A stretch of DNA of 64,000 nt, from contig WRLA01000003.1 of the NCBI GenBank assembly GCA_009777825.1, positions 1-64,000 on the forward strand, in the 5' to 3' direction. Positions 1-64,000 of this stretch are shown piece after piece. The notes under the pieces were generated by a model that worked only from the letters and a program-made list of their open reading frames with translations, was not told where the DNA came from and did not search any database. Within the stretch, counting starts at the first letter, position 1, and each line of letters opens with the position of its first letter. The position numbers were made by a program, and so were the translations under genes. Origin of the DNA: Bacteroidales bacterium (GTDB lineage: Bacteria > Bacteroidota > Bacteroidia > Bacteroidales > WRLA01).

Positions 1-35
1 TATCAACAATCCCTGTATAATTCAACCATTTTTTG

Positions 36-43
36 TATCTTTG
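36..43 (+). promoter_or_regulatory. Bacteroidota -7 promoter box
   Basis: TATCTTTG matches the Bacteroidota consensus TAnnTTTG. No convincing gene follows before position 410; the transcript would cross the repeat cluster. It may be the promoter of a gene that has been lost. Confidence 0.35.
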
Positions 44-149
44 TGGTCAAAAAAGTGGCAAATTATGTTAGGGAAGTTACCAGACAGGAATCAGCGCGAA
101 ATTTTTCGCACCCGACTCGAAGATTTAATCGATCCTCATTGTGTCCCAA

Positions 150-310
150 CCGTCATTGCCTCCCGAACCGTCATTGCGGGCTTGACCCGCAATCCCATCA
201 CCTGCGACGTCATTGTGGGCTTGACCCGCAACCGAAGCAATCCAGTGATTATCAACATTTTGTTGCAGTGCATGAGATTCCTCATTCCGCTCCGCTCCAT
301 TCGGAATGAC
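150..310. repeat. Cluster of short palindromic repeats in the gap before the M16 peptidase
   Basis: The first 385 bases hold no convincing gene. Two copies of a roughly 26-bp imperfect palindrome (about 170-195 and 209-233, core GCGGGCTTGACCCGC) stand in tandem and in one orientation. A different palindrome follows at 281-310, with arms TCATTCCG and CGGAATGA. The first type recurs inside uvrA at 9276-9305. Open frames across this stretch translate the repeat as VIAGLTRNP, the same peptide it encodes in UvrA. I treat the 98-codon frame here as a product of the repeats and not as a gene. Confidence 0.8.
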
Positions 311-385
311 AGACGTTATCGGGATGCGACAATTTGAAATGCACTCGGTACGCAGCATCGTGTTTTGCGTATAAGAAAAAATGTG

Positions 386-393
386 TAACTTTG
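386..393 (+). promoter_or_regulatory. Promoter of the M16 peptidase gene
   Basis: TAACTTTG (TAnnTTTG) has TTTTG about 19 bases upstream, which fits the -33/-7 layout of Bacteroidota promoters. It lies 17 bases ahead of the chosen start codon, so the mRNA leader would be very short. Confidence 0.6.
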
Positions 394-409
394 CCGAAAA
401 TTTACGGAT

Positions 410-3325
410 ATGGACATTTCGACTTGGAAACACATCAGACATTTTATCATCGTAGCGGCGTTACTGTCGCTTTGGAGTTTTTCATCTGCGCAGAGTTACA
501 AATACGAAACCGTGCAGGGCGACCCGTTGAACACGCGTATCTACACGCTGAACAACGGATTGAAAGTTTTTTTAACCGTCTATAAGGACGAACCGCGTAT
601 TCAGACCTACATTCCGGTAAAGGTCGGCAGTAAGAACGACCCCGCCGAGACGACCGGCTTGGCGCACTATTTCGAGCACATGATGTTCAAAGGAACGCCC
701 CACTTCGGCACCAAGGACTGGGACGCCGAACAAAAACTGATAACCCGGATTGACTCGCTGTTCGAGGTTTACCGCGTTACCACCGACACCATCCAACGAA
801 CGGCGCTCTATCACATCATTGACAGCATCTCGTACGAGGCGTCGCTGCTGGCTATCCCCAGCGAGTACGACAAGATGATGAAAGCCATCGGCTCGACCGG
901 CACCAACGCCGGAACGTCCAACGACTACACCATCTACATCGAAAACATCCCCGCCAACCAGTTGGAAAACTGGGCGAAAGTCCAAGCTGACCGTTTCACC
1001 TCGCCCGTCCTGAGGCTCTTCCACACCGAGTTGGAAACCATCTACGAGGAGAAAAACATGTCGTTGACGCAGGACGCTCGCCGTGCCAACGAAGCCATGC
1101 TGTCGGGACTCTATCCCAACCATCCTTACGGTCAGCAGACTACGCTGGGAACGCAGGAACATCTGAAAAATCCCTCTATGAAGAACATCCGCGAGTTTTT
1201 CAAAAAGTACTACGTGGCTAATAATATGGCGGTAGTCCTTTCCGGCGATTTTGACTATGATGAGGCTATAAAACTTGTTGCGAAATATTTTGAGACGCTG
1301 CCTTCGGGAGATGTTCCGCCGCTAAGCGTGAAGCCCGAAACGCCTATTACACAGCCCGTTGTGAAAGAGGTTGTCGGGTTGGAGGCAGAACAGGTGCAGT
1401 TGGCTTTTCGCATCGGTCTACCTGCCAACAGTCAGGAGATATACATCCTGAACATGCTGGACGAGATGTTGTGTAATAGAAAAGCGGGGTTGATAGACAT
1501 CAATCTTGTCCAAAAGCAGAAAGTTTATTCGGCGTTTTCGAGACCATACGTGCTGGCGGACAACTCTTCCTTAGTACTTGGCGGAACACCCAAAACCGAC
1601 CAAACATTAGACGATGTGAAAAAGTTGCTTTTGGAACAAATCGAACTGCTCAAACAGGGAGCGTTCGACGACTGGATGCTGAGCGCCGCCATCAACAACA
1701 TGGAATATATGGAGATGAAACGGATGGAAAGCAACCAGGGACGCGCTATGTGGATTGCCGGCGCCTTTATGAACGACATCCCTTGGGAAAAAGCCTCTAA
1801 GTCCATTGACGCCTACCGAACGATTACGAAAAAGGACATCGTGGAGTTCGCCAATAAACATCTTTCCAACAACTACGTCGTCGTCTATAAACGACAGGGA
1901 ACGCCGCCCGAAGTCCTCAAAATGTCGAAACCGCCCATCACGCCCATCTACCTGAATCGCGACGACGAATCGGATTTTGTCAAAGAGATAAAGAACGCCA
2001 AACCCAAAGAGATCAAGCCGGTCTTCGTGGATTTTAACAAAGAAATCACGAAAACGACCTTCAAAGGCGCCGAAGTGCTTTACATCCAAAACAAAGAGAA
2101 TCAAACATTTTCGCTTTACTACCACTTCCCGATGGGGACGTTCAACGACTTGAAACTGCCCATCGCCATAGATTATTTGGACTATCTCGGAACGTCGAAA
2201 TATACGCCGGAGCAAATTAAACAAGAATTTTACAAGTTGGCTTGTTCGTTTGGCATCCATGCGGCGGACGAGGAATCGTATCTGTACGTCTCCGGACTGA
2301 GCGAGAACATGAGCAAGGCGCTGGACTTGTTAGAACAACTGCTTGCCGACCCGCAACCTAACGACGAAGCGCTGAAAAATGTCATTGACGACATCCTGAA
2401 AGGAAGAACCGACAGCAAAGCACGCCAAAACAGCGTCCTGAACGCCTTAACCCGTTATGCCGAATATGGAAAAGAACGAGTTGATTATCTGTTGAGTGAA
2501 AGTGAGTTACGGGCAATCACTTCGGAAGAACTTATCGCCATCATCAAAGGCTTGACCTCTTACGAACATAAAATCCTCTACTACGGCACGGAAACGCCCA
2601 AGTCGCTGGAAGAGATCTTGGCAAAATACCACAACATCGGCGAAACCTTAAAACCCGTTCCCGCCGCCAAAGCGTTCCCGCAGCAGGATACACCCACCGA
2701 CAAACTCTACTATGCGCATTACGACGCCAACCAGTCGCGCCTCCGCACCTACTCGCGCAGCGTTCCGTTCGACGTCAAACTCTATCCGGCATCAGCGCTC
2801 TACAACGGCTATTTCGGCGGAAGCATGAACGCCATCGTCTTTCAGGAGATGCGCGAAAAACGCTCGCTCGCCTACACCGCACAATCGCGCTTCGTGATGC
2901 CCGAAAAAGCCGACGAATACTTTTCCAACACCGCCTTCATCGCCACCCAAAACGACAAAATCACCGACGCTTTCGATGCTTTCAACGAACTGTTCGACGA
3001 AATGCCGCAGTCGCAGTTAGCTTTCGACCTCGCAAAAGACGCCCTCTACACCCAAATCGCCACCAACCGCATCACCAAGATGAACATCATCTGGCGCTAC
3101 TTGGGCAACCAAAAGTTGGGCATTGACTACGACATGCGCCGGCAACTCTACGACGCCATCCCCGAATTTACCATCAACGACGTCGCCACTTTCAACAAAG
3201 AGTTCATCAAAGGAAAACCGAAAACATACTTAGTGCTTTCAAAAGAGGAAGAAACCGACTTCGAAGCGCTGAAAAAGTATGGCGAAATGCGGAAACTGAC
3301 GCTGGAAGAGGTGTTTGGGTATTAA
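410..3325 (+). CDS. Secreted M16 family zinc metallopeptidase (pitrilysin/insulinase type)
   Basis: This 971-residue protein begins with a signal peptide whose hydrophobic core spans about residues 11-26 and ends at SSAQ, so it should be exported. The inverted zinc motif HxxEH is present as His86-Tyr-Phe-Glu89-His90, and a downstream ETIYEEK segment can supply the distal glutamate ligand. The length fits the two-domain M16 architecture: an active half, then an inactive half around residues 520-960 that lacks the HxxEH motif. Members degrade peptides in the periplasm or at the surface, which suits a peptide- and amino-acid-fermenting anaerobe. The start follows a short leader from the TAACTTTG promoter. 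The gene is complete and followed by mgsA under its own promoter. The substrate cannot be judged from sequence. Confidence 0.93.
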   Translation: MDISTWKHIRHFIIVAALLSLWSFSSAQSYKYETVQGDPLNTRIYTLNNGLKVFLTVYKDEPRIQTYIPVKVGSKNDPAETTGLAHYFEHMMFKGTPHFGTKDWDAEQKLITRIDSLFEVYRVTTDTIQRTALYHIIDSISYEASLLAIPSEYDKMMKAIGSTGTNAGTSNDYTIYIENIPANQLENWAKVQADRFTSPVLRLFHTELETIYEEKNMSLTQDARRANEAMLSGLYPNHPYGQQTTLGTQEHLKNPSMKNIREFFKKYYVANNMAVVLSGDFDYDEAIKLVAKYFETLPSGDVPPLSVKPETPITQPVVKEVVGLEAEQVQLAFRIGLPANSQEIYILNMLDEMLCNRKAGLIDINLVQKQKVYSAFSRPYVLADNSSLVLGGTPKTDQTLDDVKKLLLEQIELLKQGAFDDWMLSAAINNMEYMEMKRMESNQGRAMWIAGAFMNDIPWEKASKSIDAYRTITKKDIVEFANKHLSNNYVVVYKRQGTPPEVLKMSKPPITPIYLNRDDESDFVKEIKNAKPKEIKPVFVDFNKEITKTTFKGAEVLYIQNKENQTFSLYYHFPMGTFNDLKLPIAIDYLDYLGTSKYTPEQIKQEFYKLACSFGIHAADEESYLYVSGLSENMSKALDLLEQLLADPQPNDEALKNVIDDILKGRTDSKARQNSVLNALTRYAEYGKERVDYLLSESELRAITSEELIAIIKGLTSYEHKILYYGTETPKSLEEILAKYHNIGETLKPVPAAKAFPQQDTPTDKLYYAHYDANQSRLRTYSRSVPFDVKLYPASALYNGYFGGSMNAIVFQEMREKRSLAYTAQSRFVMPEKADEYFSNTAFIATQNDKITDAFDAFNELFDEMPQSQLAFDLAKDALYTQIATNRITKMNIIWRYLGNQKLGIDYDMRRQLYDAIPEFTINDVATFNKEFIKGKPKTYLVLSKEEETDFEALKKYGEMRKLTLEEVFGY

Positions 3326-3329
3326 ACAG

Positions 3330-3337
3330 TATCTTTG
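3330..3337 (+). promoter_or_regulatory. Promoter of mgsA
   Basis: TATCTTTG starts five bases after the M16 stop codon and lies 33 bases ahead of the mgsA ATG. The gene is therefore probably transcribed on its own. Confidence 0.6.
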
Positions 3338-3369
3338 CAAAAGATTTAGTATAAAGCAAATTTATAACG

Positions 3370-3813
3370 ATGAAAAAACAATTAACAATCGCGTTGGTAG
3401 CACACGATAAGCGAAAAGTAGATATGGTGGAATGGGCAGTTTTTAATGCCAAAACGTTATCGAAACATAAATTGGTTTGCACGGGAACAACGGGCGGACT
3501 TATACAAAAGGCTTTTAAGGAACAAGGCATTGAAGCGGAAATTATCAGAATGAATTCAGGTCCGATGGGTGGAGATGCAGAAATAGCGGCTTTGGTGGTT
3601 CGTAAACAAGTTCATTTAGCAATTTTTCTTATAGACGATTTAAGTGCCCAACCTCACGAAGCAGATATTCAAATGTTGCTTCGCCAATGCAGAATCCACA
3701 ATGTGCCGATAGCCTGCAATATTCACAGCGCCGATTTGATGATTACAAGTACGTTGTGGAATGAAGATTATCACCCTAAAACACCGCAATATATTTCGTT
3801 TCCGGAAGAATGA
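3370..3813 (+). CDS. mgsA: Methylglyoxal synthase
   Basis: The 147-residue product is full length for MgsA, which converts dihydroxyacetone phosphate to methylglyoxal and phosphate in the cytoplasm, a bypass of lower glycolysis when phosphate is short. Family signatures are clear: VAHDKRK near the N-terminus, TGTTGG in the phosphate-binding loop, SGPMGGD with the catalytic Asp69, FLIDDL, and a C-terminal CNIHSADL segment holding the conserved histidine. The gene has its own promoter just after the M16 stop. Nothing in the neighbourhood suggests a dedicated methylglyoxal detoxification operon. Confidence 0.95.
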   Translation: MKKQLTIALVAHDKRKVDMVEWAVFNAKTLSKHKLVCTGTTGGLIQKAFKEQGIEAEIIRMNSGPMGGDAEIAALVVRKQVHLAIFLIDDLSAQPHEADIQMLLRQCRIHNVPIACNIHSADLMITSTLWNEDYHPKTPQYISFPEE

Positions 3814-4116
3814 ATTGTTTTAAATATAAAAAAAGCTGTCTATCTCTGAACAGCCCGAAAAGTTTTTATTATAGTATCATTGTTTCACAATTTTCTTGCT
3901 AATGATATCGGAAATCCCGAAACAAAAAATAATCGCCCGATAGAACAGGCGAGATGAGGTCGGGATTGGGAATGGGGTGAGAGCCTCTAAAAAATTATCG
4001 GGGTTGTGCAACGGCTACGCTCGTTGTAAGCAGTAGCATTCCACGCACTTATCCTTTTCTTTTCAACCATATTTTTTAATAGCAAGAATAATATCTTTTA
4101 ATTCAATTTTCATATT
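3814..4116. other. Gene-free stretch with remnant sequence
   Basis: About 300 bases lie between mgsA and the convergent TOPRIM-like gene. A 16-codon frame (complement 4063-4113, MKIELKDIILAIKKYG) directly follows that gene and may be the start of a lost gene. A short inverted repeat (AATCCCGA near 3913, TCGGGATT near 3961) is visible, but no clear terminator. Confidence 0.5.
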
Positions 4117-4641
4117 CTATAATGAGTTAATGTCTAAATTATACGGATTTGTCTTGAATAGTTCTATCCATTGTGCTAATTTATAGAAATCGGATTTTTT
4201 GTGTTGTTTTATTGCTGAAAATAAACGTTTTAAATCTGGGTTATTTTTTACGGTAATATTTTTTGTTTGCTTTATCAGGTCAGGCAAATTGCCGGGCAAA
4301 TTATAATCAATCATAGAAATACCACATTTTTTGACATTTTTCAAAATAAAATCTTCTGCCGCCTTACTGATTTTTACAATATAATGTGGTCTTTCGCTGT
4401 GTTTATAAATTGCTAAATTTTCGTTGTAATTTTTCAATAATTCAAAAGAGTTAAACAATGCTGGAACACATTTATCATCGTCAATAATACCAAGTACTGC
4501 GTTATTGGATTTTTTATCCATTTCAGAAAGCACTTTGTTACAACCTTTTATGTGTTTATAACCTCTTTTGGGAAAAGAAAGCGTTTCAGCCAAAGTAGTG
4601 TCAATGTAACATTCGGGCAATATCAGCAAATCAAAATTCAT
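4117..4641 (-). CDS. Small TOPRIM-like protein, partner of the upstream ATPase (hypothetical)
   Basis: I do not recognise a named family. The 174-residue protein has two features of a TOPRIM nuclease fold: an N-terminal ILPECYIDT segment (acidic Glu, then Asp four residues on, after a hydrophobic strand) and AVLGIIDDDK, a strand ending in the acidic DxD-type motif. Its ATG is the base after the stop codon of the ATPase gene, so the two are almost certainly translationally coupled and act together. Splitting an OLD-like nuclease into an ATPase and a TOPRIM subunit is known in anti-phage systems such as PARIS; membership of that system is inference. The AT-rich composition differs from the housekeeping genes nearby, which suggests acquisition by transfer. 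Confidence 0.6.
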   Translation of the reverse strand: MNFDLLILPECYIDTTLAETLSFPKRGYKHIKGCNKVLSEMDKKSNNAVLGIIDDDKCVPALFNSFELLKNYNENLAIYKHSERPHYIVKISKAAEDFILKNVKKCGISMIDYNLPGNLPDLIKQTKNITVKNNPDLKRLFSAIKQHKKSDFYKLAQWIELFKTNPYNLDINSL

Positions 4642-5664
4642 CTACAACAGGTTTTCGAGGTTAAAAAATAAATCATCGCCATATTCGTAGGCTAATTCCA
4701 TTTCTTCATCAGAAAGTCGTTTTGCTATTGTTTGGTCGTTTTTGTAATCAAATAAATAAATAGCAGTTTCTTTGCGCAGTTTTTCGTATTCCAAAAACGC
4801 ATTTACAACTAACGGACTGTGTGTAACGATAAAAAACTGATTGCTTTCGGCATCAATTATATCCTGCATAATTGTTTGAATATAGGGAGGAAAAGCGTGC
4901 GCCTCCGGTTCCTCAAATAACAAAACGGAGTTTTTATTAGAGGCAATAGCCGTTTTATAAAAAATAACTCGTTGCAATGTATCGGCAATGGAAGAATAGG
5001 GGATTTGTAATACTTCCGCTTCACCTAAACGGCGTTGTATTTTTATACTCTTGCTTGCTTTGTCTAAAACATACTCTAAATTGAATTTTGAAAATTCCTG
5101 TTTCATCCATTCTTTGACACCTATTACATCTTTGTTATAAGAAAGCACATCAATAATATTTTCACCAAAAGGTGGAAGCAAAAAATTATCACCTACAAAA
5201 TTTTCTGTATTTCTTATATCTTTTATGTTAGGTGAGAATATATATCTATTAAATCCGCCAAAGTCAGTCAAATGTGATTCTGATTCTTTTTTACGCATAA
5301 GATAAACACCGGCAAATTCACTGTTTGGTGAAAATCTATATTCAGTTCGATATTTATTATCATCACAAAAAATAGATAGATTTGGACATACTGACACTTC
5401 AATACTTTCTATGTCTGTTTCAATAGAAGTCCAAGTATCTTCTGTGTGAATTAATTCATATTTGTTTTCAAAACGAACTAAGCGATTCAGGCTATCTCCT
5501 TCTTCAAGGCAAGAAACGGAAAATAAACTCAACGCCTCCAACACATTTGATTTTCCTACATTCGGATAACCGATAAAAAGGTTAATCCGCCTGCAATCTT
5601 CCAATTTCAATTTAGCAATTGACTTGAAATTTTGAATATTTACATATTTAATGAAGTTTTCCAT
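4642..5664 (-). CDS. RecF/OLD-like AAA ATPase (AAA_15/AAA_21 type)
   Basis: This 340-residue ATPase starts with the FKSI segment typical of SMC/RecF/OLD ATPases, followed by a Walker A loop GYPNVGKSN near residue 34. The C-terminal half holds Walker B LLFEEPEAH and the FIVTHSP segment with the H-loop histidine. The coiled-coil insert is short, as in overcoming-lysogenization-type ATPases rather than true SMC proteins. It lies 26 bases after the methyltransferase gene and directly abuts the TOPRIM-like gene, so all three are probably one operon. ATPases of this type sense or act on DNA in phage defence. The exact trigger cannot be read from sequence. Confidence 0.85.
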   Translation of the reverse strand: MENFIKYVNIQNFKSIAKLKLEDCRRINLFIGYPNVGKSNVLEALSLFSVSCLEEGDSLNRLVRFENKYELIHTEDTWTSIETDIESIEVSVCPNLSIFCDDNKYRTEYRFSPNSEFAGVYLMRKKESESHLTDFGGFNRYIFSPNIKDIRNTENFVGDNFLLPPFGENIIDVLSYNKDVIGVKEWMKQEFSKFNLEYVLDKASKSIKIQRRLGEAEVLQIPYSSIADTLQRVIFYKTAIASNKNSVLLFEEPEAHAFPPYIQTIMQDIIDAESNQFFIVTHSPLVVNAFLEYEKLRKETAIYLFDYKNDQTIAKRLSDEEMELAYEYGDDLFFNLENLL

Positions 5665-5690
5665 ATTTATTATTTCTTTTATTACGATTT

Positions 5691-6800
5691 TTATATTCTT
5701 TTGTTTTTAATGATTACTCTTGCGTAGATACTTGAATATAATTCTCCTGTTTCTACGTCTTTAAATGCAGGCGTTTTGTCTTTTTTTGCATCATACAATC
5801 TGTACAATGTGCCTTTGGCGTTAAATGTAAATTTGCCTGTTGGTTTCCCATTTTTATCTAAAATTTCCATTTTGCGATTTGAAGTAAAATCTATTGAACC
5901 AACTATACCAAGAGCCAATATTTCAAATTGGTCTGGATTATATTTGTCAAGAAATGTAATAGGGACACCCATTAAACCTTTATAATCAATGGGAATTTCA
6001 TTTGTTTTATCAACATTTATTGCTTCAAAGTTTTTGTAGGTTGGATATTCTTCGGGAGTATAATTTTTGTAGAGGATTAACTCTTCGTGTCGTTTTGCAT
6101 TGTCAAGATTAGTAAACCAACAGGTATTATTAGTTGAAACAATTCTGTTTCCATTTTCATCAATTCGGGCTTCTGTGCCGTGCATTGAATAATGATTGGG
6201 AACTATGAACCCTGAAAAATTACGATTACTGTTTATCTCTATCCATAATTTGTTTTCCTTTATCAGTTTGAAAATTTCTTTGTATGATATTGCATTCCAA
6301 GTGCCTATAATGAGGAATTTCTTTTCAAACTCAATGAGTTGGGCGACATATTCGCGAAATAAAGAAAATGGGGGATTCGTAACAACAATATCAACTTGTT
6401 TGAGCAGGTCTATACATTCTTTGGAACGAAAATCGCCATCGCCAATTAAGTGTTTAATGCCAATTTCTTCTGGATCGGGCAAATTATTGATATTTTTATC
6501 GCCATTGTACTCAAGGTAAATTGCTCTTTCAGATTTATGTTCACTGAATAAGTCCCAATTTTGGTTTTTGTAGCAGGTAGTAATTAACTTTTTTAGCCCT
6601 AACTTCTCAAAGTTGAAAGAAAAGTAATGGAAAAAATTACTCACTCTCGGGTCATCGCAATTACAAAGAACTACTTTGTCTTGAAAATGCTTTTTATAGT
6701 ATTTCAATTCTTTTTCAATGTCTGAAAGAATAGTATAAAACTCATCGTTTTTAGCCTTTTTCGCCTCTTTCAAGTTCTTATTTGTCGCATTTCTTGCCAT
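5691..6800 (-). CDS. EcoRI-type adenine-specific DNA methyltransferase
   Basis: The protein resembles the EcoRI methylase family, which methylates adenine in double-stranded DNA. The catalytic motif IV is NPPF, within VTNPPFSLF, and the long region after it (IGTWNAISYKE, NHYSMHGTEAR, NNTCWFTNL) follows the family pattern. I place the start at 6800 (MARNATNK), not 66 bases upstream, because the TATCTTTG promoter box at 6836-6843 lies inside the longer frame; this gives 369 residues. No cognate restriction endonuclease gene is adjacent. The next two genes are instead an OLD-like ATPase and a TOPRIM-like protein, so methylation may mark self DNA for that pair, or the enzyme may be a stand-alone methylase. 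Confidence 0.88.
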   Translation of the reverse strand: MARNATNKNLKEAKKAKNDEFYTILSDIEKELKYYKKHFQDKVVLCNCDDPRVSNFFHYFSFNFEKLGLKKLITTCYKNQNWDLFSEHKSERAIYLEYNGDKNINNLPDPEEIGIKHLIGDGDFRSKECIDLLKQVDIVVTNPPFSLFREYVAQLIEFEKKFLIIGTWNAISYKEIFKLIKENKLWIEINSNRNFSGFIVPNHYSMHGTEARIDENGNRIVSTNNTCWFTNLDNAKRHEELILYKNYTPEEYPTYKNFEAINVDKTNEIPIDYKGLMGVPITFLDKYNPDQFEILALGIVGSIDFTSNRKMEILDKNGKPTGKFTFNAKGTLYRLYDAKKDKTPAFKDVETGELYSSIYARVIIKNKRI

Positions 6801-6835
6801 TTTAATTTCTTTTTTATTCAGACTGCAAAGATAGC

Positions 6836-6843
6836 GTTTTTTC
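6836..6843 (-). promoter_or_regulatory. Promoter of the methyltransferase-ATPase-TOPRIM operon
   Basis: CAAAGATA on the plus strand reads TATCTTTG on the minus strand. It lies 36 bases upstream of the chosen methyltransferase start and rules out the longer open frame. Confidence 0.65.
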
Positions 6844-7147
6844 AGCGATTTTTCCGCTTTTTTCACCTGTCAATTTCTCGTTTCCAAATACGCACGCACT
6901 GTCCCGCTATTGCTTACAACTCCTAAATATACGCATACCCCCATCCCACCATCGCTCAAACCTTTATGCGCATTTTCAATGTAAATCATTCTTTATTAAG
7001 AACTTATACTGTTTCTCCTTGTTGCGCATTTTGTATATTTTTTTGTTGCTCAAAATGATACAAATACGCAACGCATAAAAACGGCGACAAAGGTACGACA
7101 TTTTCTTTTATCTGTAAAACCTTTTTCGTTTTTTGCTGTCTCACATC
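6844..7147. other. Intergenic stretch between uvrA and the methyltransferase operon
   Basis: The only recognisable element is a minus-strand promoter box at 7088-7095 (TACCTTTG in that orientation), about 290 bases ahead of the methyltransferase start. It could give a second, longer leader. The rest is AT-rich and shows no gene. Confidence 0.4.
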
Positions 7148-7197
7148 TCAAATCGCACATCTCAAATCTCCCATCTCAAATCTCACATCCCCCATCG
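7139..7197. repeat. Degenerate tandem repeat of GAGATTTGAGATG type at the uvrA 3' end
   Basis: In the uvrA direction the stretch reads as repeated GAGATTTGAGATGTGAG-like units. It supplies the last 15 or so codons of uvrA and its stop. Short pieces of the same motif occur at 26330, 34078-34110 and 45507-45535, always near gene ends or promoters. Confidence 0.7.
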
Positions 7198-10030
7198 CCT
7201 TCCCCGTATGCGACCCCTCGCAGAGCATCAGTTCGTCAGGTGTTCCGGCGAAGAGCAGATGTCCGCCGTCGTGTCCGCCTTCGGGACCGAGGTCAATGAT
7301 CCAGTCTGCCGTTTTGATGACTTCCATGTTGTGTTCGATGACGATGACGGAGTGTCCTTTGTCTATCAGGGCGTTGAGCGAGTGGAGCAGTTTGCTGATG
7401 TCGTGGAAATGGAGACCGGTGGTTGGTTCGTCGAAGATAAACAGGGTTGGGCTGTAGTTGGATTTGGAGAGGAAGTAGGCGAGTTTCACCCGTTGCGCCT
7501 CGCCGCCGGAGAGGGTGGCGGTGGACTGTCCGAGTTTCAGGTAGCCCAAGCCGGTGTTTTGGAGGGCGTGCAGTTTTTCCAAGATATGTTTCACGTGGCT
7601 GTTTTTCTCCGGTTCCTGATGGAAAAAGTCTATCACCTCGTCAATGGTTTTTTCCAACAGTTCGGAGATGTTGACGTCGCGGTATTTCACATCCAAGACC
7701 TCCTGTTTAAACCGTTTCCCGTTACATTCCTGACACTCCAACCAGACGTCCGCCATAAACTGCATCTCGATTTTTATTTTCCCTTCCCCTTCGCACACTT
7801 CGCAGCGTCCGCCGGGGACGTTGAAAGAGAAAAATCCCGGTTTATAGCCCCGTGTCTTGGAGAGCGGTTGGATGGCGTAGAGGTTTCGTATCTCGTCGTA
7901 GGCGCCGATGTAGGTCGCCGGATTGGAACGGCTGGAGCGTCCGATGGGGTTTTGGTCAACTAATTCCACGTTGCTGATGCGTGCCGTGCTGCCTTCGATG
8001 GTGCGGTGCGTTCCGGTATGTTCGTCGCAGGAGTCGAACAGTTTTTTCAGAGCCGGATACAAAATCTGTTTCACCAATGTCGTTTTCCCCGAGCCGGAGA
8101 CGCCGCTGACGACGGTTAAGGTGTTCAATGGAAAGGTAACGTCAATATTTTTAAGATTGTGTTCTTGAGCGCCGACGACGGTGATGTATTCGTTCCATTT
8201 TCGACGGACAGAAGGCGTGGCAACGGTCAACGACCGCGAGAGATATTGCGCCGTAAGGCTTTTTTTCGTCTTCAGCAGGTTGGGCAACGTTCCCGAAAAG
8301 ACGACCTCGCCGCCGAGATAACCTGCCAACGGTCCGATGTCAATAATCTGGTCGGCGGTGCGGATGATCTCTTCATCGTGTTCAACCACTACGACGGTGT
8401 TTCCCAAGTCGCGCAACTTTTTCAGCAATCGGATAAGCCGTTGGGTGTCTCGCGAGTGCAGCCCGACGCTGGGTTCGTCCAAAACATAGATAGAACCGAC
8501 CAAATTACTTCCCAGCGACGTCGCCAACTGAATCCGCTGCGACTCTCCGCCCGACAAGGTGTTCGACAGGCGGTTGAGCGTCAGATAGCCCAATCCGATG
8601 TCGTACAGAAACTCCAACCGTTTGACAATTTCAACCATCAGGCGTTCCGATATTTGCCGTTCATAATCGTCTAACGGAATGGTTTGGAACGTTTTATACA
8701 GTTGGTCAATCGGCATCTGCACCATGTCGCTGATGGTCATTCCCGCAATCTTCACGTAGTTGGCTTCTTTGCGCAGTCGCGTTCCCTTGCAGTCGGGACA
8801 GGTGGTTTTGCCCTGATAACGCGCCTGCATGACGCGGTATTGGATTTTATGCATGTTGTCCGTTACCATTTTGAAAAAGTCGTCAATGCCTTCGAGTTCC
8901 GGAGCGCCTTGCCACAGCAGTTGTTTCTGTTCCGGCGTCAGTTCAAAATAGGGGCGATGTATCGGAAAGTGGTATGCCGCCGCCTCTCTGATGAAATCAT
9001 TCCGCCACGTGCCCATCGTAGGACCCCGCCACGGCGCTACGGCGCCTTCATAAATCGACATCCTCTTATCGGGAATCACCAAATCCTCGTCAATGCCGAT
9101 GACCGAGCCGAAACCGTCGCACCGTTTACAGGCGCCGTAAGGATTGTTAAACGAAAAAAGATGCTCCGTAGGCTCTTCAAACACGATGCCGTCCGCCTCG
9201 AAACGGTTGGAAAAGGTGTGGCGTTTATATCCATCCGGTACGGTTTCAGTATCCATAAGACCGTCTTCTTTCTGGGGATTGCGGGTCAAGCCCGCAATGA
9301 CGGGGGAGGTTTCAACATCCACAATGCAACTTCCTTTTCCCTCGTAGAAAGCGCTTTGGACGGAGTCGGAACAGCGCGACATGAGGTCGTTGTCTTTCTT
9401 GAGCGACAGACGGTCAATGACGATATAAATTTGATTTTTTTCGGTGATATGGGAAAAATCCTGCGGAACGTCAATTCTTACCTGCTGACCGTCAACCATT
9501 AAGCGGGAAAAACCCTGTTGCAGCAAGAGTTGGAAATGTTCATTGACGGAACGCTCTTTCAACGTAATGGGCGCGAGAATGAGCAACCGTGTGTTGTCGG
9601 GAAATGAAAAGATGAAATCCGTAACGTTGCTCACGGAGTCGTATTTCACCAATGCTCCCGAAACGGGCGAGTAGGTCTTTCCGATGCGGGCAAAGAGCAG
9701 TTTCAGGTATTCGTAAACCTCTGTCGAGGTGCCGACGGTGCTACGCGGATTGCGGGTGTTGACGTGCTGCTGGATGGCAACGGTCGGCGAAATGCCGGTG
9801 ATGGATTCCACTTCGGGCTTGTTGATGCGTCCCAGAAACTGACGCGCATAAGCACTCAGGCTCTCTACATAACGACGCTGTCCTTCGGCATAGAGGGTGT
9901 CGAAAGCCAAGGTGGACTTTCCCGAACCGCTCAATCCAGTGATTACCACCAACTTATTGCGTTCAATCTCGACGTCAATATGTTTGAGGTTGTTCTGATG
10001 GGCGCCTTTGATGATGATGTTATTTTGCAT
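7148..10030 (-). CDS. uvrA: Excinuclease ABC subunit A (UvrA)
   Basis: UvrA is the damage-recognition ATPase of nucleotide excision repair and works as a dimer with UvrB in the cytoplasm. The 960 residues hold two ABC modules: Walker A GLSGSGKSTLAF near residue 32 and SGVSGSGKTTLV in the second half, with signatures LSGGESQRIQLA and LSGGEAQRVKLA. Cysteine pairs of the zinc modules are visible (CKRC, CPDC, CEVC, CQEC). Two oddities: residues about 242-251 are encoded by a palindromic repeat inserted in frame in the variable loop before the FSNRFE segment, and the last 15 or so residues come from a simple repeat. The gene has its own promoter and no uvr partners nearby. Confidence 0.97.
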   Translation of the reverse strand: MQNNIIIKGAHQNNLKHIDVEIERNKLVVITGLSGSGKSTLAFDTLYAEGQRRYVESLSAYARQFLGRINKPEVESITGISPTVAIQQHVNTRNPRSTVGTSTEVYEYLKLLFARIGKTYSPVSGALVKYDSVSNVTDFIFSFPDNTRLLILAPITLKERSVNEHFQLLLQQGFSRLMVDGQQVRIDVPQDFSHITEKNQIYIVIDRLSLKKDNDLMSRCSDSVQSAFYEGKGSCIVDVETSPVIAGLTRNPQKEDGLMDTETVPDGYKRHTFSNRFEADGIVFEEPTEHLFSFNNPYGACKRCDGFGSVIGIDEDLVIPDKRMSIYEGAVAPWRGPTMGTWRNDFIREAAAYHFPIHRPYFELTPEQKQLLWQGAPELEGIDDFFKMVTDNMHKIQYRVMQARYQGKTTCPDCKGTRLRKEANYVKIAGMTISDMVQMPIDQLYKTFQTIPLDDYERQISERLMVEIVKRLEFLYDIGLGYLTLNRLSNTLSGGESQRIQLATSLGSNLVGSIYVLDEPSVGLHSRDTQRLIRLLKKLRDLGNTVVVVEHDEEIIRTADQIIDIGPLAGYLGGEVVFSGTLPNLLKTKKSLTAQYLSRSLTVATPSVRRKWNEYITVVGAQEHNLKNIDVTFPLNTLTVVSGVSGSGKTTLVKQILYPALKKLFDSCDEHTGTHRTIEGSTARISNVELVDQNPIGRSSRSNPATYIGAYDEIRNLYAIQPLSKTRGYKPGFFSFNVPGGRCEVCEGEGKIKIEMQFMADVWLECQECNGKRFKQEVLDVKYRDVNISELLEKTIDEVIDFFHQEPEKNSHVKHILEKLHALQNTGLGYLKLGQSTATLSGGEAQRVKLAYFLSKSNYSPTLFIFDEPTTGLHFHDISKLLHSLNALIDKGHSVIVIEHNMEVIKTADWIIDLGPEGGHDGGHLLFAGTPDELMLCEGSHTGKAMGDVRFEMGDLRCAI
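9276..9305 (-). repeat. Palindromic repeat inserted in frame in uvrA
   Basis: This is a third copy of the palindrome found at 170-195 and 209-233, with the same GCGGGCTTGACCCGC core in the uvrA reading direction. It is read through as VIAGLTRNP without a frameshift or stop. UvrA proteins normally pass directly from the AFYEGKG strand to the FSNRFE segment here, so the repeat and its flanks look like an insertion in a surface loop. Confidence 0.85.
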
Positions 10031-10067
10031 GATAATTTTTTCAATAATTTATTTATTTTCTAGTTGC

Positions 10068-10075
10068 AAAGGTAC
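10068..10075 (-). promoter_or_regulatory. Promoter of uvrA
   Basis: CAAAGGTA is TACCTTTG on the minus strand, with TTG about 19 bases further upstream. About 45 bases around it are nearly identical to the promoter region at 12610-12655. Confidence 0.65.
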
Positions 10076-10231
10076 AGCTAATTTTCAACATTGCAACACA
10101 TTGGGGGAAAAGGTACGAATATTTATAATACCAAACAAATTTTCGTCTCACATCCGAATTAGAAATCCAAATGCTTGCCCAAGCGAATGAATAAAATTAA
10201 ATTGTTTCCAAAACCCCATCATCCATTTCCC

Positions 10232-11692
10232 CTACCTCTTCACCCACTTCCCATGCATCGCCTCGCCATTGTCGGCAATGACGCGATAGAGATAGCAGCC
10301 CGACGGCAGTTTTTCCGTATTGACTTCTTTGCCGTTTTGCTGTGTCAGCAGCAGTTTCCCCTGTAAATCATACAATTGCAGGGTGAAGTTGACGAGTTCG
10401 GTTTGGATGAGAAACTGATTGTTGCCCGGATTGGGAAAGATGGTTACAAGAGGTTTGGACTTTTCCGGCTCGGAGATGGAGGTGAAATCCGGCTTGGAAA
10501 GTTTCGCTATAAAAGTATTCCTTTTTTTTTCCCCTTTGCGCCAGTCGTAGCGTGACGCCGCAAGAACACAACCGCCGTCAGGCGTCGGACTTACATAAAA
10601 CAACTCATAATATGCATCATTGCCGATATTGGTTGCCCACAATGAATCCAAATCATAGTCGAAAGCATAAGCCATAATGAAATTGTCGTAGTTTGAATAG
10701 GCATCCGAAGAACTGAAAGCAAAGCCTCCCACAAAAAAATAATCGGGATGCATCGCCAAAGCTTTAAAGGCGCCGGAATAACAACCACGCCCTTCCTCAA
10801 AACCTTCATAACCAAACTTCCTCACTTTGGCTTCGTTTCTTGAAGCTGTATCCATTTTTTTGACTGCCAACAAATCGCGGTAATCAGATTTGTTTTTCTC
10901 AATGCGTCCCGACCGGATAAACTCCGTATTATTGAAAAACTCCAAATCAAGCGGGAAACGCATATCCGGATTTTGATTGGGGTAGATGGTCGGGTAAATA
11001 GAGTACAGATAGTTTAAATCATCATCCATAACTGCAGTTTGCCGATCAAAAGTAGAACGATTCATCAAAAAATGGGATGTTTCTGGAATTTGACGTATAT
11101 AAAAAACAGGATTCCACGGTGCAGGATTAGGCTCTTCCGGAAGAGGGATGGATACCCTTTTCATTAATTCGCCATAGTCAGTAACTTTATATGAAAAAGT
11201 CTGGCTCGTTTCGTATATATAAGTTCCTATAAAATAGTGATTGCTCCAATGCTGAAACTGCATAAAAGTCGGCTCATAATTAATGGTATCAATAATCTGT
11301 TCCCATTGAACATTGAAATTATCGTCAAATTCAAATATCCAAAGGTATTTAGATGTTTCAATACCGGTCCATTGCACTCCTAATCCAAGATAAGTGTTTT
11401 CGTGTATGGATTGACCAATCTGTATAATTCTATTAAACCGGTTCGGCACTGAAGAAAAGAGCAATGAATCGGTAATATTGCCGTTTGCATCAATTCGAAT
11501 CAATTCGGCTATACCGTCTTCCAAACCCAATCTATCTAAAACTGCAATAACTTCATTATTTTCCGTGGCTATAGCACAAGGTGATACGCTTTCGCCTGCT
11601 CTTTCAATGGTCAGTGTATAACTACTCTGAGACCAAAGGCTTTGCCAACTTATGATGGGCAGAAACAGTAATAAAAAAAGATGTTTTTTCAT
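10232..11692 (-). CDS. Secreted protein with a type IX secretion C-terminal sorting domain
   Basis: The 486-residue protein has a clear signal peptide (MKKHLFLLLFLP to about residue 22) and a C-terminal type A sorting domain. That domain begins IFPNPGNNQF around residue 415 and continues through LYDLQGKLLL to a final YRV...GKWVKR. It should therefore cross the inner membrane by Sec and the outer membrane by the T9SS, ending on the surface or released. The middle is rich in aromatic residues and DSL/WEQIID-type repeats, like a beta-propeller of the kind reported in Bacteroidota surface proteins, but I cannot name an enzyme function. It stands alone, 200 bases after the start of uvrA. Confidence 0.85.
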   Translation of the reverse strand: MKKHLFLLLFLPIISWQSLWSQSSYTLTIERAGESVSPCAIATENNEVIAVLDRLGLEDGIAELIRIDANGNITDSLLFSSVPNRFNRIIQIGQSIHENTYLGLGVQWTGIETSKYLWIFEFDDNFNVQWEQIIDTINYEPTFMQFQHWSNHYFIGTYIYETSQTFSYKVTDYGELMKRVSIPLPEEPNPAPWNPVFYIRQIPETSHFLMNRSTFDRQTAVMDDDLNYLYSIYPTIYPNQNPDMRFPLDLEFFNNTEFIRSGRIEKNKSDYRDLLAVKKMDTASRNEAKVRKFGYEGFEEGRGCYSGAFKALAMHPDYFFVGGFAFSSSDAYSNYDNFIMAYAFDYDLDSLWATNIGNDAYYELFYVSPTPDGGCVLAASRYDWRKGEKKRNTFIAKLSKPDFTSISEPEKSKPLVTIFPNPGNNQFLIQTELVNFTLQLYDLQGKLLLTQQNGKEVNTEKLPSGCYLYRVIADNGEAMHGKWVKR

Positions 11693-11711
11693 AAAAAGTT
11701 AAATATAAAAT

Positions 11712-11837
11712 GTAAGGTTGTCCAAAAAATTTATCACTTTGAAAACACAAAGTTACTATACGAAAAACGTTACTATTCAAATATTAGTGTACTTTATGAA
11801 AAATTCATGGTAACGCATTATCTTCGAACAACCTTAC
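11712..11837. repeat. Spacer bounded by a 10-bp inverted repeat
   Basis: GTAAGGTTGT at 11712-11721 is the exact reverse complement of ACAACCTTAC at 11828-11837. The 106 bases between are AT-rich and non-coding. It could be a tiny non-autonomous element or a pair of regulatory sites; there is no further support. Confidence 0.35.
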
Positions 11838-11850
11838 GAAGTTAAAATCA

Positions 11851-12297
11851 TTACTTAATCGGAGGATTAGGCTTTACATGTCTAATGGCATAATTAACAT
11901 AGCCGTAATGAAATTCTTCACGAATTGGTATCGAAACATAATAAGCGTAATAAAAGAGATAAGAAACCAAATCTTTTCCGGCAGGACAATTGTTATTGCC
12001 ACGATTTTTTAAATTAGTCAAATAAAAATTTAGAACATCAGGCGATAAAATACGTGATCCATAGCTATTATACTCGGGATACTCACAATAAAACATAGTA
12101 CTCATCAAAGGATCATCCGTATTCGGATTATAGTTAGGGTTAGGCTCGTGTTCACATTCTTGAATCATGTGATCAGAATAATCAGTATAATAGATAGTGC
12201 CACCAACTACTCCAATCTTTTGAATAGAGTAATTGGCTTTATCTTGGATTTTGGATGCAGCTATCTCACAGTTCCAATATTCGCTTGCTGTGTCCAT
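11851..12297 (-). CDS. Hypothetical protein
   Basis: I do not recognise this protein. From the start chosen here (MDTASEYW) it has about 148 residues; the open frame extends upstream to 12429, but that part overlaps the DUF5678-like gene and looks like a shadow of it. It is rich in tyrosine, asparagine and cysteine, including YYTDYSDHM and CEHEPNPNYN, and has no signal peptide or clear motif. It lies just downstream of the DUF5678-like gene in the same direction, so it is probably co-transcribed. Confidence 0.45.
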   Translation of the reverse strand: MDTASEYWNCEIAASKIQDKANYSIQKIGVVGGTIYYTDYSDHMIQECEHEPNPNYNPNTDDPLMSTMFYCEYPEYNSYGSRILSPDVLNFYLTNLKNRGNNNCPAGKDLVSYLFYYAYYVSIPIREEFHYGYVNYAIRHVKPNPPIK

Positions 12298-12350
12298 AAA
12301 ACGATAACCATGAGGCTGTGCGCCAAGTTTGGTTACCACGTTATGCGATA

Positions 12351-12605
12351 TTATTGATACGAAGCATTTGTTACTCTTATACCCGGCGTATAGCATTTCG
12401 CCGTATAAGCCTCTTCGCCCGGAGTACAAAGTTGCATGATGAAATTACCCATCCCGACCATCTCCATACCTTTTTTTAATGCTTCTTCGTTGTCTTCAGA
12501 AGCATATATCACTTTCTTATCCGAAATTATAAGGTGCTTTCCGTTATAACGTCTCAGCAACTCATCCTGATTTGCCAAATAATAATAGAAATTTTGTATC
12601 AACAT
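12351..12605 (-). CDS. Small DUF5678-like protein
   Basis: The 84-residue protein has the pattern of DUF5678-type small proteins: an aromatic N-terminal helix, then LLRRYNGKHLIISDKKVI, a SEDNEEALKKGMEM helix, and an ending of the type FIMQLCTPGEEAYTAK. These proteins are small, soluble and of unknown function, often next to other small accessory genes. It is driven by a promoter whose surroundings duplicate the uvrA promoter. The family assignment is from memory of the pattern, so moderately sure. Confidence 0.6.
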   Translation of the reverse strand: MLIQNFYYYLANQDELLRRYNGKHLIISDKKVIYASEDNEEALKKGMEMVGMGNFIMQLCTPGEEAYTAKCYTPGIRVTNASYQ

Positions 12606-12626
12606 AATTCATTTATTTTATAGTTG

Positions 12627-12634
12627 CAAAGGTA
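12627..12634 (-). promoter_or_regulatory. Promoter of the DUF5678-like gene
   Basis: TACCTTTG on the minus strand, 21 bases upstream of the start. The surrounding 45 bases match those at the uvrA promoter with few differences. Confidence 0.6.
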
Positions 12635-12650
12635 CAACTAATTTTCAACA

Positions 12651-13430
12651 TTACGCATGTTCTCTGATTGATTGTGTAAGTATTTGATAGATTCCCAGCA
12701 GTTTCGGTTCGCTTTGGAGCAACTCCAAATGCTTCCGAATGGTTTCGAGGTCGTTGCGGACGGCAGGACCGGTTTGTAACGACATCGGATTGTCGCTGTT
12801 TTCTATCCGTGTCGCCGTCTCCCGAATCAACGGAAGAAGTAGTTGAAAGTCCAATCCGTTCTCCTGCATGAGTTCCGCCGCCAAGCCGTACATGAAGTTG
12901 GTGAAATTACAGGCAAAGACGGCGGCTATATGTAATATCTTGCGTTGCTCGCCCTTCAACGGAATCACGGTGTCGGAAAAGAGGTGAGCAAAAGTTGTTA
13001 AAGCATCGGTGTCCGATGGAGTGGCTGCCTCCACGAAAACCGGAAACCCTCCCATCAGGAGGGGAGAGTTGTTTTTATTGAACGTCTGCAACGGATAGAT
13101 CACGCCTTGCCGCCGGTGTTTTTTGTCAATAGCGTCTATCGCCGCGGCGCCCGAAACGTGAACTGTTACTCCGTCATTTTCGGGCAACAGTGCGCTGACG
13201 GGGGCGATGGCATCATCGGAAGTACAGATCAGATAGACGTCGGCGTCTTTCGGCGCCCGTTCCAAGTCGTCAACGACCGGACAGCGCAACCGCTCCGCCA
13301 GTGCCTCCGCATGTCGAACGGTGCGACTGTAAACGCCTACAAAACGACAGCCTTTCGCCGACAACGCCGCCGACAGATGCCACGCTACGTTGCCGGATCC
13401 GAGGAGGAGGATGGTGGGGGAGGGGATCAT
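12651..13430 (-). CDS. Rossmann-like/DUF2520 domain protein
   Basis: The 259-residue protein starts with an NAD(P)-binding Rossmann fold (LLLGSGNVAWHLSAALSAKG, residues about 7-26) and continues with the DUF2520 helical domain (GVIYPLQTFNKNN, then KILHIAAVFACNFTN). This two-domain layout resembles the ketopantoate/F420-dependent reductases, and the family is conserved in Bacteroidota, but no reaction is established. It follows two small membrane-protein genes at 7 and 3 base spacings, so the three probably form an operon from the promoter at 13760. Confidence 0.9.
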   Translation of the reverse strand: MIPSPTILLLGSGNVAWHLSAALSAKGCRFVGVYSRTVRHAEALAERLRCPVVDDLERAPKDADVYLICTSDDAIAPVSALLPENDGVTVHVSGAAAIDAIDKKHRRQGVIYPLQTFNKNNSPLLMGGFPVFVEAATPSDTDALTTFAHLFSDTVIPLKGEQRKILHIAAVFACNFTNFMYGLAAELMQENGLDFQLLLPLIRETATRIENSDNPMSLQTGPAVRNDLETIRKHLELLQSEPKLLGIYQILTQSIREHA

Positions 13431-13436
13431 TGTTAT

Positions 13437-13529
13437 TTATGACAGTTCTTGTTTACTTTCGCGAACAAAAAAACTTACTATTGCAATGACGCCAACGGTA
13501 ATAGCTACTATAAAAATACTCAATCCCAT
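13437..13529 (-). CDS. 30-residue membrane peptide
   Basis: An ATG at 13529 opens a 30-codon frame that ends 6 bases before the DUF2520 gene and starts 2 bases after the DUF6722-like gene ends. The peptide is a single predicted membrane helix (GLSIFIVAITVGVIAIVSFF) with a polar tail, RESKQELS. The exact fit between two real genes makes it a credible small gene. Function unknown. Confidence 0.6.
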   Translation of the reverse strand: MGLSIFIVAITVGVIAIVSFFVRESKQELS

Positions 13530-13531
13530 AA

Positions 13532-13732
13532 CTACTTTTCCTTTCTTTTTGGTTTTAATTTGTATAAATAAAAGCCTAAGAATATCAGCATGGCAGCACA
13601 AACAGAACCGCTGATATACAATACCAAGGTATTTATATTCTCAGATATTATACTTGCTAAAATAACTCCACCGATAATCAGTTTAGCAATATCTATCAGC
13701 AAATCACCTGCTTTTTCTTGGACATTCATCAC
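13532..13732 (-). CDS. Small membrane protein, DUF6722-like
   Basis: The 66-residue protein has an amphipathic start (VQEKAGDLLIDIAKLI), two membrane helices (about residues 17-29 and 35-56) and a basic tail KLKPKRKEK. This pattern is that of the small Bacteroidota membrane family DUF6722, of unknown role. It is the first gene after the promoter at 13760-13767 and is packed tightly against the 30-residue peptide gene. Confidence 0.7.
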   Translation of the reverse strand: MMNVQEKAGDLLIDIAKLIIGGVILASIISENINTLVLYISGSVCAAMLIFLGFYLYKLKPKRKEK

Positions 13733-13759
13733 TTCTATATCTTTATGTTAACAAGAGCA

Positions 13760-13767
13760 CAAAGGTA
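13760..13767 (-). promoter_or_regulatory. Promoter of the DUF6722-peptide-DUF2520 operon
   Basis: TACCTTTG on the minus strand, 27 bases upstream of the first ATG. Confidence 0.6.
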
Positions 13768-13814
13768 CGAAATTAATTGAGAATTGAGTTGAAAATTGAA
13801 AAAATAAAACATTT

Positions 13815-16800
13815 TCACACTTTCGTTTTCAGCACAATCGTCGTCCCTTTCTCCATTTCGGAAATTACTGTTAATTCGCCTCCTATCTGCGTAGCGCGGC
13901 GTTTCATGTTCGATACGCCGTTGCGCGAGGTGGGGGCGGCGACGTCGAAACCGTTGCCGTCGTCGTGGATGGAGATTTCCAGTTCGGGGGTTTTCAAGAA
14001 AGCGACTGACAGGTTTTTGCAGTCTGAATGTTTGATGGCGTTGTTCACCGCCTCTTTCACGATGAGGAAGATGTTGCGGCGCTCTTCCATGCCCAACTTC
14101 AGAGCGAAGATGCTCTCGTCGGCGCTCAAGTCGAAAGTGATATCTTTCGTTTCGCACATCGGGATGGCATACTCGCGCAGGCGCACCACCAAACTCGACA
14201 GGGAGTCGTTCTGCGGATTGACCGACCAGATGATGTCGTCCATCGAGTTGAGAATGTCGCGCGAGTCCACGCCGATTTTACTCAGCGCCTTTACTAACTC
14301 CGCCTCTTTATCCTGCCGGCTTGCCATTTCGCTGAGCATCGAGATGCTGCTGAGCGTCGAGCCGATGTCGTCGTGCAAGTCGGAGGCGATGCGCGTCCGT
14401 ATCCGTTCCATCTTGATAACCTGTCGCAGCCGGTATGTGTAAAAAGCGTAGAGCAGCGCAAAGATAAAAACGACAATGAGCGTATAGAACCAAACCGTTT
14501 GGTAATAGGCGGGTCGGATGCGGAAGGAGAGCGACGTCTCTTCGCCGGCGGCGGCATCGCTCTCCGCCATTGCCGCCCGGACTTTAAAGGTATAGTTGCC
14601 CGGACGCAACGCGGCATACTCCACAAATCCACGTTCCGACAACACGCTCCAATCATTGTCGGCGCCCTCCAATTTATACTGGTATCTGACGTTGTCGGCG
14701 TTTCTGAAGGTGATGGCGGAATATTCAATCGTGATGTTATTTTGCCCGTGCGCGAGGCGAATGTCGCGAGTACGGGCGGAAATGTTCGGATCCGCTACGC
14801 CGTTTATCAATACATTGGTAATAAGAACGTTGGGCGCACTTTCGGATTTCCCTTTCAGCAGTTGGTTTTGGGTAACAAAAACGCCGTCGTCGGTCAGGAG
14901 ATACAACCGGTCGGCGATTTGCAGCGGCGTGGAGGTGATGCCTTCCATTCTTGGGTTCACGTCGAACTTGTGGATGGTTTCCGTGCCGTTGCTATCGTGT
15001 CGGAGGATGCTAATGCCTCTTGGCGTTAAAAACCAGACGCTGCCCTCGTCGTCAAAGGTGATGCCATACACGTTGTTACTGACAAGACCGTCTGCCGTCG
15101 AGTATAACTTATACGAAAGAACGCTGTCAGCGTCAATGGTGAGTTTGTAAACGCCGGTGTATAACGATGAATACCAAAGGTTTCCCTCTTTATCGAAAGT
15201 CATCTCCCGTATCAACGCCGATACGAAAGTGGAGTCGGCGTTACGCGATTTGTAAGTTGTTACGGGGTCGAATAGAATCTTGTTATTATCGGGTCGGGAG
15301 ATGGTTCCACGGAAAATCCCAAACGAGTAATCTCCACACCAGTAGTAGCCATACTTGTCGCAAATCATCCGTCGGGGGCTTAGCGAGACTGAGTCGGCAT
15401 GGTTAAAGGTAACCGGCAGAAATTGTTGGCTGTAGTAGTTGCACAGTTTTGTCGCGGAGCAGATCCAGACGCCTTCGCTGTCCGTGGCTATCGCATGTAG
15501 CAGCCCCGGCACTTTATACTTGGAATAATCGGCGACTTTTTCGATTTTCCGCATATCGGGCAACGATTTTGAGATGGGCAGCCGGAAGAGTCCCACGTCG
15601 TTGGAGATTAGCACTTCGGAATAGTTAATCTCTAACGACCTTATTCCGGCTATCTCTATGGGAGTTCCGCGCAGGCTGAGCGGTATCAGTTCGTCGTTCT
15701 GATAGAGAAATAAATCGCTTCGCGAGTGCATCCAAATTCGCTGAAACGCATCCGCCGCCAAACTCGATACCCCCGAAAACAGAACGCCGTTGTTAGCGAT
15801 GGCGAAATCGTCGAAATCTTTCACCATGCTCACGCCATTGTTGGTGCCAAACCAGAAATTGCCCTCATGGTCTTGTATCGTACAGATTACCGATGATGAG
15901 GTTAGCCCGTTTTCCTGTGTGAGGTGCAGGGTGATGGCGTCTCCTTTTGTTCTGAAAACGCCGTAAGAGTCGGTGGGAATCCAAAGATGCCGCTCGTTGT
16001 CTAAATAGAGATGATTGATGTAAATATCCTTCAACTGCGGAAACGGTTGCTCAATCGTATAGTCGCTGTCCCAATGGGAGGGCTGGCGCCATGTAATCCG
16101 GTAATAACCCTGCACGGTGGCAATATGCAACGTCCCTTCATCGTCAAAAAGGAGGTCGCAGATGAATTTATCTTTTAATTCGGAAAAAAACAGCGGTTCG
16201 TATCCCGCCGTGTCGGACAGTTGCATCATGCCCAAGCCCAAACGACCGCCAAACCAGATACGGTTCTCTTTATCAACGTCCAAAGCGCTGAAAAGGGTCA
16301 TCGCCTTATCATACGTATATAAATGATTGATCGAATCCTCGTCAATAAGATAGAGCGACCGCCCCGTACATGCCAAAATGCTGTTATCCTGAAAAGATTT
16401 TACCACCTTGAACATATTTTTCCCCACTTCGACCCGCTCTCCCTCTAAAAACTGCTTAAACCGCCCGTCGTCCTGCTGCACAAACACCCCTTGCATGTAA
16501 CTCGCCGGAATGATGGCTCCATCCGGCGTTGTTCCGATGTAAGCGACTAATGCGGCGTTGTCGTAAATCTCCGGTACGGCTTTGTGATAGAATGTTTTAC
16601 CGTCGAAACGGCTCAACCCTACGGAGGACGCTATCCAGATATATCCGTCTCCGTCTTGCGCCATGGCGTATGTGTCATTAGCAGGTAATCCGTTCTGTGT
16701 GGTGTAGTGCTTAAAGAGATAACACTTGCCGGACGAGGTCTCCGACGTTTGCGCCAAACCGACGTAACTCCCTGCAACTAACAGCAGAATACATGCGAGT

Positions 16801-16817
16801 TTAAATGATGGTTTCAT
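13815..16817 (-). CDS. Membrane sensor histidine kinase with periplasmic beta-propeller
   Basis: This is a 1000-residue one-pass sensor. In order it has a signal peptide (to about residue 22), two-component-regulator propeller repeats through about residue 650 (units such as GYIWIASSVGLSRFDG and GNFWFGTNNGVSM), a Y_Y_Y domain (residues about 690-760), one membrane helix (TVWFYTLIVVFIFALLYAF), a HisKA_3 dimerisation box with the phospho-acceptor in SDLHDDIGST, and a HATPase domain (NNAIKH, DDGNGFD). The HisKA_3 type normally pairs with a NarL/LuxR-type regulator, but none is adjacent. Unlike hybrid two-component systems it has no fused receiver or AraC domain. The ligand is unknown. Confidence 0.93.
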   Translation of the reverse strand: MKPSFKLACILLLVAGSYVGLAQTSETSSGKCYLFKHYTTQNGLPANDTYAMAQDGDGYIWIASSVGLSRFDGKTFYHKAVPEIYDNAALVAYIGTTPDGAIIPASYMQGVFVQQDDGRFKQFLEGERVEVGKNMFKVVKSFQDNSILACTGRSLYLIDEDSINHLYTYDKAMTLFSALDVDKENRIWFGGRLGLGMMQLSDTAGYEPLFFSELKDKFICDLLFDDEGTLHIATVQGYYRITWRQPSHWDSDYTIEQPFPQLKDIYINHLYLDNERHLWIPTDSYGVFRTKGDAITLHLTQENGLTSSSVICTIQDHEGNFWFGTNNGVSMVKDFDDFAIANNGVLFSGVSSLAADAFQRIWMHSRSDLFLYQNDELIPLSLRGTPIEIAGIRSLEINYSEVLISNDVGLFRLPISKSLPDMRKIEKVADYSKYKVPGLLHAIATDSEGVWICSATKLCNYYSQQFLPVTFNHADSVSLSPRRMICDKYGYYWCGDYSFGIFRGTISRPDNNKILFDPVTTYKSRNADSTFVSALIREMTFDKEGNLWYSSLYTGVYKLTIDADSVLSYKLYSTADGLVSNNVYGITFDDEGSVWFLTPRGISILRHDSNGTETIHKFDVNPRMEGITSTPLQIADRLYLLTDDGVFVTQNQLLKGKSESAPNVLITNVLINGVADPNISARTRDIRLAHGQNNITIEYSAITFRNADNVRYQYKLEGADNDWSVLSERGFVEYAALRPGNYTFKVRAAMAESDAAAGEETSLSFRIRPAYYQTVWFYTLIVVFIFALLYAFYTYRLRQVIKMERIRTRIASDLHDDIGSTLSSISMLSEMASRQDKEAELVKALSKIGVDSRDILNSMDDIIWSVNPQNDSLSSLVVRLREYAIPMCETKDITFDLSADESIFALKLGMEERRNIFLIVKEAVNNAIKHSDCKNLSVAFLKTPELEISIHDDGNGFDVAAPTSRNGVSNMKRRATQIGGELTVISEMEKGTTIVLKTKV

Positions 16818-16843
16818 ATTGTAATTTTTTTTGCAAAAACAGA

Positions 16844-17422
16844 TTATATCTTCTTCTTCACCGTGATATACCCCGTCGAGACATTTCGTCCGCCTACCGA
16901 CACCGTCGGTTTGATGCGGATGGAGATGGTGGACGAACCTTCACCCGCCCGTAACAGATTGTTAGCCAAGCCAATGATGTTGTCGTTGGTCTCGCCCTTT
17001 TTGACGAATTTCATGACGTCTATTTGAAAGTTAAACGGGATGACGGTCTGTCCGCCATTAGCGGGGACGCTGATTTTCTGGTTGACGTTTCCGGTGAGGA
17101 TGTTGCTGTTGTTCAAGTCAATAGCCCATTCCAACTTTTCGACTTGCGCCGTGCTTGTGTTGGGATTGGTGGCTTTCACGTTGACGGTGGCGTTCAAAGG
17201 GAGTTTGCCCGACAGGATGGCGGTGGTTACTTTCAGCAACGACGTGGTGCTAAGGCTTTTAACGTCTTGTAAGCCAGCCATGCTGACGCCGGCAACGGCG
17301 GTGTTGCTTAGATTTACAAGTTCGTAGTTGCAATTTACAAACGAGGTTAGTTGTGACAGTGTGTTGCAGGAAAAAAAGGAGAGAAACAACACGGAAAGGA
17401 GGATTAATACTTTGGTTTTCAT
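16844..17422 (-). CDS. LEA type 2-like lipoprotein
   Basis: The 192-residue protein has a lipoprotein signal with the lipobox LSFFSC (Cys19), so it should be anchored in a membrane after export. The rest resembles the LEA14/WHy beta-sandwich: a KLPLNATVNVKATNPN segment with the typical N-P-N turn, then LEWAIDLNN and an immunoglobulin-like C-terminal half. Such proteins are widespread in Bacteroidota and of unknown function. It lies 26 bases ahead of the sensor kinase gene in the same direction, so the two may be co-transcribed and the lipoprotein may assist the sensor; that link is inference. Confidence 0.75.
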   Translation of the reverse strand: MKTKVLILLSVLFLSFFSCNTLSQLTSFVNCNYELVNLSNTAVAGVSMAGLQDVKSLSTTSLLKVTTAILSGKLPLNATVNVKATNPNTSTAQVEKLEWAIDLNNSNILTGNVNQKISVPANGGQTVIPFNFQIDVMKFVKKGETNDNIIGLANNLLRAGEGSSTISIRIKPTVSVGGRNVSTGYITVKKKI

Positions 17423-17446
17423 TACGATATATTTTAAATGTTAATA

Positions 17447-20400
17447 TTACGATTTCAACGCTTTTATCTGCTCTTCGATGACGAGGATACGGGCTTCGGC
17501 GTCGGTCTTTTTCTTGCGCTCGCTTTCTAAGACTTTTTCGGGGGCGTTGTTGACAAAACGTTCATTATTAAGTTTTTGCATAACGCTTGTTAAGAAACCT
17601 TTGGTGTATTCCAACTCTTTGGTCAACTTTTCTATCTCTTCCGCTTTGTTGACGCTTTTGCTGATGGGGATAAAAAATTCGGTCGAACGGACGATGAACG
17701 GAATACAGTTTTCGGGTTTGGTATCCAAGTATTCTATCTTGCTGATATTGCACAGTTTAGCGATGACGCTGTCGAAAGGCGATGGTTGCGTTTCGTTGCT
17801 CTTTTTGATAAACAGTTCTATCGCTTCTTTGTTGAGAATGTTGCGTTGGGCGCGTTGGGTGCGGATGGCAACGATGACCTCTGTGACATAATCGAACTTT
17901 CTAAGTATCTCATTGTCAAAAGACTCCACAGCGGGCATGTCCGATACCATGATACTTTCGCCCTCTTTGCGTTGGCGGAGCCATTGCCAGATCTCTTCCG
18001 TGAGAAACGGCATAAACGGGTGCAGGAGGCGCATCAGACGGTCGAAAAAGTCTGTCGTCGCTTCCAACGTCTGCACGTCTATCGGCTGTTGATACGCCGG
18101 TTTTATGATTTCCAAATACCACGAGCAGAAATCGTCCCAAATCAGTTTGTAAATGGTCATGAGCGCATCCGAGATACGGAATTTCTCAAAATGGTCGTTG
18201 ACCTCGGCGATGGCGGAGTGCAACCTGTTGCCAAACCACAGTATCGCCGTTTTGGAACTCTCCGGCTGCGCTGTCCGGGCGTCGCTCTCCCATCCTTTTA
18301 CCAAACGGAAGGCGTTCCATATTTTGTTACAGAAGTTGCGCCCCTGTTCCACTTGCGATTCGTCGAAGAGGATGTCGTTGCCGGCAGCCGAGCAGAGCAA
18401 CATGCCCATACGGACGCCGTCGGCGCTGTATTGGTTCATCAACACAATCGGGTCAGGGGAGTTGCCCAGCGACTTGGACATCTTCCGTCCCAACTTATCA
18501 CGGACGATGCCGGTGAAATAGACATTGCGGAAGCAGCGTTGATTGCGGTATTCGTAACCCGCCATGATCATACGCGCCACCCAGAAAAAGATGATTTCGG
18601 GCGCCGTGACCAAGTCGTTGGTCGGGTAATAATATTTAATCTCGTCGTTGTCGGGATTGTTGATGCCGTCAAAAACGGAGAGGGGCCACAGCCAACTCGA
18701 AAACCATGTATCCAAGCAGTCGTCATCCTGACGGAGGTCTTGCAACCGAAGGGCAGGATTACCGCTTTTTTCTCTTGCCGCTGCCAATGCTTTCTCCGGC
18801 GTCTCGGCTACCACATAGCCGCCTTCGGGAAGATAATACGCCGGAATACGATGCCCCCACCACAACTGACGCGAAATACACCAGTCTTTGATGTTTTCCA
18901 TCCAGTGGCGGTAGGTGTTTTTGAACTTTGCGGGATGAAACATGACGTCGTCTTCCATAACGGCGTCAAAAGCCGGTTTCGCCATCTCTCCCATCTTCAA
19001 AAACCACTGCATAGACAACTTCGGCTCGATAGGAACATCCGTCCGCTCGGAAAAACCCACGTTGTTGACGTATGGCTCGACTTTCTCCATCAGACCGGCG
19101 GCAATCAAGTCCTGCTCGATTTGCTTGCGTACTTCAAACCTGTCCATCCCTTCGTACTGCAAACCGTGCTTGTTGAGCGTGCCATCATCATTGAAGATGT
19201 CAATGGATTCGAGATTGTATTTCTCGCCCAACATGTAGTCGTTCACATCGTGCGCCGGCGTTACTTTCAGACAGCCCGTACCAAACTCCATGTCCACATA
19301 CTCATCTTCAATAATCGGAACTTCGCGATTGGCAATCGGGACAATCACCCGTTTGCCTTTCAGATGAGCAGTTTTAGGGTCATTGGGATTGATGCAAACG
19401 GCGGTGTCACCCAATATTGTCTCGGGACGGGTGGTGGCAACAATAACAGCCCCCCCAAGCCCCCCCGAAGGGGGGGATGTGCGGAGCCATCCTCGCTCTG
19501 CATTATCAGATTTTTCTAAAATTTGTTCATTATTGAGAGCATTTGCTGTCAAATATCCATGTTCATCGTGTGTGTTCCTCACACCCCCCCTTTCGGGGGG
19601 GCTTGGGGGGGCTGCTAACCTTTCTTTAATCCGCCCTAACACCTCATCCGGATTTTCCAAAACCTCTTCATTTGTAAACCGTACAACGCTATACCCGTGG
19701 CTTTCAAGATATTCTGTTCTGATTTTGTCTGCTTTTTGAATTTCAGGGTCATTGTGATAGCCGCCGTCCACTTCAATAACCAACTTGTGACGAAGTGAAA
19801 CAAAATCAACTATAACATCGCCAATAATATGTTGCCGTCTAAATTTTTCATCCAGATTTTTTCCACGCAACATTTCCCAAAGCGCACTTTCTGCCACCGT
19901 CGAAAACTTACGCATATTTTGCGCATGTTCTTTCAGCAATCCATAATTGATAGCATTTGCTGTTAAATATCCATATCCATCGTGTGTGTTTCTCACACCC
20001 CCCCCTTCGGGGGGGCTTGGGGGGGCTATGTTATACCGCAAGTAATACAACTTCCCCTGTTGTTCCTTATAGTTCACCTCTTCGTCGGAGAGGGCGGTTT
20101 TTGCTGCGGGGTCCCAGTTGACCATGCGCACGCCGCGATAGACCAACCCTTTCTTGTAAAGGTCAACAAAGGCTTTGATAACGCTTTCGGAACGGGCGTC
20201 GTCCATGGTAAAGCAGGTGCGTTCCCAGTCGCACGACGCTCCCAACTTTTTCAACTGTTCGAGGATGATGCCGCCGTGTTTGTGTGTCCAGTCCCAGGCG
20301 TGTTCCAAAAACTGTTCGCGGGTGAGGTCGGACTTTTTTACTCCTTCCTGTGCCAATTTGGCGACCACTCTGGCTTCGGTGGCAATGGAGGCGTGGTCGG

Positions 20401-20638
20401 TGCCGGGGACCCAGCAGGCGTTTTTGCCTGTCATGCGGGCGCGTCGCACCAATACATCCTGAATGGTGTTGTTTAGCATGTGTCCCATGTGCAGGACGCC
20501 GGTTACGTTGGGCGGCGGAATGACGATAGTGTAAGGCTCGCGACCATCGGGAACAGAACGGAAAAAACCGTGCTTCATCCAATAGTCATACCATTTATTC
20601 TCAACCTGTTCGGGTGCGTATTTTGAAGGAATGTCCAT
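17447..20638 (-). CDS. valS: Valyl-tRNA synthetase carrying an inserted DUF559 nuclease domain
   Basis: ValRS charges tRNA-Val and hydrolyses mischarged Thr-tRNA-Val in its CP1 domain. The class I signatures are intact: HMGH at residues 50-53, KMSKS in [10 protein letters not shown], the editing-domain [13 protein letters not shown] segment and a C-terminal coiled coil rich in Lys and Glu. At 1063 residues it is about 190 longer than usual. The excess, residues about 205-397, lies between YLRYNI and VIVATTRPE at the entry to the editing domain. It consists of proline/glycine-rich repeat translations around a full DUF559 domain. The frame stays open throughout, and no intein splice motifs are visible, so the insert is probably retained in the protein. 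The promoter lies in the 3' end of ispG. Confidence 0.97.
19531..19613 (-). repeat. Left copy of the 83-bp direct repeat in the valS cassette
   Basis: It matches 19945-20027 with only a handful of differences and includes a middle copy of the C7/G7 palindrome, with one extra T. In the gene direction both copies encode an APPSPPE(G/R)GGVRNTH and GYLTANA(I/L)N pattern. The copies start 414 bp apart, a multiple of three. Confidence 0.85.
19945..20027 (-). repeat. Right copy of the 83-bp direct repeat in the valS cassette
   Basis: Partner of 19531-19613. Recombination between the copies would remove exactly 138 codons, including the nuclease domain, and leave valS in frame. Confidence 0.85.
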
Positions 20639-20640
20639 CT

Positions 20641-21825
20641 TTAATGAGATTTAATTTTAGGGGTGCAAAGGTACGTTTTTTTTATCAGTTCCATCAGCCT
20701 TTCCACCGCCTCCTCCTGCGGGATATTTTTCACGACGGCTTGGTCTCCTTTAAACAACGTTACCGTTCCTTTTCCCGATCCGACGTATCCGTAGTCGGCG
20801 CCTGCCATCTCGCCGGGACCGTTGACGATACATCCCATCACGGCGATGGTGATGCCTTTGAGGTGTCGGGTCTTTTCGCGTATTTCCGCTACGGCGCCGA
20901 TAATGTCGAACTGCGTCCGTCCGCATGAGGGACAGGATATCAGTTCCGCGTGGCTGAAGCGTGCGCGGGCGGCTTGCAGGATGGAAAAACCCGGGGCAAT
21001 TTCGTTCTCCGGCGTTTCCGTCAGCGAGACGCGGATGGTGTCGCCGATGCCGTCCATCAGGAGCGTTCCTATGCCGACAGCCGATTTTATCCGTCCGTCC
21101 TCGCCGGCGCCGGCTTCGGTAACGCCGAGGTGCAGGGGGTAATCGAATCCTTCTTCCGCCATCCGCTGTACCAACAATCTCGTTGCAAAGACCATCGTGC
21201 GGGTGTTGCTCGACTTCATGGAAAGCACCAAGTTGTGGAAATCCAGATCCGCGCAGATGCGCACAAACTCCATCGCCGCCTCGACCATGCCTTCGGGGGT
21301 GTCGCCGTAACGACTCACGATGCGCTCCGACAGCGAACCTTGATTGCTGCCGATGCGAAGCGCCGTCCCATGTTGTTGGCACACGTGGATGAGCGGCGTG
21401 ATGTTTTCACGTATTCGTTCTATTGCCCGACTGTATTCGGCTGGTGAAAAACGGACTTTTCCGATGTTTTTGTCGGTATAGTTGCCCGGATTGATGCGTA
21501 TCTTGTCCGCGATGCGGGCGGCGGCTATAGCGACGTCGGCGTTGAAATGCACGTCGGCGATGAGGGGCGTTTTGAATCCGTCTTGACGCAGTTTTTCCTT
21601 AATCAGCGCCAGACATTCAACCGATTTCATGTTTGGCGTGGTGATGCGGACGTATTCGCATCCCGCCTCTATCATCCGGATGGATTGTCGAACCGTAGCC
21701 GCTACGTCCATCGTATCCGTGTTGGTCATGGATTGGATGCGGATGGGATTGTCTCCACCCAAAGGAACGTCGCCGATGTAAACCTCGCGGGAAGGGCGTC
21801 TTGAATATTGAAAAGGAGTATTCAT
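20641..21825 (-). CDS. ispG: 4-hydroxy-3-methylbut-2-enyl diphosphate synthase (IspG/GcpE)
   Basis: IspG makes HMBPP in the MEP isoprenoid pathway using a [4Fe-4S] cluster. The N-terminal TIM barrel is clear ([34 protein letters not shown]), as is the C-terminal cluster domain with CPSCGRT and GCIVNGPGE, which hold the three cysteines. I start at 21825 (MNTPFQYS) because the promoter at 21848 lies inside the longer frame; length 394. The barrel resembles the long, three-domain IspG that I expect in Bacteroidota (about 600 residues), yet the extra middle domain is absent: [16 protein letters not shown] runs straight into the cluster domain. The C-terminus, [11 protein letters not shown], overlaps the valS promoter. 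Confidence 0.95.
20666..20673 (-). promoter_or_regulatory. Promoter of valS inside the ispG 3' end
   Basis: TACCTTTG on the minus strand, 28 bases ahead of the valS ATG. The ispG frame reads through it as TYLC, so the last dozen ispG codons double as the valS promoter. Confidence 0.65.
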
Positions 21826-21847
21826 CTTTTTTAATAATTTGGCAATG

Positions 21848-21855
21848 CAAAGGTA
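21848..21855 (-). promoter_or_regulatory. Promoter of ispG
   Basis: TACCTTTG on the minus strand, 22 bases upstream of the chosen ispG start. Confidence 0.65.
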
Positions 21856-21928
21856 AATCATTTTTTGTAATTACTCGGAAATTTCAACTTTTTTGAGTAC
21901 TTGACATTGTTGTTTTAAAAATAACGTG

Positions 21929-21936
21929 TATCTTTG
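21929..21936 (+). promoter_or_regulatory. Promoter of the DUF4160-DUF2442 pair
   Basis: TATCTTTG with TTG about 16-19 bases upstream (near 21907-21912), 23 bases ahead of the first ATG and divergent from the ispG promoter. Confidence 0.65.
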
Positions 21937-21959
21937 CGCACGAAAAACCATATTTATTT

Positions 21960-22217
21960 ATGGCAGAAATATCACGATTTTATGGTATAATCATTGCGAT
22001 GTTTGGCAATGAACATAATCCACCACATTTTCATATAAAATATGGTCATTACAAAGCCATATATACGATAAAGAATGGTGTAATAAAAGGAGAAGTTCCA
22101 ATAAGTGTTATAAAAAAAGTAATTGAATGGGTGGAAATTCACCAAGATGAATTATATCAAAATTGGGAACTGTTAAAAAATGGAAAAGATACAAATAAAA
22201 TAAAACCTTTAAAATAA
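21960..22217 (+). CDS. DUF4160 domain protein
   Basis: The 85-residue protein fits DUF4160: an ISRFYGIIIAMF strand pair followed by NEHNPPHFHIKYG, the conserved histidine-rich motif. Function is unknown. It is followed after 5 bases by a DUF2442 gene, a common pairing that behaves like a small accessory module or toxin-antitoxin-like unit; that role is inference. The AT-rich codons differ from the GC-richer ispG and rodA on either side, which points to acquisition. Confidence 0.85.
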   Translation: MAEISRFYGIIIAMFGNEHNPPHFHIKYGHYKAIYTIKNGVIKGEVPISVIKKVIEWVEIHQDELYQNWELLKNGKDTNKIKPLK

Positions 22218-22222
22218 TTTTT

Positions 22223-22465
22223 ATGAACGATATAGATTTATTAAGAGTAGTTGATGTAGAATATATTAAAGATTTTACAATGCGGTTAGAGTTTAGTGAT
22301 GGGGAAATAAAAACAATAGACTTTTTGCCGTTATTAAAAGGTAAGATGTATGAACCATTAAAAAGCAGGGAAAATTTTATTCAATTTGGATTAACAGATT
22401 GGACTTTAGAATGGTACAATGGTGTAGATTTTGCACCTGAATACCTTTATGAAGTTGGAATTTAA
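22223..22465 (+). CDS. DUF2442 domain protein
   Basis: The 80-residue protein matches DUF2442: VEYIKDFTMRLEFSDGEIKTIDF near the N-terminus and a WYNGVDFAPEYLYE ending. It is the usual partner of DUF4160 and shares its promoter. The gene stops 20 bases before the convergent rodA stop, and I see no strong terminator between them. Confidence 0.85.
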   Translation: MNDIDLLRVVDVEYIKDFTMRLEFSDGEIKTIDFLPLLKGKMYEPLKSRENFIQFGLTDWTLEWYNGVDFAPEYLYEVGI

Positions 22466-22485
22466 AAGACAAGAAGGCGTCTGCT

Positions 22486-23754
22486 TTACAACAGCGACAG
22501 CCTGTTAGCATCCTGTTTGATAAAGATAAACAGCAGGATGGTGAAACCCAGCAACGACGACCCGCCGTAACTGAAAAACGGCAACGGGATGCCGATGACC
22601 GGAAGCAGTCCGAGCACCATTCCGATGTTGACGGTGATATGAAAAGCCAGAATGGACGCCACGCAATAGCCATATATCCGGGCAAAGGCGGAGCGCTGTC
22701 GCTCGGCGTTGCGGATGATGCGTAGAATCAGGAAAGCGAAGCATCCGACGACTAAGAAACTTCCGACAAATCCATACTCTTCGCCTACGGTGCAGAAGAT
22801 AAAGTCGGTATTTTGTTCGGGGACGAAGTTGTATTTTGTCTGTGTGCCTTGCAGGAAGCCCTTTCCGCTGACGCCGCCCGAACCGATGGCAATCAACGAT
22901 TGATTCACGTTATAGCCGGCTTTTTTCAGGTCGGTTTCGATACCCAGCAGCACGTTGATACGGGTTTGCTGGTAGTCGCTCAGAAAGGTTGTGAACGCCT
23001 TATGCGCAACAAAGACAAATCCCGCACAGAACGCCGCCGTCAGGATGGTATTTCTGATGCTTTTCCATCGGTGCGACGAGAAAAAGAACCACCAAAGCAG
23101 TGCGACGGAAGATATGACGATGATGGTTATCTTCTCGCCCAACAGCAACGTAAGGACAAAAAGCACGACGGCGATAATCGGAAACAGTATCAGCCGTCCA
23201 TCCATCCCTTCGCGGTACATGGCGATAAAAAGCGCAAAGTAAACCAATGCCGTTCCTGTGTCATTTTGCAGGATGATGAGTCCGACGGGCAGCAGGAGGA
23301 TAAGGATGGAAACTATCAGCGTATCCATCTTTTTCGGTGCAAAAGAGTGGGTGGAGAGGTATTTAGCCAAAGCCAGCGCCGTCGCCCATTTGAACAGTTC
23401 TCCCGGCTGCATCGAAAATTGACCGATTTTTATCCATGCGTTAGCGCCCTTTATATCACTTCCGAACGGAAAGACGCTTAACAAAGCGAGTATCGCCAGA
23501 ATATAAAACACCCACGCAAAAGAGGTGAACAGTTTGGCGTCTAATAACAGAATGACAAAAGCGGTAACAACGGCAATGAGAATGAAGATCGCCTGTTTCC
23601 CGTAGTCGCAGTCGAGGCTTAAGATAGAGCGATGCGTCTCGTCGTAAACGGCGGCATAGATGGAGATCCATCCGGCAAACACCATCAGCAGATAGAGGAT
23701 GATCAACATCCAGTCCACGTTGGCAAAAAAACTCTTTTGTTCTCTTTCTCTCAT
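22486..23754 (-). CDS. rodA: Rod shape-determining protein RodA (SEDS peptidoglycan polymerase)
   Basis: RodA polymerises lipid II into glycan strands for lateral wall growth, together with PBP2. The 422 residues form about ten membrane helices, with SEDS signatures NAWIKIGQFSMQPGELFKW and the C-terminal LPVIGIPLPFFSYGGSSLLG. The start overlaps the stop of the 57-codon gene as ATGA, so it is translationally coupled to it. Its partner gene mrdA lies upstream in the same direction but is separated from it by two accessory genes. The protein is complete. Confidence 0.95.
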   Translation of the reverse strand: MREREQKSFFANVDWMLIILYLLMVFAGWISIYAAVYDETHRSILSLDCDYGKQAIFILIAVVTAFVILLLDAKLFTSFAWVFYILAILALLSVFPFGSDIKGANAWIKIGQFSMQPGELFKWATALALAKYLSTHSFAPKKMDTLIVSILILLLPVGLIILQNDTGTALVYFALFIAMYREGMDGRLILFPIIAVVLFVLTLLLGEKITIIVISSVALLWWFFFSSHRWKSIRNTILTAAFCAGFVFVAHKAFTTFLSDYQQTRINVLLGIETDLKKAGYNVNQSLIAIGSGGVSGKGFLQGTQTKYNFVPEQNTDFIFCTVGEEYGFVGSFLVVGCFAFLILRIIRNAERQRSAFARIYGYCVASILAFHITVNIGMVLGLLPVIGIPLPFFSYGGSSLLGFTILLFIFIKQDANRLSLL

Positions 23755-23924
23755 AAAGCATATTGCAGAAATGACTGTTTCATTTCGTTTATTTGACGTG
23801 TCTGTTCGGCTTTACGGTCTTTACACGCTGCTATAAAAGCCAACATTGCCAAATGGTCTTCTTTCGTAATCTCATGAGGTTCTATTACAAAATCTACGCC
23901 TTCCGGTTCTCTAATCATTCCCAT
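23751..23924 (-). CDS. 57-residue protein between the acetyltransferase-like gene and rodA
   Basis: An ATG at 23924 opens a 57-codon frame beginning MGMIREPEGVDFVIEP and ending in a charged helix (RKAEQTRQINEMKQSF). It starts two bases after the GNAT-like gene stops and overlaps rodA by ATGA. The MGMIREPEGVDF start is a pattern I associate with small proteins encoded beside GNAT-type proteins in many bacteria. It may be an antidote or partner of the neighbour; this is not proven. Confidence 0.7.
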   Translation of the reverse strand: MGMIREPEGVDFVIEPHEITKEDHLAMLAFIAACKDRKAEQTRQINEMKQSFLQYAL

Positions 23925-23926
23925 AA

Positions 23927-24445
23927 TTATTCGATTTTATCGTTAAAATATCTTTTTATCAACTCTAATGACTGTTTTTCTCCGATTGCCATGCGTTGCC
24001 CGCCTATCGGTACCGCGCCCAATGTTTTTGCATAATGCCCCATCAAAACGGTTTTGGCAGTAAATGCTACAAATCCGGCAAAACCAAGTTCAAAAGAACG
24101 TTTACAAGCAAATGCCACCAAATTGCCGGCTACGCCATAGTGTATTTTATTTTTGCCATAGTTAAACGGAGCGCTTTCTATCAAATGCATTTCTATATAA
24201 CCCTGCTCTTGAGCAATGCTTATCAAGCCTTGTATTACAGTAGGATTCCACAAGATTGTCAACTTAAAAACATTTCTGTTGGATTGCAAATACTCCTTTT
24301 TCCAATCAAATTTCCATCCGTTCTTTTGGGTTAGATGTACCAAATCCGGTTTGGAAAGCGGTAATATTTCCGTAGGGAAACTATCGCCGGTTACCACATT
24401 TTCTATCGAACGTGTCAGTTTGTCTATTTCAATGTCAATATACAT
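23927..24445 (-). CDS. GNAT-like N-acetyltransferase fold protein
   Basis: The 172-residue protein shows the C-terminal half of a GNAT-type fold: GYIEMHLIESAPFNYG, then VAGNLVAFACKRSFELGFAGFVAF and HYAKTLGAVPIGGQRM, the last resembling the acetyl-CoA region. The start is at 24445 (MYIDIEID) because the promoter box at 24470 excludes the longer frame. It is paired with the 57-residue gene and lies between mrdA and rodA. The pair may be a toxin-antitoxin-like or modifying module; the substrate is unknown. Confidence 0.7.
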   Translation of the reverse strand: MYIDIEIDKLTRSIENVVTGDSFPTEILPLSKPDLVHLTQKNGWKFDWKKEYLQSNRNVFKLTILWNPTVIQGLISIAQEQGYIEMHLIESAPFNYGKNKIHYGVAGNLVAFACKRSFELGFAGFVAFTAKTVLMGHYAKTLGAVPIGGQRMAIGEKQSLELIKRYFNDKIE

Positions 24446-24469
24446 TTTCTTTCGCTTATAATCAGAGTG

Positions 24470-24477
24470 CAAATGTA
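24470..24477 (-). promoter_or_regulatory. Promoter of the GNAT-like gene, the small gene and rodA
   Basis: TACATTTG on the minus strand, 24 bases upstream of the GNAT-like start and immediately ahead of the mrdA stop codon. It would let the accessory genes and rodA be transcribed apart from mrdA. Confidence 0.55.
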
Positions 24478-24484
24478 CAAAATT

Positions 24485-26293
24485 TTACGGGTATTCGTTC
24501 AACATCTTATCTTTGTACCATGGAAAGTGTGTTTCTCCTTCCAGCAGATAGTGTTCCACGAGCAGTGTCCCGATGGGCGCCGCCCAAGTTGCGCCGAAGC
24601 CTCCGTTTTCGACGATGACGCTGATGGCGATTTTCGGGTCGTCTTTCGGGGCGAAGGCGATGAAGATGGAGTGGTCTTTGCCGTGCGGATTTTGCGCGGT
24701 GCCGGTCTTGCCGCACATGTTCAGTTCGGCGATGCGGTAGCGGCGTGCCGTCCCGTAAGAGCCGTTGAAGACCATCCACATTCCTTCGACGGCGACGGCG
24801 TAATAGGCAGTATCTATTCCTGTATAATGTTTCGGGAATTGCAGAAGCGAGTCCGGCTCTATCTTTTTCACCAAATGCGGCTCGTAGTAAAAGCCTCTGT
24901 TTGCTAACGTTGCCGCATAGTTTGCCATTTGCAGGGGGGTCAGTTCTACCTCGCCTTGTCCGATGCTGAGCGAGCGGATGGTCATGGCGTTCCAGCGTCC
25001 TTTGCCGAAGTATTTGTTGAAATAGTTGTCGGTGGGGATGTTGCCGGAACTTTGGTACATGATGTCGGAGGCGTCGAACTTTCTTCCGAAGTTCATATTC
25101 AGCATGAGTTCTCTCCATCGCAGATAGCGGTCGGCGATGGTGGGATAGGGCGCTTTTTCCAAAAACGTCCGGAAGACGCCCCAGAAATAGGGGTTGCAGG
25201 AGGTTTCGAGGGCTTCGTAAAGGTTGAGCGGCGATTTGTGGCTGTGGGTGCATTTGATGGGCTGCGACCCCGGACCGCTGCACGAATAGCAGGAAAAGGG
25301 CGTGATGACATTTTCCTCCATCGCCGCCAGTCCGTTTGCCATCTTAAAGGTAGATCCGGGCGGATATTTCGCCGTTACTGCCCTGTTAAAGAGCGGTTTA
25401 GAAGGGTCAACAAGCAGCGCGTAATAGTTTTTGGAACGGTCGTAGCCGATAAGCAGGTTGGGGTCGTAAGCCGGCATGGAGACCATCACCAGCACCTCGC
25501 CCGTCGCGGGTTCGATGGCGGTGATGCTGCCGCGTTTGCCGTTCATCAGCAGTTCGGCGAACTTCTGCAAGTCGGCGTCGAGCGTCATATAGATATTGTC
25601 GCCTAGCACCGGATCCACATCGTATTCGCCGTTTTTATAGATACCTTTTTCCCGATTATGAACGTCCACCAACCGCACCGACTTCCCTTTGACGCCCCGC
25701 AACGCATGTTCGTAATATGCCTCCACGCCGCTTTTTCCGATATAGTCGCCCGGCTTGTAGTAATCATCTTTTTCAATATCCTGACCGTCCACCTCTCCGA
25801 TGTATCCGATGGCATGAGCCGCAATCCGCTCATCGTACAGACGGGTGATGCGCGGCTCCAAAAAGAAACCGGGGAACTGATAGAGCCGCTCTTGCACATA
25901 ACCGGCTTTCTCTTTCGACAACTGCGAGGCAATGACCGACGACTTATAACGGGAATATTGTCGCGCGGCTGTCAGTTTAGTTTGAAAATCGGCGACGTCC
26001 ATGTTCAGCAGTTGGCACAGTTGCGCCGTGTCCATCGGCTTGACCATGCGCGGAATGACCAGCACGTCGTAGGCTATTTCGTTGGAGACAAGCAGTTTTT
26101 TGTTCCTGTCGAAAATCATCCCGCGCGGCGGATGCAGCGTAACATTGCGGATGGTGTTGTTGTCCGACTGCAACAGGTACTTCTCATCAATAACCTGTAT
26201 GTAAAACAGTTTACCGGCAAATATCAAAGCAATCAGCACAACCGCCCAACTGATAACCATCCTGCGTAATACGAAATTTACCTTTCTTTGCAT
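24485..26293 (-). CDS. mrdA: Penicillin-binding protein 2 (transpeptidase)
   Basis: PBP2 cross-links peptidoglycan during elongation and works with RodA. The 602 residues contain an N-terminal membrane anchor (about 11-31), a dimerisation/pedestal domain (RGMIFDRNKKLLV, SGVEAYYEHALRG), and the transpeptidase domain with all three motifs: SxxK in PPGSTFK, SxN in ETSCNP and KTG in CGKTGTAQNP. It is the first gene of the elongation operon. The stop codon is 39 bases ahead of the next gene, a wider gap than usual for mrdA-rodA because two accessory genes lie between. Confidence 0.95.
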   Translation of the reverse strand: MQRKVNFVLRRMVISWAVVLIALIFAGKLFYIQVIDEKYLLQSDNNTIRNVTLHPPRGMIFDRNKKLLVSNEIAYDVLVIPRMVKPMDTAQLCQLLNMDVADFQTKLTAARQYSRYKSSVIASQLSKEKAGYVQERLYQFPGFFLEPRITRLYDERIAAHAIGYIGEVDGQDIEKDDYYKPGDYIGKSGVEAYYEHALRGVKGKSVRLVDVHNREKGIYKNGEYDVDPVLGDNIYMTLDADLQKFAELLMNGKRGSITAIEPATGEVLVMVSMPAYDPNLLIGYDRSKNYYALLVDPSKPLFNRAVTAKYPPGSTFKMANGLAAMEENVITPFSCYSCSGPGSQPIKCTHSHKSPLNLYEALETSCNPYFWGVFRTFLEKAPYPTIADRYLRWRELMLNMNFGRKFDASDIMYQSSGNIPTDNYFNKYFGKGRWNAMTIRSLSIGQGEVELTPLQMANYAATLANRGFYYEPHLVKKIEPDSLLQFPKHYTGIDTAYYAVAVEGMWMVFNGSYGTARRYRIAELNMCGKTGTAQNPHGKDHSIFIAFAPKDDPKIAISVIVENGGFGATWAAPIGTLLVEHYLLEGETHFPWYKDKMLNEYP

Positions 26294-26312
26294 GTCGTAA
26301 AATTTTCAAGTG

Positions 26313-26320
26313 CAAAGGTA
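26313..26320 (-). promoter_or_regulatory. Promoter of mrdA
   Basis: TACCTTTG on the minus strand, 20 bases upstream of the mrdA ATG. Confidence 0.65.
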
Positions 26321-26349
26321 CGTTTTTTTTGAGATGTGAAAAATTTTTG

Positions 26350-26357
26350 TACTTTTG
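26350..26357 (+). promoter_or_regulatory. Promoter of the secreted serine peptidase
   Basis: TACTTTTG matches TAnnTTTG and lies 20 bases ahead of the ATG, divergent from the mrdA promoter. Confidence 0.6.
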
Positions 26358-26377
26358 CACCGTAAATAAAATCTTAC

Positions 26378-29300
26378 ATGAAAAAGTCTATTTTAAGTCT
26401 AATGCTCTTTGCATTATTAGGATTCAATGCGCTTCGGGCGCAGGTCAATATCGGCGGCGAGCCGGTGAGTTATGGATATGAAAAACGGGACATCCTCGTT
26501 GAAAACGACATCCTCGTTGGAAACGAGGAGGAACTGGCGCCTGTTGTGTTTGTTCGGACGCCGCCATTGGATATGGCGGTGGTTGAGACGGAAGACGAGC
26601 AGTGGGAAGCCGAACGGGCTGCCGGAATGACGAAGATAGGACGCCGTTTCGGGATTGAGTTCGAGGTGGAATACGACGTGCATAACTCCGGCACGTGGAG
26701 TTGTCTGCCCGATGGCGGGAAGTTGTGGCGCTTGGGCGTCGAATGTCCCGAAGCGCTCTCCATCAACTTGATTTTCGACCGGTATTTCCTGCCGGCGGGA
26801 GCAACCTTGTACATTTACGGCGAAGACAGACACGACAAAATTGGCGGTTTCACCAATTATAACAATCAAGCCGACAACTTCTTCGCCACCGACGTGGTGC
26901 TGAGCGACAAGATCGTCATCGAATACTACCAGCCCGTTGAGGCTGATTTCGACGGCGAGTTGCGCCTTGCTACCATCGTGCATGGCTATCGCGGTCCGGG
27001 AGAGTTTACCAGAGGCTACGGACAGTCCGGATCGTGCCAGAGGAACACGATATGTCCCGAAGGCAATGGCTGGCAAGACCAGGTGCGGTCGGTGTTTGCA
27101 CTCTACAGCGGCGGGACGGAGTTGTGTTCCGGCTCTATTGTCAACAACACCGCCAACGACAAGACACCCTACGCGCTGACGGCAAACCACTGTTGGAATG
27201 CCGCACAGAATCCGGGCATTTGGGTTTTTCGTTTTAGATGGGAAAGCCCGACATGCACGCCCACCGCTAATTCGACCTACAAAACCATGACCGGCGCTAC
27301 TTTAAGAATGAAAACGCCCACAAATACTTCCAGCACCGACTGCTGTTTGGTGGAACTCTATCAAACAATTCCCGACGATTACGATATTTATTACGCCGGC
27401 TGGTCGCGTTCCACAACGCCGTCATCTTCGGCTATGTGCATCCATCATCCCTCTTTGGATATTAAAAAAATATCGCCGACGAACCCATTATACACATCAA
27501 ATACTTATGTCCAAGCATGGCGTGCTAATTGGTCAACCAACGCTTGTACGGAAGGCGGTTCCTCCGGCTCTCCTCTATTTGACAGCAACCATAGAGTTAT
27601 CGGACAATTATACGGCGGTTTGTCGAGTTGCGCTACATACGGAGGCTCCAATCATTGGGATGAATACGGCAGGTTCGACCTGTCATGGAACTACGGCTCG
27701 TCGTCCGCCACCCGCCTGCGCGACTGGTTAGACCCGCTCAACCTCAACCCCACCACTTGGGACGGATACGACCCCAACGCCGGTCCCGCCATCTGCAACC
27801 CGCCCACCAACCTGACCGTGGACTACACCCCCGAATGTAACGCCGAACTCAACTGGCAACCACCCGCCGGAAAATCTGACGACAAAGGAAACTTCCTCGA
27901 AGACGTAGAGGCACACCCCAACTTCGCCATCAACTCCACCCTCAACGGATGGTCGTACATTGACGGCGACGGCAAAGGCACCTACGGCATGACCGGCTAC
28001 GAATTTCCAAACTCCGGCTCGCCCATGGCGTTCATCGTCTTCAACCCCAGCGCCACCACCCCACCAAACACCACTCCCGCCGCCACGCCACACTCCGGAC
28101 AGAAATTCTTCGCCAGCATCTGCCCGTTAGAAGGTGTCAACAACGACTGGATCATCAGCCCGCTACTCACCAACCCCACCACCTTCTCTTTCTGGGCAAA
28201 AACATACACCTCAGCATATAACGGATTGGAAAGAATGAAAGTGGGATACTCCACCACCGGCACCGCACAAGGCAATTTCACCTTCCTCACGCCAAGTCCC
28301 TACGTGGAAGTCCCCACCGCATGGACAAAGTACGAATACAGCCTCCCCGCCGGAACCAAATACGTCGCCATCAACTGCGTCTCCGACGACGCTTTCATCC
28401 TCATGATTGACGACCTCCAACTGACCGGCGTCTCCAACCCCGGCGGCAAAATCTACAACGTCTATCGCGACAACGTCCTCATCAAAGCCAACCTCGCCGA
28501 AACCTCATACACCGACAGCGGTTTCCCCACAGGCACCGGACATACATGGAGCGTGAAACAAGTCTGCACCGACGGCGAATCCGACCCCGTCAGCGTAACC
28601 AAAACCGCCTGCACGCAAGTCCAAACATGGACCATCACCCCCAGCGCCGGCGCCAACGGAACCATCGCCCCCAGCACTCCGGTAACAGTAAATCACGGCG
28701 GCAGTCAAACTTTCACCTTCACTCCGGCTCCAAACTACGAGGTAGATCAGGTGAAAGTGGATAATGTCAATGTTAGTTTTTCCAACAATCAATACACATT
28801 CACCAATGTTACGACAGATCATACTATTAATGTAACGTTTAAACTGAAAACATACACCCTCACCCCCACCGCCGGCGCTAACGGAGCCATCAATCCCAAC
28901 ACGCCGGTAACAGTAAATCACGGCGCAAGCCAAACCTTCACTTTCTCCCCCGCCTCCGGCTACGAAGTTGACGAAGTCAAAGTGGATGGCGCAACCGTCA
29001 GTTTCTCCAATAACAACTACACTTTCACCAACGTTACCGCCGACCACACCATCAACGTAACTTTCAAAACCACTCCCATAGAACAGCACACCATCACCGC
29101 CACCGCCGGAGCCAACGGCGGCATCAACCCCTCCGGTACTGTCATCGTCAATCATGGCGCCAACCAACCGTTCTTCTTCCTGCCCGACAACGGTTATGAA
29201 GTAAACGAAGTTACAGTAGATGGCACGGTGGTCAATGTTGCGGATGACCAATACACTTTCACCAATGTTACCGCCGACCATACCATCCATGTAACTTTCA

Positions 29301-30007
29301 AAACCCTCCCGCCCGTCCAATACACCATCACCGCCACCGCCGGCGCCAACGGCATCATCAACCCCTCCGGCGTCGTAACCGTCAATCACGGCGACAACCA
29401 AACGTTCTTCTTTATCCCCGATAGTGGCTATCAACCGGACGAAGTTACAGTGGACGGCGCACCGGTCAGTTTTACGGAAAACCAGTACACGTTTACGAAC
29501 ATTACATCCGACCACACCATCAACGTAACTTTCAAACAACTCCCGCCCGACCAATACACCATCACCGTCATCCCCAATGACCTTGCTTGGGGCAGCGTCT
29601 CCGGTGGCGGCGTCTATCCTGCCGGAGCAACGGCAGACGTCATCGCTACACCGGCAACCAACTACAACTTCGTGAAATGGACGGAAGACGGAGCAGAAGT
29701 CAGCATCACCTCGCTCTACTCCTTCATCGTGGAAAAAGACCGCTATCTAACGGCATGGTTTGAACCCATCACCGCCATCGGCGAACCGGATGCCAAAGCG
29801 CCGCAACTCTACTATTTCAACGACGTCATCTATTTCAAAAACATCCCGCCGGAAACAACCGTGCAAATCTTCGACGTTTGCGGAAGAGCGATACAACAAA
29901 CAACCCTCACGGGCGAAAGCATACCGTTCTACTATAAAGGGTTCTATGTGGTGAAACTCATCCATTCCGATAAAACGGTCATTACCGAAAAAATAGTAGC
30001 GTATTAA
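26378..30007 (+). CDS. Secreted trypsin-like (lysyl endopeptidase-type) peptidase with adhesin and InlB-type repeats
   Basis: This 1209-residue surface protein starts with a signal peptide (to about residue 21) and a prodomain. The S1-type peptidase follows: catalytic His271 in LTANHCW, Asp321 in SSTDCCLVEL and Ser396 in GGSSGSPLF, the arrangement of Achromobacter-type lysyl endopeptidases. Residues about 500-700 form a cleaved-adhesin/MAM-like domain (WSYIDGDGKG, WIISPLL, FSFWAKTY). Next come four tandem repeats of about 75 residues (core YTFTNVTADHTINVTFK) and one divergent InlB-B-like unit. The C-terminal roughly 80 residues (IYFKNIPPETTVQIFDVCG) form a T9SS sorting domain. It probably digests host or dietary protein outside the cell, feeding the amino-acid fermentation genes. 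The specificity is inferred. Confidence 0.92.
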   Translation: MKKSILSLMLFALLGFNALRAQVNIGGEPVSYGYEKRDILVENDILVGNEEELAPVVFVRTPPLDMAVVETEDEQWEAERAAGMTKIGRRFGIEFEVEYDVHNSGTWSCLPDGGKLWRLGVECPEALSINLIFDRYFLPAGATLYIYGEDRHDKIGGFTNYNNQADNFFATDVVLSDKIVIEYYQPVEADFDGELRLATIVHGYRGPGEFTRGYGQSGSCQRNTICPEGNGWQDQVRSVFALYSGGTELCSGSIVNNTANDKTPYALTANHCWNAAQNPGIWVFRFRWESPTCTPTANSTYKTMTGATLRMKTPTNTSSTDCCLVELYQTIPDDYDIYYAGWSRSTTPSSSAMCIHHPSLDIKKISPTNPLYTSNTYVQAWRANWSTNACTEGGSSGSPLFDSNHRVIGQLYGGLSSCATYGGSNHWDEYGRFDLSWNYGSSSATRLRDWLDPLNLNPTTWDGYDPNAGPAICNPPTNLTVDYTPECNAELNWQPPAGKSDDKGNFLEDVEAHPNFAINSTLNGWSYIDGDGKGTYGMTGYEFPNSGSPMAFIVFNPSATTPPNTTPAATPHSGQKFFASICPLEGVNNDWIISPLLTNPTTFSFWAKTYTSAYNGLERMKVGYSTTGTAQGNFTFLTPSPYVEVPTAWTKYEYSLPAGTKYVAINCVSDDAFILMIDDLQLTGVSNPGGKIYNVYRDNVLIKANLAETSYTDSGFPTGTGHTWSVKQVCTDGESDPVSVTKTACTQVQTWTITPSAGANGTIAPSTPVTVNHGGSQTFTFTPAPNYEVDQVKVDNVNVSFSNNQYTFTNVTTDHTINVTFKLKTYTLTPTAGANGAINPNTPVTVNHGASQTFTFSPASGYEVDEVKVDGATVSFSNNNYTFTNVTADHTINVTFKTTPIEQHTITATAGANGGINPSGTVIVNHGANQPFFFLPDNGYEVNEVTVDGTVVNVADDQYTFTNVTADHTIHVTFKTLPPVQYTITATAGANGIINPSGVVTVNHGDNQTFFFIPDSGYQPDEVTVDGAPVSFTENQYTFTNITSDHTINVTFKQLPPDQYTITVIPNDLAWGSVSGGGVYPAGATADVIATPATNYNFVKWTEDGAEVSITSLYSFIVEKDRYLTAWFEPITAIGEPDAKAPQLYYFNDVIYFKNIPPETTVQIFDVCGRAIQQTTLTGESIPFYYKGFYVVKLIHSDKTVITEKIVAY

Positions 30008-30012
30008 AATAT

Positions 30013-30675
30013 ATGATAATGAAACACTTAATAGCGCCTTCGATGCTGTCGTGCAACTTTCTGAATATGCAGCACGATATTGAAATGGTGAACAACAGTG
30101 AAGCCGACTGGTTTCATTTGGATATTATGGATGGAGTTTTTGTGCCGAATATCACTTTCGGACAGCCTGTCATCAAGCACATCAAGAAGTTAGCGAAAAA
30201 GCCGTTGGACGTTCATCTGATGATTGTCCAGCCTGAACGTTATTTCCAAGACTTCAAAGAGGCGGGCGCCGACATCCTGTCGTTTCATCACGAGGCTTCC
30301 ACACATCTGCACCGCTCTATTTATGCCGTGAAAAACTTAGGAATGAAAGCGGGCGTAACCTTAAATCCGCACACGCCGGTAGAGTTGTTGGAAGATGTCG
30401 TTGCCGATGTTGACATGGTGTTGATTATGTCGGTCAACCCCGGATTCGGCGGTCAGAAATTCATCGAAAACAGTTACCGCAAAATCAGTACGCTGAAAGA
30501 GATGATTTTACGACGCAACAGTCCGGCGCTGATAGAACTCGACGGTGGCGTTACCTTAGACAATGCGGCGAAGTTGGTAGCGTGCGGCGTGGACGTGTTA
30601 GTCGCCGGAAACACCGTCTTCTCCCATCCCAACCCGCCGGAAGCCATTAGACAATTAAAAATGTTGGGGACATGA
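30013..30675 (+). CDS. rpe: Ribulose-phosphate 3-epimerase
   Basis: Rpe interconverts ribulose 5-phosphate and xylulose 5-phosphate in the pentose phosphate pathway. The 220-residue TIM barrel is full length and holds the family motifs APSMLSCNF, HLDIMDGVFVPN, DVHLMI, the phosphate-binding region VNPGFGGQKF, and ELDGGV. Metal-binding His and Asp residues sit in HLDIMDG and DVHLM. The gene starts 5 bases after the peptidase stop and overlaps the next gene by ATGA, so it is probably read together with one or both neighbours. Confidence 0.95.
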   Translation: MIMKHLIAPSMLSCNFLNMQHDIEMVNNSEADWFHLDIMDGVFVPNITFGQPVIKHIKKLAKKPLDVHLMIVQPERYFQDFKEAGADILSFHHEASTHLHRSIYAVKNLGMKAGVTLNPHTPVELLEDVVADVDMVLIMSVNPGFGGQKFIENSYRKISTLKEMILRRNSPALIELDGGVTLDNAAKLVACGVDVLVAGNTVFSHPNPPEAIRQLKMLGT

Positions 30676-31802
30676 AAATATTAATTCAGCACAGAGTACA
30701 CAAAGAACACAGAGTTGCACAGAGAAAAAAGAACTCTGTGACCCTCCGTGTCCTCTGTGTCTCTGTGCTGAAAAAATCACTATTTCTCCTCTGTCTCTCT
30801 TGTACCCTCCCCTGCCACGCCCAGAACTTCTCCTCCCAGTGCGAAAATACCCAACGCATCATGTTCTACAACGTCGAAAACCTCTACGACACCCAGCACG
30901 ACCTCGGCAAAAACGACTACGAATTTCTACCCGACGGCGTCCGCTACTGGACTAATTCCCGTTTCTATTCCAAGTTGAAAAACCTCTACAAAGTCTTTTC
31001 CGCCAATGGAACGCCCGCCCCGCCGACCATCATCGCCTTGTGCGAAGTAGAAAACGACTTCGTCCTCCGAAAACTGATAGAGACCACGCCGTTGAAAAAC
31101 TTCGGTTACGACTTCGTCCACCACGAATCACCCGACATCCGCGGCGTGGACTGCGCCCTGCTCTACCGCAAACAGAACTTCGAACTCTTCGACAGCCATC
31201 CTTTCCAAATCACCTTCCCCTTCGACACCGCCTCAAAAACACGCGACATCCTCTATGTCAAAGGATTACTTTTTGAAGAACATCTGATACACATCTTCGT
31301 CAACCACTGGCCCTCGCGCTACGGCGGACAGGCGCCCACCATGCCCAAACGAAACTACGTAGCCCAACAACTACGCAAAATCTGCGACAGCATCCTCAAC
31401 GACAACCCCAACGCCAACATCCTGATACTCGGCGACCTCAACGACGACCCCACCGACGAAAGCGTCGCCCAGTTTCTATGCGGACAGCGCTCTCCTTCCG
31501 ACACCTTGTTGCTGACCAACCTCTCGCTCCCGTTATTCCAAAAAGGACAAGGAACCATAAAACACGGAACGCAATGGTGCCTCTTCGACCAAACCATCGT
31601 CTCGCCCGCCTTGACCGACGGTCGAAACGGATTGCAAATCTGCAACGACGCCATCATCTTCAACCACGATTTCCTCTTCGTGGACGACGAAACCAACATG
31701 GGTAAAAAACTTTTCCGAACCTACAACGGCATGACCTACGCCGGAGGATACGCCGACCACCTCCCCGTGGGCGTGGACGTGAAAAAGGTGAAACAAGAAT
31801 GA
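30672..31802 (+). CDS. Exported endonuclease/exonuclease/phosphatase-family protein
   Basis: The EEP core runs from about residue 60 with the expected motifs: FYNVENL, ALCEVEND (catalytic Glu), VNHWPSRYGG, and GDLNDDP with the Asp-Asn pair, followed by a final ADHLPV. Members cut phosphodiester bonds in nucleic acids, lipids or sugar phosphates; which applies here is unclear. The N-terminus is odd. Codons about 6-34 are a palindromic repeat (HRVHKEH... VLCVSVLKK) that runs in frame into a signal peptide (SLFLLCLSCTLPCHAQ). An in-frame GTG at 30765 near the end of the repeat could be the real start and would give a normal signal peptide. The upstream ATG overlaps the rpe stop. Confidence 0.88.
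   Translation: MKILIQHRVHKEHRVAQRKKNSVTLRVLCVSVLKKSLFLLCLSCTLPCHAQNFSSQCENTQRIMFYNVENLYDTQHDLGKNDYEFLPDGVRYWTNSRFYSKLKNLYKVFSANGTPAPPTIIALCEVENDFVLRKLIETTPLKNFGYDFVHHESPDIRGVDCALLYRKQNFELFDSHPFQITFPFDTASKTRDILYVKGLLFEEHLIHIFVNHWPSRYGGQAPTMPKRNYVAQQLRKICDSILNDNPNANILILGDLNDDPTDESVAQFLCGQRSPSDTLLLTNLSLPLFQKGQGTIKHGTQWCLFDQTIVSPALTDGRNGLQICNDAIIFNHDFLFVDDETNMGKKLFRTYNGMTYAGGYADHLPVGVDVKKVKQE
30685..30772. repeat. Long imperfect palindrome inserted at the 5' end of the EEP gene
   Basis: Two arms of about 40 bases, beginning TTCAGCACAGAG and ending CTCTGTGCTGAA, pair with few mismatches around an A-rich loop. The repeat lies wholly inside the open frame and adds a basic leader before the signal peptide. 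A disrupted copy of its right arm occurs at 49271-49339. Confidence 0.85.
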
Positions 31803-31833
31803 GAAAATTTTGTTACATAAAATATATTACAAC

Positions 31834-32472
31834 ATGACATCACACAACATTGCAGAGACCATCGCCTCCCATTTATTGGAGATCAAGGCAGTCAAATTGA
31901 GTCCTCACACACCGTTCACGTGGGCATCGGGCTGGAAGTCGCCGATCTATTGCGACAACCGAAAAACGCTGTCCTATCCGAAAATACGCGATTTTATCCG
32001 GGACGCCTTTGTGCGCTCCATCAAGGAAAATGTCGGAAAAGCGGACGTCATCGCCGGCGTTGCCACGGCGGGCATTCCGCAGGGCGTGCTGATTGCTCAG
32101 GCGTTGAACGTGCCGTTTGTTTACGTCCGCTCTTCCAATAAGGCGCACGGGTTAGAAAACAAAATCGAAGGCGTTGTCGAAAAAGGACAGTCCGCCATCG
32201 TCATCGAAGACCTCATCTCTACCGGCGGTAGCAGTTTGGCGGTAGTAGATGCGCTACGCGACGCCGGATGCCACGTGAGAGCCATGCTTGCCATCTTCAC
32301 CTACGGATTTCCGGTCGCCGACGAACATTTTGAACAAAAACAATGTCCGCTGTTTACGCTCTCCAACTATAATGTACTCATTGAAAAAGCCTTAAAAGAG
32401 GGATACATCAAAGAATCACACGTGGCGTCTCTACAGGAATGGCGGAAAGCGCCCGAAAAATGGGGTATTTAA
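31834..32472 (+). CDS. pyrE: Orotate phosphoribosyltransferase
   Basis: PyrE joins orotate to PRPP in pyrimidine synthesis. The 212-residue protein from MTSHNIAE has the type I PRTase features: FTWASGWKSPIYCDNR at the substrate hood, GVATAGIPQG, YVRSSNKAHG with the catalytic-loop lysine, and the PRPP-binding IVIEDLISTGGSS. I use the ATG at 31834 and not the one 24 bases upstream. No other pyr genes are adjacent; the SRPBCC gene follows after 23 bases and may share its transcript. Confidence 0.96.
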   Translation: MTSHNIAETIASHLLEIKAVKLSPHTPFTWASGWKSPIYCDNRKTLSYPKIRDFIRDAFVRSIKENVGKADVIAGVATAGIPQGVLIAQALNVPFVYVRSSNKAHGLENKIEGVVEKGQSAIVIEDLISTGGSSLAVVDALRDAGCHVRAMLAIFTYGFPVADEHFEQKQCPLFTLSNYNVLIEKALKEGYIKESHVASLQEWRKAPEKWGI

Positions 32473-32495
32473 CACTTAAAATTCATTGAAAAACC

Positions 32496-32891
32496 ATGAA
32501 AGATATCGAAAGCCAAAGCCGGATTATCAACCGTCCGTCGAAAGACCTATACGACTTTATCGCTGAGTTTCATCATTTTGCGAAGTTTCTCCCCGAACAG
32601 GTAACCGGCTGGGACGCCACCGACACCACCTGCTCGTTCAACATCCCCAACTTAGGAAAAATCACCTTGCAGGTGGAAAAAGACGACGCCGCACAATGGG
32701 TGAAGTACGTCAGCCTTTCGGGACCCGCCCCCTTCGAACTGCTGTGCGAACTGAAACCCGAAACCGAAACAACTTGCCAAATCACCCTGACCGTCTTTGC
32801 CGACATCCCGGCGTTTATGCTGATGATGATCGCCAAACCGATTAAAAGTTTCGTAACGGCGGTGCTGGATAAGATGGCTGAGATGTGGTAA
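32496..32891 (+). CDS. SRPBCC-family protein
   Basis: The 131-residue protein has the START/SRPBCC layout: INRPSKDLYDFIAEF at the first strand and helix, alternating beta-strands (TCSFNIPNLGKITLQV, YVSLSGPAPFELLCELK), and a long C-terminal helix after ADIPAFMLMMIAKPI. Such folds bind hydrophobic ligands. Its role is unknown, although it follows pyrE closely and is probably co-transcribed. Confidence 0.75.
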   Translation: MKDIESQSRIINRPSKDLYDFIAEFHHFAKFLPEQVTGWDATDTTCSFNIPNLGKITLQVEKDDAAQWVKYVSLSGPAPFELLCELKPETETTCQITLTVFADIPAFMLMMIAKPIKSFVTAVLDKMAEMW

Positions 32892-32901
32892 CAGTTTTTA
32901 T

Positions 32902-33142
32902 ATGGCAATGAATGATTTTTTAACAGCGCACAGCCATATCACAAACGAATTGATAAACGAAGCAGGCAAATTTCGCACTGTTAGCGTGTTTGTAGTAAAC
33001 GGCAAGGGAGATATTCTCCATTCGGGGGCAGATTTTAACGAAGTGCCAGCCTTAATATCCGACCTTTTTGAATGGGGTAAAGCCGGCGATGCGCACCCAC
33101 TCATAAAATCTTCCGCAATGCACTTTATGATAGAGCATATTG
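32902..33142 (+). pseudogene. Truncated Fic-domain protein
   Basis: About 80 codons resemble the middle of Fic AMPylators: FRTVSVFVVNGKGDILHSG, then a VPALISDLFEWGKAGDAHPLIKS helix pair and HFMIEHI. The catalytic HPFxxGNGR motif would come next, but the sequence breaks off at about 33141 and continues into the transposase remnant on the other strand. The 16 further codons of the open frame are antisense to transposase sequence. The protein cannot be an active Fic enzyme. Confidence 0.75.
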
Positions 33143-33903
33143 CCCAGAAAAACATCATAGCCTACCGGCAAACCCTCGCGAGTTACCATTAAGGCTAACA
33201 AAACTTGCCCCTGATTAAATTTATGGTCTTTGCTGTATCCGAAACTGCACAACTCATCTTCTGTAAAACTCTCAAAGTAAAGAGTGGTACAGTCGTAAAA
33301 CATTACTTTGATATCTTCGGTAAACAATTCGCGGGTATGGCTCCAGCATCTGTCTTGTAATAGATTGATCCTTCCGTCGGTTAATTTGTCCATCATCCAG
33401 TAAATCTTTTCCAATGAAATAGTAATGCCAAAATCTCGCGTCAGCAACTCGCACGATGAACGCTTGCTACATGGCTTGGATAGACGCGCCATCACAATGT
33501 CTTTCATCACATTTTTGCTCACCGGACATCTGTTGAAAACACGACCAGAACCGATTTCATCGTATAATTCCCCGTAAATATCGTGAATACCCGTCACTAT
33601 GCGATACTCTTCCCGCATCTTACGTAAGTTTACAGGTAATGGACTATCATCCACAAGACTATGCTTGCGACTGGATAGTACCATCTCCGCTAGTGTGCGG
33701 GATGGAAATAATTTGGATTCTCGCCCATCCTCCATCTCCGCCCTGATATACTCGGCAACTTTTTTAAACCTTTCAACCTCTGACGGAAGAACCGTCGCCA
33801 CATGACGAAGCTGCTTCTGGCGAACTTTCCCCGATTCACGGATGCTCTCCACTATCAAGATACTCACCTTGCCGTTAGCCTGATGTACCGTCCTTACAAA
33901 CAT
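33142..33903 (-). pseudogene. 3'-truncated IS1634/IS4-type transposase
   Basis: The first 250 or so codons match IS1634-like DDE transposases: MFVRTVHQANGKVSI at the start, then the GKVRQKQLRHVAT segment, the first catalytic-region aspartate in KVMFYDCTTLYF, and GLPVGYDVFLGN. The sequence stops making sense at about 33141, where Fic sequence begins on the other strand; the C-terminal half with the second Asp and the Glu is missing. I start at 33903 because the promoter box is only five bases upstream, so the mRNA would be almost leaderless. No second inverted-repeat end is visible. Confidence 0.8.
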
Positions 33904-33907
33904 GCGG

Positions 33908-33915
33908 CAAAGGTA
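33908..33915 (-). promoter_or_regulatory. Promoter of the IS1634-type transposase remnant
   Basis: TACCTTTG on the minus strand ends five bases before the ATG, implying a near-leaderless transcript. Confidence 0.55.
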
Positions 33916-34121
33916 CACATTTTTTTTGGTAACTGTAAGAAAATCAACACTTTCTAACCCGTATTCACTACAAAACAACTCCACCAAAATATGAACATAA
34001 AGCATTAATAATCAATCATAGGGAAAAGAGGGAAAGAAAACTACCGTCGAAGTCGGGAAAAGTACGATTTTTTTGGAGATGTGAGATTATGAGATATGCG
34101 ATGTGAGATGTATTCTTTTTA

Positions 34122-34171
34122 ACCGCAAGGAGCGCAAAGGGTTTTCGCAAAGAACGCAAAGTCCTTACGGT
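34122..34171. repeat. Palindromic repeat beside the pheS stop codon
   Basis: The ends ACCGCAAGGA and TCCTTACGGT are inverted repeats with one mismatch, enclosing copies of CGCAAAG-type units. The repeat ends at the first base of the pheS stop codon and may serve as its transcript end. GAGATGTGAGATT-type repeats precede it at 34078-34110. Confidence 0.65.
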
Positions 34172-35193
34172 CATCCTTCCTCAAACTGTTTCAGAAACCG
34201 CACATCGTTTTCGAAGAAGAGCCGTAGGTCGTTGATTTGGTATTTGAGCATGGTAACGCGCTCGATGCCCATTCCGAAAGCGAAGCCGGTATATTGGGCG
34301 CTGTCTATTCCGCAGTTTTCCAACACGTTAGGGTCCACCATTCCGCATCCGAGGATTTCCACCCAGCCGCTTCCTTTGCAGATGTTGCATCCTTTTCCGC
34401 CGCAGATGTTGCACGAGATGTCCATCTCGGCGCTGGGTTCGGTGAACGGGAAGTAGGAGGGGCGCAGGCGTATCTTGGTGTCGCTCGAAAACATCTCTTT
34501 GGCGAAGTAGTAGAGCGTTTGTTTGAGGTCGGCAAAACTGACGTCGCGGTCAATATAGAGCCCCTCAACCTGATGGAAGAGGCAGTGTGCGCGTGCCGAG
34601 ATAGCCTCGTTGCGATAGACACGTCCGGGGAAAATAGAACGGATGGGCGGTTTGTTGCGCTCCATCGTCCGGATTTGCACCGAAGAGGTGTGCGTCCGTA
34701 GTGCGATGTCGGGATCTTTTTCGATGAAGAAAGTGTCCTGCATGTCGCGGGCGGGGTGATTCAACGGGAAGTTCAAGGCGGTGAAGTTGTGCCAGTCGTC
34801 TTCGATTTCGGGACCTTCGGCGATGGTGTAGCCGATGTTTCCGAAGATGTTGCAGATCTGGTTTCTCACGATGGAGAGCGGATGGCGTGCGCCTAAGTCG
34901 GAAAAGTCAACGGGCAACGTCAGGTCGTTGGTGGCGTTGTGGCTTTGTGACGTTGTGCTTTCCAACTGCTCTTTCAAGGCGTCGAGCGCGGTTTGGATGG
35001 CGTCTTTCAGTTCGTTGAGCCGTTGTCCGGTCTCGCGTTTTTCTTCGGCTGGCACGTTTTTGAACTCCTGAAACAGTTCCTGCACGATTCCTTTGCGTCC
35101 CAGATATTTCACCTTGAGCGCTTCCAATTCGGCTGCTGTGTCGGCTTTCATCGCTTGCGTCTGGGCAAGTAATAGGTCTATTTTTTCTTTCAT
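34171..35193 (-). CDS. pheS: Phenylalanyl-tRNA synthetase alpha subunit
   Basis: PheS is the catalytic subunit of the alpha2-beta2 PheRS. The 340-residue protein has an N-terminal coiled coil (about 1-90) that contacts tRNA, then the class II core: motif 2-type FPGRVYRNEAISARAHCLFHQVEG, a phenylalanine-binding region, and motif 3 GFAFGMGIERV. A cysteine-rich CNICGGKGCNIC segment, seen in many bacterial PheS, is present. The start codon overlaps the WG-repeat gene stop as ATGA, an unusual upstream partner for an essential gene, and suggests that the two are transcribed together. pheT is not in the window. Confidence 0.96.
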   Translation of the reverse strand: MKEKIDLLLAQTQAMKADTAAELEALKVKYLGRKGIVQELFQEFKNVPAEEKRETGQRLNELKDAIQTALDALKEQLESTTSQSHNATNDLTLPVDFSDLGARHPLSIVRNQICNIFGNIGYTIAEGPEIEDDWHNFTALNFPLNHPARDMQDTFFIEKDPDIALRTHTSSVQIRTMERNKPPIRSIFPGRVYRNEAISARAHCLFHQVEGLYIDRDVSFADLKQTLYYFAKEMFSSDTKIRLRPSYFPFTEPSAEMDISCNICGGKGCNICKGSGWVEILGCGMVDPNVLENCGIDSAQYTGFAFGMGIERVTMLKYQINDLRLFFENDVRFLKQFEEG

Positions 35194-36320
35194 TGCGAGA
35201 TATAATATTTAGAGAGGTATTCTTGTTTTTTGTTTTCGGATTCTTCTTCTGTATAATTTATTGGAATTACTTCTTTACCGGTTTTATCAATATATCCCCA
35301 TTTTCCATTGAGTCTCACCGATGCCAATCCTTCGGAAAAACTATATGCTCCGTTGTATGTCACAGGAATTACTTCTTCGCCGGTTTTATCAACATACCCC
35401 CATTTGTCGTTGAGTTTTACCCTTGCCAAGTCTTCGGAAAAACTTCCTACCAAATCGTACTTCAGAGGAACGATTTCTGTTCCGGTTTTATCAATATATC
35501 CGCATTTTCCGTTGAGTTTTACCGACGCCAATCCTTCGGAAAAGCTATATGCATCGTCGTATGTCAACGGAATCACTTCTTCGCCGGTTTTGTCAATATA
35601 TCCATATTTGTTGTTGAGTTCTACGAGTGCCAACCCTTCGAAAAAACGCCACATCCCATCGTACTTCAGAGGAATTACTTCTTTGCCGGTTTTATCAATA
35701 TGTCCGTATTTGTTGTTGAGTTCTACCACCGCCAATCCTTCGGAAAAATCCCATGCATAATCGTATTTCATAGGAATCACTTCGTTGCCGGTTTTATCAA
35801 TATATCCGCATTTTTCGTTGAGTTTTACTCCTGCCAACCCTTCGGAAAAGTTCCTTAGACCGTCGTATGTCAGAGGAATTACTTCTTTTCCGGTTTTATC
35901 AATATATCCGTGTTTTTCGTTGAGTGTTACTCCTGCCAACCCTTCGGAGAAAAAACATATCCCATCGTACTTCAGAGGAATTACTTCTTTTCCGGTTTTA
36001 TCAACATATCCCCATTTTTCGTTGAGTTTTACGGGCGCCAACCCTTCGGAGAAAAACCATATCCCATCGTACTTCAGAGGAATTACTTCTTTACCGGTTT
36101 TATCAATATATCCGTATTTTTCGTTGAGTTTTACGAGCGCCAGCCCTTCGGAGAAATCCCATACATTGTCGTATTTAAAAGGAATTACTGTTACCCCTGC
36201 TTTATTCACATATCCCCATTTTTCGTTTGCGCCTTTTTTAAGTGTTAACTCCTGCCCGTCAGCGTAGAAATTTGCGGCGGCGAGGAAGATGGCTGCTGTT
36301 AAAAATAGTAGTTTTTTCAT
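35190..36320 (-). CDS. Secreted WG-repeat protein
   Basis: After a signal peptide (MKKLLFLTAAIFLAAANFYA) the 376-residue protein is ten WG repeats of 34 residues, each built on (Y/W)GYIDKTGKEVIPLKYD and FSEGLA(x)VKL. The repeats are very alike at DNA level (102-bp period), which suggests recent expansion. WG repeats form solenoid- or propeller-like surfaces that probably bind protein or other ligands outside the cytoplasm. It is the first of three genes in this region with nearly the same signal peptide (36320, 42425 and 42777), and the only simple full-length one. It runs into pheS by ATGA. Confidence 0.88.
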   Translation of the reverse strand: MKKLLFLTAAIFLAAANFYADGQELTLKKGANEKWGYVNKAGVTVIPFKYDNVWDFSEGLALVKLNEKYGYIDKTGKEVIPLKYDGIWFFSEGLAPVKLNEKWGYVDKTGKEVIPLKYDGICFFSEGLAGVTLNEKHGYIDKTGKEVIPLTYDGLRNFSEGLAGVKLNEKCGYIDKTGNEVIPMKYDYAWDFSEGLAVVELNNKYGHIDKTGKEVIPLKYDGMWRFFEGLALVELNNKYGYIDKTGEEVIPLTYDDAYSFSEGLASVKLNGKCGYIDKTGTEIVPLKYDLVGSFSEDLARVKLNDKWGYVDKTGEEVIPVTYNGAYSFSEGLASVRLNGKWGYIDKTGKEVIPINYTEEESENKKQEYLSKYYISQ

Positions 36321-36337
36321 TGATTTATTTTTAAATT

Positions 36338-38059
36338 TTACACCTCTTCAATAAAATAATCTTTCTTCCCGACAAATACGACAGCTAAGTAGCGCACATC
36401 GTTTTTATCTTTGAAGAAGTTGGAGCTTTTGTAATCCTGCAATCTTGTTATTGCCTCCGATTTTTTTTCTGCGATGAGTTTTTTGTTTTTGGAATCTTTT
36501 TGTTTGATGTATTTCAGTTCCCAAACCCATTCGGAGACAGAACCAGGATGCAGATGGCCGCGCTTGAGGTAGATGTCGGTATAGCCTTCGGAGTTTTCGA
36601 GTTCCGAAATCGGGAAGTAGTAGTAACTGGTGAAGAATATCGGTAAGAGCAGAAATTTCATATCTTTTTCTACGGTATTCTGTAAATCGCGGTTAGACAG
36701 ATAACTCACGATATATTTGCTGAAATATTCAAAGAACGGCTCGTAGGTGTTTTCGTAGGCTAAGCGGTAGATGGCGTCAAAATATTTGCTGTTGTCTAAT
36801 GACAAGCCTTCGAGTTCTTCGGTCAGCATACGTTCTATAAACTCCCAATACATCGTTTTCATGGAATAGTTGGGGATTTTCAAGGCTATTTTAAGGGGAT
36901 TAGAGTTGTCGATAGTTACTAAGCCCATGTAAAAGAGAAGTGAAAAGAAGTTCTTGTCTTCATGGATCAATTCTATTGAAAACTGGTCAACCACATCTCC
37001 TGTTATTGAGTCATTTTCGAGTAGTTCTCTCAGTTTTTGTTTGTTGCCGTGTTGATTTATCAAGTTTCTGATTCTGCCGTAGTCGGTCTTTAGATTGTTA
37101 TCTATTAGTTTTTCATTTTTATCTCCCTTGATTAACAGCTCTTTAAAATAGTAGAAAATCATTGTGGAGTTAAACAGTTTATTTGTAGCGTGTTTGTTAA
37201 ACAAATAGCCATTATACATTTTTTCTATATCAACGGTAATCAACGATTTATCTAAATTGATTTGTTCCATTACCCAGTCAACCTCTTCTCTTGTCAGTCC
37301 AAGTATTTCGTTGTAACGTGTTTCAAGCGACAGATTATTGGAGATGTTGAAACCGCTTGTCAGGTCGTCGAGCATGATGGGGGTTATTCCGGTTACGAAG
37401 ATTTTGTCAACGACGGTTTCTGTGCCTATTTTCAGCGTTTCGTAGAAATCTTTTGTGATGCTGTTTGCCCAAACGCTTTCCTGATATTGGTTTTTCGATA
37501 ATGTCGTTCCTTTGGCGATGATGTCGTTGGCGAAATGGTCGTACTCGTCTATGATGACGTAGGCTTTTTTGCCGTAATCGTTGATTATTTTTAAGGCAAA
37601 TTCTATATATGCGCCAACCGTTGTTCTTTCAGCTAATTGTTTTACTAAATCGTCTGCGTTGTTTAAAATGTGTCGGTGAAGGCTAAAAAACATCTCAATA
37701 TTATTTCTTATGCTTTCAGTGAAAGAGATTTTAAAACTTTCGACATCGGAAGTGTCCAAGCCCGAAAAGTTAAATCTTATAACAAAATAGCTGTTTGCCT
37801 TGTTGGTAGGATGTTGTCCGATATAGAGGTCGCCAAAGAGTTCCTGGAATCTCTCCTTAAAACGAACATCGTAGTAATGTTCCAAAACAGATAAAAAGAG
37901 CGTTTTACCGAATTTGCGCGGACGAATTAGAAAATTGTACTTGGCATTTTCGTTTTCGAGCATCTCTATAAAACGCGTCTTATCCACGTAGAGATAGTTC
38001 TCAGTGCGTATGCTCTCGAAATTTGTCAGGGCGTAGGGTATTTTCTTACGGGTTTTCAT
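36338..38059 (-). CDS. AAA-ATPase-like/PD-(D/E)XK nuclease family protein, copy 1
   Basis: The 573-residue protein starts with the AAA-ATPase-like domain: FESIRTENYLYVDKT, then Walker A in RPRKFGKTLFLS near residue 48, Walker B-type YVIIDEYDHF, and sensor region FVTGITPIML. The C-terminal 100 residues are a PDDEXK_9-type nuclease domain with EWVWELKYIKQKD (E-x-K). This architecture is common in Bacteroidota and its role is unsettled. It is closely related to its neighbour copy 2: the first 130 and last 150 residues are almost identical while the middle (about 330-400) differs, a pattern expected from tandem duplication followed by patchy conversion. It lies 17 bases before the WG gene. Confidence 0.9.
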   Translation of the reverse strand: MKTRKKIPYALTNFESIRTENYLYVDKTRFIEMLENENAKYNFLIRPRKFGKTLFLSVLEHYYDVRFKERFQELFGDLYIGQHPTNKANSYFVIRFNFSGLDTSDVESFKISFTESIRNNIEMFFSLHRHILNNADDLVKQLAERTTVGAYIEFALKIINDYGKKAYVIIDEYDHFANDIIAKGTTLSKNQYQESVWANSITKDFYETLKIGTETVVDKIFVTGITPIMLDDLTSGFNISNNLSLETRYNEILGLTREEVDWVMEQINLDKSLITVDIEKMYNGYLFNKHATNKLFNSTMIFYYFKELLIKGDKNEKLIDNNLKTDYGRIRNLINQHGNKQKLRELLENDSITGDVVDQFSIELIHEDKNFFSLLFYMGLVTIDNSNPLKIALKIPNYSMKTMYWEFIERMLTEELEGLSLDNSKYFDAIYRLAYENTYEPFFEYFSKYIVSYLSNRDLQNTVEKDMKFLLLPIFFTSYYYFPISELENSEGYTDIYLKRGHLHPGSVSEWVWELKYIKQKDSKNKKLIAEKKSEAITRLQDYKSSNFFKDKNDVRYLAVVFVGKKDYFIEEV

Positions 38060-38071
38060 GGTGTCTATTTT

Positions 38072-39802
38072 TTAAACTTCTTCAATAAAATAATCCTTCT
38101 TCCCGACAAATACGACAGCCAAATAGCGCACATCGTTTTTATCTTTGAAGAAGTTGGAGTTTTTGTAATCCTGCAATCTTGTTATTGCCTCCGACTTCTT
38201 TTCTGCGATGAGTTTTTTGTTTTTGGCATCTTTTTGTTTGATGTATTTCAGTTCCCAAACCCATTCGGAAACGGAACCCGGATGCAGATGACCGCGTTTG
38301 AGGTAGATGTCGGTATAGCCTTCGGAGTTTTCGAGTTCCGAAATCGGGAAGTAGTAGTAACTGGTGAAGAATATCGGCAAGAGCAGGAATTTCATATCTT
38401 TTTCTACGGTATTCTGTAAATCGCGGTTAGACAGATAACTCACGATATATTTGCTGAAATATTCAAAGAACGGCTCGTAGGTGTTTTCGTAGGCTAAGCG
38501 GTAGATGGCGTCGAAATATTTGCTGTTGTCTAACGACAAGCCTTCGAGTTCTTCGGTCAGCATGTTTTCGATAAAATCCCAATACATGGTCTTTACCGAG
38601 TAATTTGGAACTTTCAACGCTGTTTTTACCGGATTGGCATTATCAATGGTTACTAAGCCCATGTAGTATAGCAGCGAGAAAAAGTTTTTATCTTCATGGA
38701 TTTTTTCTATCGAAAATTGTTTGATAATGCCTCCGTCTGTAGTGTTATTTTCGATGAGTTCACGTAACTTTTCTTTGTTATCGTGTTGATTTATCAGGTT
38801 TCTGAGTCTGCCGTAGTCGGTTTTCAGGTTGTCATCGATTAGGTATTTGAGATTTTTTCCTTCGCTTAACAGTTCGTGAAAATAGTAGAAAATCATGGTA
38901 GAGTTAAAAAGTGTATTTTCTGCTTTTTCATGAAACGAATAGCCATTATACATATCTTCTATATCAACCGCAATCAGCGATTTGTCCAAACAGATTTGTT
39001 CCATTACCCACTCCACCTCTTTTCTTGTCAGTCCGAGTATTTCGTTGTAATGTGTTTTCAGCGAGAGGTTGTTGGAGATGTTGAAACCGCTTGTCAGGTC
39101 GTCGAGCATGATGGGGGTTATTCCGGTTACGAAGATTTTGTCAACGACGGTTTCCGTGCCTATTTTCAACGTTTCGTAGAAATCTTTTGTGATGCTGTTT
39201 GCCCAAATGCTCTCCTGATATTGGTTTTTCGATAGTGTTGCCCCTTTGGCGATGATGTCGTTGGCGAAATGGTCGTACTCATCTATGATGACGTAGGCTT
39301 TTTTGCCGTAATTCTTTATAATGCCGAATGCGAATTCTATATATGTTTTTACAGTACTTCTTTCTGCTACTTGTTTTAGTAAATCGTTCGAATTTCTTAA
39401 AATATCTTTATGGTCAATGAGAAACATCTCAATATTACTTCTTATGCTTTCAGTGAAAGAGATTTTAAAACTTTCGACATCGGAAGTGTCCAAGCCCGAA
39501 AAATTGAACCGTATAACAAAATAACTGTTTGCCTTGTTGGTAGGATGTTGTCCGATATAGAGATCGCCAAAGAGTTCTTGGAATCTGTCTTTGAAACGAA
39601 CATCATAGTAATGTTCCAAAACAGATAAAAAGAGCGTTTTACCAAATTTGCGCGGACGAATTAGAAAATTGTACTTGGCATTTTCGTTTTCGATCATCTC
39701 TATAAAACGCGTCTTATCCACGTAGAGATAGTTCTCGGTGCGTATGCTCTCAAAATTTGTCAGGGCATAGGGTATTTTCTTACGAGGTTTTTGTGTATCC
39801 AT
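38072..39802 (-). CDS. AAA-ATPase-like/PD-(D/E)XK nuclease family protein, copy 2
   Basis: This 576-residue copy has the same domains as copy 1 (Walker A RPRKFGKT, VIIDEYDHF, ELKYIKQKD nuclease motif) and differs mainly near residues 125-165 and 300-400. Its own promoter lies at 39825. The gene stops 12 bases before copy 1 begins, so both are one transcript. The near-identical DNA between the copies should recombine easily, so copy number may vary between strains. Confidence 0.9.
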   Translation of the reverse strand: MDTQKPRKKIPYALTNFESIRTENYLYVDKTRFIEMIENENAKYNFLIRPRKFGKTLFLSVLEHYYDVRFKDRFQELFGDLYIGQHPTNKANSYFVIRFNFSGLDTSDVESFKISFTESIRSNIEMFLIDHKDILRNSNDLLKQVAERSTVKTYIEFAFGIIKNYGKKAYVIIDEYDHFANDIIAKGATLSKNQYQESIWANSITKDFYETLKIGTETVVDKIFVTGITPIMLDDLTSGFNISNNLSLKTHYNEILGLTRKEVEWVMEQICLDKSLIAVDIEDMYNGYSFHEKAENTLFNSTMIFYYFHELLSEGKNLKYLIDDNLKTDYGRLRNLINQHDNKEKLRELIENNTTDGGIIKQFSIEKIHEDKNFFSLLYYMGLVTIDNANPVKTALKVPNYSVKTMYWDFIENMLTEELEGLSLDNSKYFDAIYRLAYENTYEPFFEYFSKYIVSYLSNRDLQNTVEKDMKFLLLPIFFTSYYYFPISELENSEGYTDIYLKRGHLHPGSVSEWVWELKYIKQKDAKNKKLIAEKKSEAITRLQDYKNSNFFKDKNDVRYLAVVFVGKKDYFIEEV

Positions 39803-39824
39803 TTTATTTTTTACATTACAACTG

Positions 39825-39832
39825 CAAAGATA
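39825..39832 (-). promoter_or_regulatory. Promoter of the duplicated AAA-ATPase genes
   Basis: TATCTTTG on the minus strand, 22 bases ahead of the copy 2 ATG. Confidence 0.6.
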
Positions 39833-39860
39833 ATAAAAAAAATCATAGTTCAGACAATTA

Positions 39861-42425
39861 CTATTTCAACCTCATCCCCTCCCATGTATCCGCCATCGCA
39901 CTTGCCGGCGTTACCGTCGGTGTCTGGCTTTTGCGGTTTACCACTACGGACTGCTGACCGACATGGGTAGTGATATAATTACCCAATTCGCCCAGCGTTA
40001 CGTCGCCTTTGGTTTCCTGTAGTTTTTTTAGGAGGAAATAGGTAAACATGCCGTGTCCCTTTTCCCGATACGGGAAGGCGGTTTCGTCACCTTGTGCGGC
40101 TGAGAAGACTATCATGTTGCCTGTCGGCGCTCCGGGAGCCGTTTTGATAGCGACGCCGCGTGCCGAAGCCATCATGTCGCCGCTGCGCTGTGCGCCGCTG
40201 AAACAGGCGTCCATGAACACTGTTACGCTTTTGGCAGGCATTTTTCCCATCGTTTCGTACAGTTCGTCCAATTTATAACCGCTTCTCAGGTCTGTGCCGA
40301 AGCCGTCAACGGGCAATAGATAGGCGGTTCTGGCGCTTTCGTCGGGGATGCCGTGTCCGGCGTAGTAGAAAATGATGGACGCCTCGCCCTTGTAAGCATC
40401 GGCAACGCTGCTGAGCCAGTTTATCTCGCCGCGGATGTCGTTCAGGGTTGCGTCAGCCGTGTAGTGTACGTTGGTTTCGGGCAACCCCAGCGTTTGGATG
40501 CAGTACTTACGGAACGTTTCGCCGTCGTTTTGGGCAAATTCGACTTTCGACTCGCGCCGGTAGTTTTCGTTGGCGATGATGATGGCGAAGGTCTTATTGT
40601 TTTTGACGTCTGTTTTGGGAATGTCCATGTCCACGTCCGATTTACCTACTTGCACGTTTACCGTGCCGATGGTCTGGTTGCCTTTGGGAGTGGTTTGCGT
40701 TGGAGGCGCTACGTTGATTTCTATGGGGTCGAACTTGTAGTCAATCTGCGCGACGGTGTAGTTGAGAGATGATTGGTTGCTGTATTTGTAGGTTTTGCCG
40801 TCGGGCATGGTAAAGGCGATTTCGGCAAGCGCGAATTTGTCATCATCAATGGTATATTGCGGCGTTTTGGTTATTTTCTCCCATGCCGATTCAAACGCCG
40901 GCGCCTCTTTGCGTGGGACGTGTACCAATAAATCGCCGAATTGCCCCGATTTGATAAGGTACGTCTCGTTGTCGGCGTCGTAATCATTGGGATTAAAAGA
41001 CAGTTTTAAAGTCGTTCCTGTTGACCTTGAGGCAAGAAACTCTGTGCGGGCTTCCTTGGTAAGTTTGTCTATTTCCGCTTTTCTGGTGGTTTCGTTTACA
41101 CGCTGCTGCCATTCGGTGGTGGTCTCGAACTTGTCTTTCTTTTGCCATTCGTTGATTTTTTCTTCGACGTATTCTTTGGCAAAGGGGCTAAAAAGGTAAA
41201 AGAGGTATTCATCGGCTTCGTTTTCTGTATATTTTATTGGAATCACTTCTTTGCCGGTTTTATCAATATATCCCCATTTGCCGTTAAGCTGCACTAAGGC
41301 CAACCCATCGAAAAAGTAACCTGCATAACCGTATTTCAAAGGAATTACTTCTTTGCCGGTTTTATCAATATATCCGTATTCTCTGTAGAGTTGTACTGGT
41401 GCCAAACCTTCGGAAAACGCAGTACGTCGTGGATAGTATTCAAAATGAAATACCTCTTTACCGGTTTTATCAATAAATCCGCAGAAGTCAGAGTTTTGTA
41501 CCCATGCCAACCCTTCACTAAAACCACCACATACATTATATTTAAGGGGAATTACCTCTTTACCGGTTTTATCAATAAATCCCCATTGGTTGCTGAGATA
41601 TACCGCTGCCAATTCTTCGGAAAAATCCCGTACATCGTCGTATTTAAAAGTTGTTACTTCTTTGCCTGTTTTATCAATAAATCCGTATTTACCATTGTGC
41701 CATATCTTTGCCAATCCTTCGGAAAAACCATATATAGCGTCGTACTTATACGGGATCACTAAGACGCCGGTTTTATCAATAACCCCCCAATTGCCCACTC
41801 TATATGTTTTGTAATCGAAGTCTTCTAATGTTACTGCTGCCAATCCTTCGGAAAAACCTGATGCACAACCGTATTTAAAAGGAATTACTTCTTTGCCGGT
41901 TTTGTCAATAAATCCGTATTTTCCGTTGAGTTTTACCGGTGCCAATCCTTCGGAAAAATCGTCTGCCTCATCGTATTTAAAAGAAATTATCTCTTTACCG
42001 GTTTTATCAATAAATCCCCATTTGTCGTTGAGTTGTACACGACACACCCCTTCGGAAAACTCACGCACTCTGTCATATTTAAGAGGAATGACTTCTTTAC
42101 CGGTTTTATCAATAAATCCCCACTTTCCGTTGAGTTCTACTTCCGCCCATCTACCATAAAACGCAAGTGCTCCGTCGTATTTAAAAGGAATTATCTCTTT
42201 TCCGGTTTCATCAATAAATCCGCATTTACCATTGAGTTTTACTTTCGCCAATCCAGAGCAAAATTCCCATGCATTGTCGTACATAAAAGGAATGGCTATT
42301 CCGTTGAAATTACAATACCCCCATTTTCCGTTTTCGCCTTGGTAAGGGGATAACGTCTGTCCGTCCGCGTAGAAATTTGCGGTGGCGAGGAGGATTGCTG
42401 CTGTTAAAAATAGTAGTTTTTTCAT
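39861..42425 (-). CDS. Secreted WG-repeat protein with C-terminal caspase-like (C14) peptidase
   Basis: The 854-residue protein starts with almost the same signal peptide as the WG gene at 36320, followed by about eleven WG repeats (to about residue 400). A charged helical linker (EEKINEWQKKDKFETTTEWQ) and a beta-rich domain (about 450-600) come next. The C-terminal 245 residues are a caspase/metacaspase fold: FAIIIANENY, YYAGHGIP with His691, and VFMDACFSG with Cys741, the catalytic dyad. A secreted protease with a sensor-like repeat array suggests that ligand binding controls cleavage; this is inference. WG units at 5-6 and 9 carry insertions, so the array has diverged more than in the simple WG gene. 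Confidence 0.9.
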   Translation of the reverse strand: MKKLLFLTAAILLATANFYADGQTLSPYQGENGKWGYCNFNGIAIPFMYDNAWEFCSGLAKVKLNGKCGFIDETGKEIIPFKYDGALAFYGRWAEVELNGKWGFIDKTGKEVIPLKYDRVREFSEGVCRVQLNDKWGFIDKTGKEIISFKYDEADDFSEGLAPVKLNGKYGFIDKTGKEVIPFKYGCASGFSEGLAAVTLEDFDYKTYRVGNWGVIDKTGVLVIPYKYDAIYGFSEGLAKIWHNGKYGFIDKTGKEVTTFKYDDVRDFSEELAAVYLSNQWGFIDKTGKEVIPLKYNVCGGFSEGLAWVQNSDFCGFIDKTGKEVFHFEYYPRRTAFSEGLAPVQLYREYGYIDKTGKEVIPLKYGYAGYFFDGLALVQLNGKWGYIDKTGKEVIPIKYTENEADEYLFYLFSPFAKEYVEEKINEWQKKDKFETTTEWQQRVNETTRKAEIDKLTKEARTEFLASRSTGTTLKLSFNPNDYDADNETYLIKSGQFGDLLVHVPRKEAPAFESAWEKITKTPQYTIDDDKFALAEIAFTMPDGKTYKYSNQSSLNYTVAQIDYKFDPIEINVAPPTQTTPKGNQTIGTVNVQVGKSDVDMDIPKTDVKNNKTFAIIIANENYRRESKVEFAQNDGETFRKYCIQTLGLPETNVHYTADATLNDIRGEINWLSSVADAYKGEASIIFYYAGHGIPDESARTAYLLPVDGFGTDLRSGYKLDELYETMGKMPAKSVTVFMDACFSGAQRSGDMMASARGVAIKTAPGAPTGNMIVFSAAQGDETAFPYREKGHGMFTYFLLKKLQETKGDVTLGELGNYITTHVGQQSVVVNRKSQTPTVTPASAMADTWEGMRLK

Positions 42426-42453
42426 TGATTTATTTTTTTAGTTATTAATTATT

Positions 42454-42777
42454 TTACATTTTTTCTTCTTTTCGTCTGAACTGTGATTTCAGGGTGATTT
42501 GATTGATCTTTGTGAGGGTTTCATGCCTACGGCATGCCGGTGGGTGGCTGTGTAACGCTTTTTCTACCAAGCTGTAATCCCTAACGGGATTAATGACGCA
42601 ATTTGGCATATACCCGTCGTTTCCAATCATGTTCATCATTTTAATCATTTTAAAATCATAGTTCAGACAATAGCCCCATTTTTCATTTGCGCCTTTTTGA
42701 GGCATCAACTCCTGTCCGTCCGCGTAGAAATTTGCGGTGGCGAGGAGGATTGCTGTTAAAAATAGTAGTTTTTTCAT
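42454..42777 (-). pseudogene. Remnant of a third WG-repeat gene
   Basis: The first 37 or so codons repeat the signal peptide and first half-repeat of the neighbouring WG genes (MKKLLFLTAILLATANFYADGQ, then GANEKWGYC). After that the frame enters unrelated sequence containing a repeat rich in CACCGGCATGCCG and ends with basic residues. No further WG unit follows. I read it as a duplicated 5' end whose body was lost. Its ATG overlaps the BRO gene stop. Confidence 0.7.
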
Positions 42778-43610
42778 TGATTTATTTTTTTAGTTTGATT
42801 ATGTTTAATCGCTTTTGCGTTCGTGCTGCTAACGATTTTCTTTCCCGTCTTTGCTTCGATTTCTTTGCGCGTATTACCTGCTACTTCGCCGCCTTGACGG
42901 GCAATTTCCCGACTTTGACCAAAAGTTTCCGGCTGTTTTTCTTTGGATATTTCGGTGGTGGTGGCTTCGGCGAGCATGTTGAGTACGAGTTCCAAATTTG
43001 TCATGTTGTCGCGCAGGCTTTCTGTTTTCAAGCCTTTGTGTTGTTTATATTGTTTGGTGGTCATACCTGACCAACCCTGCGTGATTACATCGGTCAATAC
43101 GGCAAATTCCTGACCTTTTGTTATTCCGCGCCGTTCCCATTCGTCGGTGAGTTCCTTACGTACTTCGATGCTCTTTAGCCGCTGATTTATCCAGTTTTCC
43201 GAATAACCTTTGCGGTGATAGTATTCCATGAGCCGCTCAATGCCTTGTTCGGGGTCGTCAATCTCTTCCAATCGTTCGCGGGCAAGTTGCGATAGCCACA
43301 ACTTAAAAGGCTCTGCCTTAGGCGAAGGAATGGATTGGATTAAACGGAAAAGTTGCTCTACATCGGCTACATCGGTTTTGTAGAACTTGCCGTCGGCAGA
43401 TTGCATTTTCAGTTGTCCGATTTTTTCGGACAACTCACTACCTTCCGCTTGCAACTTGCGTTTCAAATCATCCCAATATTTTCGGGGACGATGGCTTTCC
43501 GTCAGCACTTCGATTACATCCACAATGGATATATACCATTTTTCGGCTTCGGCATCCCAGACGGAGCGGACTTTTTTGTTTTCAAACAATTTAATATTTG
43601 CTTCTGCCAT
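42774..43610 (-). CDS. BRO-N domain protein (phage antirepressor-like)
   Basis: The 278-residue protein begins with the BRO-N DNA-binding domain: IKLFENKKVRSVWDAEAEKWYISIVDVIEVL, then RPRKYWDDLKRKL and FRLIQSIPSPKAEPFK. The C-terminal half is a conserved helical region ending GQSREIARQGGEVAGNTRKEIE, common in Bacteroidota chromosomal versions. BRO proteins in phages act as antirepressors; chromosomal copies are usually stray genes or stress-related regulators. There are no other phage genes beside it. It overlaps the WG remnant by four bases, which hints that the WG array inserted next to it. Confidence 0.88.
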   Translation of the reverse strand: MAEANIKLFENKKVRSVWDAEAEKWYISIVDVIEVLTESHRPRKYWDDLKRKLQAEGSELSEKIGQLKMQSADGKFYKTDVADVEQLFRLIQSIPSPKAEPFKLWLSQLARERLEEIDDPEQGIERLMEYYHRKGYSENWINQRLKSIEVRKELTDEWERRGITKGQEFAVLTDVITQGWSGMTTKQYKQHKGLKTESLRDNMTNLELVLNMLAEATTTEISKEKQPETFGQSREIARQGGEVAGNTRKEIEAKTGKKIVSSTNAKAIKHNQTKKINQ

Positions 43611-43630
43611 CTTCTGCTAAATTTTCATCC

Positions 43631-44167
43631 CTATTTAATTTTCACTTTCATCCTAACCGCCTCCACCGGTTTGTCCATGGCTCCGGTTTTGACGGTGGCG
43701 ATTTTGTCCACTACGTCGAAGCCTGTGGTGATTTCGCCGAAGACGGTGTATTGGTTGTCCAGGTGAGGCGTGCCATTGGGATTCTGTACGATGTAAAACT
43801 GACATCCCGACGATCTTCTCTCCGGATTGACCTGGTCGCCCATGCGTGCTGCCGCCAACGCGCCTTTTTTGTGGAGATGGGTGGGAAGGATTTCCGCCGG
43901 AAGCGTATAGCCCGGGTCAACCACGCCGTCTTTGTTGTGTCCGCCCTGTATCATAAAATTGTTTATGACGCGGTGAAATTCCGAACCCTCGTACCAGCCC
44001 TCACCGACTAACTTCACAAAGTTGTCGCGGTGGAGAGGTGTGTCGTCGTAAAGGAATCCTTCGATGTCGCCGTAGGATGTTTCGATAACAAATTCTACGG
44101 GTTTCTGTGCAAATGTGTTGATACTCATCATCACTAATAAAATTAAAATACTACTAAACTTGTTCAT
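43631..44167 (-). CDS. Periplasmic peptidyl-prolyl isomerase (cyclophilin type)
   Basis: The 178-residue protein has a signal peptide (to about residue 20, INTFAQ) and a single cyclophilin domain: FVIETSYGDIEGFLYDD, HRDNFVKL, EFHRVINNFMIQGG with the catalytic arginine, and GSQFYIV-like CQFYIVQNPNGTPHLD. It speeds proline isomerisation in exported proteins. It is four bases downstream of a second, lipoprotein cyclophilin, and the two form an operon with tdk. The C-terminus is complete. Confidence 0.92.
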   Translation of the reverse strand: MNKFSSILILLVMMSINTFAQKPVEFVIETSYGDIEGFLYDDTPLHRDNFVKLVGEGWYEGSEFHRVINNFMIQGGHNKDGVVDPGYTLPAEILPTHLHKKGALAAARMGDQVNPERRSSGCQFYIVQNPNGTPHLDNQYTVFGEITTGFDVVDKIATVKTGAMDKPVEAVRMKVKIK

Positions 44168-44171
44168 GTTC

Positions 44172-44891
44172 TTATTCTTTAATTAATTCAACTTTCATTA
44201 CTATATTATCTAACGGTCTGTCTTGCGGATTTTTCGGCACGGAGGCGATGGAGTCAATGACGTCGAAACCGTCAATGATTTCTCCGAAGACGGTATAATC
44301 TCTGTCTAAAAAGGGTGTGCCGCCTAATTTTTTATAGATTGCCATTTGTGTTTCGGTGTAGGGTTTTCCTTGTGCTGCGGAGTTGTCCAGCGTTTCTTGT
44401 GTAACGGGACTGCCCTGTACGATATAAAACTGCGAGCCTGACGATTCGCGTTCGGGATTGACATAATCGGGCGTGCGTGCTGCCGCCAGAGCGCCTTTCT
44501 TGTGGATGAAGTCGGGATTTATCTCAGCCTTCAGCGTATAACCCGGACCGCCGTCGCCTAATTCTGCGTCGGCAGCGGCGCCTTTCGATGCGGGGTCGCC
44601 GCCCTGTATCATAAAGCCGGAGATGACGCGGTGAAACAACAGTCCGTCGTAAAACTCCTCGCCGACGAGTTTGATGAAGTTGTCGCGATGGATGGGCGTC
44701 TCGTTATACAGCACGCCGGTCATCGTCCCGAACTTGGTGGTGATTTTAAACTGATACATCCCGTCGTACTTGGCTGTTGCCGTCGTTATTTGTTCCGACG
44801 CGGAGTCAGTGACACTTTTTTGCGATGTTTGTCCACATCCTGCAACCAATAGCGTTGCAATCATTAACAGAGGTAAAAAAAACTTTTTCAT
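44172..44891 (-). CDS. Lipoprotein peptidyl-prolyl isomerase (cyclophilin type)
   Basis: The 239-residue protein carries the lipobox LVAGC (Cys19), so it should be membrane-anchored in the periplasm. The cyclophilin domain follows with HRDNFIKL, LFHRVISGFMIQGGDP, GSQFYIVQG and DYTVFGEIIDGFDV. A loop of about 25 residues (ETLDNSAAQGKPYTETQMAIY) is inserted before the last strands, as in many Bacteroidota paralogues. It starts 4 bases after tdk and precedes the shorter cyclophilin. Confidence 0.92.
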   Translation of the reverse strand: MKKFFLPLLMIATLLVAGCGQTSQKSVTDSASEQITTATAKYDGMYQFKITTKFGTMTGVLYNETPIHRDNFIKLVGEEFYDGLLFHRVISGFMIQGGDPASKGAAADAELGDGGPGYTLKAEINPDFIHKKGALAAARTPDYVNPERESSGSQFYIVQGSPVTQETLDNSAAQGKPYTETQMAIYKKLGGTPFLDRDYTVFGEIIDGFDVIDSIASVPKNPQDRPLDNIVMKVELIKE

Positions 44892-44895
44892 TTTG

Positions 44896-45480
44896 CTACA
44901 TTATATTTTGTTCTACATTAATTATTTCCTGATAACAAATACGGCACAACGGCTCGTAACTCTCGGTTTCGCCCAGCACCACCAACTTGTCGCTCTCGAT
45001 GATGCGATGTGAGTAGTGCGCCAAATTTCCGCATTTCATGCACACGGCGTGTACTTTGGTAACATATTCGGCGCTCGCCAGCAACGCCGGCATCGGTCCG
45101 AAAGGCTTACCGAGATAATCCATGTCCAACCCCGCCACAATGACGCGTACACCCATCGCCGCCAACTTATTGCACACCGGCACCAACTCATCGTCGAAAA
45201 ACTGCGCCTCGTCAATGCCCACAATCTCCGCATTGCCGGCGTAAAACAGAATCTCCGAAGCCGACGCCACCGGCGTAGAGACGATGGCGTTTTCGTCGTG
45301 AGAGACCACCCGCGCCTCGTGATAGCGCACGTCCATAGCAGGTTTGAAAATCTCTACCTTCTGCTTCGCTATGCGAGCGCGTTTCAAACGGCGTATCAGT
45401 TCCTCCGTCTTCCCGGAAAACATCGAACCGCAAATGACCTCGATTGACCCCCTGGGGTCTCTGTTCTGCTCTAAAAACAT
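44896..45480 (-). CDS. tdk: Thymidine kinase
   Basis: Tdk phosphorylates thymidine to dTMP for salvage. The 194-residue protein is a type II thymidine kinase with P-loop [11 protein letters not shown] near residue 19, the VGIDEAQFF Walker B-type segment, the lasso region, and two cysteine pairs (CMKCGN and CRIC) for the structural zinc. It is the first gene of an apparent operon with two cyclophilins (4-base spacings) and has its own promoter. Confidence 0.96.
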
Positions 45481-45488
45481 GATGGGTG

Positions 45489-45496
45489 CAAAGGTA
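45489..45496 (-). promoter_or_regulatory. Promoter of tdk and the cyclophilin genes
   Basis: TACCTTTG on the minus strand starts eight bases upstream of the tdk ATG, giving a very short or no leader. GAGATTTGAGATTGTGAG-type repeats lie just upstream, at 45507-45535. Confidence 0.6.
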
Positions 45497-45636
45497 CGGT
45501 TTTTTTTGCGATGTGAGATTTGAGATTGTGAGATTATTAACCCCTAACCCCGCTCAGTTTAGGTAGTCTATCACGATAGCAATAACCTCTTTCTCAATCC
45601 GGCAACACACTGAATGCGCTCCAAGAGACATAGCCG

Positions 45637-45990
45637 TTACCATTGGTTAATCAAACGAATATTTGTCCAAGTTAGATTCTCTACGCACTGCGTAGAGAAT
45701 TGGTTAAAATCGGGAAAAACTAAATAAAATTGTCTGACATTCCACAAATTTGCCTCCGAAAAACCTTTACCAATCGTATCTGATAAATATCGTGATAGGT
45801 TTGTGATTAGGTAATCGCCGTAGTTGGCACGGTTTTGTCCGTGTTGTTCCTGTTCAATAATACGTTTGCCGATTTGCCAATAAGTTTGCACCATTATTGT
45901 ATTAACTGTTTTGTAAACAGATTTTCGCGCTTGTTTCAGTAATTCATTGATTTCGCTGTAAAACATATTTTCATTTTTCGATAATTCAGA
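45637..45990 (-). pseudogene. Truncated DUF1016 (YhcG-type) gene
   Basis: The 117 or so codons match the N-terminal DUF1016 domain: YSEINELLKQARKSVYKTVNTIMVQTYWQIGKRIIE, then YGDYLITNLSRYLS and GFSEANLWNVRQFYL. Full-length members are about 350 residues with a C-terminal PD-(D/E)XK nuclease half. Here the frame ends at NLTWTNIRLINQW, just where the family continues toward the nuclease half, so only the N-terminal domain is left. The 150 bases after it hold no recognisable remainder. Confidence 0.75.
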
Positions 45991-46073
45991 CATAACGATT
46001 ATTTTTTGCAAAAATACACTTTTTATTTGAAATCTTGATTTGGTTTATTTTTCTTCGCCAAAAGTTCTTTCCT

Positions 46074-47180
46074 TTATTTTTCATTCTCAACTATCAACTC
46101 ATAATTTGTACTCCGTCCTCCCGCTTCATCTTGTTTCAAAATGCCTTTTTCTATTAAATCTTTTATGTCTCTTAAAGCGGTGTCCGAAGAAATTTTCGTC
46201 ATTTTTGCCCACTTCGAGGAAGTAAGTTTGCCATAGAAATTATCGAATAGTTTGTTGACAATAAGTTTTTGACGTTCATTGAGTTGAGTGTTTTTGTGTT
46301 TTTCCCAAAAATTTGCCTTGCGAAACACACTTTTAAGAGTAATTTCTGTGTTAAGCAACGAGTTTTTCAAACAATTAAGAAACCAATTTAGCCAAAACGT
46401 TATATCTGAATCACTATGTTGAGTATTTCCCAATGCTGAATAATATTTCTTTCTCTCTTTCAAAATTTGGTTTGACATGCTGTAAAATCGTTGCGGACTA
46501 CCATCGCTACGAGCCAATAGCATATCAGAAATGGCTCTTGCAATACGCCCGTTTCCGTCGTCAAATGGGTGAATTGTTACAAACCATAAATGAGCAATGG
46601 CAGATTTTATGACTGAATCAATTTGGGATTTTTCATTTACCCAACTGATAAATTTATCCATTTCTGTCTTCACATTTTTTGCTTCAACTGCTTCGTAATG
46701 AACCTTTTCCTGTCCCATTGCTCCTGAAACCACCTGCATTTCTCCTGTGCGATATTGTCCAACTTCAATTTTATACATTCCGCTTCTACCTGAAGGGAAA
46801 AGCGCCGAATGCCAACCGAAAAGTCGGCCTTCGCTTAAATCATCGGTGTAATTTTGAGTTGCGTCAAGTAACATTTCCACAACCCCTTCTACATTTCTGT
46901 CAATAAATTCTAACCCTCCTGTTTCCAAGCCCAAACGCTTTGCAATAGAAGAACGAACTTGTTTACGATTAAGTTTTTCACCCTCTATCTCAGACGATTT
47001 CATAATATCAAGGGTTAAAGTTTCAAGCACTGCTTCTGATTTCAATGAAAATCCCAAAGCATTCATTGTGCCCAATAATTTGCCCTGTAAATTACGAACT
47101 TTGCCAAGTACGACGGCTATTTTACTGTAATCCCAAGTAAAATCTGTCCAATTTTCACGCTGATAAATGTACTTTGCCAT
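46074..47180 (-). CDS. Fic family protein with N-terminal DUF4172
   Basis: Fic enzymes transfer AMP or other groups from nucleotides to target proteins. The 368-residue protein has an N-terminal DUF4172 domain (MAKYIYQRENWTDFTW to about residue 80), an (S/T)xxxE(G/N)-type inhibitory helix SSEIEGE, the active-site motif HPFDDGNGR, and a C-terminal winged helix (ISSDTALRDIKDLIEKG). The inhibitory motif ahead of the Fic core suggests self-inhibition by its own N-terminal part. I start at 47180; the frame continues upstream, but that part is a perfect hairpin repeat. No separate antitoxin gene is adjacent. Confidence 0.9.
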   Translation of the reverse strand: MAKYIYQRENWTDFTWDYSKIAVVLGKVRNLQGKLLGTMNALGFSLKSEAVLETLTLDIMKSSEIEGEKLNRKQVRSSIAKRLGLETGGLEFIDRNVEGVVEMLLDATQNYTDDLSEGRLFGWHSALFPSGRSGMYKIEVGQYRTGEMQVVSGAMGQEKVHYEAVEAKNVKTEMDKFISWVNEKSQIDSVIKSAIAHLWFVTIHPFDDGNGRIARAISDMLLARSDGSPQRFYSMSNQILKERKKYYSALGNTQHSDSDITFWLNWFLNCLKNSLLNTEITLKSVFRKANFWEKHKNTQLNERQKLIVNKLFDNFYGKLTSSKWAKMTKISSDTALRDIKDLIEKGILKQDEAGGRSTNYELIVENEK

Positions 47181-47224
47181 ATCAAATAAATTTTGCGGCG
47201 AATATACATAATATTTTCCGCATT

Positions 47225-47259
47225 TTATGCGGCGAAAAAATGTTTTTTTCGCCGCATAA
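47225..47259. promoter_or_regulatory. Perfect 16-bp hairpin in the fic leader
   Basis: TTATGCGGCGAAAAAA (47225-47240) and its exact complement (47244-47259) are separated by three bases. It ends 45 bases upstream of the fic start. A half-copy, TTGCGGCGAA, lies at 47193-47202. It could be an operator for a dimeric repressor, an attenuator, or a repeat element. A minus-strand promoter box TATCTTTG lies further up at 47543-47550. Confidence 0.6.
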
Positions 47260-47898
47260 GATTTTCTGCTTTTTTGCTGCCATTTCGCCTCGTTTTCGCC
47301 AATTATAGCCATCTTCTACCTATACCGCAAATAAATAAGTTCATGCCAATAAAACGACGCGAACGTTATCTATCCATCCTTGCGATAAAACAGTTGTTGA
47401 AAGTTTAGTTACACAAGAACAAAAGCAAAGTAGATGTTGTAACTTATTGATTATTAAAGTAAAAAGCCCACTTTTACTTCTCGTGGGTAACAAATGAGTA
47501 ACAAAACAGCCTTTTTTTGGCTTTTTAGTGGGCTTTTCACGGCAAAGATACAAAAAATTATTTATTCGGCATAGGGACTGTTCAAAACGTAAACTTTTTT
47601 AGTCGCTGCCGGTAAAATTGACGGCAGTAGTATTTCGTCATTTTATTTCTATTAGTTTTTTCATGTGTAACTGAAAAGGAAAAGCACTGCCGCCACCCCG
47701 CCGCCTCTGCTTCTTATAAAGTACCTTTTGTTCAATTACCCCGTGAGTGTACATACGTCATGGTGTTTGTGTTTATGCCATGCTGATAATCAATGAAATC
47801 AATGATTATGTTATTTCAGATTACTTTTGAGGTTAAAACATTGATTGTCAGTTAAAAATTACTGCATTGGTGGTTTTTTGACAAAAAAAGACAGTGTG

Positions 47899-47950
47899 TT
47901 TTTGAGCCTTTTTTGAGCCATTTTTGAGCCTTTTTTGAGCCTTTTTTGAC
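47899..47950. repeat. Tandem 11-bp repeat (TTTTTTGAGCC), iteron-like
   Basis: Four consecutive TTTTTGAGCC units spaced 10-12 bp, plus a fifth ending in TTTTTTGAC. Direct repeats of this size and phasing are typical of replication-initiator binding sites; no binding is shown. Confidence 0.75.
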
Positions 47951-47971
47951 AATTAATATTACTGTGTTATC

Positions 47972-48001
47972 TACCGTCATTTACCGCCATTTACCGCCAT
48001 T
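47972..48001. repeat. Tandem 10-bp repeat (TACCGCCATT)
   Basis: Three head-to-tail units, TACCGTCATT and two of TACCGCCATT, 22 bp after the first array. The ten-base period places them on the same face of the helix. Confidence 0.7.
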
Positions 48002-48028
48002 CCCAACGTTTGCAGTCGTGCCGCCTGT

Positions 48029-48370
48029 TTAATCTTCAATGCCGTGATTTTTCCGTATCTGTGCAAATGGGTCTATCGGGGGCAAAAAGTCATATCCTAT
48101 CCGTATAACTTGTTCTTTGTCGCCATCTGTACCATCAAAGGTATAATGTTTGTTGCTTGTCTCCAAACGCTTACTGACAATGTACGGCAAAAGTCCGTTT
48201 ATCATTTGCCACCGTTCCTTTGGTTCTAACTTCGCTAAATCGGCTTCCAACGTTTTCATGTTATTTTGCAAAATATCAAATATCCATTCTCTTACATTCT
48301 TTGTAACCTTGTTTGGCGTTCCCTTTGGTCGCCCGTGTGGATTGCCCGTTTGTCCTTTTTTTTGTGCCAT
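48029..48370 (-). CDS. Small basic protein of mobile elements (GNPxGRPKG type)
   Basis: The 113-residue protein starts GQTGNPHGRPKGTPNKVTKNVREWI, a motif seen in small phage- and element-encoded proteins, some of which are terminase-small-subunit-like. A helix pair follows (NNMKTLEADLAKLEPKERWQMINGLLPYI). It is downstream of the replication-protein remnant in the same direction. The role is not known. Confidence 0.6.
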   Translation of the reverse strand: MAQKKGQTGNPHGRPKGTPNKVTKNVREWIFDILQNNMKTLEADLAKLEPKERWQMINGLLPYIVSKRLETSNKHYTFDGTDGDKEQVIRIGYDFLPPIDPFAQIRKNHGIED

Positions 48371-48509
48371 AATTCAAAATTTTAAAATATGTAGATGATT
48401 GTTGTTTTCATATTTTCATGGTAACGGTTTTTTTACTGTTTATAATATACTGATGTTTCCATTTTTGGCAACATTTACAAGTTATTATATTTAAGTGTAA
48501 ATGGCACTT

Positions 48510-49235
48510 TTAGCGTGCATATTTTGCAACGTCAAAAATGGCGGTTTCCAACTCCGTAACCAAGTCGTTTTTGTTTCCATTTTTGGCAACAATCATTTTG
48601 TTTAACTCTGCCTTTAACTTTGCATAATCGGAACGGCTGCTAAATTTCCGTTCTGCTTTCAGTTCATTCAAAAACTCGCTGATAATATCCTGTCCTTGTT
48701 GCTGCAACAAATAAGAAAATAACGCCTCTTTTGCCTCTTTTTTACTGCTTACATTGTCTATCATAAAATCTCTGCTTTTTAATTTTTGTATTGTTTTAAA
48801 TTCATTGTACCATTGTTGCACGATTGCATAATAAAAAACCTCGTCATACAACGTTGCACCGGTTACATCGGTTTTAAATTGTTTTGCTACTCTTTTGGTT
48901 ATTCTCATTTCATACCTCAAAAGGTTGTCGTTTTTAAAAATATCCGGCACTTTCGTATTGCTGTTTTTTGCCTCTTTTACTTTGTCGTAAAGTATTAATT
49001 GCCGCTGATGATTGTTGTAGTATAGCGTATCGGCGTTGCTTTGCAGTCGGTTGAAATATGGTTTTTGTCCCAAAAAAGTGTAATAGTCGGGGGGTGGTCT
49101 TTTTGTAGGAATAACGGTTGAAACGTCCAAACGTAATGCCTTTGCTATCCCTATATCAAAGTGGAGGTTGTCGCTCAACTTTTCAATGGCTTGCTGTGTA
49201 CTGCTTCTTTGTAGTGTGTGGATATGGTGCGTCAT
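48510..49235 (-). pseudogene. 5'-truncated phage/plasmid replication initiation protein (gene II/X-like)
   Basis: The 241 codons resemble the C-terminal two-thirds of gene II/X-type replication proteins of filamentous phages and small plasmids in Bacteroidota: RLDVSTVIPTKRPPPDYY, FNRLQSNADTLYYNN, RQLILYDKVKEAK, LLRYEMRITKR, VTGATLYDEVFY. The N-terminal part is missing: codon 1 lies within the palindromic repeat at 49231-49262, so insertion of repeats probably cut the gene. With the iteron-like arrays and the small basic protein, it marks an inactive element of about 1.7-1.9 kb. No coat or secretion genes are seen. Confidence 0.65.
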
Positions 49236-49339
49236 TGCGAGGAGGAACGACGAAGCAATCCAGAGTAATTCTCTGTGAAACTCCGTGCTCTCTCCCCCTT
49301 TGGGGGAGCCGGAGGGGGCTGTCTCTGTGCTGAAAAAAC
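49231..49339. repeat. Nested palindromic repeats
   Basis: Three repeat types lie together. At 49231-49262 is a GTCATTGCGAGGAGG... GAAGCAATC palindrome. At 49271-49339 is the right arm of the CTCTGTG palindrome seen at 30736-30772, and this is split at about 49291-49320 by a C5/G5 palindrome of the same type as the valS cassette ends. The CTCTGTGCTGAAAAAA end follows the inserted piece. Repeats of this type therefore insert into each other. Confidence 0.75.
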
Positions 49340-49399
49340 AAAATGCTAAAATATTTCTCTTGTGCCCTCGTTATTTTTTAATATCATTCACACCGAATT

Positions 49400-50962
49400 A
49401 TGGATAAAATATCAATTTTATGGGTTGACGACGAGATAGAGATTCTCAAGCCCCACATTATGTTTTTAGAACAAAAAGGCTACGTATGCGACACGATAAA
49501 CAACGGGCGTGATGCGCTCGACATGATAGAGAAGGGAAATTACGACATCGTCTTTCTGGACGAACACATGCCCGGACTTTCGGGATTGGAGACGTTGACG
49601 GTGATAAAAAACATCGCCCCGGCGCTGCCCGTGGTGATGATCACCAAGAGCGAGGAAGAGCATGTGATGGAAGGCGCCATCGGCAGCAGCATCGCCGACT
49701 ATTTGATAAAGCCGGTCAATCCGCACCAAATATTGCTGGCGTTGAAGAAAATCATGGACAGCCGCGCCATCGTAAGTTCAAAGACATCCTCCGACTACCA
49801 ACAGCAATTCCGTCAAATCAGCATGGAGATAAGCGGAGGCTTGGACCACGAACAGTGGATGGACATCTATAAACGCTTGGTCAACTGGGAGTTGAAGTTA
49901 GAAAAGTCCGACGACGAGAGCATGCACGAGATTTTGCAGATGCAGAAAGAAGAAGCCAATACGGTATTTTGCAAGTATTACCAAAACTCGTATGAGGAGT
50001 GGCTCAAGGGCAATCAGCCGGATCGTCCGGTGTTTTCTCATACTGTGTTGAAAGAGAAACTGTTCCCGTTGCTCAACAGCAATCCCAAGAAGCCGGTTTT
50101 TCTAATAGTCGTTGATAATTTGCGTTTCGACCAGTGGAAAGCCATCGCGCCGCTGTTGGAACGTTTCTACCGCGTGAAAAAGGAAGAGATGTACTACAGC
50201 ATCCTCCCGACCACGACCCAATATGCCCGCAACAGTTTCTTCGCCGGCTTGATGCCCAGCGAGATAGAACGCAAATACCCGCAATACTGGCTCAACGAAA
50301 CCGACGAAGGCGGCAAAAACAACTGCGAATCGGAACTCTTGGAGATGCTGCTGAAACGCTACGGCATCAACATCCGGCACTCCTACAACAAAATATTAAA
50401 CTTGGATGCCGGCAGAAAACTCTCGGAAAACATCGCCAACTACTTTAACAACAAGTTGAACGTCATCGTCTATAACTTCGTGGACATGCTCTCCCACGCA
50501 CGCACGGAGATGGAAATCATCAGAGAACTTGCCAACGACGAGAAAGCCTACCGCTCGCTCACGCTCTCGTGGCTTGAACATTCGCCGCTTTACGACATCC
50601 TGCGCACGTTAGCGTCTCATAATGTGGACGTTGTCATCACCACCGACCACGGCTCGGTACGCGTGGTAAAACCGGTAAAAGTCATCGGTGACAGAGAAAC
50701 CAGCACCAACCTGCGCTACAAAACCGGTCGCAACCTCAACTACAACGCCAAAGAGGTCTTCGAGGTGCGCGACCCGCAAAAGATATTCCTGCCCAAAAAC
50801 AACATTACCTCCTCATTCATCTTTGCCCGTAGCGGCGACTTCTTAGTCTATCCGAACAACTACAACCACCACGTGAAGTACTACGACAGCACCTTCCAAC
50901 ATGGCGGCATCTCAATGGAAGAGGTGATGATCCCGTTTATAACGCTGCAACCGAAAGCGTAG
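49400..50962 (+). CDS. porX: PorX-type response regulator with PglZ domain (T9SS regulation)
   Basis: The 520-residue protein has an N-terminal CheY-like receiver (ILWVDDE, phospho-acceptor in IVFLDEHMPG, Lys in LIKPVNP), a short helical linker (about 120-200), and a PglZ-type alkaline-phosphatase-superfamily domain (VFLIVVDNLRFDQW, TTTQYARNSFF, ITTDHGSVRV). This is the architecture and length of PorX, which with the PorY kinase controls type IX secretion genes. The presence of T9SS cargo at 10-11.7 kb and 26-30 kb supports the call. PorY is not adjacent, which is usual. The MFS gene starts 3 bases after it. Confidence 0.95.
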   Translation: MDKISILWVDDEIEILKPHIMFLEQKGYVCDTINNGRDALDMIEKGNYDIVFLDEHMPGLSGLETLTVIKNIAPALPVVMITKSEEEHVMEGAIGSSIADYLIKPVNPHQILLALKKIMDSRAIVSSKTSSDYQQQFRQISMEISGGLDHEQWMDIYKRLVNWELKLEKSDDESMHEILQMQKEEANTVFCKYYQNSYEEWLKGNQPDRPVFSHTVLKEKLFPLLNSNPKKPVFLIVVDNLRFDQWKAIAPLLERFYRVKKEEMYYSILPTTTQYARNSFFAGLMPSEIERKYPQYWLNETDEGGKNNCESELLEMLLKRYGINIRHSYNKILNLDAGRKLSENIANYFNNKLNVIVYNFVDMLSHARTEMEIIRELANDEKAYRSLTLSWLEHSPLYDILRTLASHNVDVVITTDHGSVRVVKPVKVIGDRETSTNLRYKTGRNLNYNAKEVFEVRDPQKIFLPKNNITSSFIFARSGDFLVYPNNYNHHVKYYDSTFQHGGISMEEVMIPFITLQPKA

Positions 50963-50965
50963 AGT

Positions 50966-52267
50966 ATGGGAGTGTTTCGCAACATGTTTTCGGCATTGTA
51001 CCACCGGGACTTCAGAAATTTCTGGTTCGGGCAGGTCGTCTCTACTACCGGCAGTATGATTCAGGTAACGGTGTTGAGTTGGTATATCTATCAGATCAGT
51101 GGCTCGCCGTTTTTGTTGGGGTTGATGGGGGTTTTCGAGTTCGGACCGGTACTGGTTTTGATACTGTTCGTCGGAGTGCTTATCGAGCGTTTTCCGAAGC
51201 GTAACATTCTGATTTTCACGCAGGCGCTGTTGTTAGTGCAGTCGTTGTTGCTGGCTCTTTTGGTGTGGACGGGTTCCACCAACTATTGGCTTTTCGCCAT
51301 GTTGGCGCTGATTGGCGGCATCTCTATGAGCATTGACCAGCCGACGCGGCAGTCTTATTTCGTAGAGTTGGTCGGCGAGAAAGACCTCCCTAACGCCATC
51401 TCGTTAAACTCCACTACGTTCAACCTGGCACGCATTATCGGTCCCATCATTGCCGGCATTGTGATGAAATACGTCGGCGCAGCGCAGTGCTTCTTGCTGA
51501 ACGGATTGAGTTTCATCCCCGTTTTATATACGATATCGCTGATTAAAATCAATAAAAAGCCCAATCCAGACATTTTTGAGCGGCAGATTTTCCATGGCAT
51601 CAAAAAAGGATTTCAATACGCCGTCAAAAATCGGAACATATTCCCTACTTTCCTGATAATGTTGATGGTATGCACTTTTGCCATGAATTACGGCGTCATC
51701 CTTCCGGTTTTGGCGAAAGATGTGTTGTCGGGCGATGAGTCCACCTACAGCCTTCTCATGTCCATCTTTGGGATGGGTTCGCTGTGCGGGGCGTTGTTTA
51801 TGGGAAGCCGAGGGCAGCACATCTCCAACAAAAACTTCTTGGTGATGGTGGCGTTGTGCATGGCGGCGTTGCAAATAACAGCGTTTTTTACTACGACTAC
51901 GCTCAGTAGCCAATGGTCTCTTGTCGTCGTTTCCATCTTGCTGGCGTGCATCGGCTTCCTGATATTTTGTTTTCTCAACCGCGCCAACACCCGCATCCAA
52001 CTCAACACCTCCGACGACTACCGCAGCCGCATCATGAGCATCTACATCCTCATCACCACCGGCACCGCCCCGCTCGGACACACCTTCTCCGGCTTTATCA
52101 TGAAACAGTTCGGCGGAGCGCACGCATTTTTATTCAACGGTTCAATAACGCTTGTGATGGTCGGTGTTCTATACCTTGTCTATCACAATTATCTTGTAAA
52201 AGCAAGAGTCGTCCCTGTTTCGGAGAAAGACAGGCAAGATATTGCTAATATTCTAAATCGAGAATAG
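50966..52267 (+). CDS. MFS transporter (exporter, MFS_3 type)
   Basis: The 433 residues make about twelve membrane helices. The region after helix 4 holds GGISMSIDQPTRQSYFVELV, and the overall pattern (FRNFWFGQVVSTTGSMIQ at the N-terminus, a long loop near residue 205) fits the MFS_3/EntS-like exporters. The substrate cannot be predicted. It begins three bases after porX, so it is co-transcribed, an arrangement that need not mean functional linkage. Confidence 0.9.
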   Translation: MGVFRNMFSALYHRDFRNFWFGQVVSTTGSMIQVTVLSWYIYQISGSPFLLGLMGVFEFGPVLVLILFVGVLIERFPKRNILIFTQALLLVQSLLLALLVWTGSTNYWLFAMLALIGGISMSIDQPTRQSYFVELVGEKDLPNAISLNSTTFNLARIIGPIIAGIVMKYVGAAQCFLLNGLSFIPVLYTISLIKINKKPNPDIFERQIFHGIKKGFQYAVKNRNIFPTFLIMLMVCTFAMNYGVILPVLAKDVLSGDESTYSLLMSIFGMGSLCGALFMGSRGQHISNKNFLVMVALCMAALQITAFFTTTTLSSQWSLVVVSILLACIGFLIFCFLNRANTRIQLNTSDDYRSRIMSIYILITTGTAPLGHTFSGFIMKQFGGAHAFLFNGSITLVMVGVLYLVYHNYLVKARVVPVSEKDRQDIANILNRE

Positions 52268-52404
52268 GGAAGTTTCCCAAAACTCCATACACCGTTCCGT
52301 TTTCTCTATTGTGAATCAAAGGGATTCTCAGCGCTCATATCATACTGAATAGCAGCGAGCGTCATTTGGAAGACATCAATTCAAAGAGAAATAGAAAAAT
52401 ATAC

Positions 52405-52412
52405 TATCTTTG
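52405..52412 (+). promoter_or_regulatory. Promoter of the glycosyltransferase remnant and sulfatase genes
   Basis: TATCTTTG, 43 bases ahead of the chosen ATG at 52456. It excludes the longer open frame that starts at 52366. Confidence 0.6.
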
Positions 52413-52455
52413 CACTTTAAAAACTTTATGCATCAAGGAAGAAGAATATCATAAA

Positions 52456-52833
52456 ATGACCTCAAAAAAAACAGATTGTTCGATTGTCGCCTCCGTTTTC
52501 AACGAAGAAGAAAGCGTGATGATGTTTTACAAATTCATCAACAGCATCTCTTCTTTCTCCAAAGTCCCCTTGCAGTTGGGCATTTTCACGGGATTGATTT
52601 TTAGCGCTATCAGCCTGATTTTGATTGTATTTTCTTTGGTGATGTGGATACTCGAAAAAACCATTCCGGGCTACACCACCTTAATCATATTTATGAGCGC
52701 CTTTGCGGGCATTCAACTTTTTGTAACCGGACTGATAGGACAATATATTAGTTACGTTTTTGACGAGGTGAAAGGACGACCGCCTTATATTGTGGATGAG
52801 GTTTATGGAGGTGAAAATGAAAAAAATAATTGA
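52456..52833 (+). pseudogene. Internally deleted family 2 glycosyltransferase
   Basis: The first 23 codons match the start of a GT2 enzyme (CSIVASVFNEEESVMMFYK), and the rest matches the C-terminal membrane part (SSFSKVPLQLGIFTGLIFSA, then LFVTGLIGQYISYVFDEVKGRPPYIV). The roughly 200 residues between, with the DxD metal-binding motif and catalytic base, are missing, yet the junction is in frame. The 125-residue product could insert in the membrane but cannot transfer sugars. The sulfatase gene starts inside its 3' end. Confidence 0.8.
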
Positions 52834-55258
52834 ATTCATAAAAAAATATATCATTGCGATATCTGTTTTTTGGATATTAGGCGCTTTACTAAAAACATCT
52901 GAAACCATTTATTTTATTCAACTGGAAGAAAGTTTTACTTTTAATGATTTCTTAAAAAGCATTCTCTCTTTAATAATTGTCTATAGTTTTTATTCCATAC
53001 TGTTACTTCCGATTTACGCTATTTTTAATGTTTTAAATAGAGCGCTTGCGAGAAGCATTATCTCCATTGTTTTTTCATCGCTTATCCTTTTAGAAACAGG
53101 GCTAACCGTTTATTTGTTTCATACAGGCTCTTTAATAGGCGCCGAATTAATTATTCGCCCCATTTCCGAAGTTATAGCGACGATAGCAACCGTTGTAAAT
53201 CTTTGGGTTCCCATAGCGGGAATTATTTTTGTCCCCATAATGTTTTATCTCCTTCTATCTTTTTTAAACAAGAAAAAATGGAGTAACAAAGCATTACTAA
53301 CTATCTCCATACTTGCTTTAATCCCGGCATCATCTATAGCATTGCTCCCCAAATTATATGATGGTGCGAAAAATTCAACAATAAGGAATTATATACAAAA
53401 CAAAAGTTTTTACTGCTTTAATTCAATCGTATCACATTGTTTATCGGGAAGAACGTATGGTGATATTGTTTTTGAAAAACAAAGAATAAAAGAGTTTATG
53501 CAAGAGAATCCCGAAAGAAAAATTATTAATAAATATTATCCATTAGAAAGAGAATACGAGCGCCACAATATATTAGCGCCCTATTTTAAACCCGATACCG
53601 TAAAACCAAATATTGTAATCGTTGTTTTAGAATCATTGGGAAGAGAATGGAACGAACCCAACCATAACGAAGTCTCCTTTACCCCATTTCTCGATTCGTT
53701 GGCAAAAACAGGACTTTACTGGAAAAATTGCATATCAACAACTAAAAGAAGTTTTGGAGCAGTTCCGTCCATCACGGGTTCATTGCCATTCGGAGTAAAA
53801 GGGTTCCAGTTCGGCAACATGCCGGAACATCACTCGCTCATAAAAATTCTGAAAATCAACAATTATAAAACCAATGCTTTTTATGCCGGCACTTTTTATT
53901 TTGACGCAATCAATGATTATTTATTAGCGCAAGAGATTGACTATATGTCTGAAAACTATTACATTGACTATGGAAAAAATAAAACAGAAGACAACGGGAT
54001 ATCCTATTGGGGCTATCACGACAGTATTATATATGCCAAAGCACTACAAGACCAAAACTTTTTAAATGACACGACCCCGCTGTTCAATCTTTTTGTTACG
54101 ACTTCCGGTCATCAGGAGGCAGAGAAAAATAATCCGTACTTTCAAAGAGCATACAAATTAGCCCATGAGATAATTCTATCTGCCCCAAAAGAAAAACAGG
54201 AAAGTTATTTAAAACAAATCGACAGGAGCGCAGCCATCTTATATCAGGATTTGTGCCTGAAAGATTTTTTTGAGCGTTATAAAAAAAGAAAGTCTTTTGA
54301 AAACACAATTTTTGTTTTTACCGGAGACCATTCGAGTGGACTGATGAAAAAAAATGATTTATCTCTTTTTCACGTTCCGTTAATCATTTGGTCGCCGCTG
54401 TTGTTACATCATAAGACTTTCCCCGCTTTGGTGTCGCATAATGATTTTGTCCCTACCATGGAGGCTTTGTTAAAAGAAAATTATAACCTTCAATCTTCTC
54501 AATATGTTCATTGGCTTGGAAATGCGCTAGATACATCATCACAGTTCGTTTCTAACGTGAAAACCGTGATGTTTGACTATTCCGGCGGATACAAAGATTT
54601 GATTTACAACAACTATTATTATAACCATCAACTATACGAAATCCAAAATGAAAATTTAGATCTGAAAGAAATTCAAAACAACTCTTTAAAAGAATTGATG
54701 CACAACAAATTGGATTTATATAAGTACATTCACAAATACGTCTATCTCAACGACAAATTAACAAATCACCCTCTCTTTGCAAAAACAAACTATCAAACAA
54801 TAATAGATATGTTTATTAAAGATACAACCATACTTTTTGAATCTGTACCGCAATGGAAAGATGTCATTGTATATCCGAAAACCAATATCGAAGGCACATG
54901 GGAAAAAATAAAAATATCGTTGACCGCAGATATTATGTTTCTTGCACTGCCTGAAAACCAACAATTTTATAACTTTGTCATCGAGTGTAAAGGACAAAAT
55001 ATGCAAAATGCTGATACTTACCACGATCGCATCAATAAATACATTATGGTAGAAGACCTTGAACCGGAAAGATGGTATCCTTTAAATATAGGGAAACAAT
55101 TTATGGTGGATGATGTTTCCGATATAAAAGTAAAAGTGTATTTTTGCATGGACAGTAACAAACCTGAAAATCATTCGGAATTGAAAAATATTAGAATTTT
55201 AATAGAAGGAATAAAAATAAACGATGACAATGACACATCTCTTTCAACAAACCTTTAA
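52817..55258 (+). CDS. LTA-synthase-like membrane sulfatase/phosphoglycerol transferase
   Basis: The 813-residue protein from MKKIIEFIKK has five membrane helices (to about residue 175) and a large outside domain of the alkaline phosphatase superfamily: NIVIVVLESLGREW (metal-binding Glu), a nucleophile region CISTTKRSFGAVPSITGS, TSGHQEAE, and FTGDHSSG with the metal-binding Asp-His. Such proteins transfer glycerol phosphate or phosphoethanolamine to lipids or glycans. The start follows a good ribosome-binding site, GGAGGTG. The C-terminal 250 residues have no counterpart I can name. It overlaps the GDPD-like gene, so the pair probably acts on the same glycerol-phosphate substrate. Confidence 0.88.
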   Translation: MKKIIEFIKKYIIAISVFWILGALLKTSETIYFIQLEESFTFNDFLKSILSLIIVYSFYSILLLPIYAIFNVLNRALARSIISIVFSSLILLETGLTVYLFHTGSLIGAELIIRPISEVIATIATVVNLWVPIAGIIFVPIMFYLLLSFLNKKKWSNKALLTISILALIPASSIALLPKLYDGAKNSTIRNYIQNKSFYCFNSIVSHCLSGRTYGDIVFEKQRIKEFMQENPERKIINKYYPLEREYERHNILAPYFKPDTVKPNIVIVVLESLGREWNEPNHNEVSFTPFLDSLAKTGLYWKNCISTTKRSFGAVPSITGSLPFGVKGFQFGNMPEHHSLIKILKINNYKTNAFYAGTFYFDAINDYLLAQEIDYMSENYYIDYGKNKTEDNGISYWGYHDSIIYAKALQDQNFLNDTTPLFNLFVTTSGHQEAEKNNPYFQRAYKLAHEIILSAPKEKQESYLKQIDRSAAILYQDLCLKDFFERYKKRKSFENTIFVFTGDHSSGLMKKNDLSLFHVPLIIWSPLLLHHKTFPALVSHNDFVPTMEALLKENYNLQSSQYVHWLGNALDTSSQFVSNVKTVMFDYSGGYKDLIYNNYYYNHQLYEIQNENLDLKEIQNNSLKELMHNKLDLYKYIHKYVYLNDKLTNHPLFAKTNYQTIIDMFIKDTTILFESVPQWKDVIVYPKTNIEGTWEKIKISLTADIMFLALPENQQFYNFVIECKGQNMQNADTYHDRINKYIMVEDLEPERWYPLNIGKQFMVDDVSDIKVKVYFCMDSNKPENHSELKNIRILIEGIKINDDNDTSLSTNL

Positions 55259-56084
55259 CCCCAGAACCGTAGGGTTGTTCATAGCAACAATCTTTGTATT
55301 AACAGCCTCTTCCTGCAAAAAGGAATATTGCAATTGTGGCGGCGGTGATGATAACGAAAGTTATTGGGAATATTTCATCGCGCACGCCGGCGGAGCCATT
55401 AACGGCATAAACTATACCAACTGCCTCGAAGCATTGGATCTGTCATACAGCAAAGGCTGCAAATTATTTGAACTCGATTTAATAACAACTACCGACAACA
55501 GATTTGTTGCCGCACATCACTGGGAATACTACAAGACCATCACTGATTATCCCGGAACAATAGACAATACACCATTGAGTGAGGAGGAATTTCTATCATT
55601 CAAAATTCACGGGAAATACACTCCGATGAACATGGATGCCATAAATCTCTGGTTTCAGAATCATCCGGACGCCATCTTGGTAACCGATAAAACAAATGAC
55701 CCGGAAAAAATTTATAATGATTTTCTATTTCGGGACAGAGTTATCATGGAACTGTTCTCTTGGGAAGCCATTGATAAAGCGATAATGTTGGGAGTAAAGC
55801 CATTAATTACCGAAAGTTTGTTTTTTGATACTCCGAATATTGAACAGATTTTTGAAGAGAAAAATATAGAATACTTCGGAATGGGGCGCTATCGTATGCT
55901 GGGGAACGAAAATCTCCTCAGACGACTGAAAGAAAAAGGAATGAAAAATTACGTTTGGGGTTTGGAGTCAAAAATAAATGGACACCCCCCCGAACAATAC
56001 GTCTGGAACTATGAAATGAACTTCTGCTACGGCATGTATGCCAATGATTTGGATTTATTAACTTCGTTACTCAATGAACAATAA
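55224..56084 (+). CDS. Glycerophosphodiester phosphodiesterase-like lipoprotein
   Basis: The 286-residue protein has an N-terminal signal and lipobox TASSC, so it is probably an exported lipoprotein. It resembles the GDPD barrel: IAHAGGAINGINYTNCLEAL at the catalytic first strand, with KLFELDL (Glu and Asp metal ligands), AAHHW, and a final YVWGLESK-type barrel strand. The usual HRG is HAG here, so one catalytic contact differs. It overlaps the sulfatase gene end by 35 bases, a strong sign of coupling. Together the two suggest turnover of glycerophosphate-modified envelope material. Confidence 0.85.
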   Translation: MTMTHLFQQTFNPRTVGLFIATIFVLTASSCKKEYCNCGGGDDNESYWEYFIAHAGGAINGINYTNCLEALDLSYSKGCKLFELDLITTTDNRFVAAHHWEYYKTITDYPGTIDNTPLSEEEFLSFKIHGKYTPMNMDAINLWFQNHPDAILVTDKTNDPEKIYNDFLFRDRVIMELFSWEAIDKAIMLGVKPLITESLFFDTPNIEQIFEEKNIEYFGMGRYRMLGNENLLRRLKEKGMKNYVWGLESKINGHPPEQYVWNYEMNFCYGMYANDLDLLTSLLNEQ

Positions 56085-56172
56085 TAGTATGAAAGGAAAG
56101 ATCACTCCAGGTACCAGTTAAAAAATCGGCAATCAAAAAAAATGTATCTTTGCGGGTGTATGACAAATTGGA

Positions 56173-57141
56173 CTAAGCCGCCATTTTGATTTGATACGTC
56201 AAGTCATTCCATCGTTTGCTTTTCCAGTAAGCTCTCAGATTTACAATTCTTTGTGCCCCCTTGATAGACCACCTTTGCCCCGACAATTTTAATCTTTGCT
56301 GTATCACGTTTCGATGGGCGGATTCTATTGCGCCAGAACCTATCAGGAATCCTTTTTTAATGAACGTTCCGTATTTCATTCTTTCAATATTGTTTTCATA
56401 ATAGTGTATTATGTCTTTTAAGGATTTTCCGATTTGCGTAGTAGGAAGTGTTTTGGCGGCAATTTTTTTTAGATCGTCTAATACTTTTTCTATTTCATCG
56501 GCTTTTAGGCGTTGTTTTTGAAAGTCAAGCCATTGCCGTCGTTTTTCTACGTCTTTGTAGGCAATCAATGCATATGCACCAAGTTTTTCAACGGCATGAT
56601 AGAAATCCAAAATCTGAACCGAATCGCTATAAAAATCATCCACCCAATTCCATATCCATTTTGCGCCATCGGCGATGAAAATCTTGCATTGGTAAGGTTC
56701 TACGTATGGTTCGAGTTTTTTCAGAAAATCTTTGTTGTTGCCCAAAGTACACACGTATAAAGAATCCATTATCTCTGTCCGATTCTTTTGTATCTCAACC
56801 CTTGATGTTCCCGAATAAATACGTCCCATTTTCATCTCTTTCCACGCATCCTCACGCGTATAAACCATTGAGCCGTCCATCGTTATATAAACAGGTGATG
56901 CGCTTGTGGCGGCTGCTATTAATGGAACATCTGTAGACATATCTTGATAACTCGCTTCAGACTCCTCAAGCTTTTGACCATAATGCTCACTGATACGCTG
57001 AACCTGTTTAGCCGAAAGTTCTATGCCCAATAAATTATGCAAAATCTCTTCCGCTTCGGTAAACACATATCCACTTGCCAATAAACTGGCAACTTCCTGC
57101 AATTTAGCAGTAACCCCAAATTTCTCCGTATGATGGCACAA
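56173..57141 (-). CDS. ISKra4-like transposase, second frame (OrfB)
   Basis: The 322 codons contain the catalytic part of the transposase: first Asp in YITMDGSMVY, second Asp in IFIADGAKWIW, and Glu in GSGAIESAHRNVIQQRLK, the DDE triad. A VEKLGAYAL helix and GQRWSIKGAQRIVNLRAY near the end fit ISKra4-type enzymes. The nominal ATG is inside the reading frame of a longer fusion; without the upstream frame the protein lacks its N-terminal domain. Confidence 0.87.
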   Translation of the reverse strand: MCHHTEKFGVTAKLQEVASLLASGYVFTEAEEILHNLLGIELSAKQVQRISEHYGQKLEESEASYQDMSTDVPLIAAATSASPVYITMDGSMVYTREDAWKEMKMGRIYSGTSRVEIQKNRTEIMDSLYVCTLGNNKDFLKKLEPYVEPYQCKIFIADGAKWIWNWVDDFYSDSVQILDFYHAVEKLGAYALIAYKDVEKRRQWLDFQKQRLKADEIEKVLDDLKKIAAKTLPTTQIGKSLKDIIHYYENNIERMKYGTFIKKGFLIGSGAIESAHRNVIQQRLKLSGQRWSIKGAQRIVNLRAYWKSKRWNDLTYQIKMAA

Positions 57142-57155
57142 TACGTGAGATTTGT

Positions 57156-57383
57156 TTACTTCAACTTTCCCGAAGCAGGTCTGAAGTTTCCTTTTTTTTT
57201 CCGATTAGGACTGATTTCTCCTAAACTCTTTGTCAACATAATATTACTGACTTGGTGGGCGGTCTTCATGAATTCTGTTTCGTATTCATATCCGTCTTCA
57301 ATCGTTTCGGCTTTGCCAAGCCATAAATCTAATTTCTCCGATATGGAGGCAAGAATAGATGCCTTAATCTCTGATTTGTCCAT
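57156..57383 (-). CDS. ISKra4-like transposase, first frame (OrfA)
   Basis: From MDKSEIKASILASI this frame encodes the N-terminal helical part of the transposase and enters a run of nine A (57192-57200 as T on the plus strand). Reading on in this frame gives a short tail that ends at 57156. Slipping back one base on the A run instead continues as KLQTCFGKVEVNKSH into OrfB, which gives a full transposase. Programmed -1 frameshifting on such runs is well known in IS elements; here it is inferred from sequence. Confidence 0.78.
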   Translation of the reverse strand: MDKSEIKASILASISEKLDLWLGKAETIEDGYEYETEFMKTAHQVSNIMLTKSLGEISPNRKKKGNFRPASGKLK

Positions 57384-57537
57384 TTTGTCTAATTTTGAAA
57401 ATAACCGCAAAAATAACAACAACCGAACAATCTTTGCACAACACAAAAAAAAGTTATTGACTATAAATTGTTTATATCCGATAATGGGACAGATCGGGAA
57501 AAACAGGCGGGGGGGGACAATTTGTCATACACCCTTT

Positions 57538-58581
57538 CTATGCGTACAGTTCCATGAAAATATCCCACAGTTCTTTGCTTTCGCGAAGGAGTTGCAGGGT
57601 GATTTCGGCGTGTCCTCTGGTATAGCCGTTGCCGACGATCATCGTTACGTCGCTTCCTACGCCTTCGGCGCCGAGCGCGGCTTTGGTGAAACTGGTCGCC
57701 ATGGAGAAGAAATAGACCAAGCCCGTGTCTTTGGTGCAGAGGATGGAGGTCATCTCGGTATCGGTGATGTTGACGTTGTTGATGGTAACGTCAGCCATCT
57801 GTCCGTCGGTCAGTTTTTCGATAATCTCTATCATGGAGACCGGGTCGGTGGCATTGCCGGCAAATACATGGTCGCAAAAGCCTAACTTCTGCAAGCGCTC
57901 CGTTGACTTTTGGCTGTGGCACATCCCGATGACTTTTCCGGTAACGCCCACGCGCTTTTTGGCTTCATAGCAGCACAACATCCCCGACTTTCCGCCGGCG
58001 CCGATGATTAAGACGGTGTCGCCCGGTTTGCACAGTTTCGCTGTTTGCGCCGGCGCTCCGGCAACGTCCAACGCCGATAACGCCAACTTTTCGGGCATGT
58101 CGGCTGGGATTTTGGCGTAAATACCGCTTTCAAACAGGATAGCTTTCCCGTCAATATCCACCTGGTCAACTTCGGAACGGATTTCTTTGATTTTGTCAAT
58201 CCGCAACGGCGTGAGAGAGAGAGAGACCAACGTGGCGATTTTGTCGCCCACTTTCAGGTCTGTCTTTCCGATTAAGGCGTCGCCGATTTTTTCGACCGTT
58301 CCCAGCAACATGCCGCCCGAACCCGTCCACGGATTGCGGTGCTTGCCCTGTTTTTCTACGATGCTGAACATGATCTCTTTGATCTTCTCGTGGTCGCCGC
58401 CTGCGCGGGCTTTGATGTCGGTAAAGGATGCCGAGTCCACGTTCAAAGTCTGTACGTCAATCAGGATCTCGTTGTCCCAAATCTCGTCCATGTTGTTGTC
58501 TATCTTATCTGCCGGTTGCGGCAAAACCCCTTTGGGTTCAATTACACGGTGCGTGCCGTATTTGTTTCCTTTTTTTTGCAT
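57538..58581 (-). CDS. kdd: L-erythro-3,5-diaminohexanoate dehydrogenase
   Basis: Kdd (EC 1.4.1.11) oxidatively deaminates 3,5-diaminohexanoate to 5-amino-3-oxohexanoate with NAD in lysine fermentation. The 347-residue protein has an MDR-like substrate domain (GDKIATLVSLSLTPLRIDKI) and an NAD-binding site IIGAGGKSGMLCCYEAKKR near residue 190. The start MQKKGNKYGTHRVIEPKG is the family's usual beginning. It has its own promoter at 58620 and lies downstream of kce. The aminomutase genes often found in such clusters do not follow; an insertion sequence begins three bases after the stop. Confidence 0.95.
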   Translation of the reverse strand: MQKKGNKYGTHRVIEPKGVLPQPADKIDNNMDEIWDNEILIDVQTLNVDSASFTDIKARAGGDHEKIKEIMFSIVEKQGKHRNPWTGSGGMLLGTVEKIGDALIGKTDLKVGDKIATLVSLSLTPLRIDKIKEIRSEVDQVDIDGKAILFESGIYAKIPADMPEKLALSALDVAGAPAQTAKLCKPGDTVLIIGAGGKSGMLCCYEAKKRVGVTGKVIGMCHSQKSTERLQKLGFCDHVFAGNATDPVSMIEIIEKLTDGQMADVTINNVNITDTEMTSILCTKDTGLVYFFSMATSFTKAALGAEGVGSDVTMIVGNGYTRGHAEITLQLLRESKELWDIFMELYA

Positions 58582-58619
58582 AGTATAATGACTTAATTAA
58601 GTTAATAAATTACAGGCGG

Positions 58620-58627
58620 CAAAGGTA
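58620..58627 (-). promoter_or_regulatory. Promoter of kdd
   Basis: TACCTTTG on the minus strand, 38 bases upstream of the kdd ATG and just downstream of the kce stop. kdd can thus be expressed apart from kce. Confidence 0.6.
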
Positions 58628-58636
58628 CGATTTTTT

Positions 58637-59452
58637 TTATAAACTCAATATCCGTCTCGCCTCAGTGGGCGTAGCGATTTCGCGTCCCAATTCTTTGGCG
58701 ATGCGCACTACTTTTGCCACTAACTCGCCGTTTGATTTCGCCAAAACGCCCTTTTCGAGATACACATTATCTTCAAAGCCCACGCGCACATTTCCGCCCA
58801 TGGCGATGGCAGCCGCCGCCAGCGGAAACTCGGCTCGTCCTACGCCTGTCGCCGTCCATGTGGCATCGCTCGGGATGGATTGTACCATCCAGCACAGGTT
58901 AGGAATCGTCGCAGCAGTACAGCCCGGCACGCCCAACACAAAGTTTATCTGCATGGGATGCCCCGGCAACTGACCTTTCTTCACCATTGCCAGCGCCGTA
59001 TCCAGATGTCCCATCTCGAAACATTCAAATTCGGGTTTGATTTTGTTTTCCATCATCCGCTTGCCGAAGTCACGCATCATGGGCATGGTGTTTTCAAAAA
59101 CGTCGTCGCCGAAGTTGCAGGTACCGCAATCCAGCGTTGCCATTTCGGGGAACAGTTCGGTGGGTTGTAAGCGTTCTTCCGCCGTCATTCCCACAGCGCC
59201 GCCCGTGGAGGGGATTAAAATTACGTCGGGAATCACCTTTTTGATGGCGTCTATACACTCTTTAAAGCGAGCCTTATCCTGCGTGGGCGTACCGTTGTCT
59301 CTACGAACGTGTAAATGTACGATAGCCGCTCCCGCGTCGTAAGCCGACTTCGCCTCCCGCACGATCTCTTCGACAGTGTAAGGCACGGCGGGATTATGCT
59401 CTTTCATCACTTCTGCGCCGCAGATGGCGGCGGTAATAATTAATTTTTCCAT
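58637..59452 (-). CDS. kce: 3-keto-5-aminohexanoate cleavage enzyme
   Basis: Kce (BKACE family) combines 5-amino-3-oxohexanoate with acetyl-CoA to give 3-aminobutyryl-CoA and acetoacetate. The 271-residue TIM barrel is full length. The zinc ligands are in HLHVRRD, and family segments are LIPSTGGA, LDCGTCNFGDDVFEN, EFECFEMGHL, FVLGVPGC and RVGFEDNVYLEKG. It follows the ATPase gene by 20 bases, so kal, the ATPase and kce may be one transcript, with kdd next. Confidence 0.95.
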   Translation of the reverse strand: MEKLIITAAICGAEVMKEHNPAVPYTVEEIVREAKSAYDAGAAIVHLHVRRDNGTPTQDKARFKECIDAIKKVIPDVILIPSTGGAVGMTAEERLQPTELFPEMATLDCGTCNFGDDVFENTMPMMRDFGKRMMENKIKPEFECFEMGHLDTALAMVKKGQLPGHPMQINFVLGVPGCTAATIPNLCWMVQSIPSDATWTATGVGRAEFPLAAAAIAMGGNVRVGFEDNVYLEKGVLAKSNGELVAKVVRIAKELGREIATPTEARRILSL

Positions 59453-59472
59453 TCGGTAATATTTTTAAGTAT

Positions 59473-60612
59473 TTAAGATTTTAAATAATACATTTTAAAC
59501 CATAATTCAAAAGCAGGGTCAAGAAATATGGCTGTTGTTTTTGTTTTTTCAATAATATCAAGATATTGCAGTTTTTTCATGTTTTTCGACACATTATGAG
59601 ATGTGCCTAAACGATAATCCATCATGGTTTTTACAGAGGTAAATTGCGTTTCCTCGTTGGCGATGGCTTCTAACAGGTTTATTTGTGTTGTCGTCAAATC
59701 CTCTATTTCGCGTTGATATAAAATTTGATTGACTTGCAACATTCGCGCTAAGCAAATCGGTAATAATGCTTCGGTAGCAGTTGTGGTTGTATATTCCCAA
59801 ACATAATGCGCATACTGCTGAACATAATACGGATGTCCTTTCATGGTTGTAGCAATTTGATTCGCCAGAGTTTCTGAAATGGTTTTCCCTGTTTTCTTAA
59901 AACGTTCAACAATAAACGGTTCCCAATGTTCTACCGCAATTTTATCTAAAAGCATCATGTCTCCAAACAGATAAAAAGCCCTGTTTCTTTTGTTGAAAAT
60001 ATCCGACATCAAATGCCGCTTACTCCCGTATAAACAATAACTTACATTCTCGTGATATTGCCATACAGAACGCAACAATTTTTCAAAGTCCTCCGCTTCT
60101 TTGAAATTGTGAATATTTTGAAACTCATCAATACAAACAATGAGCCTGACATTTTGTTTTTTTGCAACTGTTTCGGGAAGGTTTAATATTTCGTCTTTAT
60201 GCTTTTTAAGTTCTTCGAGTTCAAAACTCAAACTGAAATCGCTGGTCGGGTCTACGCCGAATGTGATTTTAGGGACTAAATGTCTGAAAAAAACTTTCGT
60301 TGCCTCTATCCATTCGTCCCATTTTGTAGCAGTGATTTTAATGACCTCGCGGCTTAGTTTTTCGTAAAATTCTTCTTCATTCCGTATCGCAAACATATCA
60401 ATGAAACACCATTTTACCTGCTTGTTGGACGACGTTAACTGCGCTACCTGTTTTACCAAAGAGGATTTTCCCCAGCGGCGCGGCGAAATCAAAGCAGTAT
60501 TGATACCGCTTTTCACGTTAAGCCACAAATGGTTAATATCGTCCTTGCGGTTGACAAATTCTTCTCTTGCCACTGTGGCGCCAAACAAAAAAGGCGATTC
60601 TATTTCTTCCAT
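59473..60612 (-). CDS. AAA ATP-binding protein between kal and kce
   Basis: The 379-residue protein from MEEIESPFLFG has an N-terminal P-loop ISPRRWGKSSLVKQ near residue 40, a Walker B-type LIVCIDEFQNI near 160, and a C-terminal winged-helix part (NLLEAIANEETQFTSVKTMMDYRLG). It belongs to the archaeal-type ATPase group widespread in Bacteroidota, of unknown function. The longer frame to 60966 is a shadow of kal and is rejected. The leader contains a threefold 15-bp repeat. It has no evident role in lysine breakdown and looks like an insertion into the cluster. Confidence 0.85.
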   Translation of the reverse strand: MEEIESPFLFGATVAREEFVNRKDDINHLWLNVKSGINTALISPRRWGKSSLVKQVAQLTSSNKQVKWCFIDMFAIRNEEEFYEKLSREVIKITATKWDEWIEATKVFFRHLVPKITFGVDPTSDFSLSFELEELKKHKDEILNLPETVAKKQNVRLIVCIDEFQNIHNFKEAEDFEKLLRSVWQYHENVSYCLYGSKRHLMSDIFNKRNRAFYLFGDMMLLDKIAVEHWEPFIVERFKKTGKTISETLANQIATTMKGHPYYVQQYAHYVWEYTTTTATEALLPICLARMLQVNQILYQREIEDLTTTQINLLEAIANEETQFTSVKTMMDYRLGTSHNVSKNMKKLQYLDIIEKTKTTAIFLDPAFELWFKMYYLKS

Positions 60613-60663
60613 ATAAAATAAAATTTTGCGTTTATTTTCTACTAACGAAACTCCCCCGATTTT

Positions 60664-60712
60664 ATTGTACCATCTGGTCTTATACCATTTAGTCTTATAC
60701 CACTTGGTACAA
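60664..60712. repeat. Threefold 15-bp repeat in the ATPase leader
   Basis: Three tandem units of the type CTTATACCATTTAGT, each with an ACCA..TGGT-like palindromic core, precede the ATPase start by about 50-100 bases. They may be an operator array or a footprint of insertion. Confidence 0.6.
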
Positions 60713-60766
60713 CGTGTAAATTGCTGTAAAGCAATGTGATACAACGATTTTTTCGTGGAAATTTCC

Positions 60767-61159
60767 TCATTTTCTTTGACAATTTTTCGGTACCACGCAA
60801 GTCCCGCTGGCGCGACAAACCACCACCGGATCGTCCAGTACGTCGGCAGCCGAAGCGCTGATGTCGGTACGCGGCACGATGACCTTACGCGCCTCGAAAA
60901 CCATCTTACGGGAAGAGTTGCCGACGGCGGTAATCTCGCCAACGGCTTCGATGTAGTCGCCGGCATAAACGGGCGCTAAAAATTCGACATTGTCGTAAGC
61001 ACAGAACAGTCCTTCATCGCCATCGCGGATGATTAACAATTCCGTCGCCACATCGCCAAAAAGTTGAAGCATCTTCGCTCCATCAACCAAGTTGCCACCG
61101 TAGTGGGCATCGTGAGCGCTCATACGCACTCGAATCATTGAGGTTATTTTCTTATCCAT
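60767..61159 (-). CDS. kal: 3-aminobutyryl-CoA ammonia-lyase
   Basis: Kal removes ammonia from 3-aminobutyryl-CoA to give crotonyl-CoA. The 130-residue hotdog-fold protein from [17 protein letters not shown] shows the signature [18 protein letters not shown], the [12 protein letters not shown] strand and the helix-ending FEARKV. The start at 61159 is chosen because the longer frame crosses the promoter at 61189. It is the first gene of the kal-ATPase-kce-kdd run. The upstream CoA-transferase gene is separated from it by plus-strand genes. Confidence 0.93.
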
Positions 61160-61188
61160 TTTTGTATCGTTACATTTATTTTTTGCTG

Positions 61189-61196
61189 CAAAGGTA
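61189..61196 (-). promoter_or_regulatory. Promoter of kal
   Basis: TACCTTTG on the minus strand, 29 bases upstream of the kal ATG. Confidence 0.65.
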
Positions 61197-61277
61197 ATAC
61201 TTTTCGACGAAATATCAAGTTGCAAAAAATAATTTTCACAAATCATTATTTTTTCATTTCGGTATTATAAATATTTG

Positions 61278-61285
61278 TACCTTTG
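61278..61285 (+). promoter_or_regulatory. Promoter of the leader RNA and MauE module
   Basis: TACCTTTG on the plus strand, divergent from the kal promoter. The first gene downstream starts at 61741, so the leader would be about 450 bases long. Confidence 0.6.
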
Positions 61286-61289
61286 CCCC

Positions 61290-61550
61290 CGGTTTAATAA
61301 CATAAAATTTATTTGCATCATGTTGTAAAGGGAAATAAAGTGCGGATAGGCACATAATAGGACATATTGAAAAGGCATAGAACTTTGTTCTTTGCAGTCT
61401 GAAAATCTGGCGATTAGAAGACAGCATATAGAGGAAACGTTAAATGTTCGCGCGTAGGGCGTGGACTTGACTAATTTCTTATATGCAAGGTTACGCCAGA
61501 TACCACAGACAGCGGGAAACAGTTAGGTTTCACGCTGTTTTCTTTTTGCC
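61290..61550 (+). ncRNA. Candidate structured leader RNA or small RNA
   Basis: From the promoter at 61278 to about 61550 no real gene is seen, but the sequence folds readily. AGAAC-TTT-GTTCT is one hairpin near 61380. GGCGT (61458-61462) pairs with ACGCC (61493-61497) and CTTG with CAAG inside it. A strong hairpin at 61509-61538 follows. The order of stems, ending in a terminator-like hairpin with a T-rich tail, resembles a riboswitch-like leader or an independent small RNA. I cannot assign it to a known class. Confidence 0.5.
61509..61548 (+). terminator. Terminator-like hairpin in the leader
   Basis: ACAGCGGGAAAC and GTTTCACGCTGT pair at 11 of 12 positions around a six-base loop and are followed by TTTCTTTTT. 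It may end a short RNA or act as an attenuator of the lipoprotein-MauE genes. Confidence 0.6.
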
Positions 61551-61740
61551 CCAACCCGAAAATAATGAATGGCTATCATCATATAAGACAGAACCGCAAC
61601 TGTTCCCAAAAAACGCAGGGGAGGAACGAAATCTCTTGAAAAAACGGGCGGGTTATTTCCTACGAAAAGCCACACGAGTAGAAGGAACAAAAGAGTTTTA
61701 ATTTAAAACCTCACAATGTATAGGTTAATTGTATTTTGAG

Positions 61741-62016
61741 ATGAAAAAAGTAATTTTATTGTTAGGTTGTTTAGGTCTTTTGACTGTTGGTATTTTGGGC
61801 GTGTCCTGCAAAAAGGATGACGATAAAAAGGATAATTTTAAAGGATGCTCTTGTACACTCCGTTATGCTGATGGGGATAAAAGTACTGAGATTATCACGC
61901 CTGCTGACGCTCAGGAATTTGGCATAACCTCTTGTAAGAAGTTTCAAGAGCTTTGGGAGGCAACACACGGTTTCGAAGACGAAGGTATTATTTCTTACAC
62001 TTGTACCGATTTGTAA
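61741..62016 (+). CDS. Small cysteine-rich lipoprotein
   Basis: The 91-residue protein from MKKVILLLGCLG has a lipoprotein signal with lipobox GVSC, then a lysine/aspartate stretch (KKDDDKKDNFK) and a short mature part with cysteines in GCSCTLRY, TSCKKF and YTCTDL. The paired cysteines suggest disulphides, and the next gene encodes a MauE-thioredoxin protein that could make or maintain them. It starts about 190 bases after the terminator-like hairpin. No family is recognised. Confidence 0.7.
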   Translation: MKKVILLLGCLGLLTVGILGVSCKKDDDKKDNFKGCSCTLRYADGDKSTEIITPADAQEFGITSCKKFQELWEATHGFEDEGIISYTCTDL

Positions 62017-62017
62017 A

Positions 62018-62929
62018 ATGATTAACAAAACGACGCGAATACTATCCTCGCTTGCGGGGATAGTATTTTTAATATCGGGTATTGGAAAATCGTTGGCGGC
62101 ATACGATTTTTCGCAAATACTCATACAATACGGTTTTGAGGGTTTGCAGTTTCTTGCGCCGCTTATCATTGTGTTTGAGATTTTGGCAGGCTTGCTGTTG
62201 TTTTTTCATATTCGGTTGAGACTGACAAGTTTATTGTCGTTTTGCTTTGTCGTGGCGCTGTCGGCGGCGTATCTCTACGGGTACTTCTTTGCCAATATTA
62301 CTAATTGCGGCTGTTTTGGCTATTTCTCGCTTTTGAACATGTCGCCGTTTTTCACCGGTGTGCGCAATATTGTTTTGATGGGCATGTTGTTGTATGTTTT
62401 CCTGAAAAGCAACAATGGGTGTAAATTGGCAGACAGAGACGAAATGCTGATTATGGCTTGTATCTTATGCGCCGTATCCTTTGTTACCGGATATACCTAT
62501 ATGGAGCGCCAAAACGATACTACACAATACGTTACAGAGGGAAAACTTGTGAACATGAGGGTCGAAAATTCGGTGTTGGGCGAGTTTCTGACGCCTTCCA
62601 AAGATTCCACTTATTTGGTATTTGCATTTTCGTATTCCTGTCCGCACTGCTACAACTCCATCGAAAATCTGAAACAATATGAACGCTTGGGCGTTGTGGA
62701 CAAAGTTCTTGCCCTGTCATTTGCAACAGACAGCACAACCATGGCGAAGTTCAACGAGATATTTCATCCTGATTTTCAGATTATTAACTATTCGCCCAAA
62801 CAGATTTTCCGTCTGACCAATCAATTTCCCGTTTCATATTACATCAAAGACAATATGATAAAAATGGAAATACGGGGCGTGTTGCCCTGCGGCTACCTGC
62901 TACGACAACGGTTGGGGAAAAATAGATGA
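62018..62929 (+). CDS. MauE/DoxX-like membrane protein with C-terminal thioredoxin-like domain
   Basis: The 303-residue protein starts with a MauE-type four-helix membrane domain (GIVFLISGIGKSLAAYDF, then YGFEGLQFLAPLI, NCGCFG with a cysteine pair). A further helix (about 150-166) is followed by a thioredoxin-like domain with the redox motif CPHC in FSYSCPHCYNSIENL. It should act in disulphide exchange outside the cytoplasmic membrane. It follows the small cysteine-rich lipoprotein by one base, so the two are coupled and the lipoprotein is its likely partner. Confidence 0.85.
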   Translation: MINKTTRILSSLAGIVFLISGIGKSLAAYDFSQILIQYGFEGLQFLAPLIIVFEILAGLLLFFHIRLRLTSLLSFCFVVALSAAYLYGYFFANITNCGCFGYFSLLNMSPFFTGVRNIVLMGMLLYVFLKSNNGCKLADRDEMLIMACILCAVSFVTGYTYMERQNDTTQYVTEGKLVNMRVENSVLGEFLTPSKDSTYLVFAFSYSCPHCYNSIENLKQYERLGVVDKVLALSFATDSTTMAKFNEIFHPDFQIINYSPKQIFRLTNQFPVSYYIKDNMIKMEIRGVLPCGYLLRQRLGKNR

Positions 62930-62974
62930 TTGAAAATAATTTAGTACACTATTCACAATTCACAAATTGCAAAT

Positions 62975-63622
62975 TCACCCCTTCACCCAGAAATCCACAA
63001 AAATCCCCGGCACATGCACCGTCTCCGGCGCTAATTCTCCGACTTCCACTACTTCCTCTATCTCGGCGATGACCACGTCGGCGGCGGTTGCCATGATCGG
63101 GTTAAAGTTTTGGGAGGTTCCTTTGAAAATCAGGTTTCCGCTCTTGTCGCCGATGTTGGCTCCCAGCAGGGCTACGTCGGCGCGTAGTGGTTTTTCTAAC
63201 AGATAGGTTTTTCCGTCAATTTCCAATGTTTGTTTTCCATCGGCGACGACGGTTCCTAATCCGGTGGTTGTCAATACGCCGCCTAATCCGGCGCCGCCGG
63301 CGCGAACACGTTCTGCCAGCGTGCCTTGGGGCGAAAATTCTACTTCCAACTCTTTGGCGTTCATCTGGTCAACGGTAACGGGGTTTGTCCCGATGTGGGA
63401 GACGATGACCTTTTTAATTTGCCGGTTGACGATAAGTTTCCCGATGCCTCTGTCGGGGAAAGCGGTATCGTTACAGATTACCGTTAAATCTTTCACTTTT
63501 GCGGCGACCAATGCATCCATGATATGCTCCGGCGTTCCGTTTCCCATGAAGCCGCCAATCATCACAGACATTCCATCTTTTATTTTAGCGACACATTCGC
63601 TAATGCTAATTTGTTTATTCAT
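62975..63622 (-). CDS. atoD: CoA-transferase subunit A (acetoacetate:butyryl-CoA type)
   Basis: The 215-residue protein is a family I CoA-transferase alpha subunit: MIGGFMGNGTPEHIMDAL near residue 20, VICNDTAFPDRGIGKL, SHIGTNP and the GGVLTTTGLGT glycine loop. In lysine fermentation this enzyme moves CoA between acetoacetate and butyryl-CoA. The beta subunit, which carries the catalytic glutamate, is normally the next gene but is absent: the plus-strand lipoprotein and MauE genes occupy that place before kal. The enzyme needs the beta subunit from elsewhere. Confidence 0.93.
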   Translation of the reverse strand: MNKQISISECVAKIKDGMSVMIGGFMGNGTPEHIMDALVAAKVKDLTVICNDTAFPDRGIGKLIVNRQIKKVIVSHIGTNPVTVDQMNAKELEVEFSPQGTLAERVRAGGAGLGGVLTTTGLGTVVADGKQTLEIDGKTYLLEKPLRADVALLGANIGDKSGNLIFKGTSQNFNPIMATAADVVIAEIEEVVEVGELAPETVHVPGIFVDFWVKG

Positions 63623-63664
63623 AACTACTTTGCATCAAAAAAACATGATTAAAAATCAGGACGG

Positions 63665-63672
63665 CAAAGTTA
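63665..63672 (-). promoter_or_regulatory. Promoter of the CoA-transferase gene
   Basis: TAACTTTG on the minus strand, 42 bases upstream of the atoD ATG. Confidence 0.6.
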
Positions 63673-63683
63673 CAATCTTTTCT

Positions 63684-63691
63684 TATCTTTG
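63684..63691 (+). promoter_or_regulatory. Promoter of the acyltransferase gene
   Basis: TATCTTTG on the plus strand, 38 bases ahead of the acyltransferase ATG and divergent from the atoD promoter. Confidence 0.6.
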
Positions 63692-63729
63692 CCAACAATT
63701 TTATGAAGAATAAATAATAGGCTACTCTC

Positions 63730-64000
63730 ATGCGAAAAAAGAAAAAAATTCAGGACTACGAGTTCTCCTACGCTGTGATGAAAATACACGTTGACTCTTC
63801 CTTTCGGCAGTATTTCCGCAAGATTTATGTTGAGGGGTTGGAAAATATTCCGCAGGACAAGCGGGTGATTATCGCCCCCAATCATCAGAATGCGCTCATG
63901 GATGCGCTGGCTGTTTTGATGACGCAGAAAGGTCAACCGGTCTTTCTGGCGCGCTCCGACGTTTTCAAAAATAAAAAAGTTGCACGGATATTGCACTGGT
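63730..64000 (+). CDS. 1-acyl-glycerol-3-phosphate acyltransferase-like protein (partial)
   Basis: The first 90 codons are in the window. After a basic start (MRKKKKIQDYEFS) the sequence reaches the PlsC motif I, here NHQNALMDAL in IIAPNHQNALMDAL, with the HxxxxD catalytic pair; VFLARSDVFK is the next conserved segment. Such enzymes acylate lysophosphatidic acid or related lipids at the membrane. The gene continues beyond the window. Confidence 0.85.
   Translation, partial: MRKKKKIQDYEFSYAVMKIHVDSSFRQYFRKIYVEGLENIPQDKRVIIAPNHQNALMDALAVLMTQKGQPVFLARSDVFKNKKVARILHW

Follow-up and report, generated by a model that had tools for sequence, protein, structure and literature searches.

A probable transcription attenuator RNA, widespread and uncatalogued in Bacteroidota, in the leader of a lipoprotein gene

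Introduction

Why should the gene for a 91-amino-acid lipoprotein be preceded by a leader of about 450 nt? Bacteroidota are a dominant gut phylum with few known RNA regulators. The gene lies at 61741–62016 of the window, by which we mean the whole 64,000-nt stretch analysed here, from contig WRLA01000003.1 of a Bacteroidales bacterium (assembly GCA_009777825.1); unless noted, all window features below are on its forward strand. The ORF encodes a cysteine-containing lipoprotein that belongs to no Pfam family and is followed by an ORF for a MauE-domain membrane protein with a C-terminal CxxC region (62018–62929; PF07291, E = 2.4e-16). On the other side of the leader are two divergent neighbours on the reverse strand, a 4HBT thioesterase ORF (60767–61246) and an AAA ATPase (ATPase_2) ORF (59473–60966), whose predicted starts overlap. 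A sequence-only reading of this DNA had noted the long leader and a terminator-like stem with a T tail within it, and had proposed a new riboswitch-like leader or a small RNA that controls exported disulphide proteins. Here we ask what the leader contains, how far its structure is conserved and which of these proposals the comparative evidence favors.

Results

Extent and folding of the leader

The leader begins at a promoter-like element, TACCTTTG (61278–61285), with the pattern TAnnTTTG, which we take to be the Bacteroidota promoter (−7) element; transcription would be expected to start at about 61291. No further TAnnTTTG occurs within 600 nt 5′ of the DUF805-like match described below, and none was found by reading 61689–61741. 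The proposed long leader is thus borne out, running for about 450 nt from TACCTTTG to the lipoprotein ATG at 61741 with no other such element between. Its two parts fold differently. The 259 bases from 61291 to 61549 reach −75.3 kcal/mol versus −53.7 ± 4.7 kcal/mol for shuffled sequences (z = −4.6; 0 of 200 shuffles), whereas 61550–61745 folds at chance level (z = +0.3), leaving the 3′ half unstructured by energy. Two other readings of the leader were dropped: a protein-coding reading (72-amino-acid ORF, 61483–61701), since the frame is not kept in other copies, and a cobalamin-like reading of 61590–61680 (ACCGCAACTGT, AGCCAC), since the Rfam match there is to DUF805.

A structured RNA family

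The first clue to the nature of the 5′ part came from by-eye alignment of the regions upstream of DUF805 copies in the same genome. Four of these (C1, C24, C28 and C14) are preceded, like the window copy, by a structured element of about 200–250 nt that ends in a U-run, and the helices of these elements keep their pairing although the sequences differ. As DNA similarity of the leader to relatives beyond the genus is almost nil, a structure model was needed; a consensus computed by RNAalifold from a plain MAFFT alignment broke down, since the register of the helices shifts. Six copies, five from this genome and one from a congener, went into model R1, which used only helix P1 and its flanks, with the distal arm blanked out, and which matches the element across other families of the order. 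These matches revealed a conserved distal hairpin (D), and a pattern scan of named genomes for this hairpin alone returned at least 117 stretches, nearly all from Bacteroidia; one match is labelled Paenibacillus, probably through a binning error. R1 matches nearly all of the pattern-selected loci on which it was run. Since R1 is blind to the hairpin and the scan relied on the hairpin alone, two non-overlapping definitions pick the same places.

Helix P1 consists of P1a (61396–61401 with 61506–61511) and P1b (61405–61412 with 61494–61501), separated by an internal loop whose two sides, RAA (61402–61404; alignment columns 8–10) and ACC[AU] (61502–61505; columns 230–233), are nearly invariant in an alignment of 81 copies. 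In this alignment, 96.9% of P1 cells are paired (99.0% in P1a and 95.3% in P1b) versus 54.6% after shuffling, with 489 two-sided changes. The covariation score is 1.043, versus 0.228 for shuffled columns and at most 0.14 with the partner slid; because the alignment was fitted to P1, these P1 values are favored by it, and the duplex test described below is independent of the alignment. G-U wobbles outnumber A-C mismatches in P1 (9 versus 2), and the distal hairpin contains a fixed U-G pair. Together, the covariation of P1 and the family-wide copies clearly establish conserved structure and show that 61291–61547 is one copy of a structured RNA family, which we call element A.

Element A in the window matches none of the 4227 Rfam 15 families at gathering threshold. 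At E values up to 10, the leader gave only a match to RF03081 in its 3′ part and a weak, negligible match to S15-Flavobacteria near the promoter, and at 35 loci carrying other copies no Rfam family matched element A. The parts consulted of the literature on Bacteroidota leaders, attenuators and RNA motifs hold no description of it, and a term check of the accessible portions of PMC2864571, PMC11109978, PMC8632094, PMC7366714, PMC10994844, PMC9723704 and PMC8040213 likewise found none. The supplement of PMC8040213, which lies outside this check, contains 3161 unnamed candidates, and element A could be among them.

Distribution

How widespread is this RNA? Of 247 genomes from the order, 99 carry element A according to the covariance search in other Bacteroidota that the sequence-only reading had called for (model R2, E ≤ 0.001). 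This is about 40% of those sampled, and the copy number ranges from one to a dozen or more, with 10 copies in this genome and at least 12–13 in several others. A sample of 198 genomes from across the phylum contained 25 carriers (this one included), among them members of other families and classes. Cultured carriers include the Bacteroides muris isolate NM69_E16B and Millionella massiliensis Marseille-P3215. Plasmid and phage records gave no match in one query by DNA similarity, a search that is insensitive for element A, and the distal-hairpin scan found none in viral contigs. Many copies lie 200–900 nt from contig ends (G018, G048, G071, G148 and G174), a pattern suggestive of repeated neighbouring sequence.

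Alternative pairings within element A

Behind P1 comes helix P2, in which GCATATA at 61424–61430 pairs with 61480–61486 according to fold and alignment; the 3′ strand is followed by a conserved AAGGUUA (61487–61493). P2 is followed by a hairpin formed by segments D5 (61431–61453, with core GTTCGCGC at 61446–61453) and D3 (61459–61471). Two further segments flank this arm. Segment T (61526–61535), just before the conserved U-rich run at 61536–61547 that would form the 3′ end of a terminated RNA, repeats D5 and is complementary to D3; segment F (61380–61395), directly 5′ of P1, is complementary to the start of D5.

We assessed these pairings by comparing duplex energies within one sequence (cognate) with those between sequences (permuted), after removal of near-identical copies. 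With relatedness not fully corrected, cognate pairing exceeded permuted pairing for P1 (z = −25.5), D5x:D3x (z = −13.7), D3:T (z = −8.0) and F:D5x (z = −8.0), and three unrelated control pairs showed no excess. The value for F was obtained with its window anchored to the preceding hairpin; a window first set too far upstream had given z = −2.7. A set of 54 copies came from the structure models, and just 9 of them conform to the scan pattern; in this set, D3:T reached z = −12.0 and F:D5 z = −8.6, versus −1.4 for the control. As judged by comparison of sequences, F:D5x, D5:D3 and D3:T are each supported by evolution.

Since D3 cannot pair with D5 and T simultaneously, D5:D3 and D3:T are alternatives. 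Their mean energies are near balance, at −22.4 kcal/mol for D5:D3 and about −26 kcal/mol for F:D5x (−7.4) plus D3:T (−18.7). In 49 of 58 copies the stronger helix is D5:D3, whose bases y and x form standard pairs in 63 of 66 sequences. For the window copy, the duplex energies are −18.8 kcal/mol for D3:T, −16.5 for D5:D3 and −7.5 for F with the D5 region.

What, then, is the partner of T? Its best local partners are no better than those of shuffled sequences (−5.4 versus −5.2 kcal/mol), and pairing with D3 is better than with any local strand in all 58 copies of one sample and in 53 of 54 of the other. As T pairs with D3 and not locally, the helix before the U-run is long-range, with D3 about 70 nt upstream; in the copies studied, D3:T is directly followed by the U-run. 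The terminator-like stem of the sequence-only reading is real in the window, where AGCGGGAAAC (61511–61520) can pair with GGTTTCACGC (61526–61535), followed by TGTTTTCTTTTT (61536–61547), but comparative evidence identifies the conserved partner of 61526–61535 as the distant GCGTGGACTTGAC at 61459–61471 and not the local strand. A simple terminator scan made no call for this local stem. Since its energy is −13.7 kcal/mol, the window copy could also terminate without D3.

The suggestion of a new riboswitch-like leader has fared well: a conserved structured RNA absent from Rfam occupies the 5′ end of the transcript and contains a putative internal switch that ends in a terminator-like helix and U-run.

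The 5′ region and small motifs

The promoter motif is a general feature of element A. Of 91 other copies, 76 have TAnnTT[TC]G no more than 130 nt upstream of P1, versus 9.7 ± 2.8 expected and 17 on the reverse strand. Between promoter and arm, the window leader contains a two-codon mini-ORF, AUG-UUG-UAA (61320–61328), and, by folding, a 5′ hairpin with GUGC/GCAC strands (61340–61353), followed by single-stranded AUAAUAGGACAUAUU; the hairpin is common to the same-genome copies C1, C24 and C14. A conserved single-stranded AGGACAUAU-like stretch is found in copies of element A. Mini-ORFs of the form AUG-NNN-stop are present in 17 of 58 leaders, versus 5.2 ± 2.0 expected from dinucleotide shuffles, an approximately threefold enrichment that makes them a candidate part of the sensor; a simple trp-like mechanism would need them closer to F than they are. 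The mini-ORF often lies 20–40 nt after the promoter, with AAA, ACA, GCA, GUA or AUA as second codon.

In 9 of 58 leaders, the stretch that separates element A from the start codon contains a further short motif, approximately CGCC(A/U)UUUGGGACUUGGGCAAA. Motifs of this type, for which Rfam gave no match, are found in most G080 copies (L272–L282) and at L118, L119, L129, L140, L164 and L167.

Genes downstream of element A

The next gene is co-oriented with element A in 46 cases and opposed in 2, whereas the upstream gene has no such bias (29:20). The distance from U-run to next gene is typically about 60 nt and mostly within about 130 nt; at 194 nt, it is longer than usual in the window. Most of the downstream products count as exported proteins or lipoproteins under a simple signal-sequence heuristic. 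Among the rest are HsdM, a type IIG enzyme, an EcoRI methylase, a type III Mod protein, GmrSD, SNF2-PLD helicases and small Cro-type HTH proteins. Such a gene set points to cis-regulation of variable accessory genes rather than to a disulphide-specific role: with type I, IIG, II and III methyltransferases, GmrSD, SNF2-PLD helicases and small HTH proteins among the products, the proposed control of exported disulphide proteins finds no support as a specific function.

One Cro-type HTH family (LIxxKLxExGxxVAWLAxxI...SIDTxLLxxIS) recurs as the first gene after element A (L266, L267, L268, L270, L125, L156, L163, L168 and L171), at some loci only about 20 nt after the U-run. These small proteins may possibly regulate element A or be autoregulated.

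The DUF805-like 3′ part

Downstream of element A, a motif at 61613–61688 matches the DUF805 RNA (RF03081) with 31.4 bits and E = 8.9e-4, below the gathering score of 51.1 bits. Like DUF805 RNAs, it closely precedes a start codon, with 52 nt between it and the ATG; it is a divergent DUF805-like copy that we do not file as a member. A DNA search located the variant three more times in this genome (twice on C14 and once on C29), and the DUF805 model itself has nine matches here, four of them above cut-off. In most relatives, DUF805 RNAs end about 9–30 nt short of the start codon, usually without element A, and the proteins encoded are mostly exported. At C24 and C28 the Rfam motif DUF805b sits between element A and DUF805. 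Element A and DUF805 are separate, combinable elements.

Some arrangements of DUF805 are of interest in their own right. At L046–L050 (G000 C38, C24, C28, C32 and C1), DUF805 is part of the reading frame and forms an N-terminal extension ahead of the signal sequence (for example, MSTHINVHETVAGVGNSRAMESETIQKNGVSPKNHRSRGN...), unlike its 5′ UTR position in relatives. L051 and L052 (G014 C350) and L055 and L056 (G040) carry serial DUF805 motifs, one per gene in clusters encoding exported proteins; such genomes have 16–18 copies each, some with an extra hairpin between the two halves. At L047:1540–1648, a long near-perfect palindrome shortly after DUF805 is read by Rfam as chance microRNA precursors.

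Discussion

Our findings make it probable that element A is a widespread, uncatalogued cis-acting transcription attenuator RNA of Bacteroidota. From the comparative data we infer that its pairings alternate, that D3:T terminates transcription and that the target is the adjacent gene. How might such a switch work? The order of parts is promoter, 5′ hairpin, segment F, long arm, T and U-run; the arm, closed by P1 (P1a, the AA/ACC internal loop and P1b) and P2, carries the D5:D3 hairpin. When D3 is paired with D5, the hairpin would be intact, T would be free and RNA polymerase would read through. When D3 pairs with T instead, the resulting helix and U-run would end transcription at about 61547, and pairing of F with the D5 region may promote this outcome by releasing D3. 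A signal could bias the choice; its reader may be the conserved P1 core together with the 5′ hairpin, a protein, or a ribosome positioned at the mini-ORF. The read-through RNA would carry the DUF805-like motif before the lipoprotein start codon.

Some features speak against an attenuator. D3 is unusually far from the U-run for the stem of an intrinsic terminator, D3:T crosses P1/P2, so that a stable pseudoknot is conceivable in place of an alternative state, and the downstream genes are too diverse to suggest a ligand. The window copy adds two further points, a local stem that could terminate without D3 and a gene that starts farther from the U-run than usual. In a static form of this idea, F:D5, D3:T and P1/P2 would be one fixed double pseudoknot that binds a protein or stabilises the mRNA, with D5:D3 as a folding intermediate. 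The two outer pairings are indeed conserved and compatible with each other and with P1; however, a mere intermediate would hardly account for a D5:D3 hairpin that is strongly conserved (z = −13.7; 63 of 66 paired) and mostly the stronger helix (49 of 58 copies), and we regard a fixed fold as improbable. Rather more plausible, though still unlikely, is that element A is the gene of a free trans-acting sRNA of about 250 nt with its own promoter and terminator, the copies possibly being paralogous regulators and the next gene being expressed by read-through or from a promoter of its own. Multiple copies per genome and the conserved single-stranded AGGACAUAU-like stretch would suit such an RNA. 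The small RNA of the sequence-only reading also gains from the promoter motif and U-run, which mark a complete short transcript, but action in cis is favored by the next gene, which is co-oriented 46:2 and typically starts about 60 nt further on, and the window gene has no second TAnnTTTG before it. Free sRNAs usually have a local terminator hairpin, and in element A this is absent as a conserved feature.

It could also be asked whether element A matters to the lipoprotein gene at all. If only the DUF805-like motif at 61613–61688 were functional, element A would be the end of an unrelated upstream transcript; DUF805 RNAs do precede the starts of exported proteins in many relatives, usually alone, and have nine matches here. 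Yet element A starts where the leader's own promoter lies, shows independent conservation and in most genomes precedes genes that have no DUF805 RNA, which makes this reading very improbable. We give almost no credence to a repeat or recombination site acting as DNA rather than RNA. Although element A is multi-copy and many copies lie near contig ends in fragmented genomes, its features are strand-specific (promoter 5′, U-run 3′, gene co-orientation, G-U over A-C in P1 and a fixed U-G pair in D5:D3), its helices vary in sequence with pairing kept, and the searches described above gave no match in viral contigs, plasmids or phages.

A structured leader that is present in about 40% of sampled genomes of the order, often in many copies, and absent from Rfam would be among the larger gaps in known Bacteroidota regulatory RNA. 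On the attenuator reading, surface lipoproteins and phage-defence genes would be under one RNA-level control, and the long-range terminator helix would be unusual in its own right. We also consider a bolder proposal, which we hold only tentatively and think somewhat more apt to fail than to succeed: that element A is a new class of signal-sensing attenuator, present in one to more than ten copies in many Bacteroidota genomes, whose long-range, pseudoknot-forming terminator helix switches a common regulon on or off in response to one shared signal, the regulon comprising genes for surface proteins, small HTH regulators and phage defence, including restriction-modification. Control by element A is directly testable in the two cultured carriers.

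How does element A compare with known systems? DUF805 RNA (RF03081) resembles the 3′ part of the leader, and long leaders in this genome often combine it or DUF805b (RF02914) with element A, which itself has no similarity to either; the window motif also stays below the gathering score. The Flavo-1, Bacteroidales-1, Bacteroides-1 and 6S-Flavo motifs (PMC2864571) are structured Bacteroidota RNAs as element A is, but all are in Rfam and none matched element A in the window at E values up to 10. As in riboswitches with terminator platforms, conserved unpaired core nucleotides (the RAA/ACC loop) lie within covarying helices upstream of a predicted switching terminator; unlike riboswitches, element A has a diverse gene set (surface, DNA modification and defence, HTH) and neither an Rfam riboswitch match nor a putative ligand. 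The closest parallel in layout is with trp-type attenuators, in which four segments pair as 1:2, 2:3 and 3:4. Element A shares with them mutually exclusive pairings of successive segments, a last pairing (the predicted terminator helix) followed by a U-run and a leader between promoter and gene. It differs in that no leader peptide with regulatory codons overlaps segment 1, the two-codon AUG-NNN-stop of 17 of 58 leaders lying farther upstream, in that its segments lie inside a conserved P1/P2 arm and its terminator stem is long-range, and in that the genes that follow are not biosynthetic. In kind, element A appears to be an attenuator-like leader, new as a family and in its long-range terminator.
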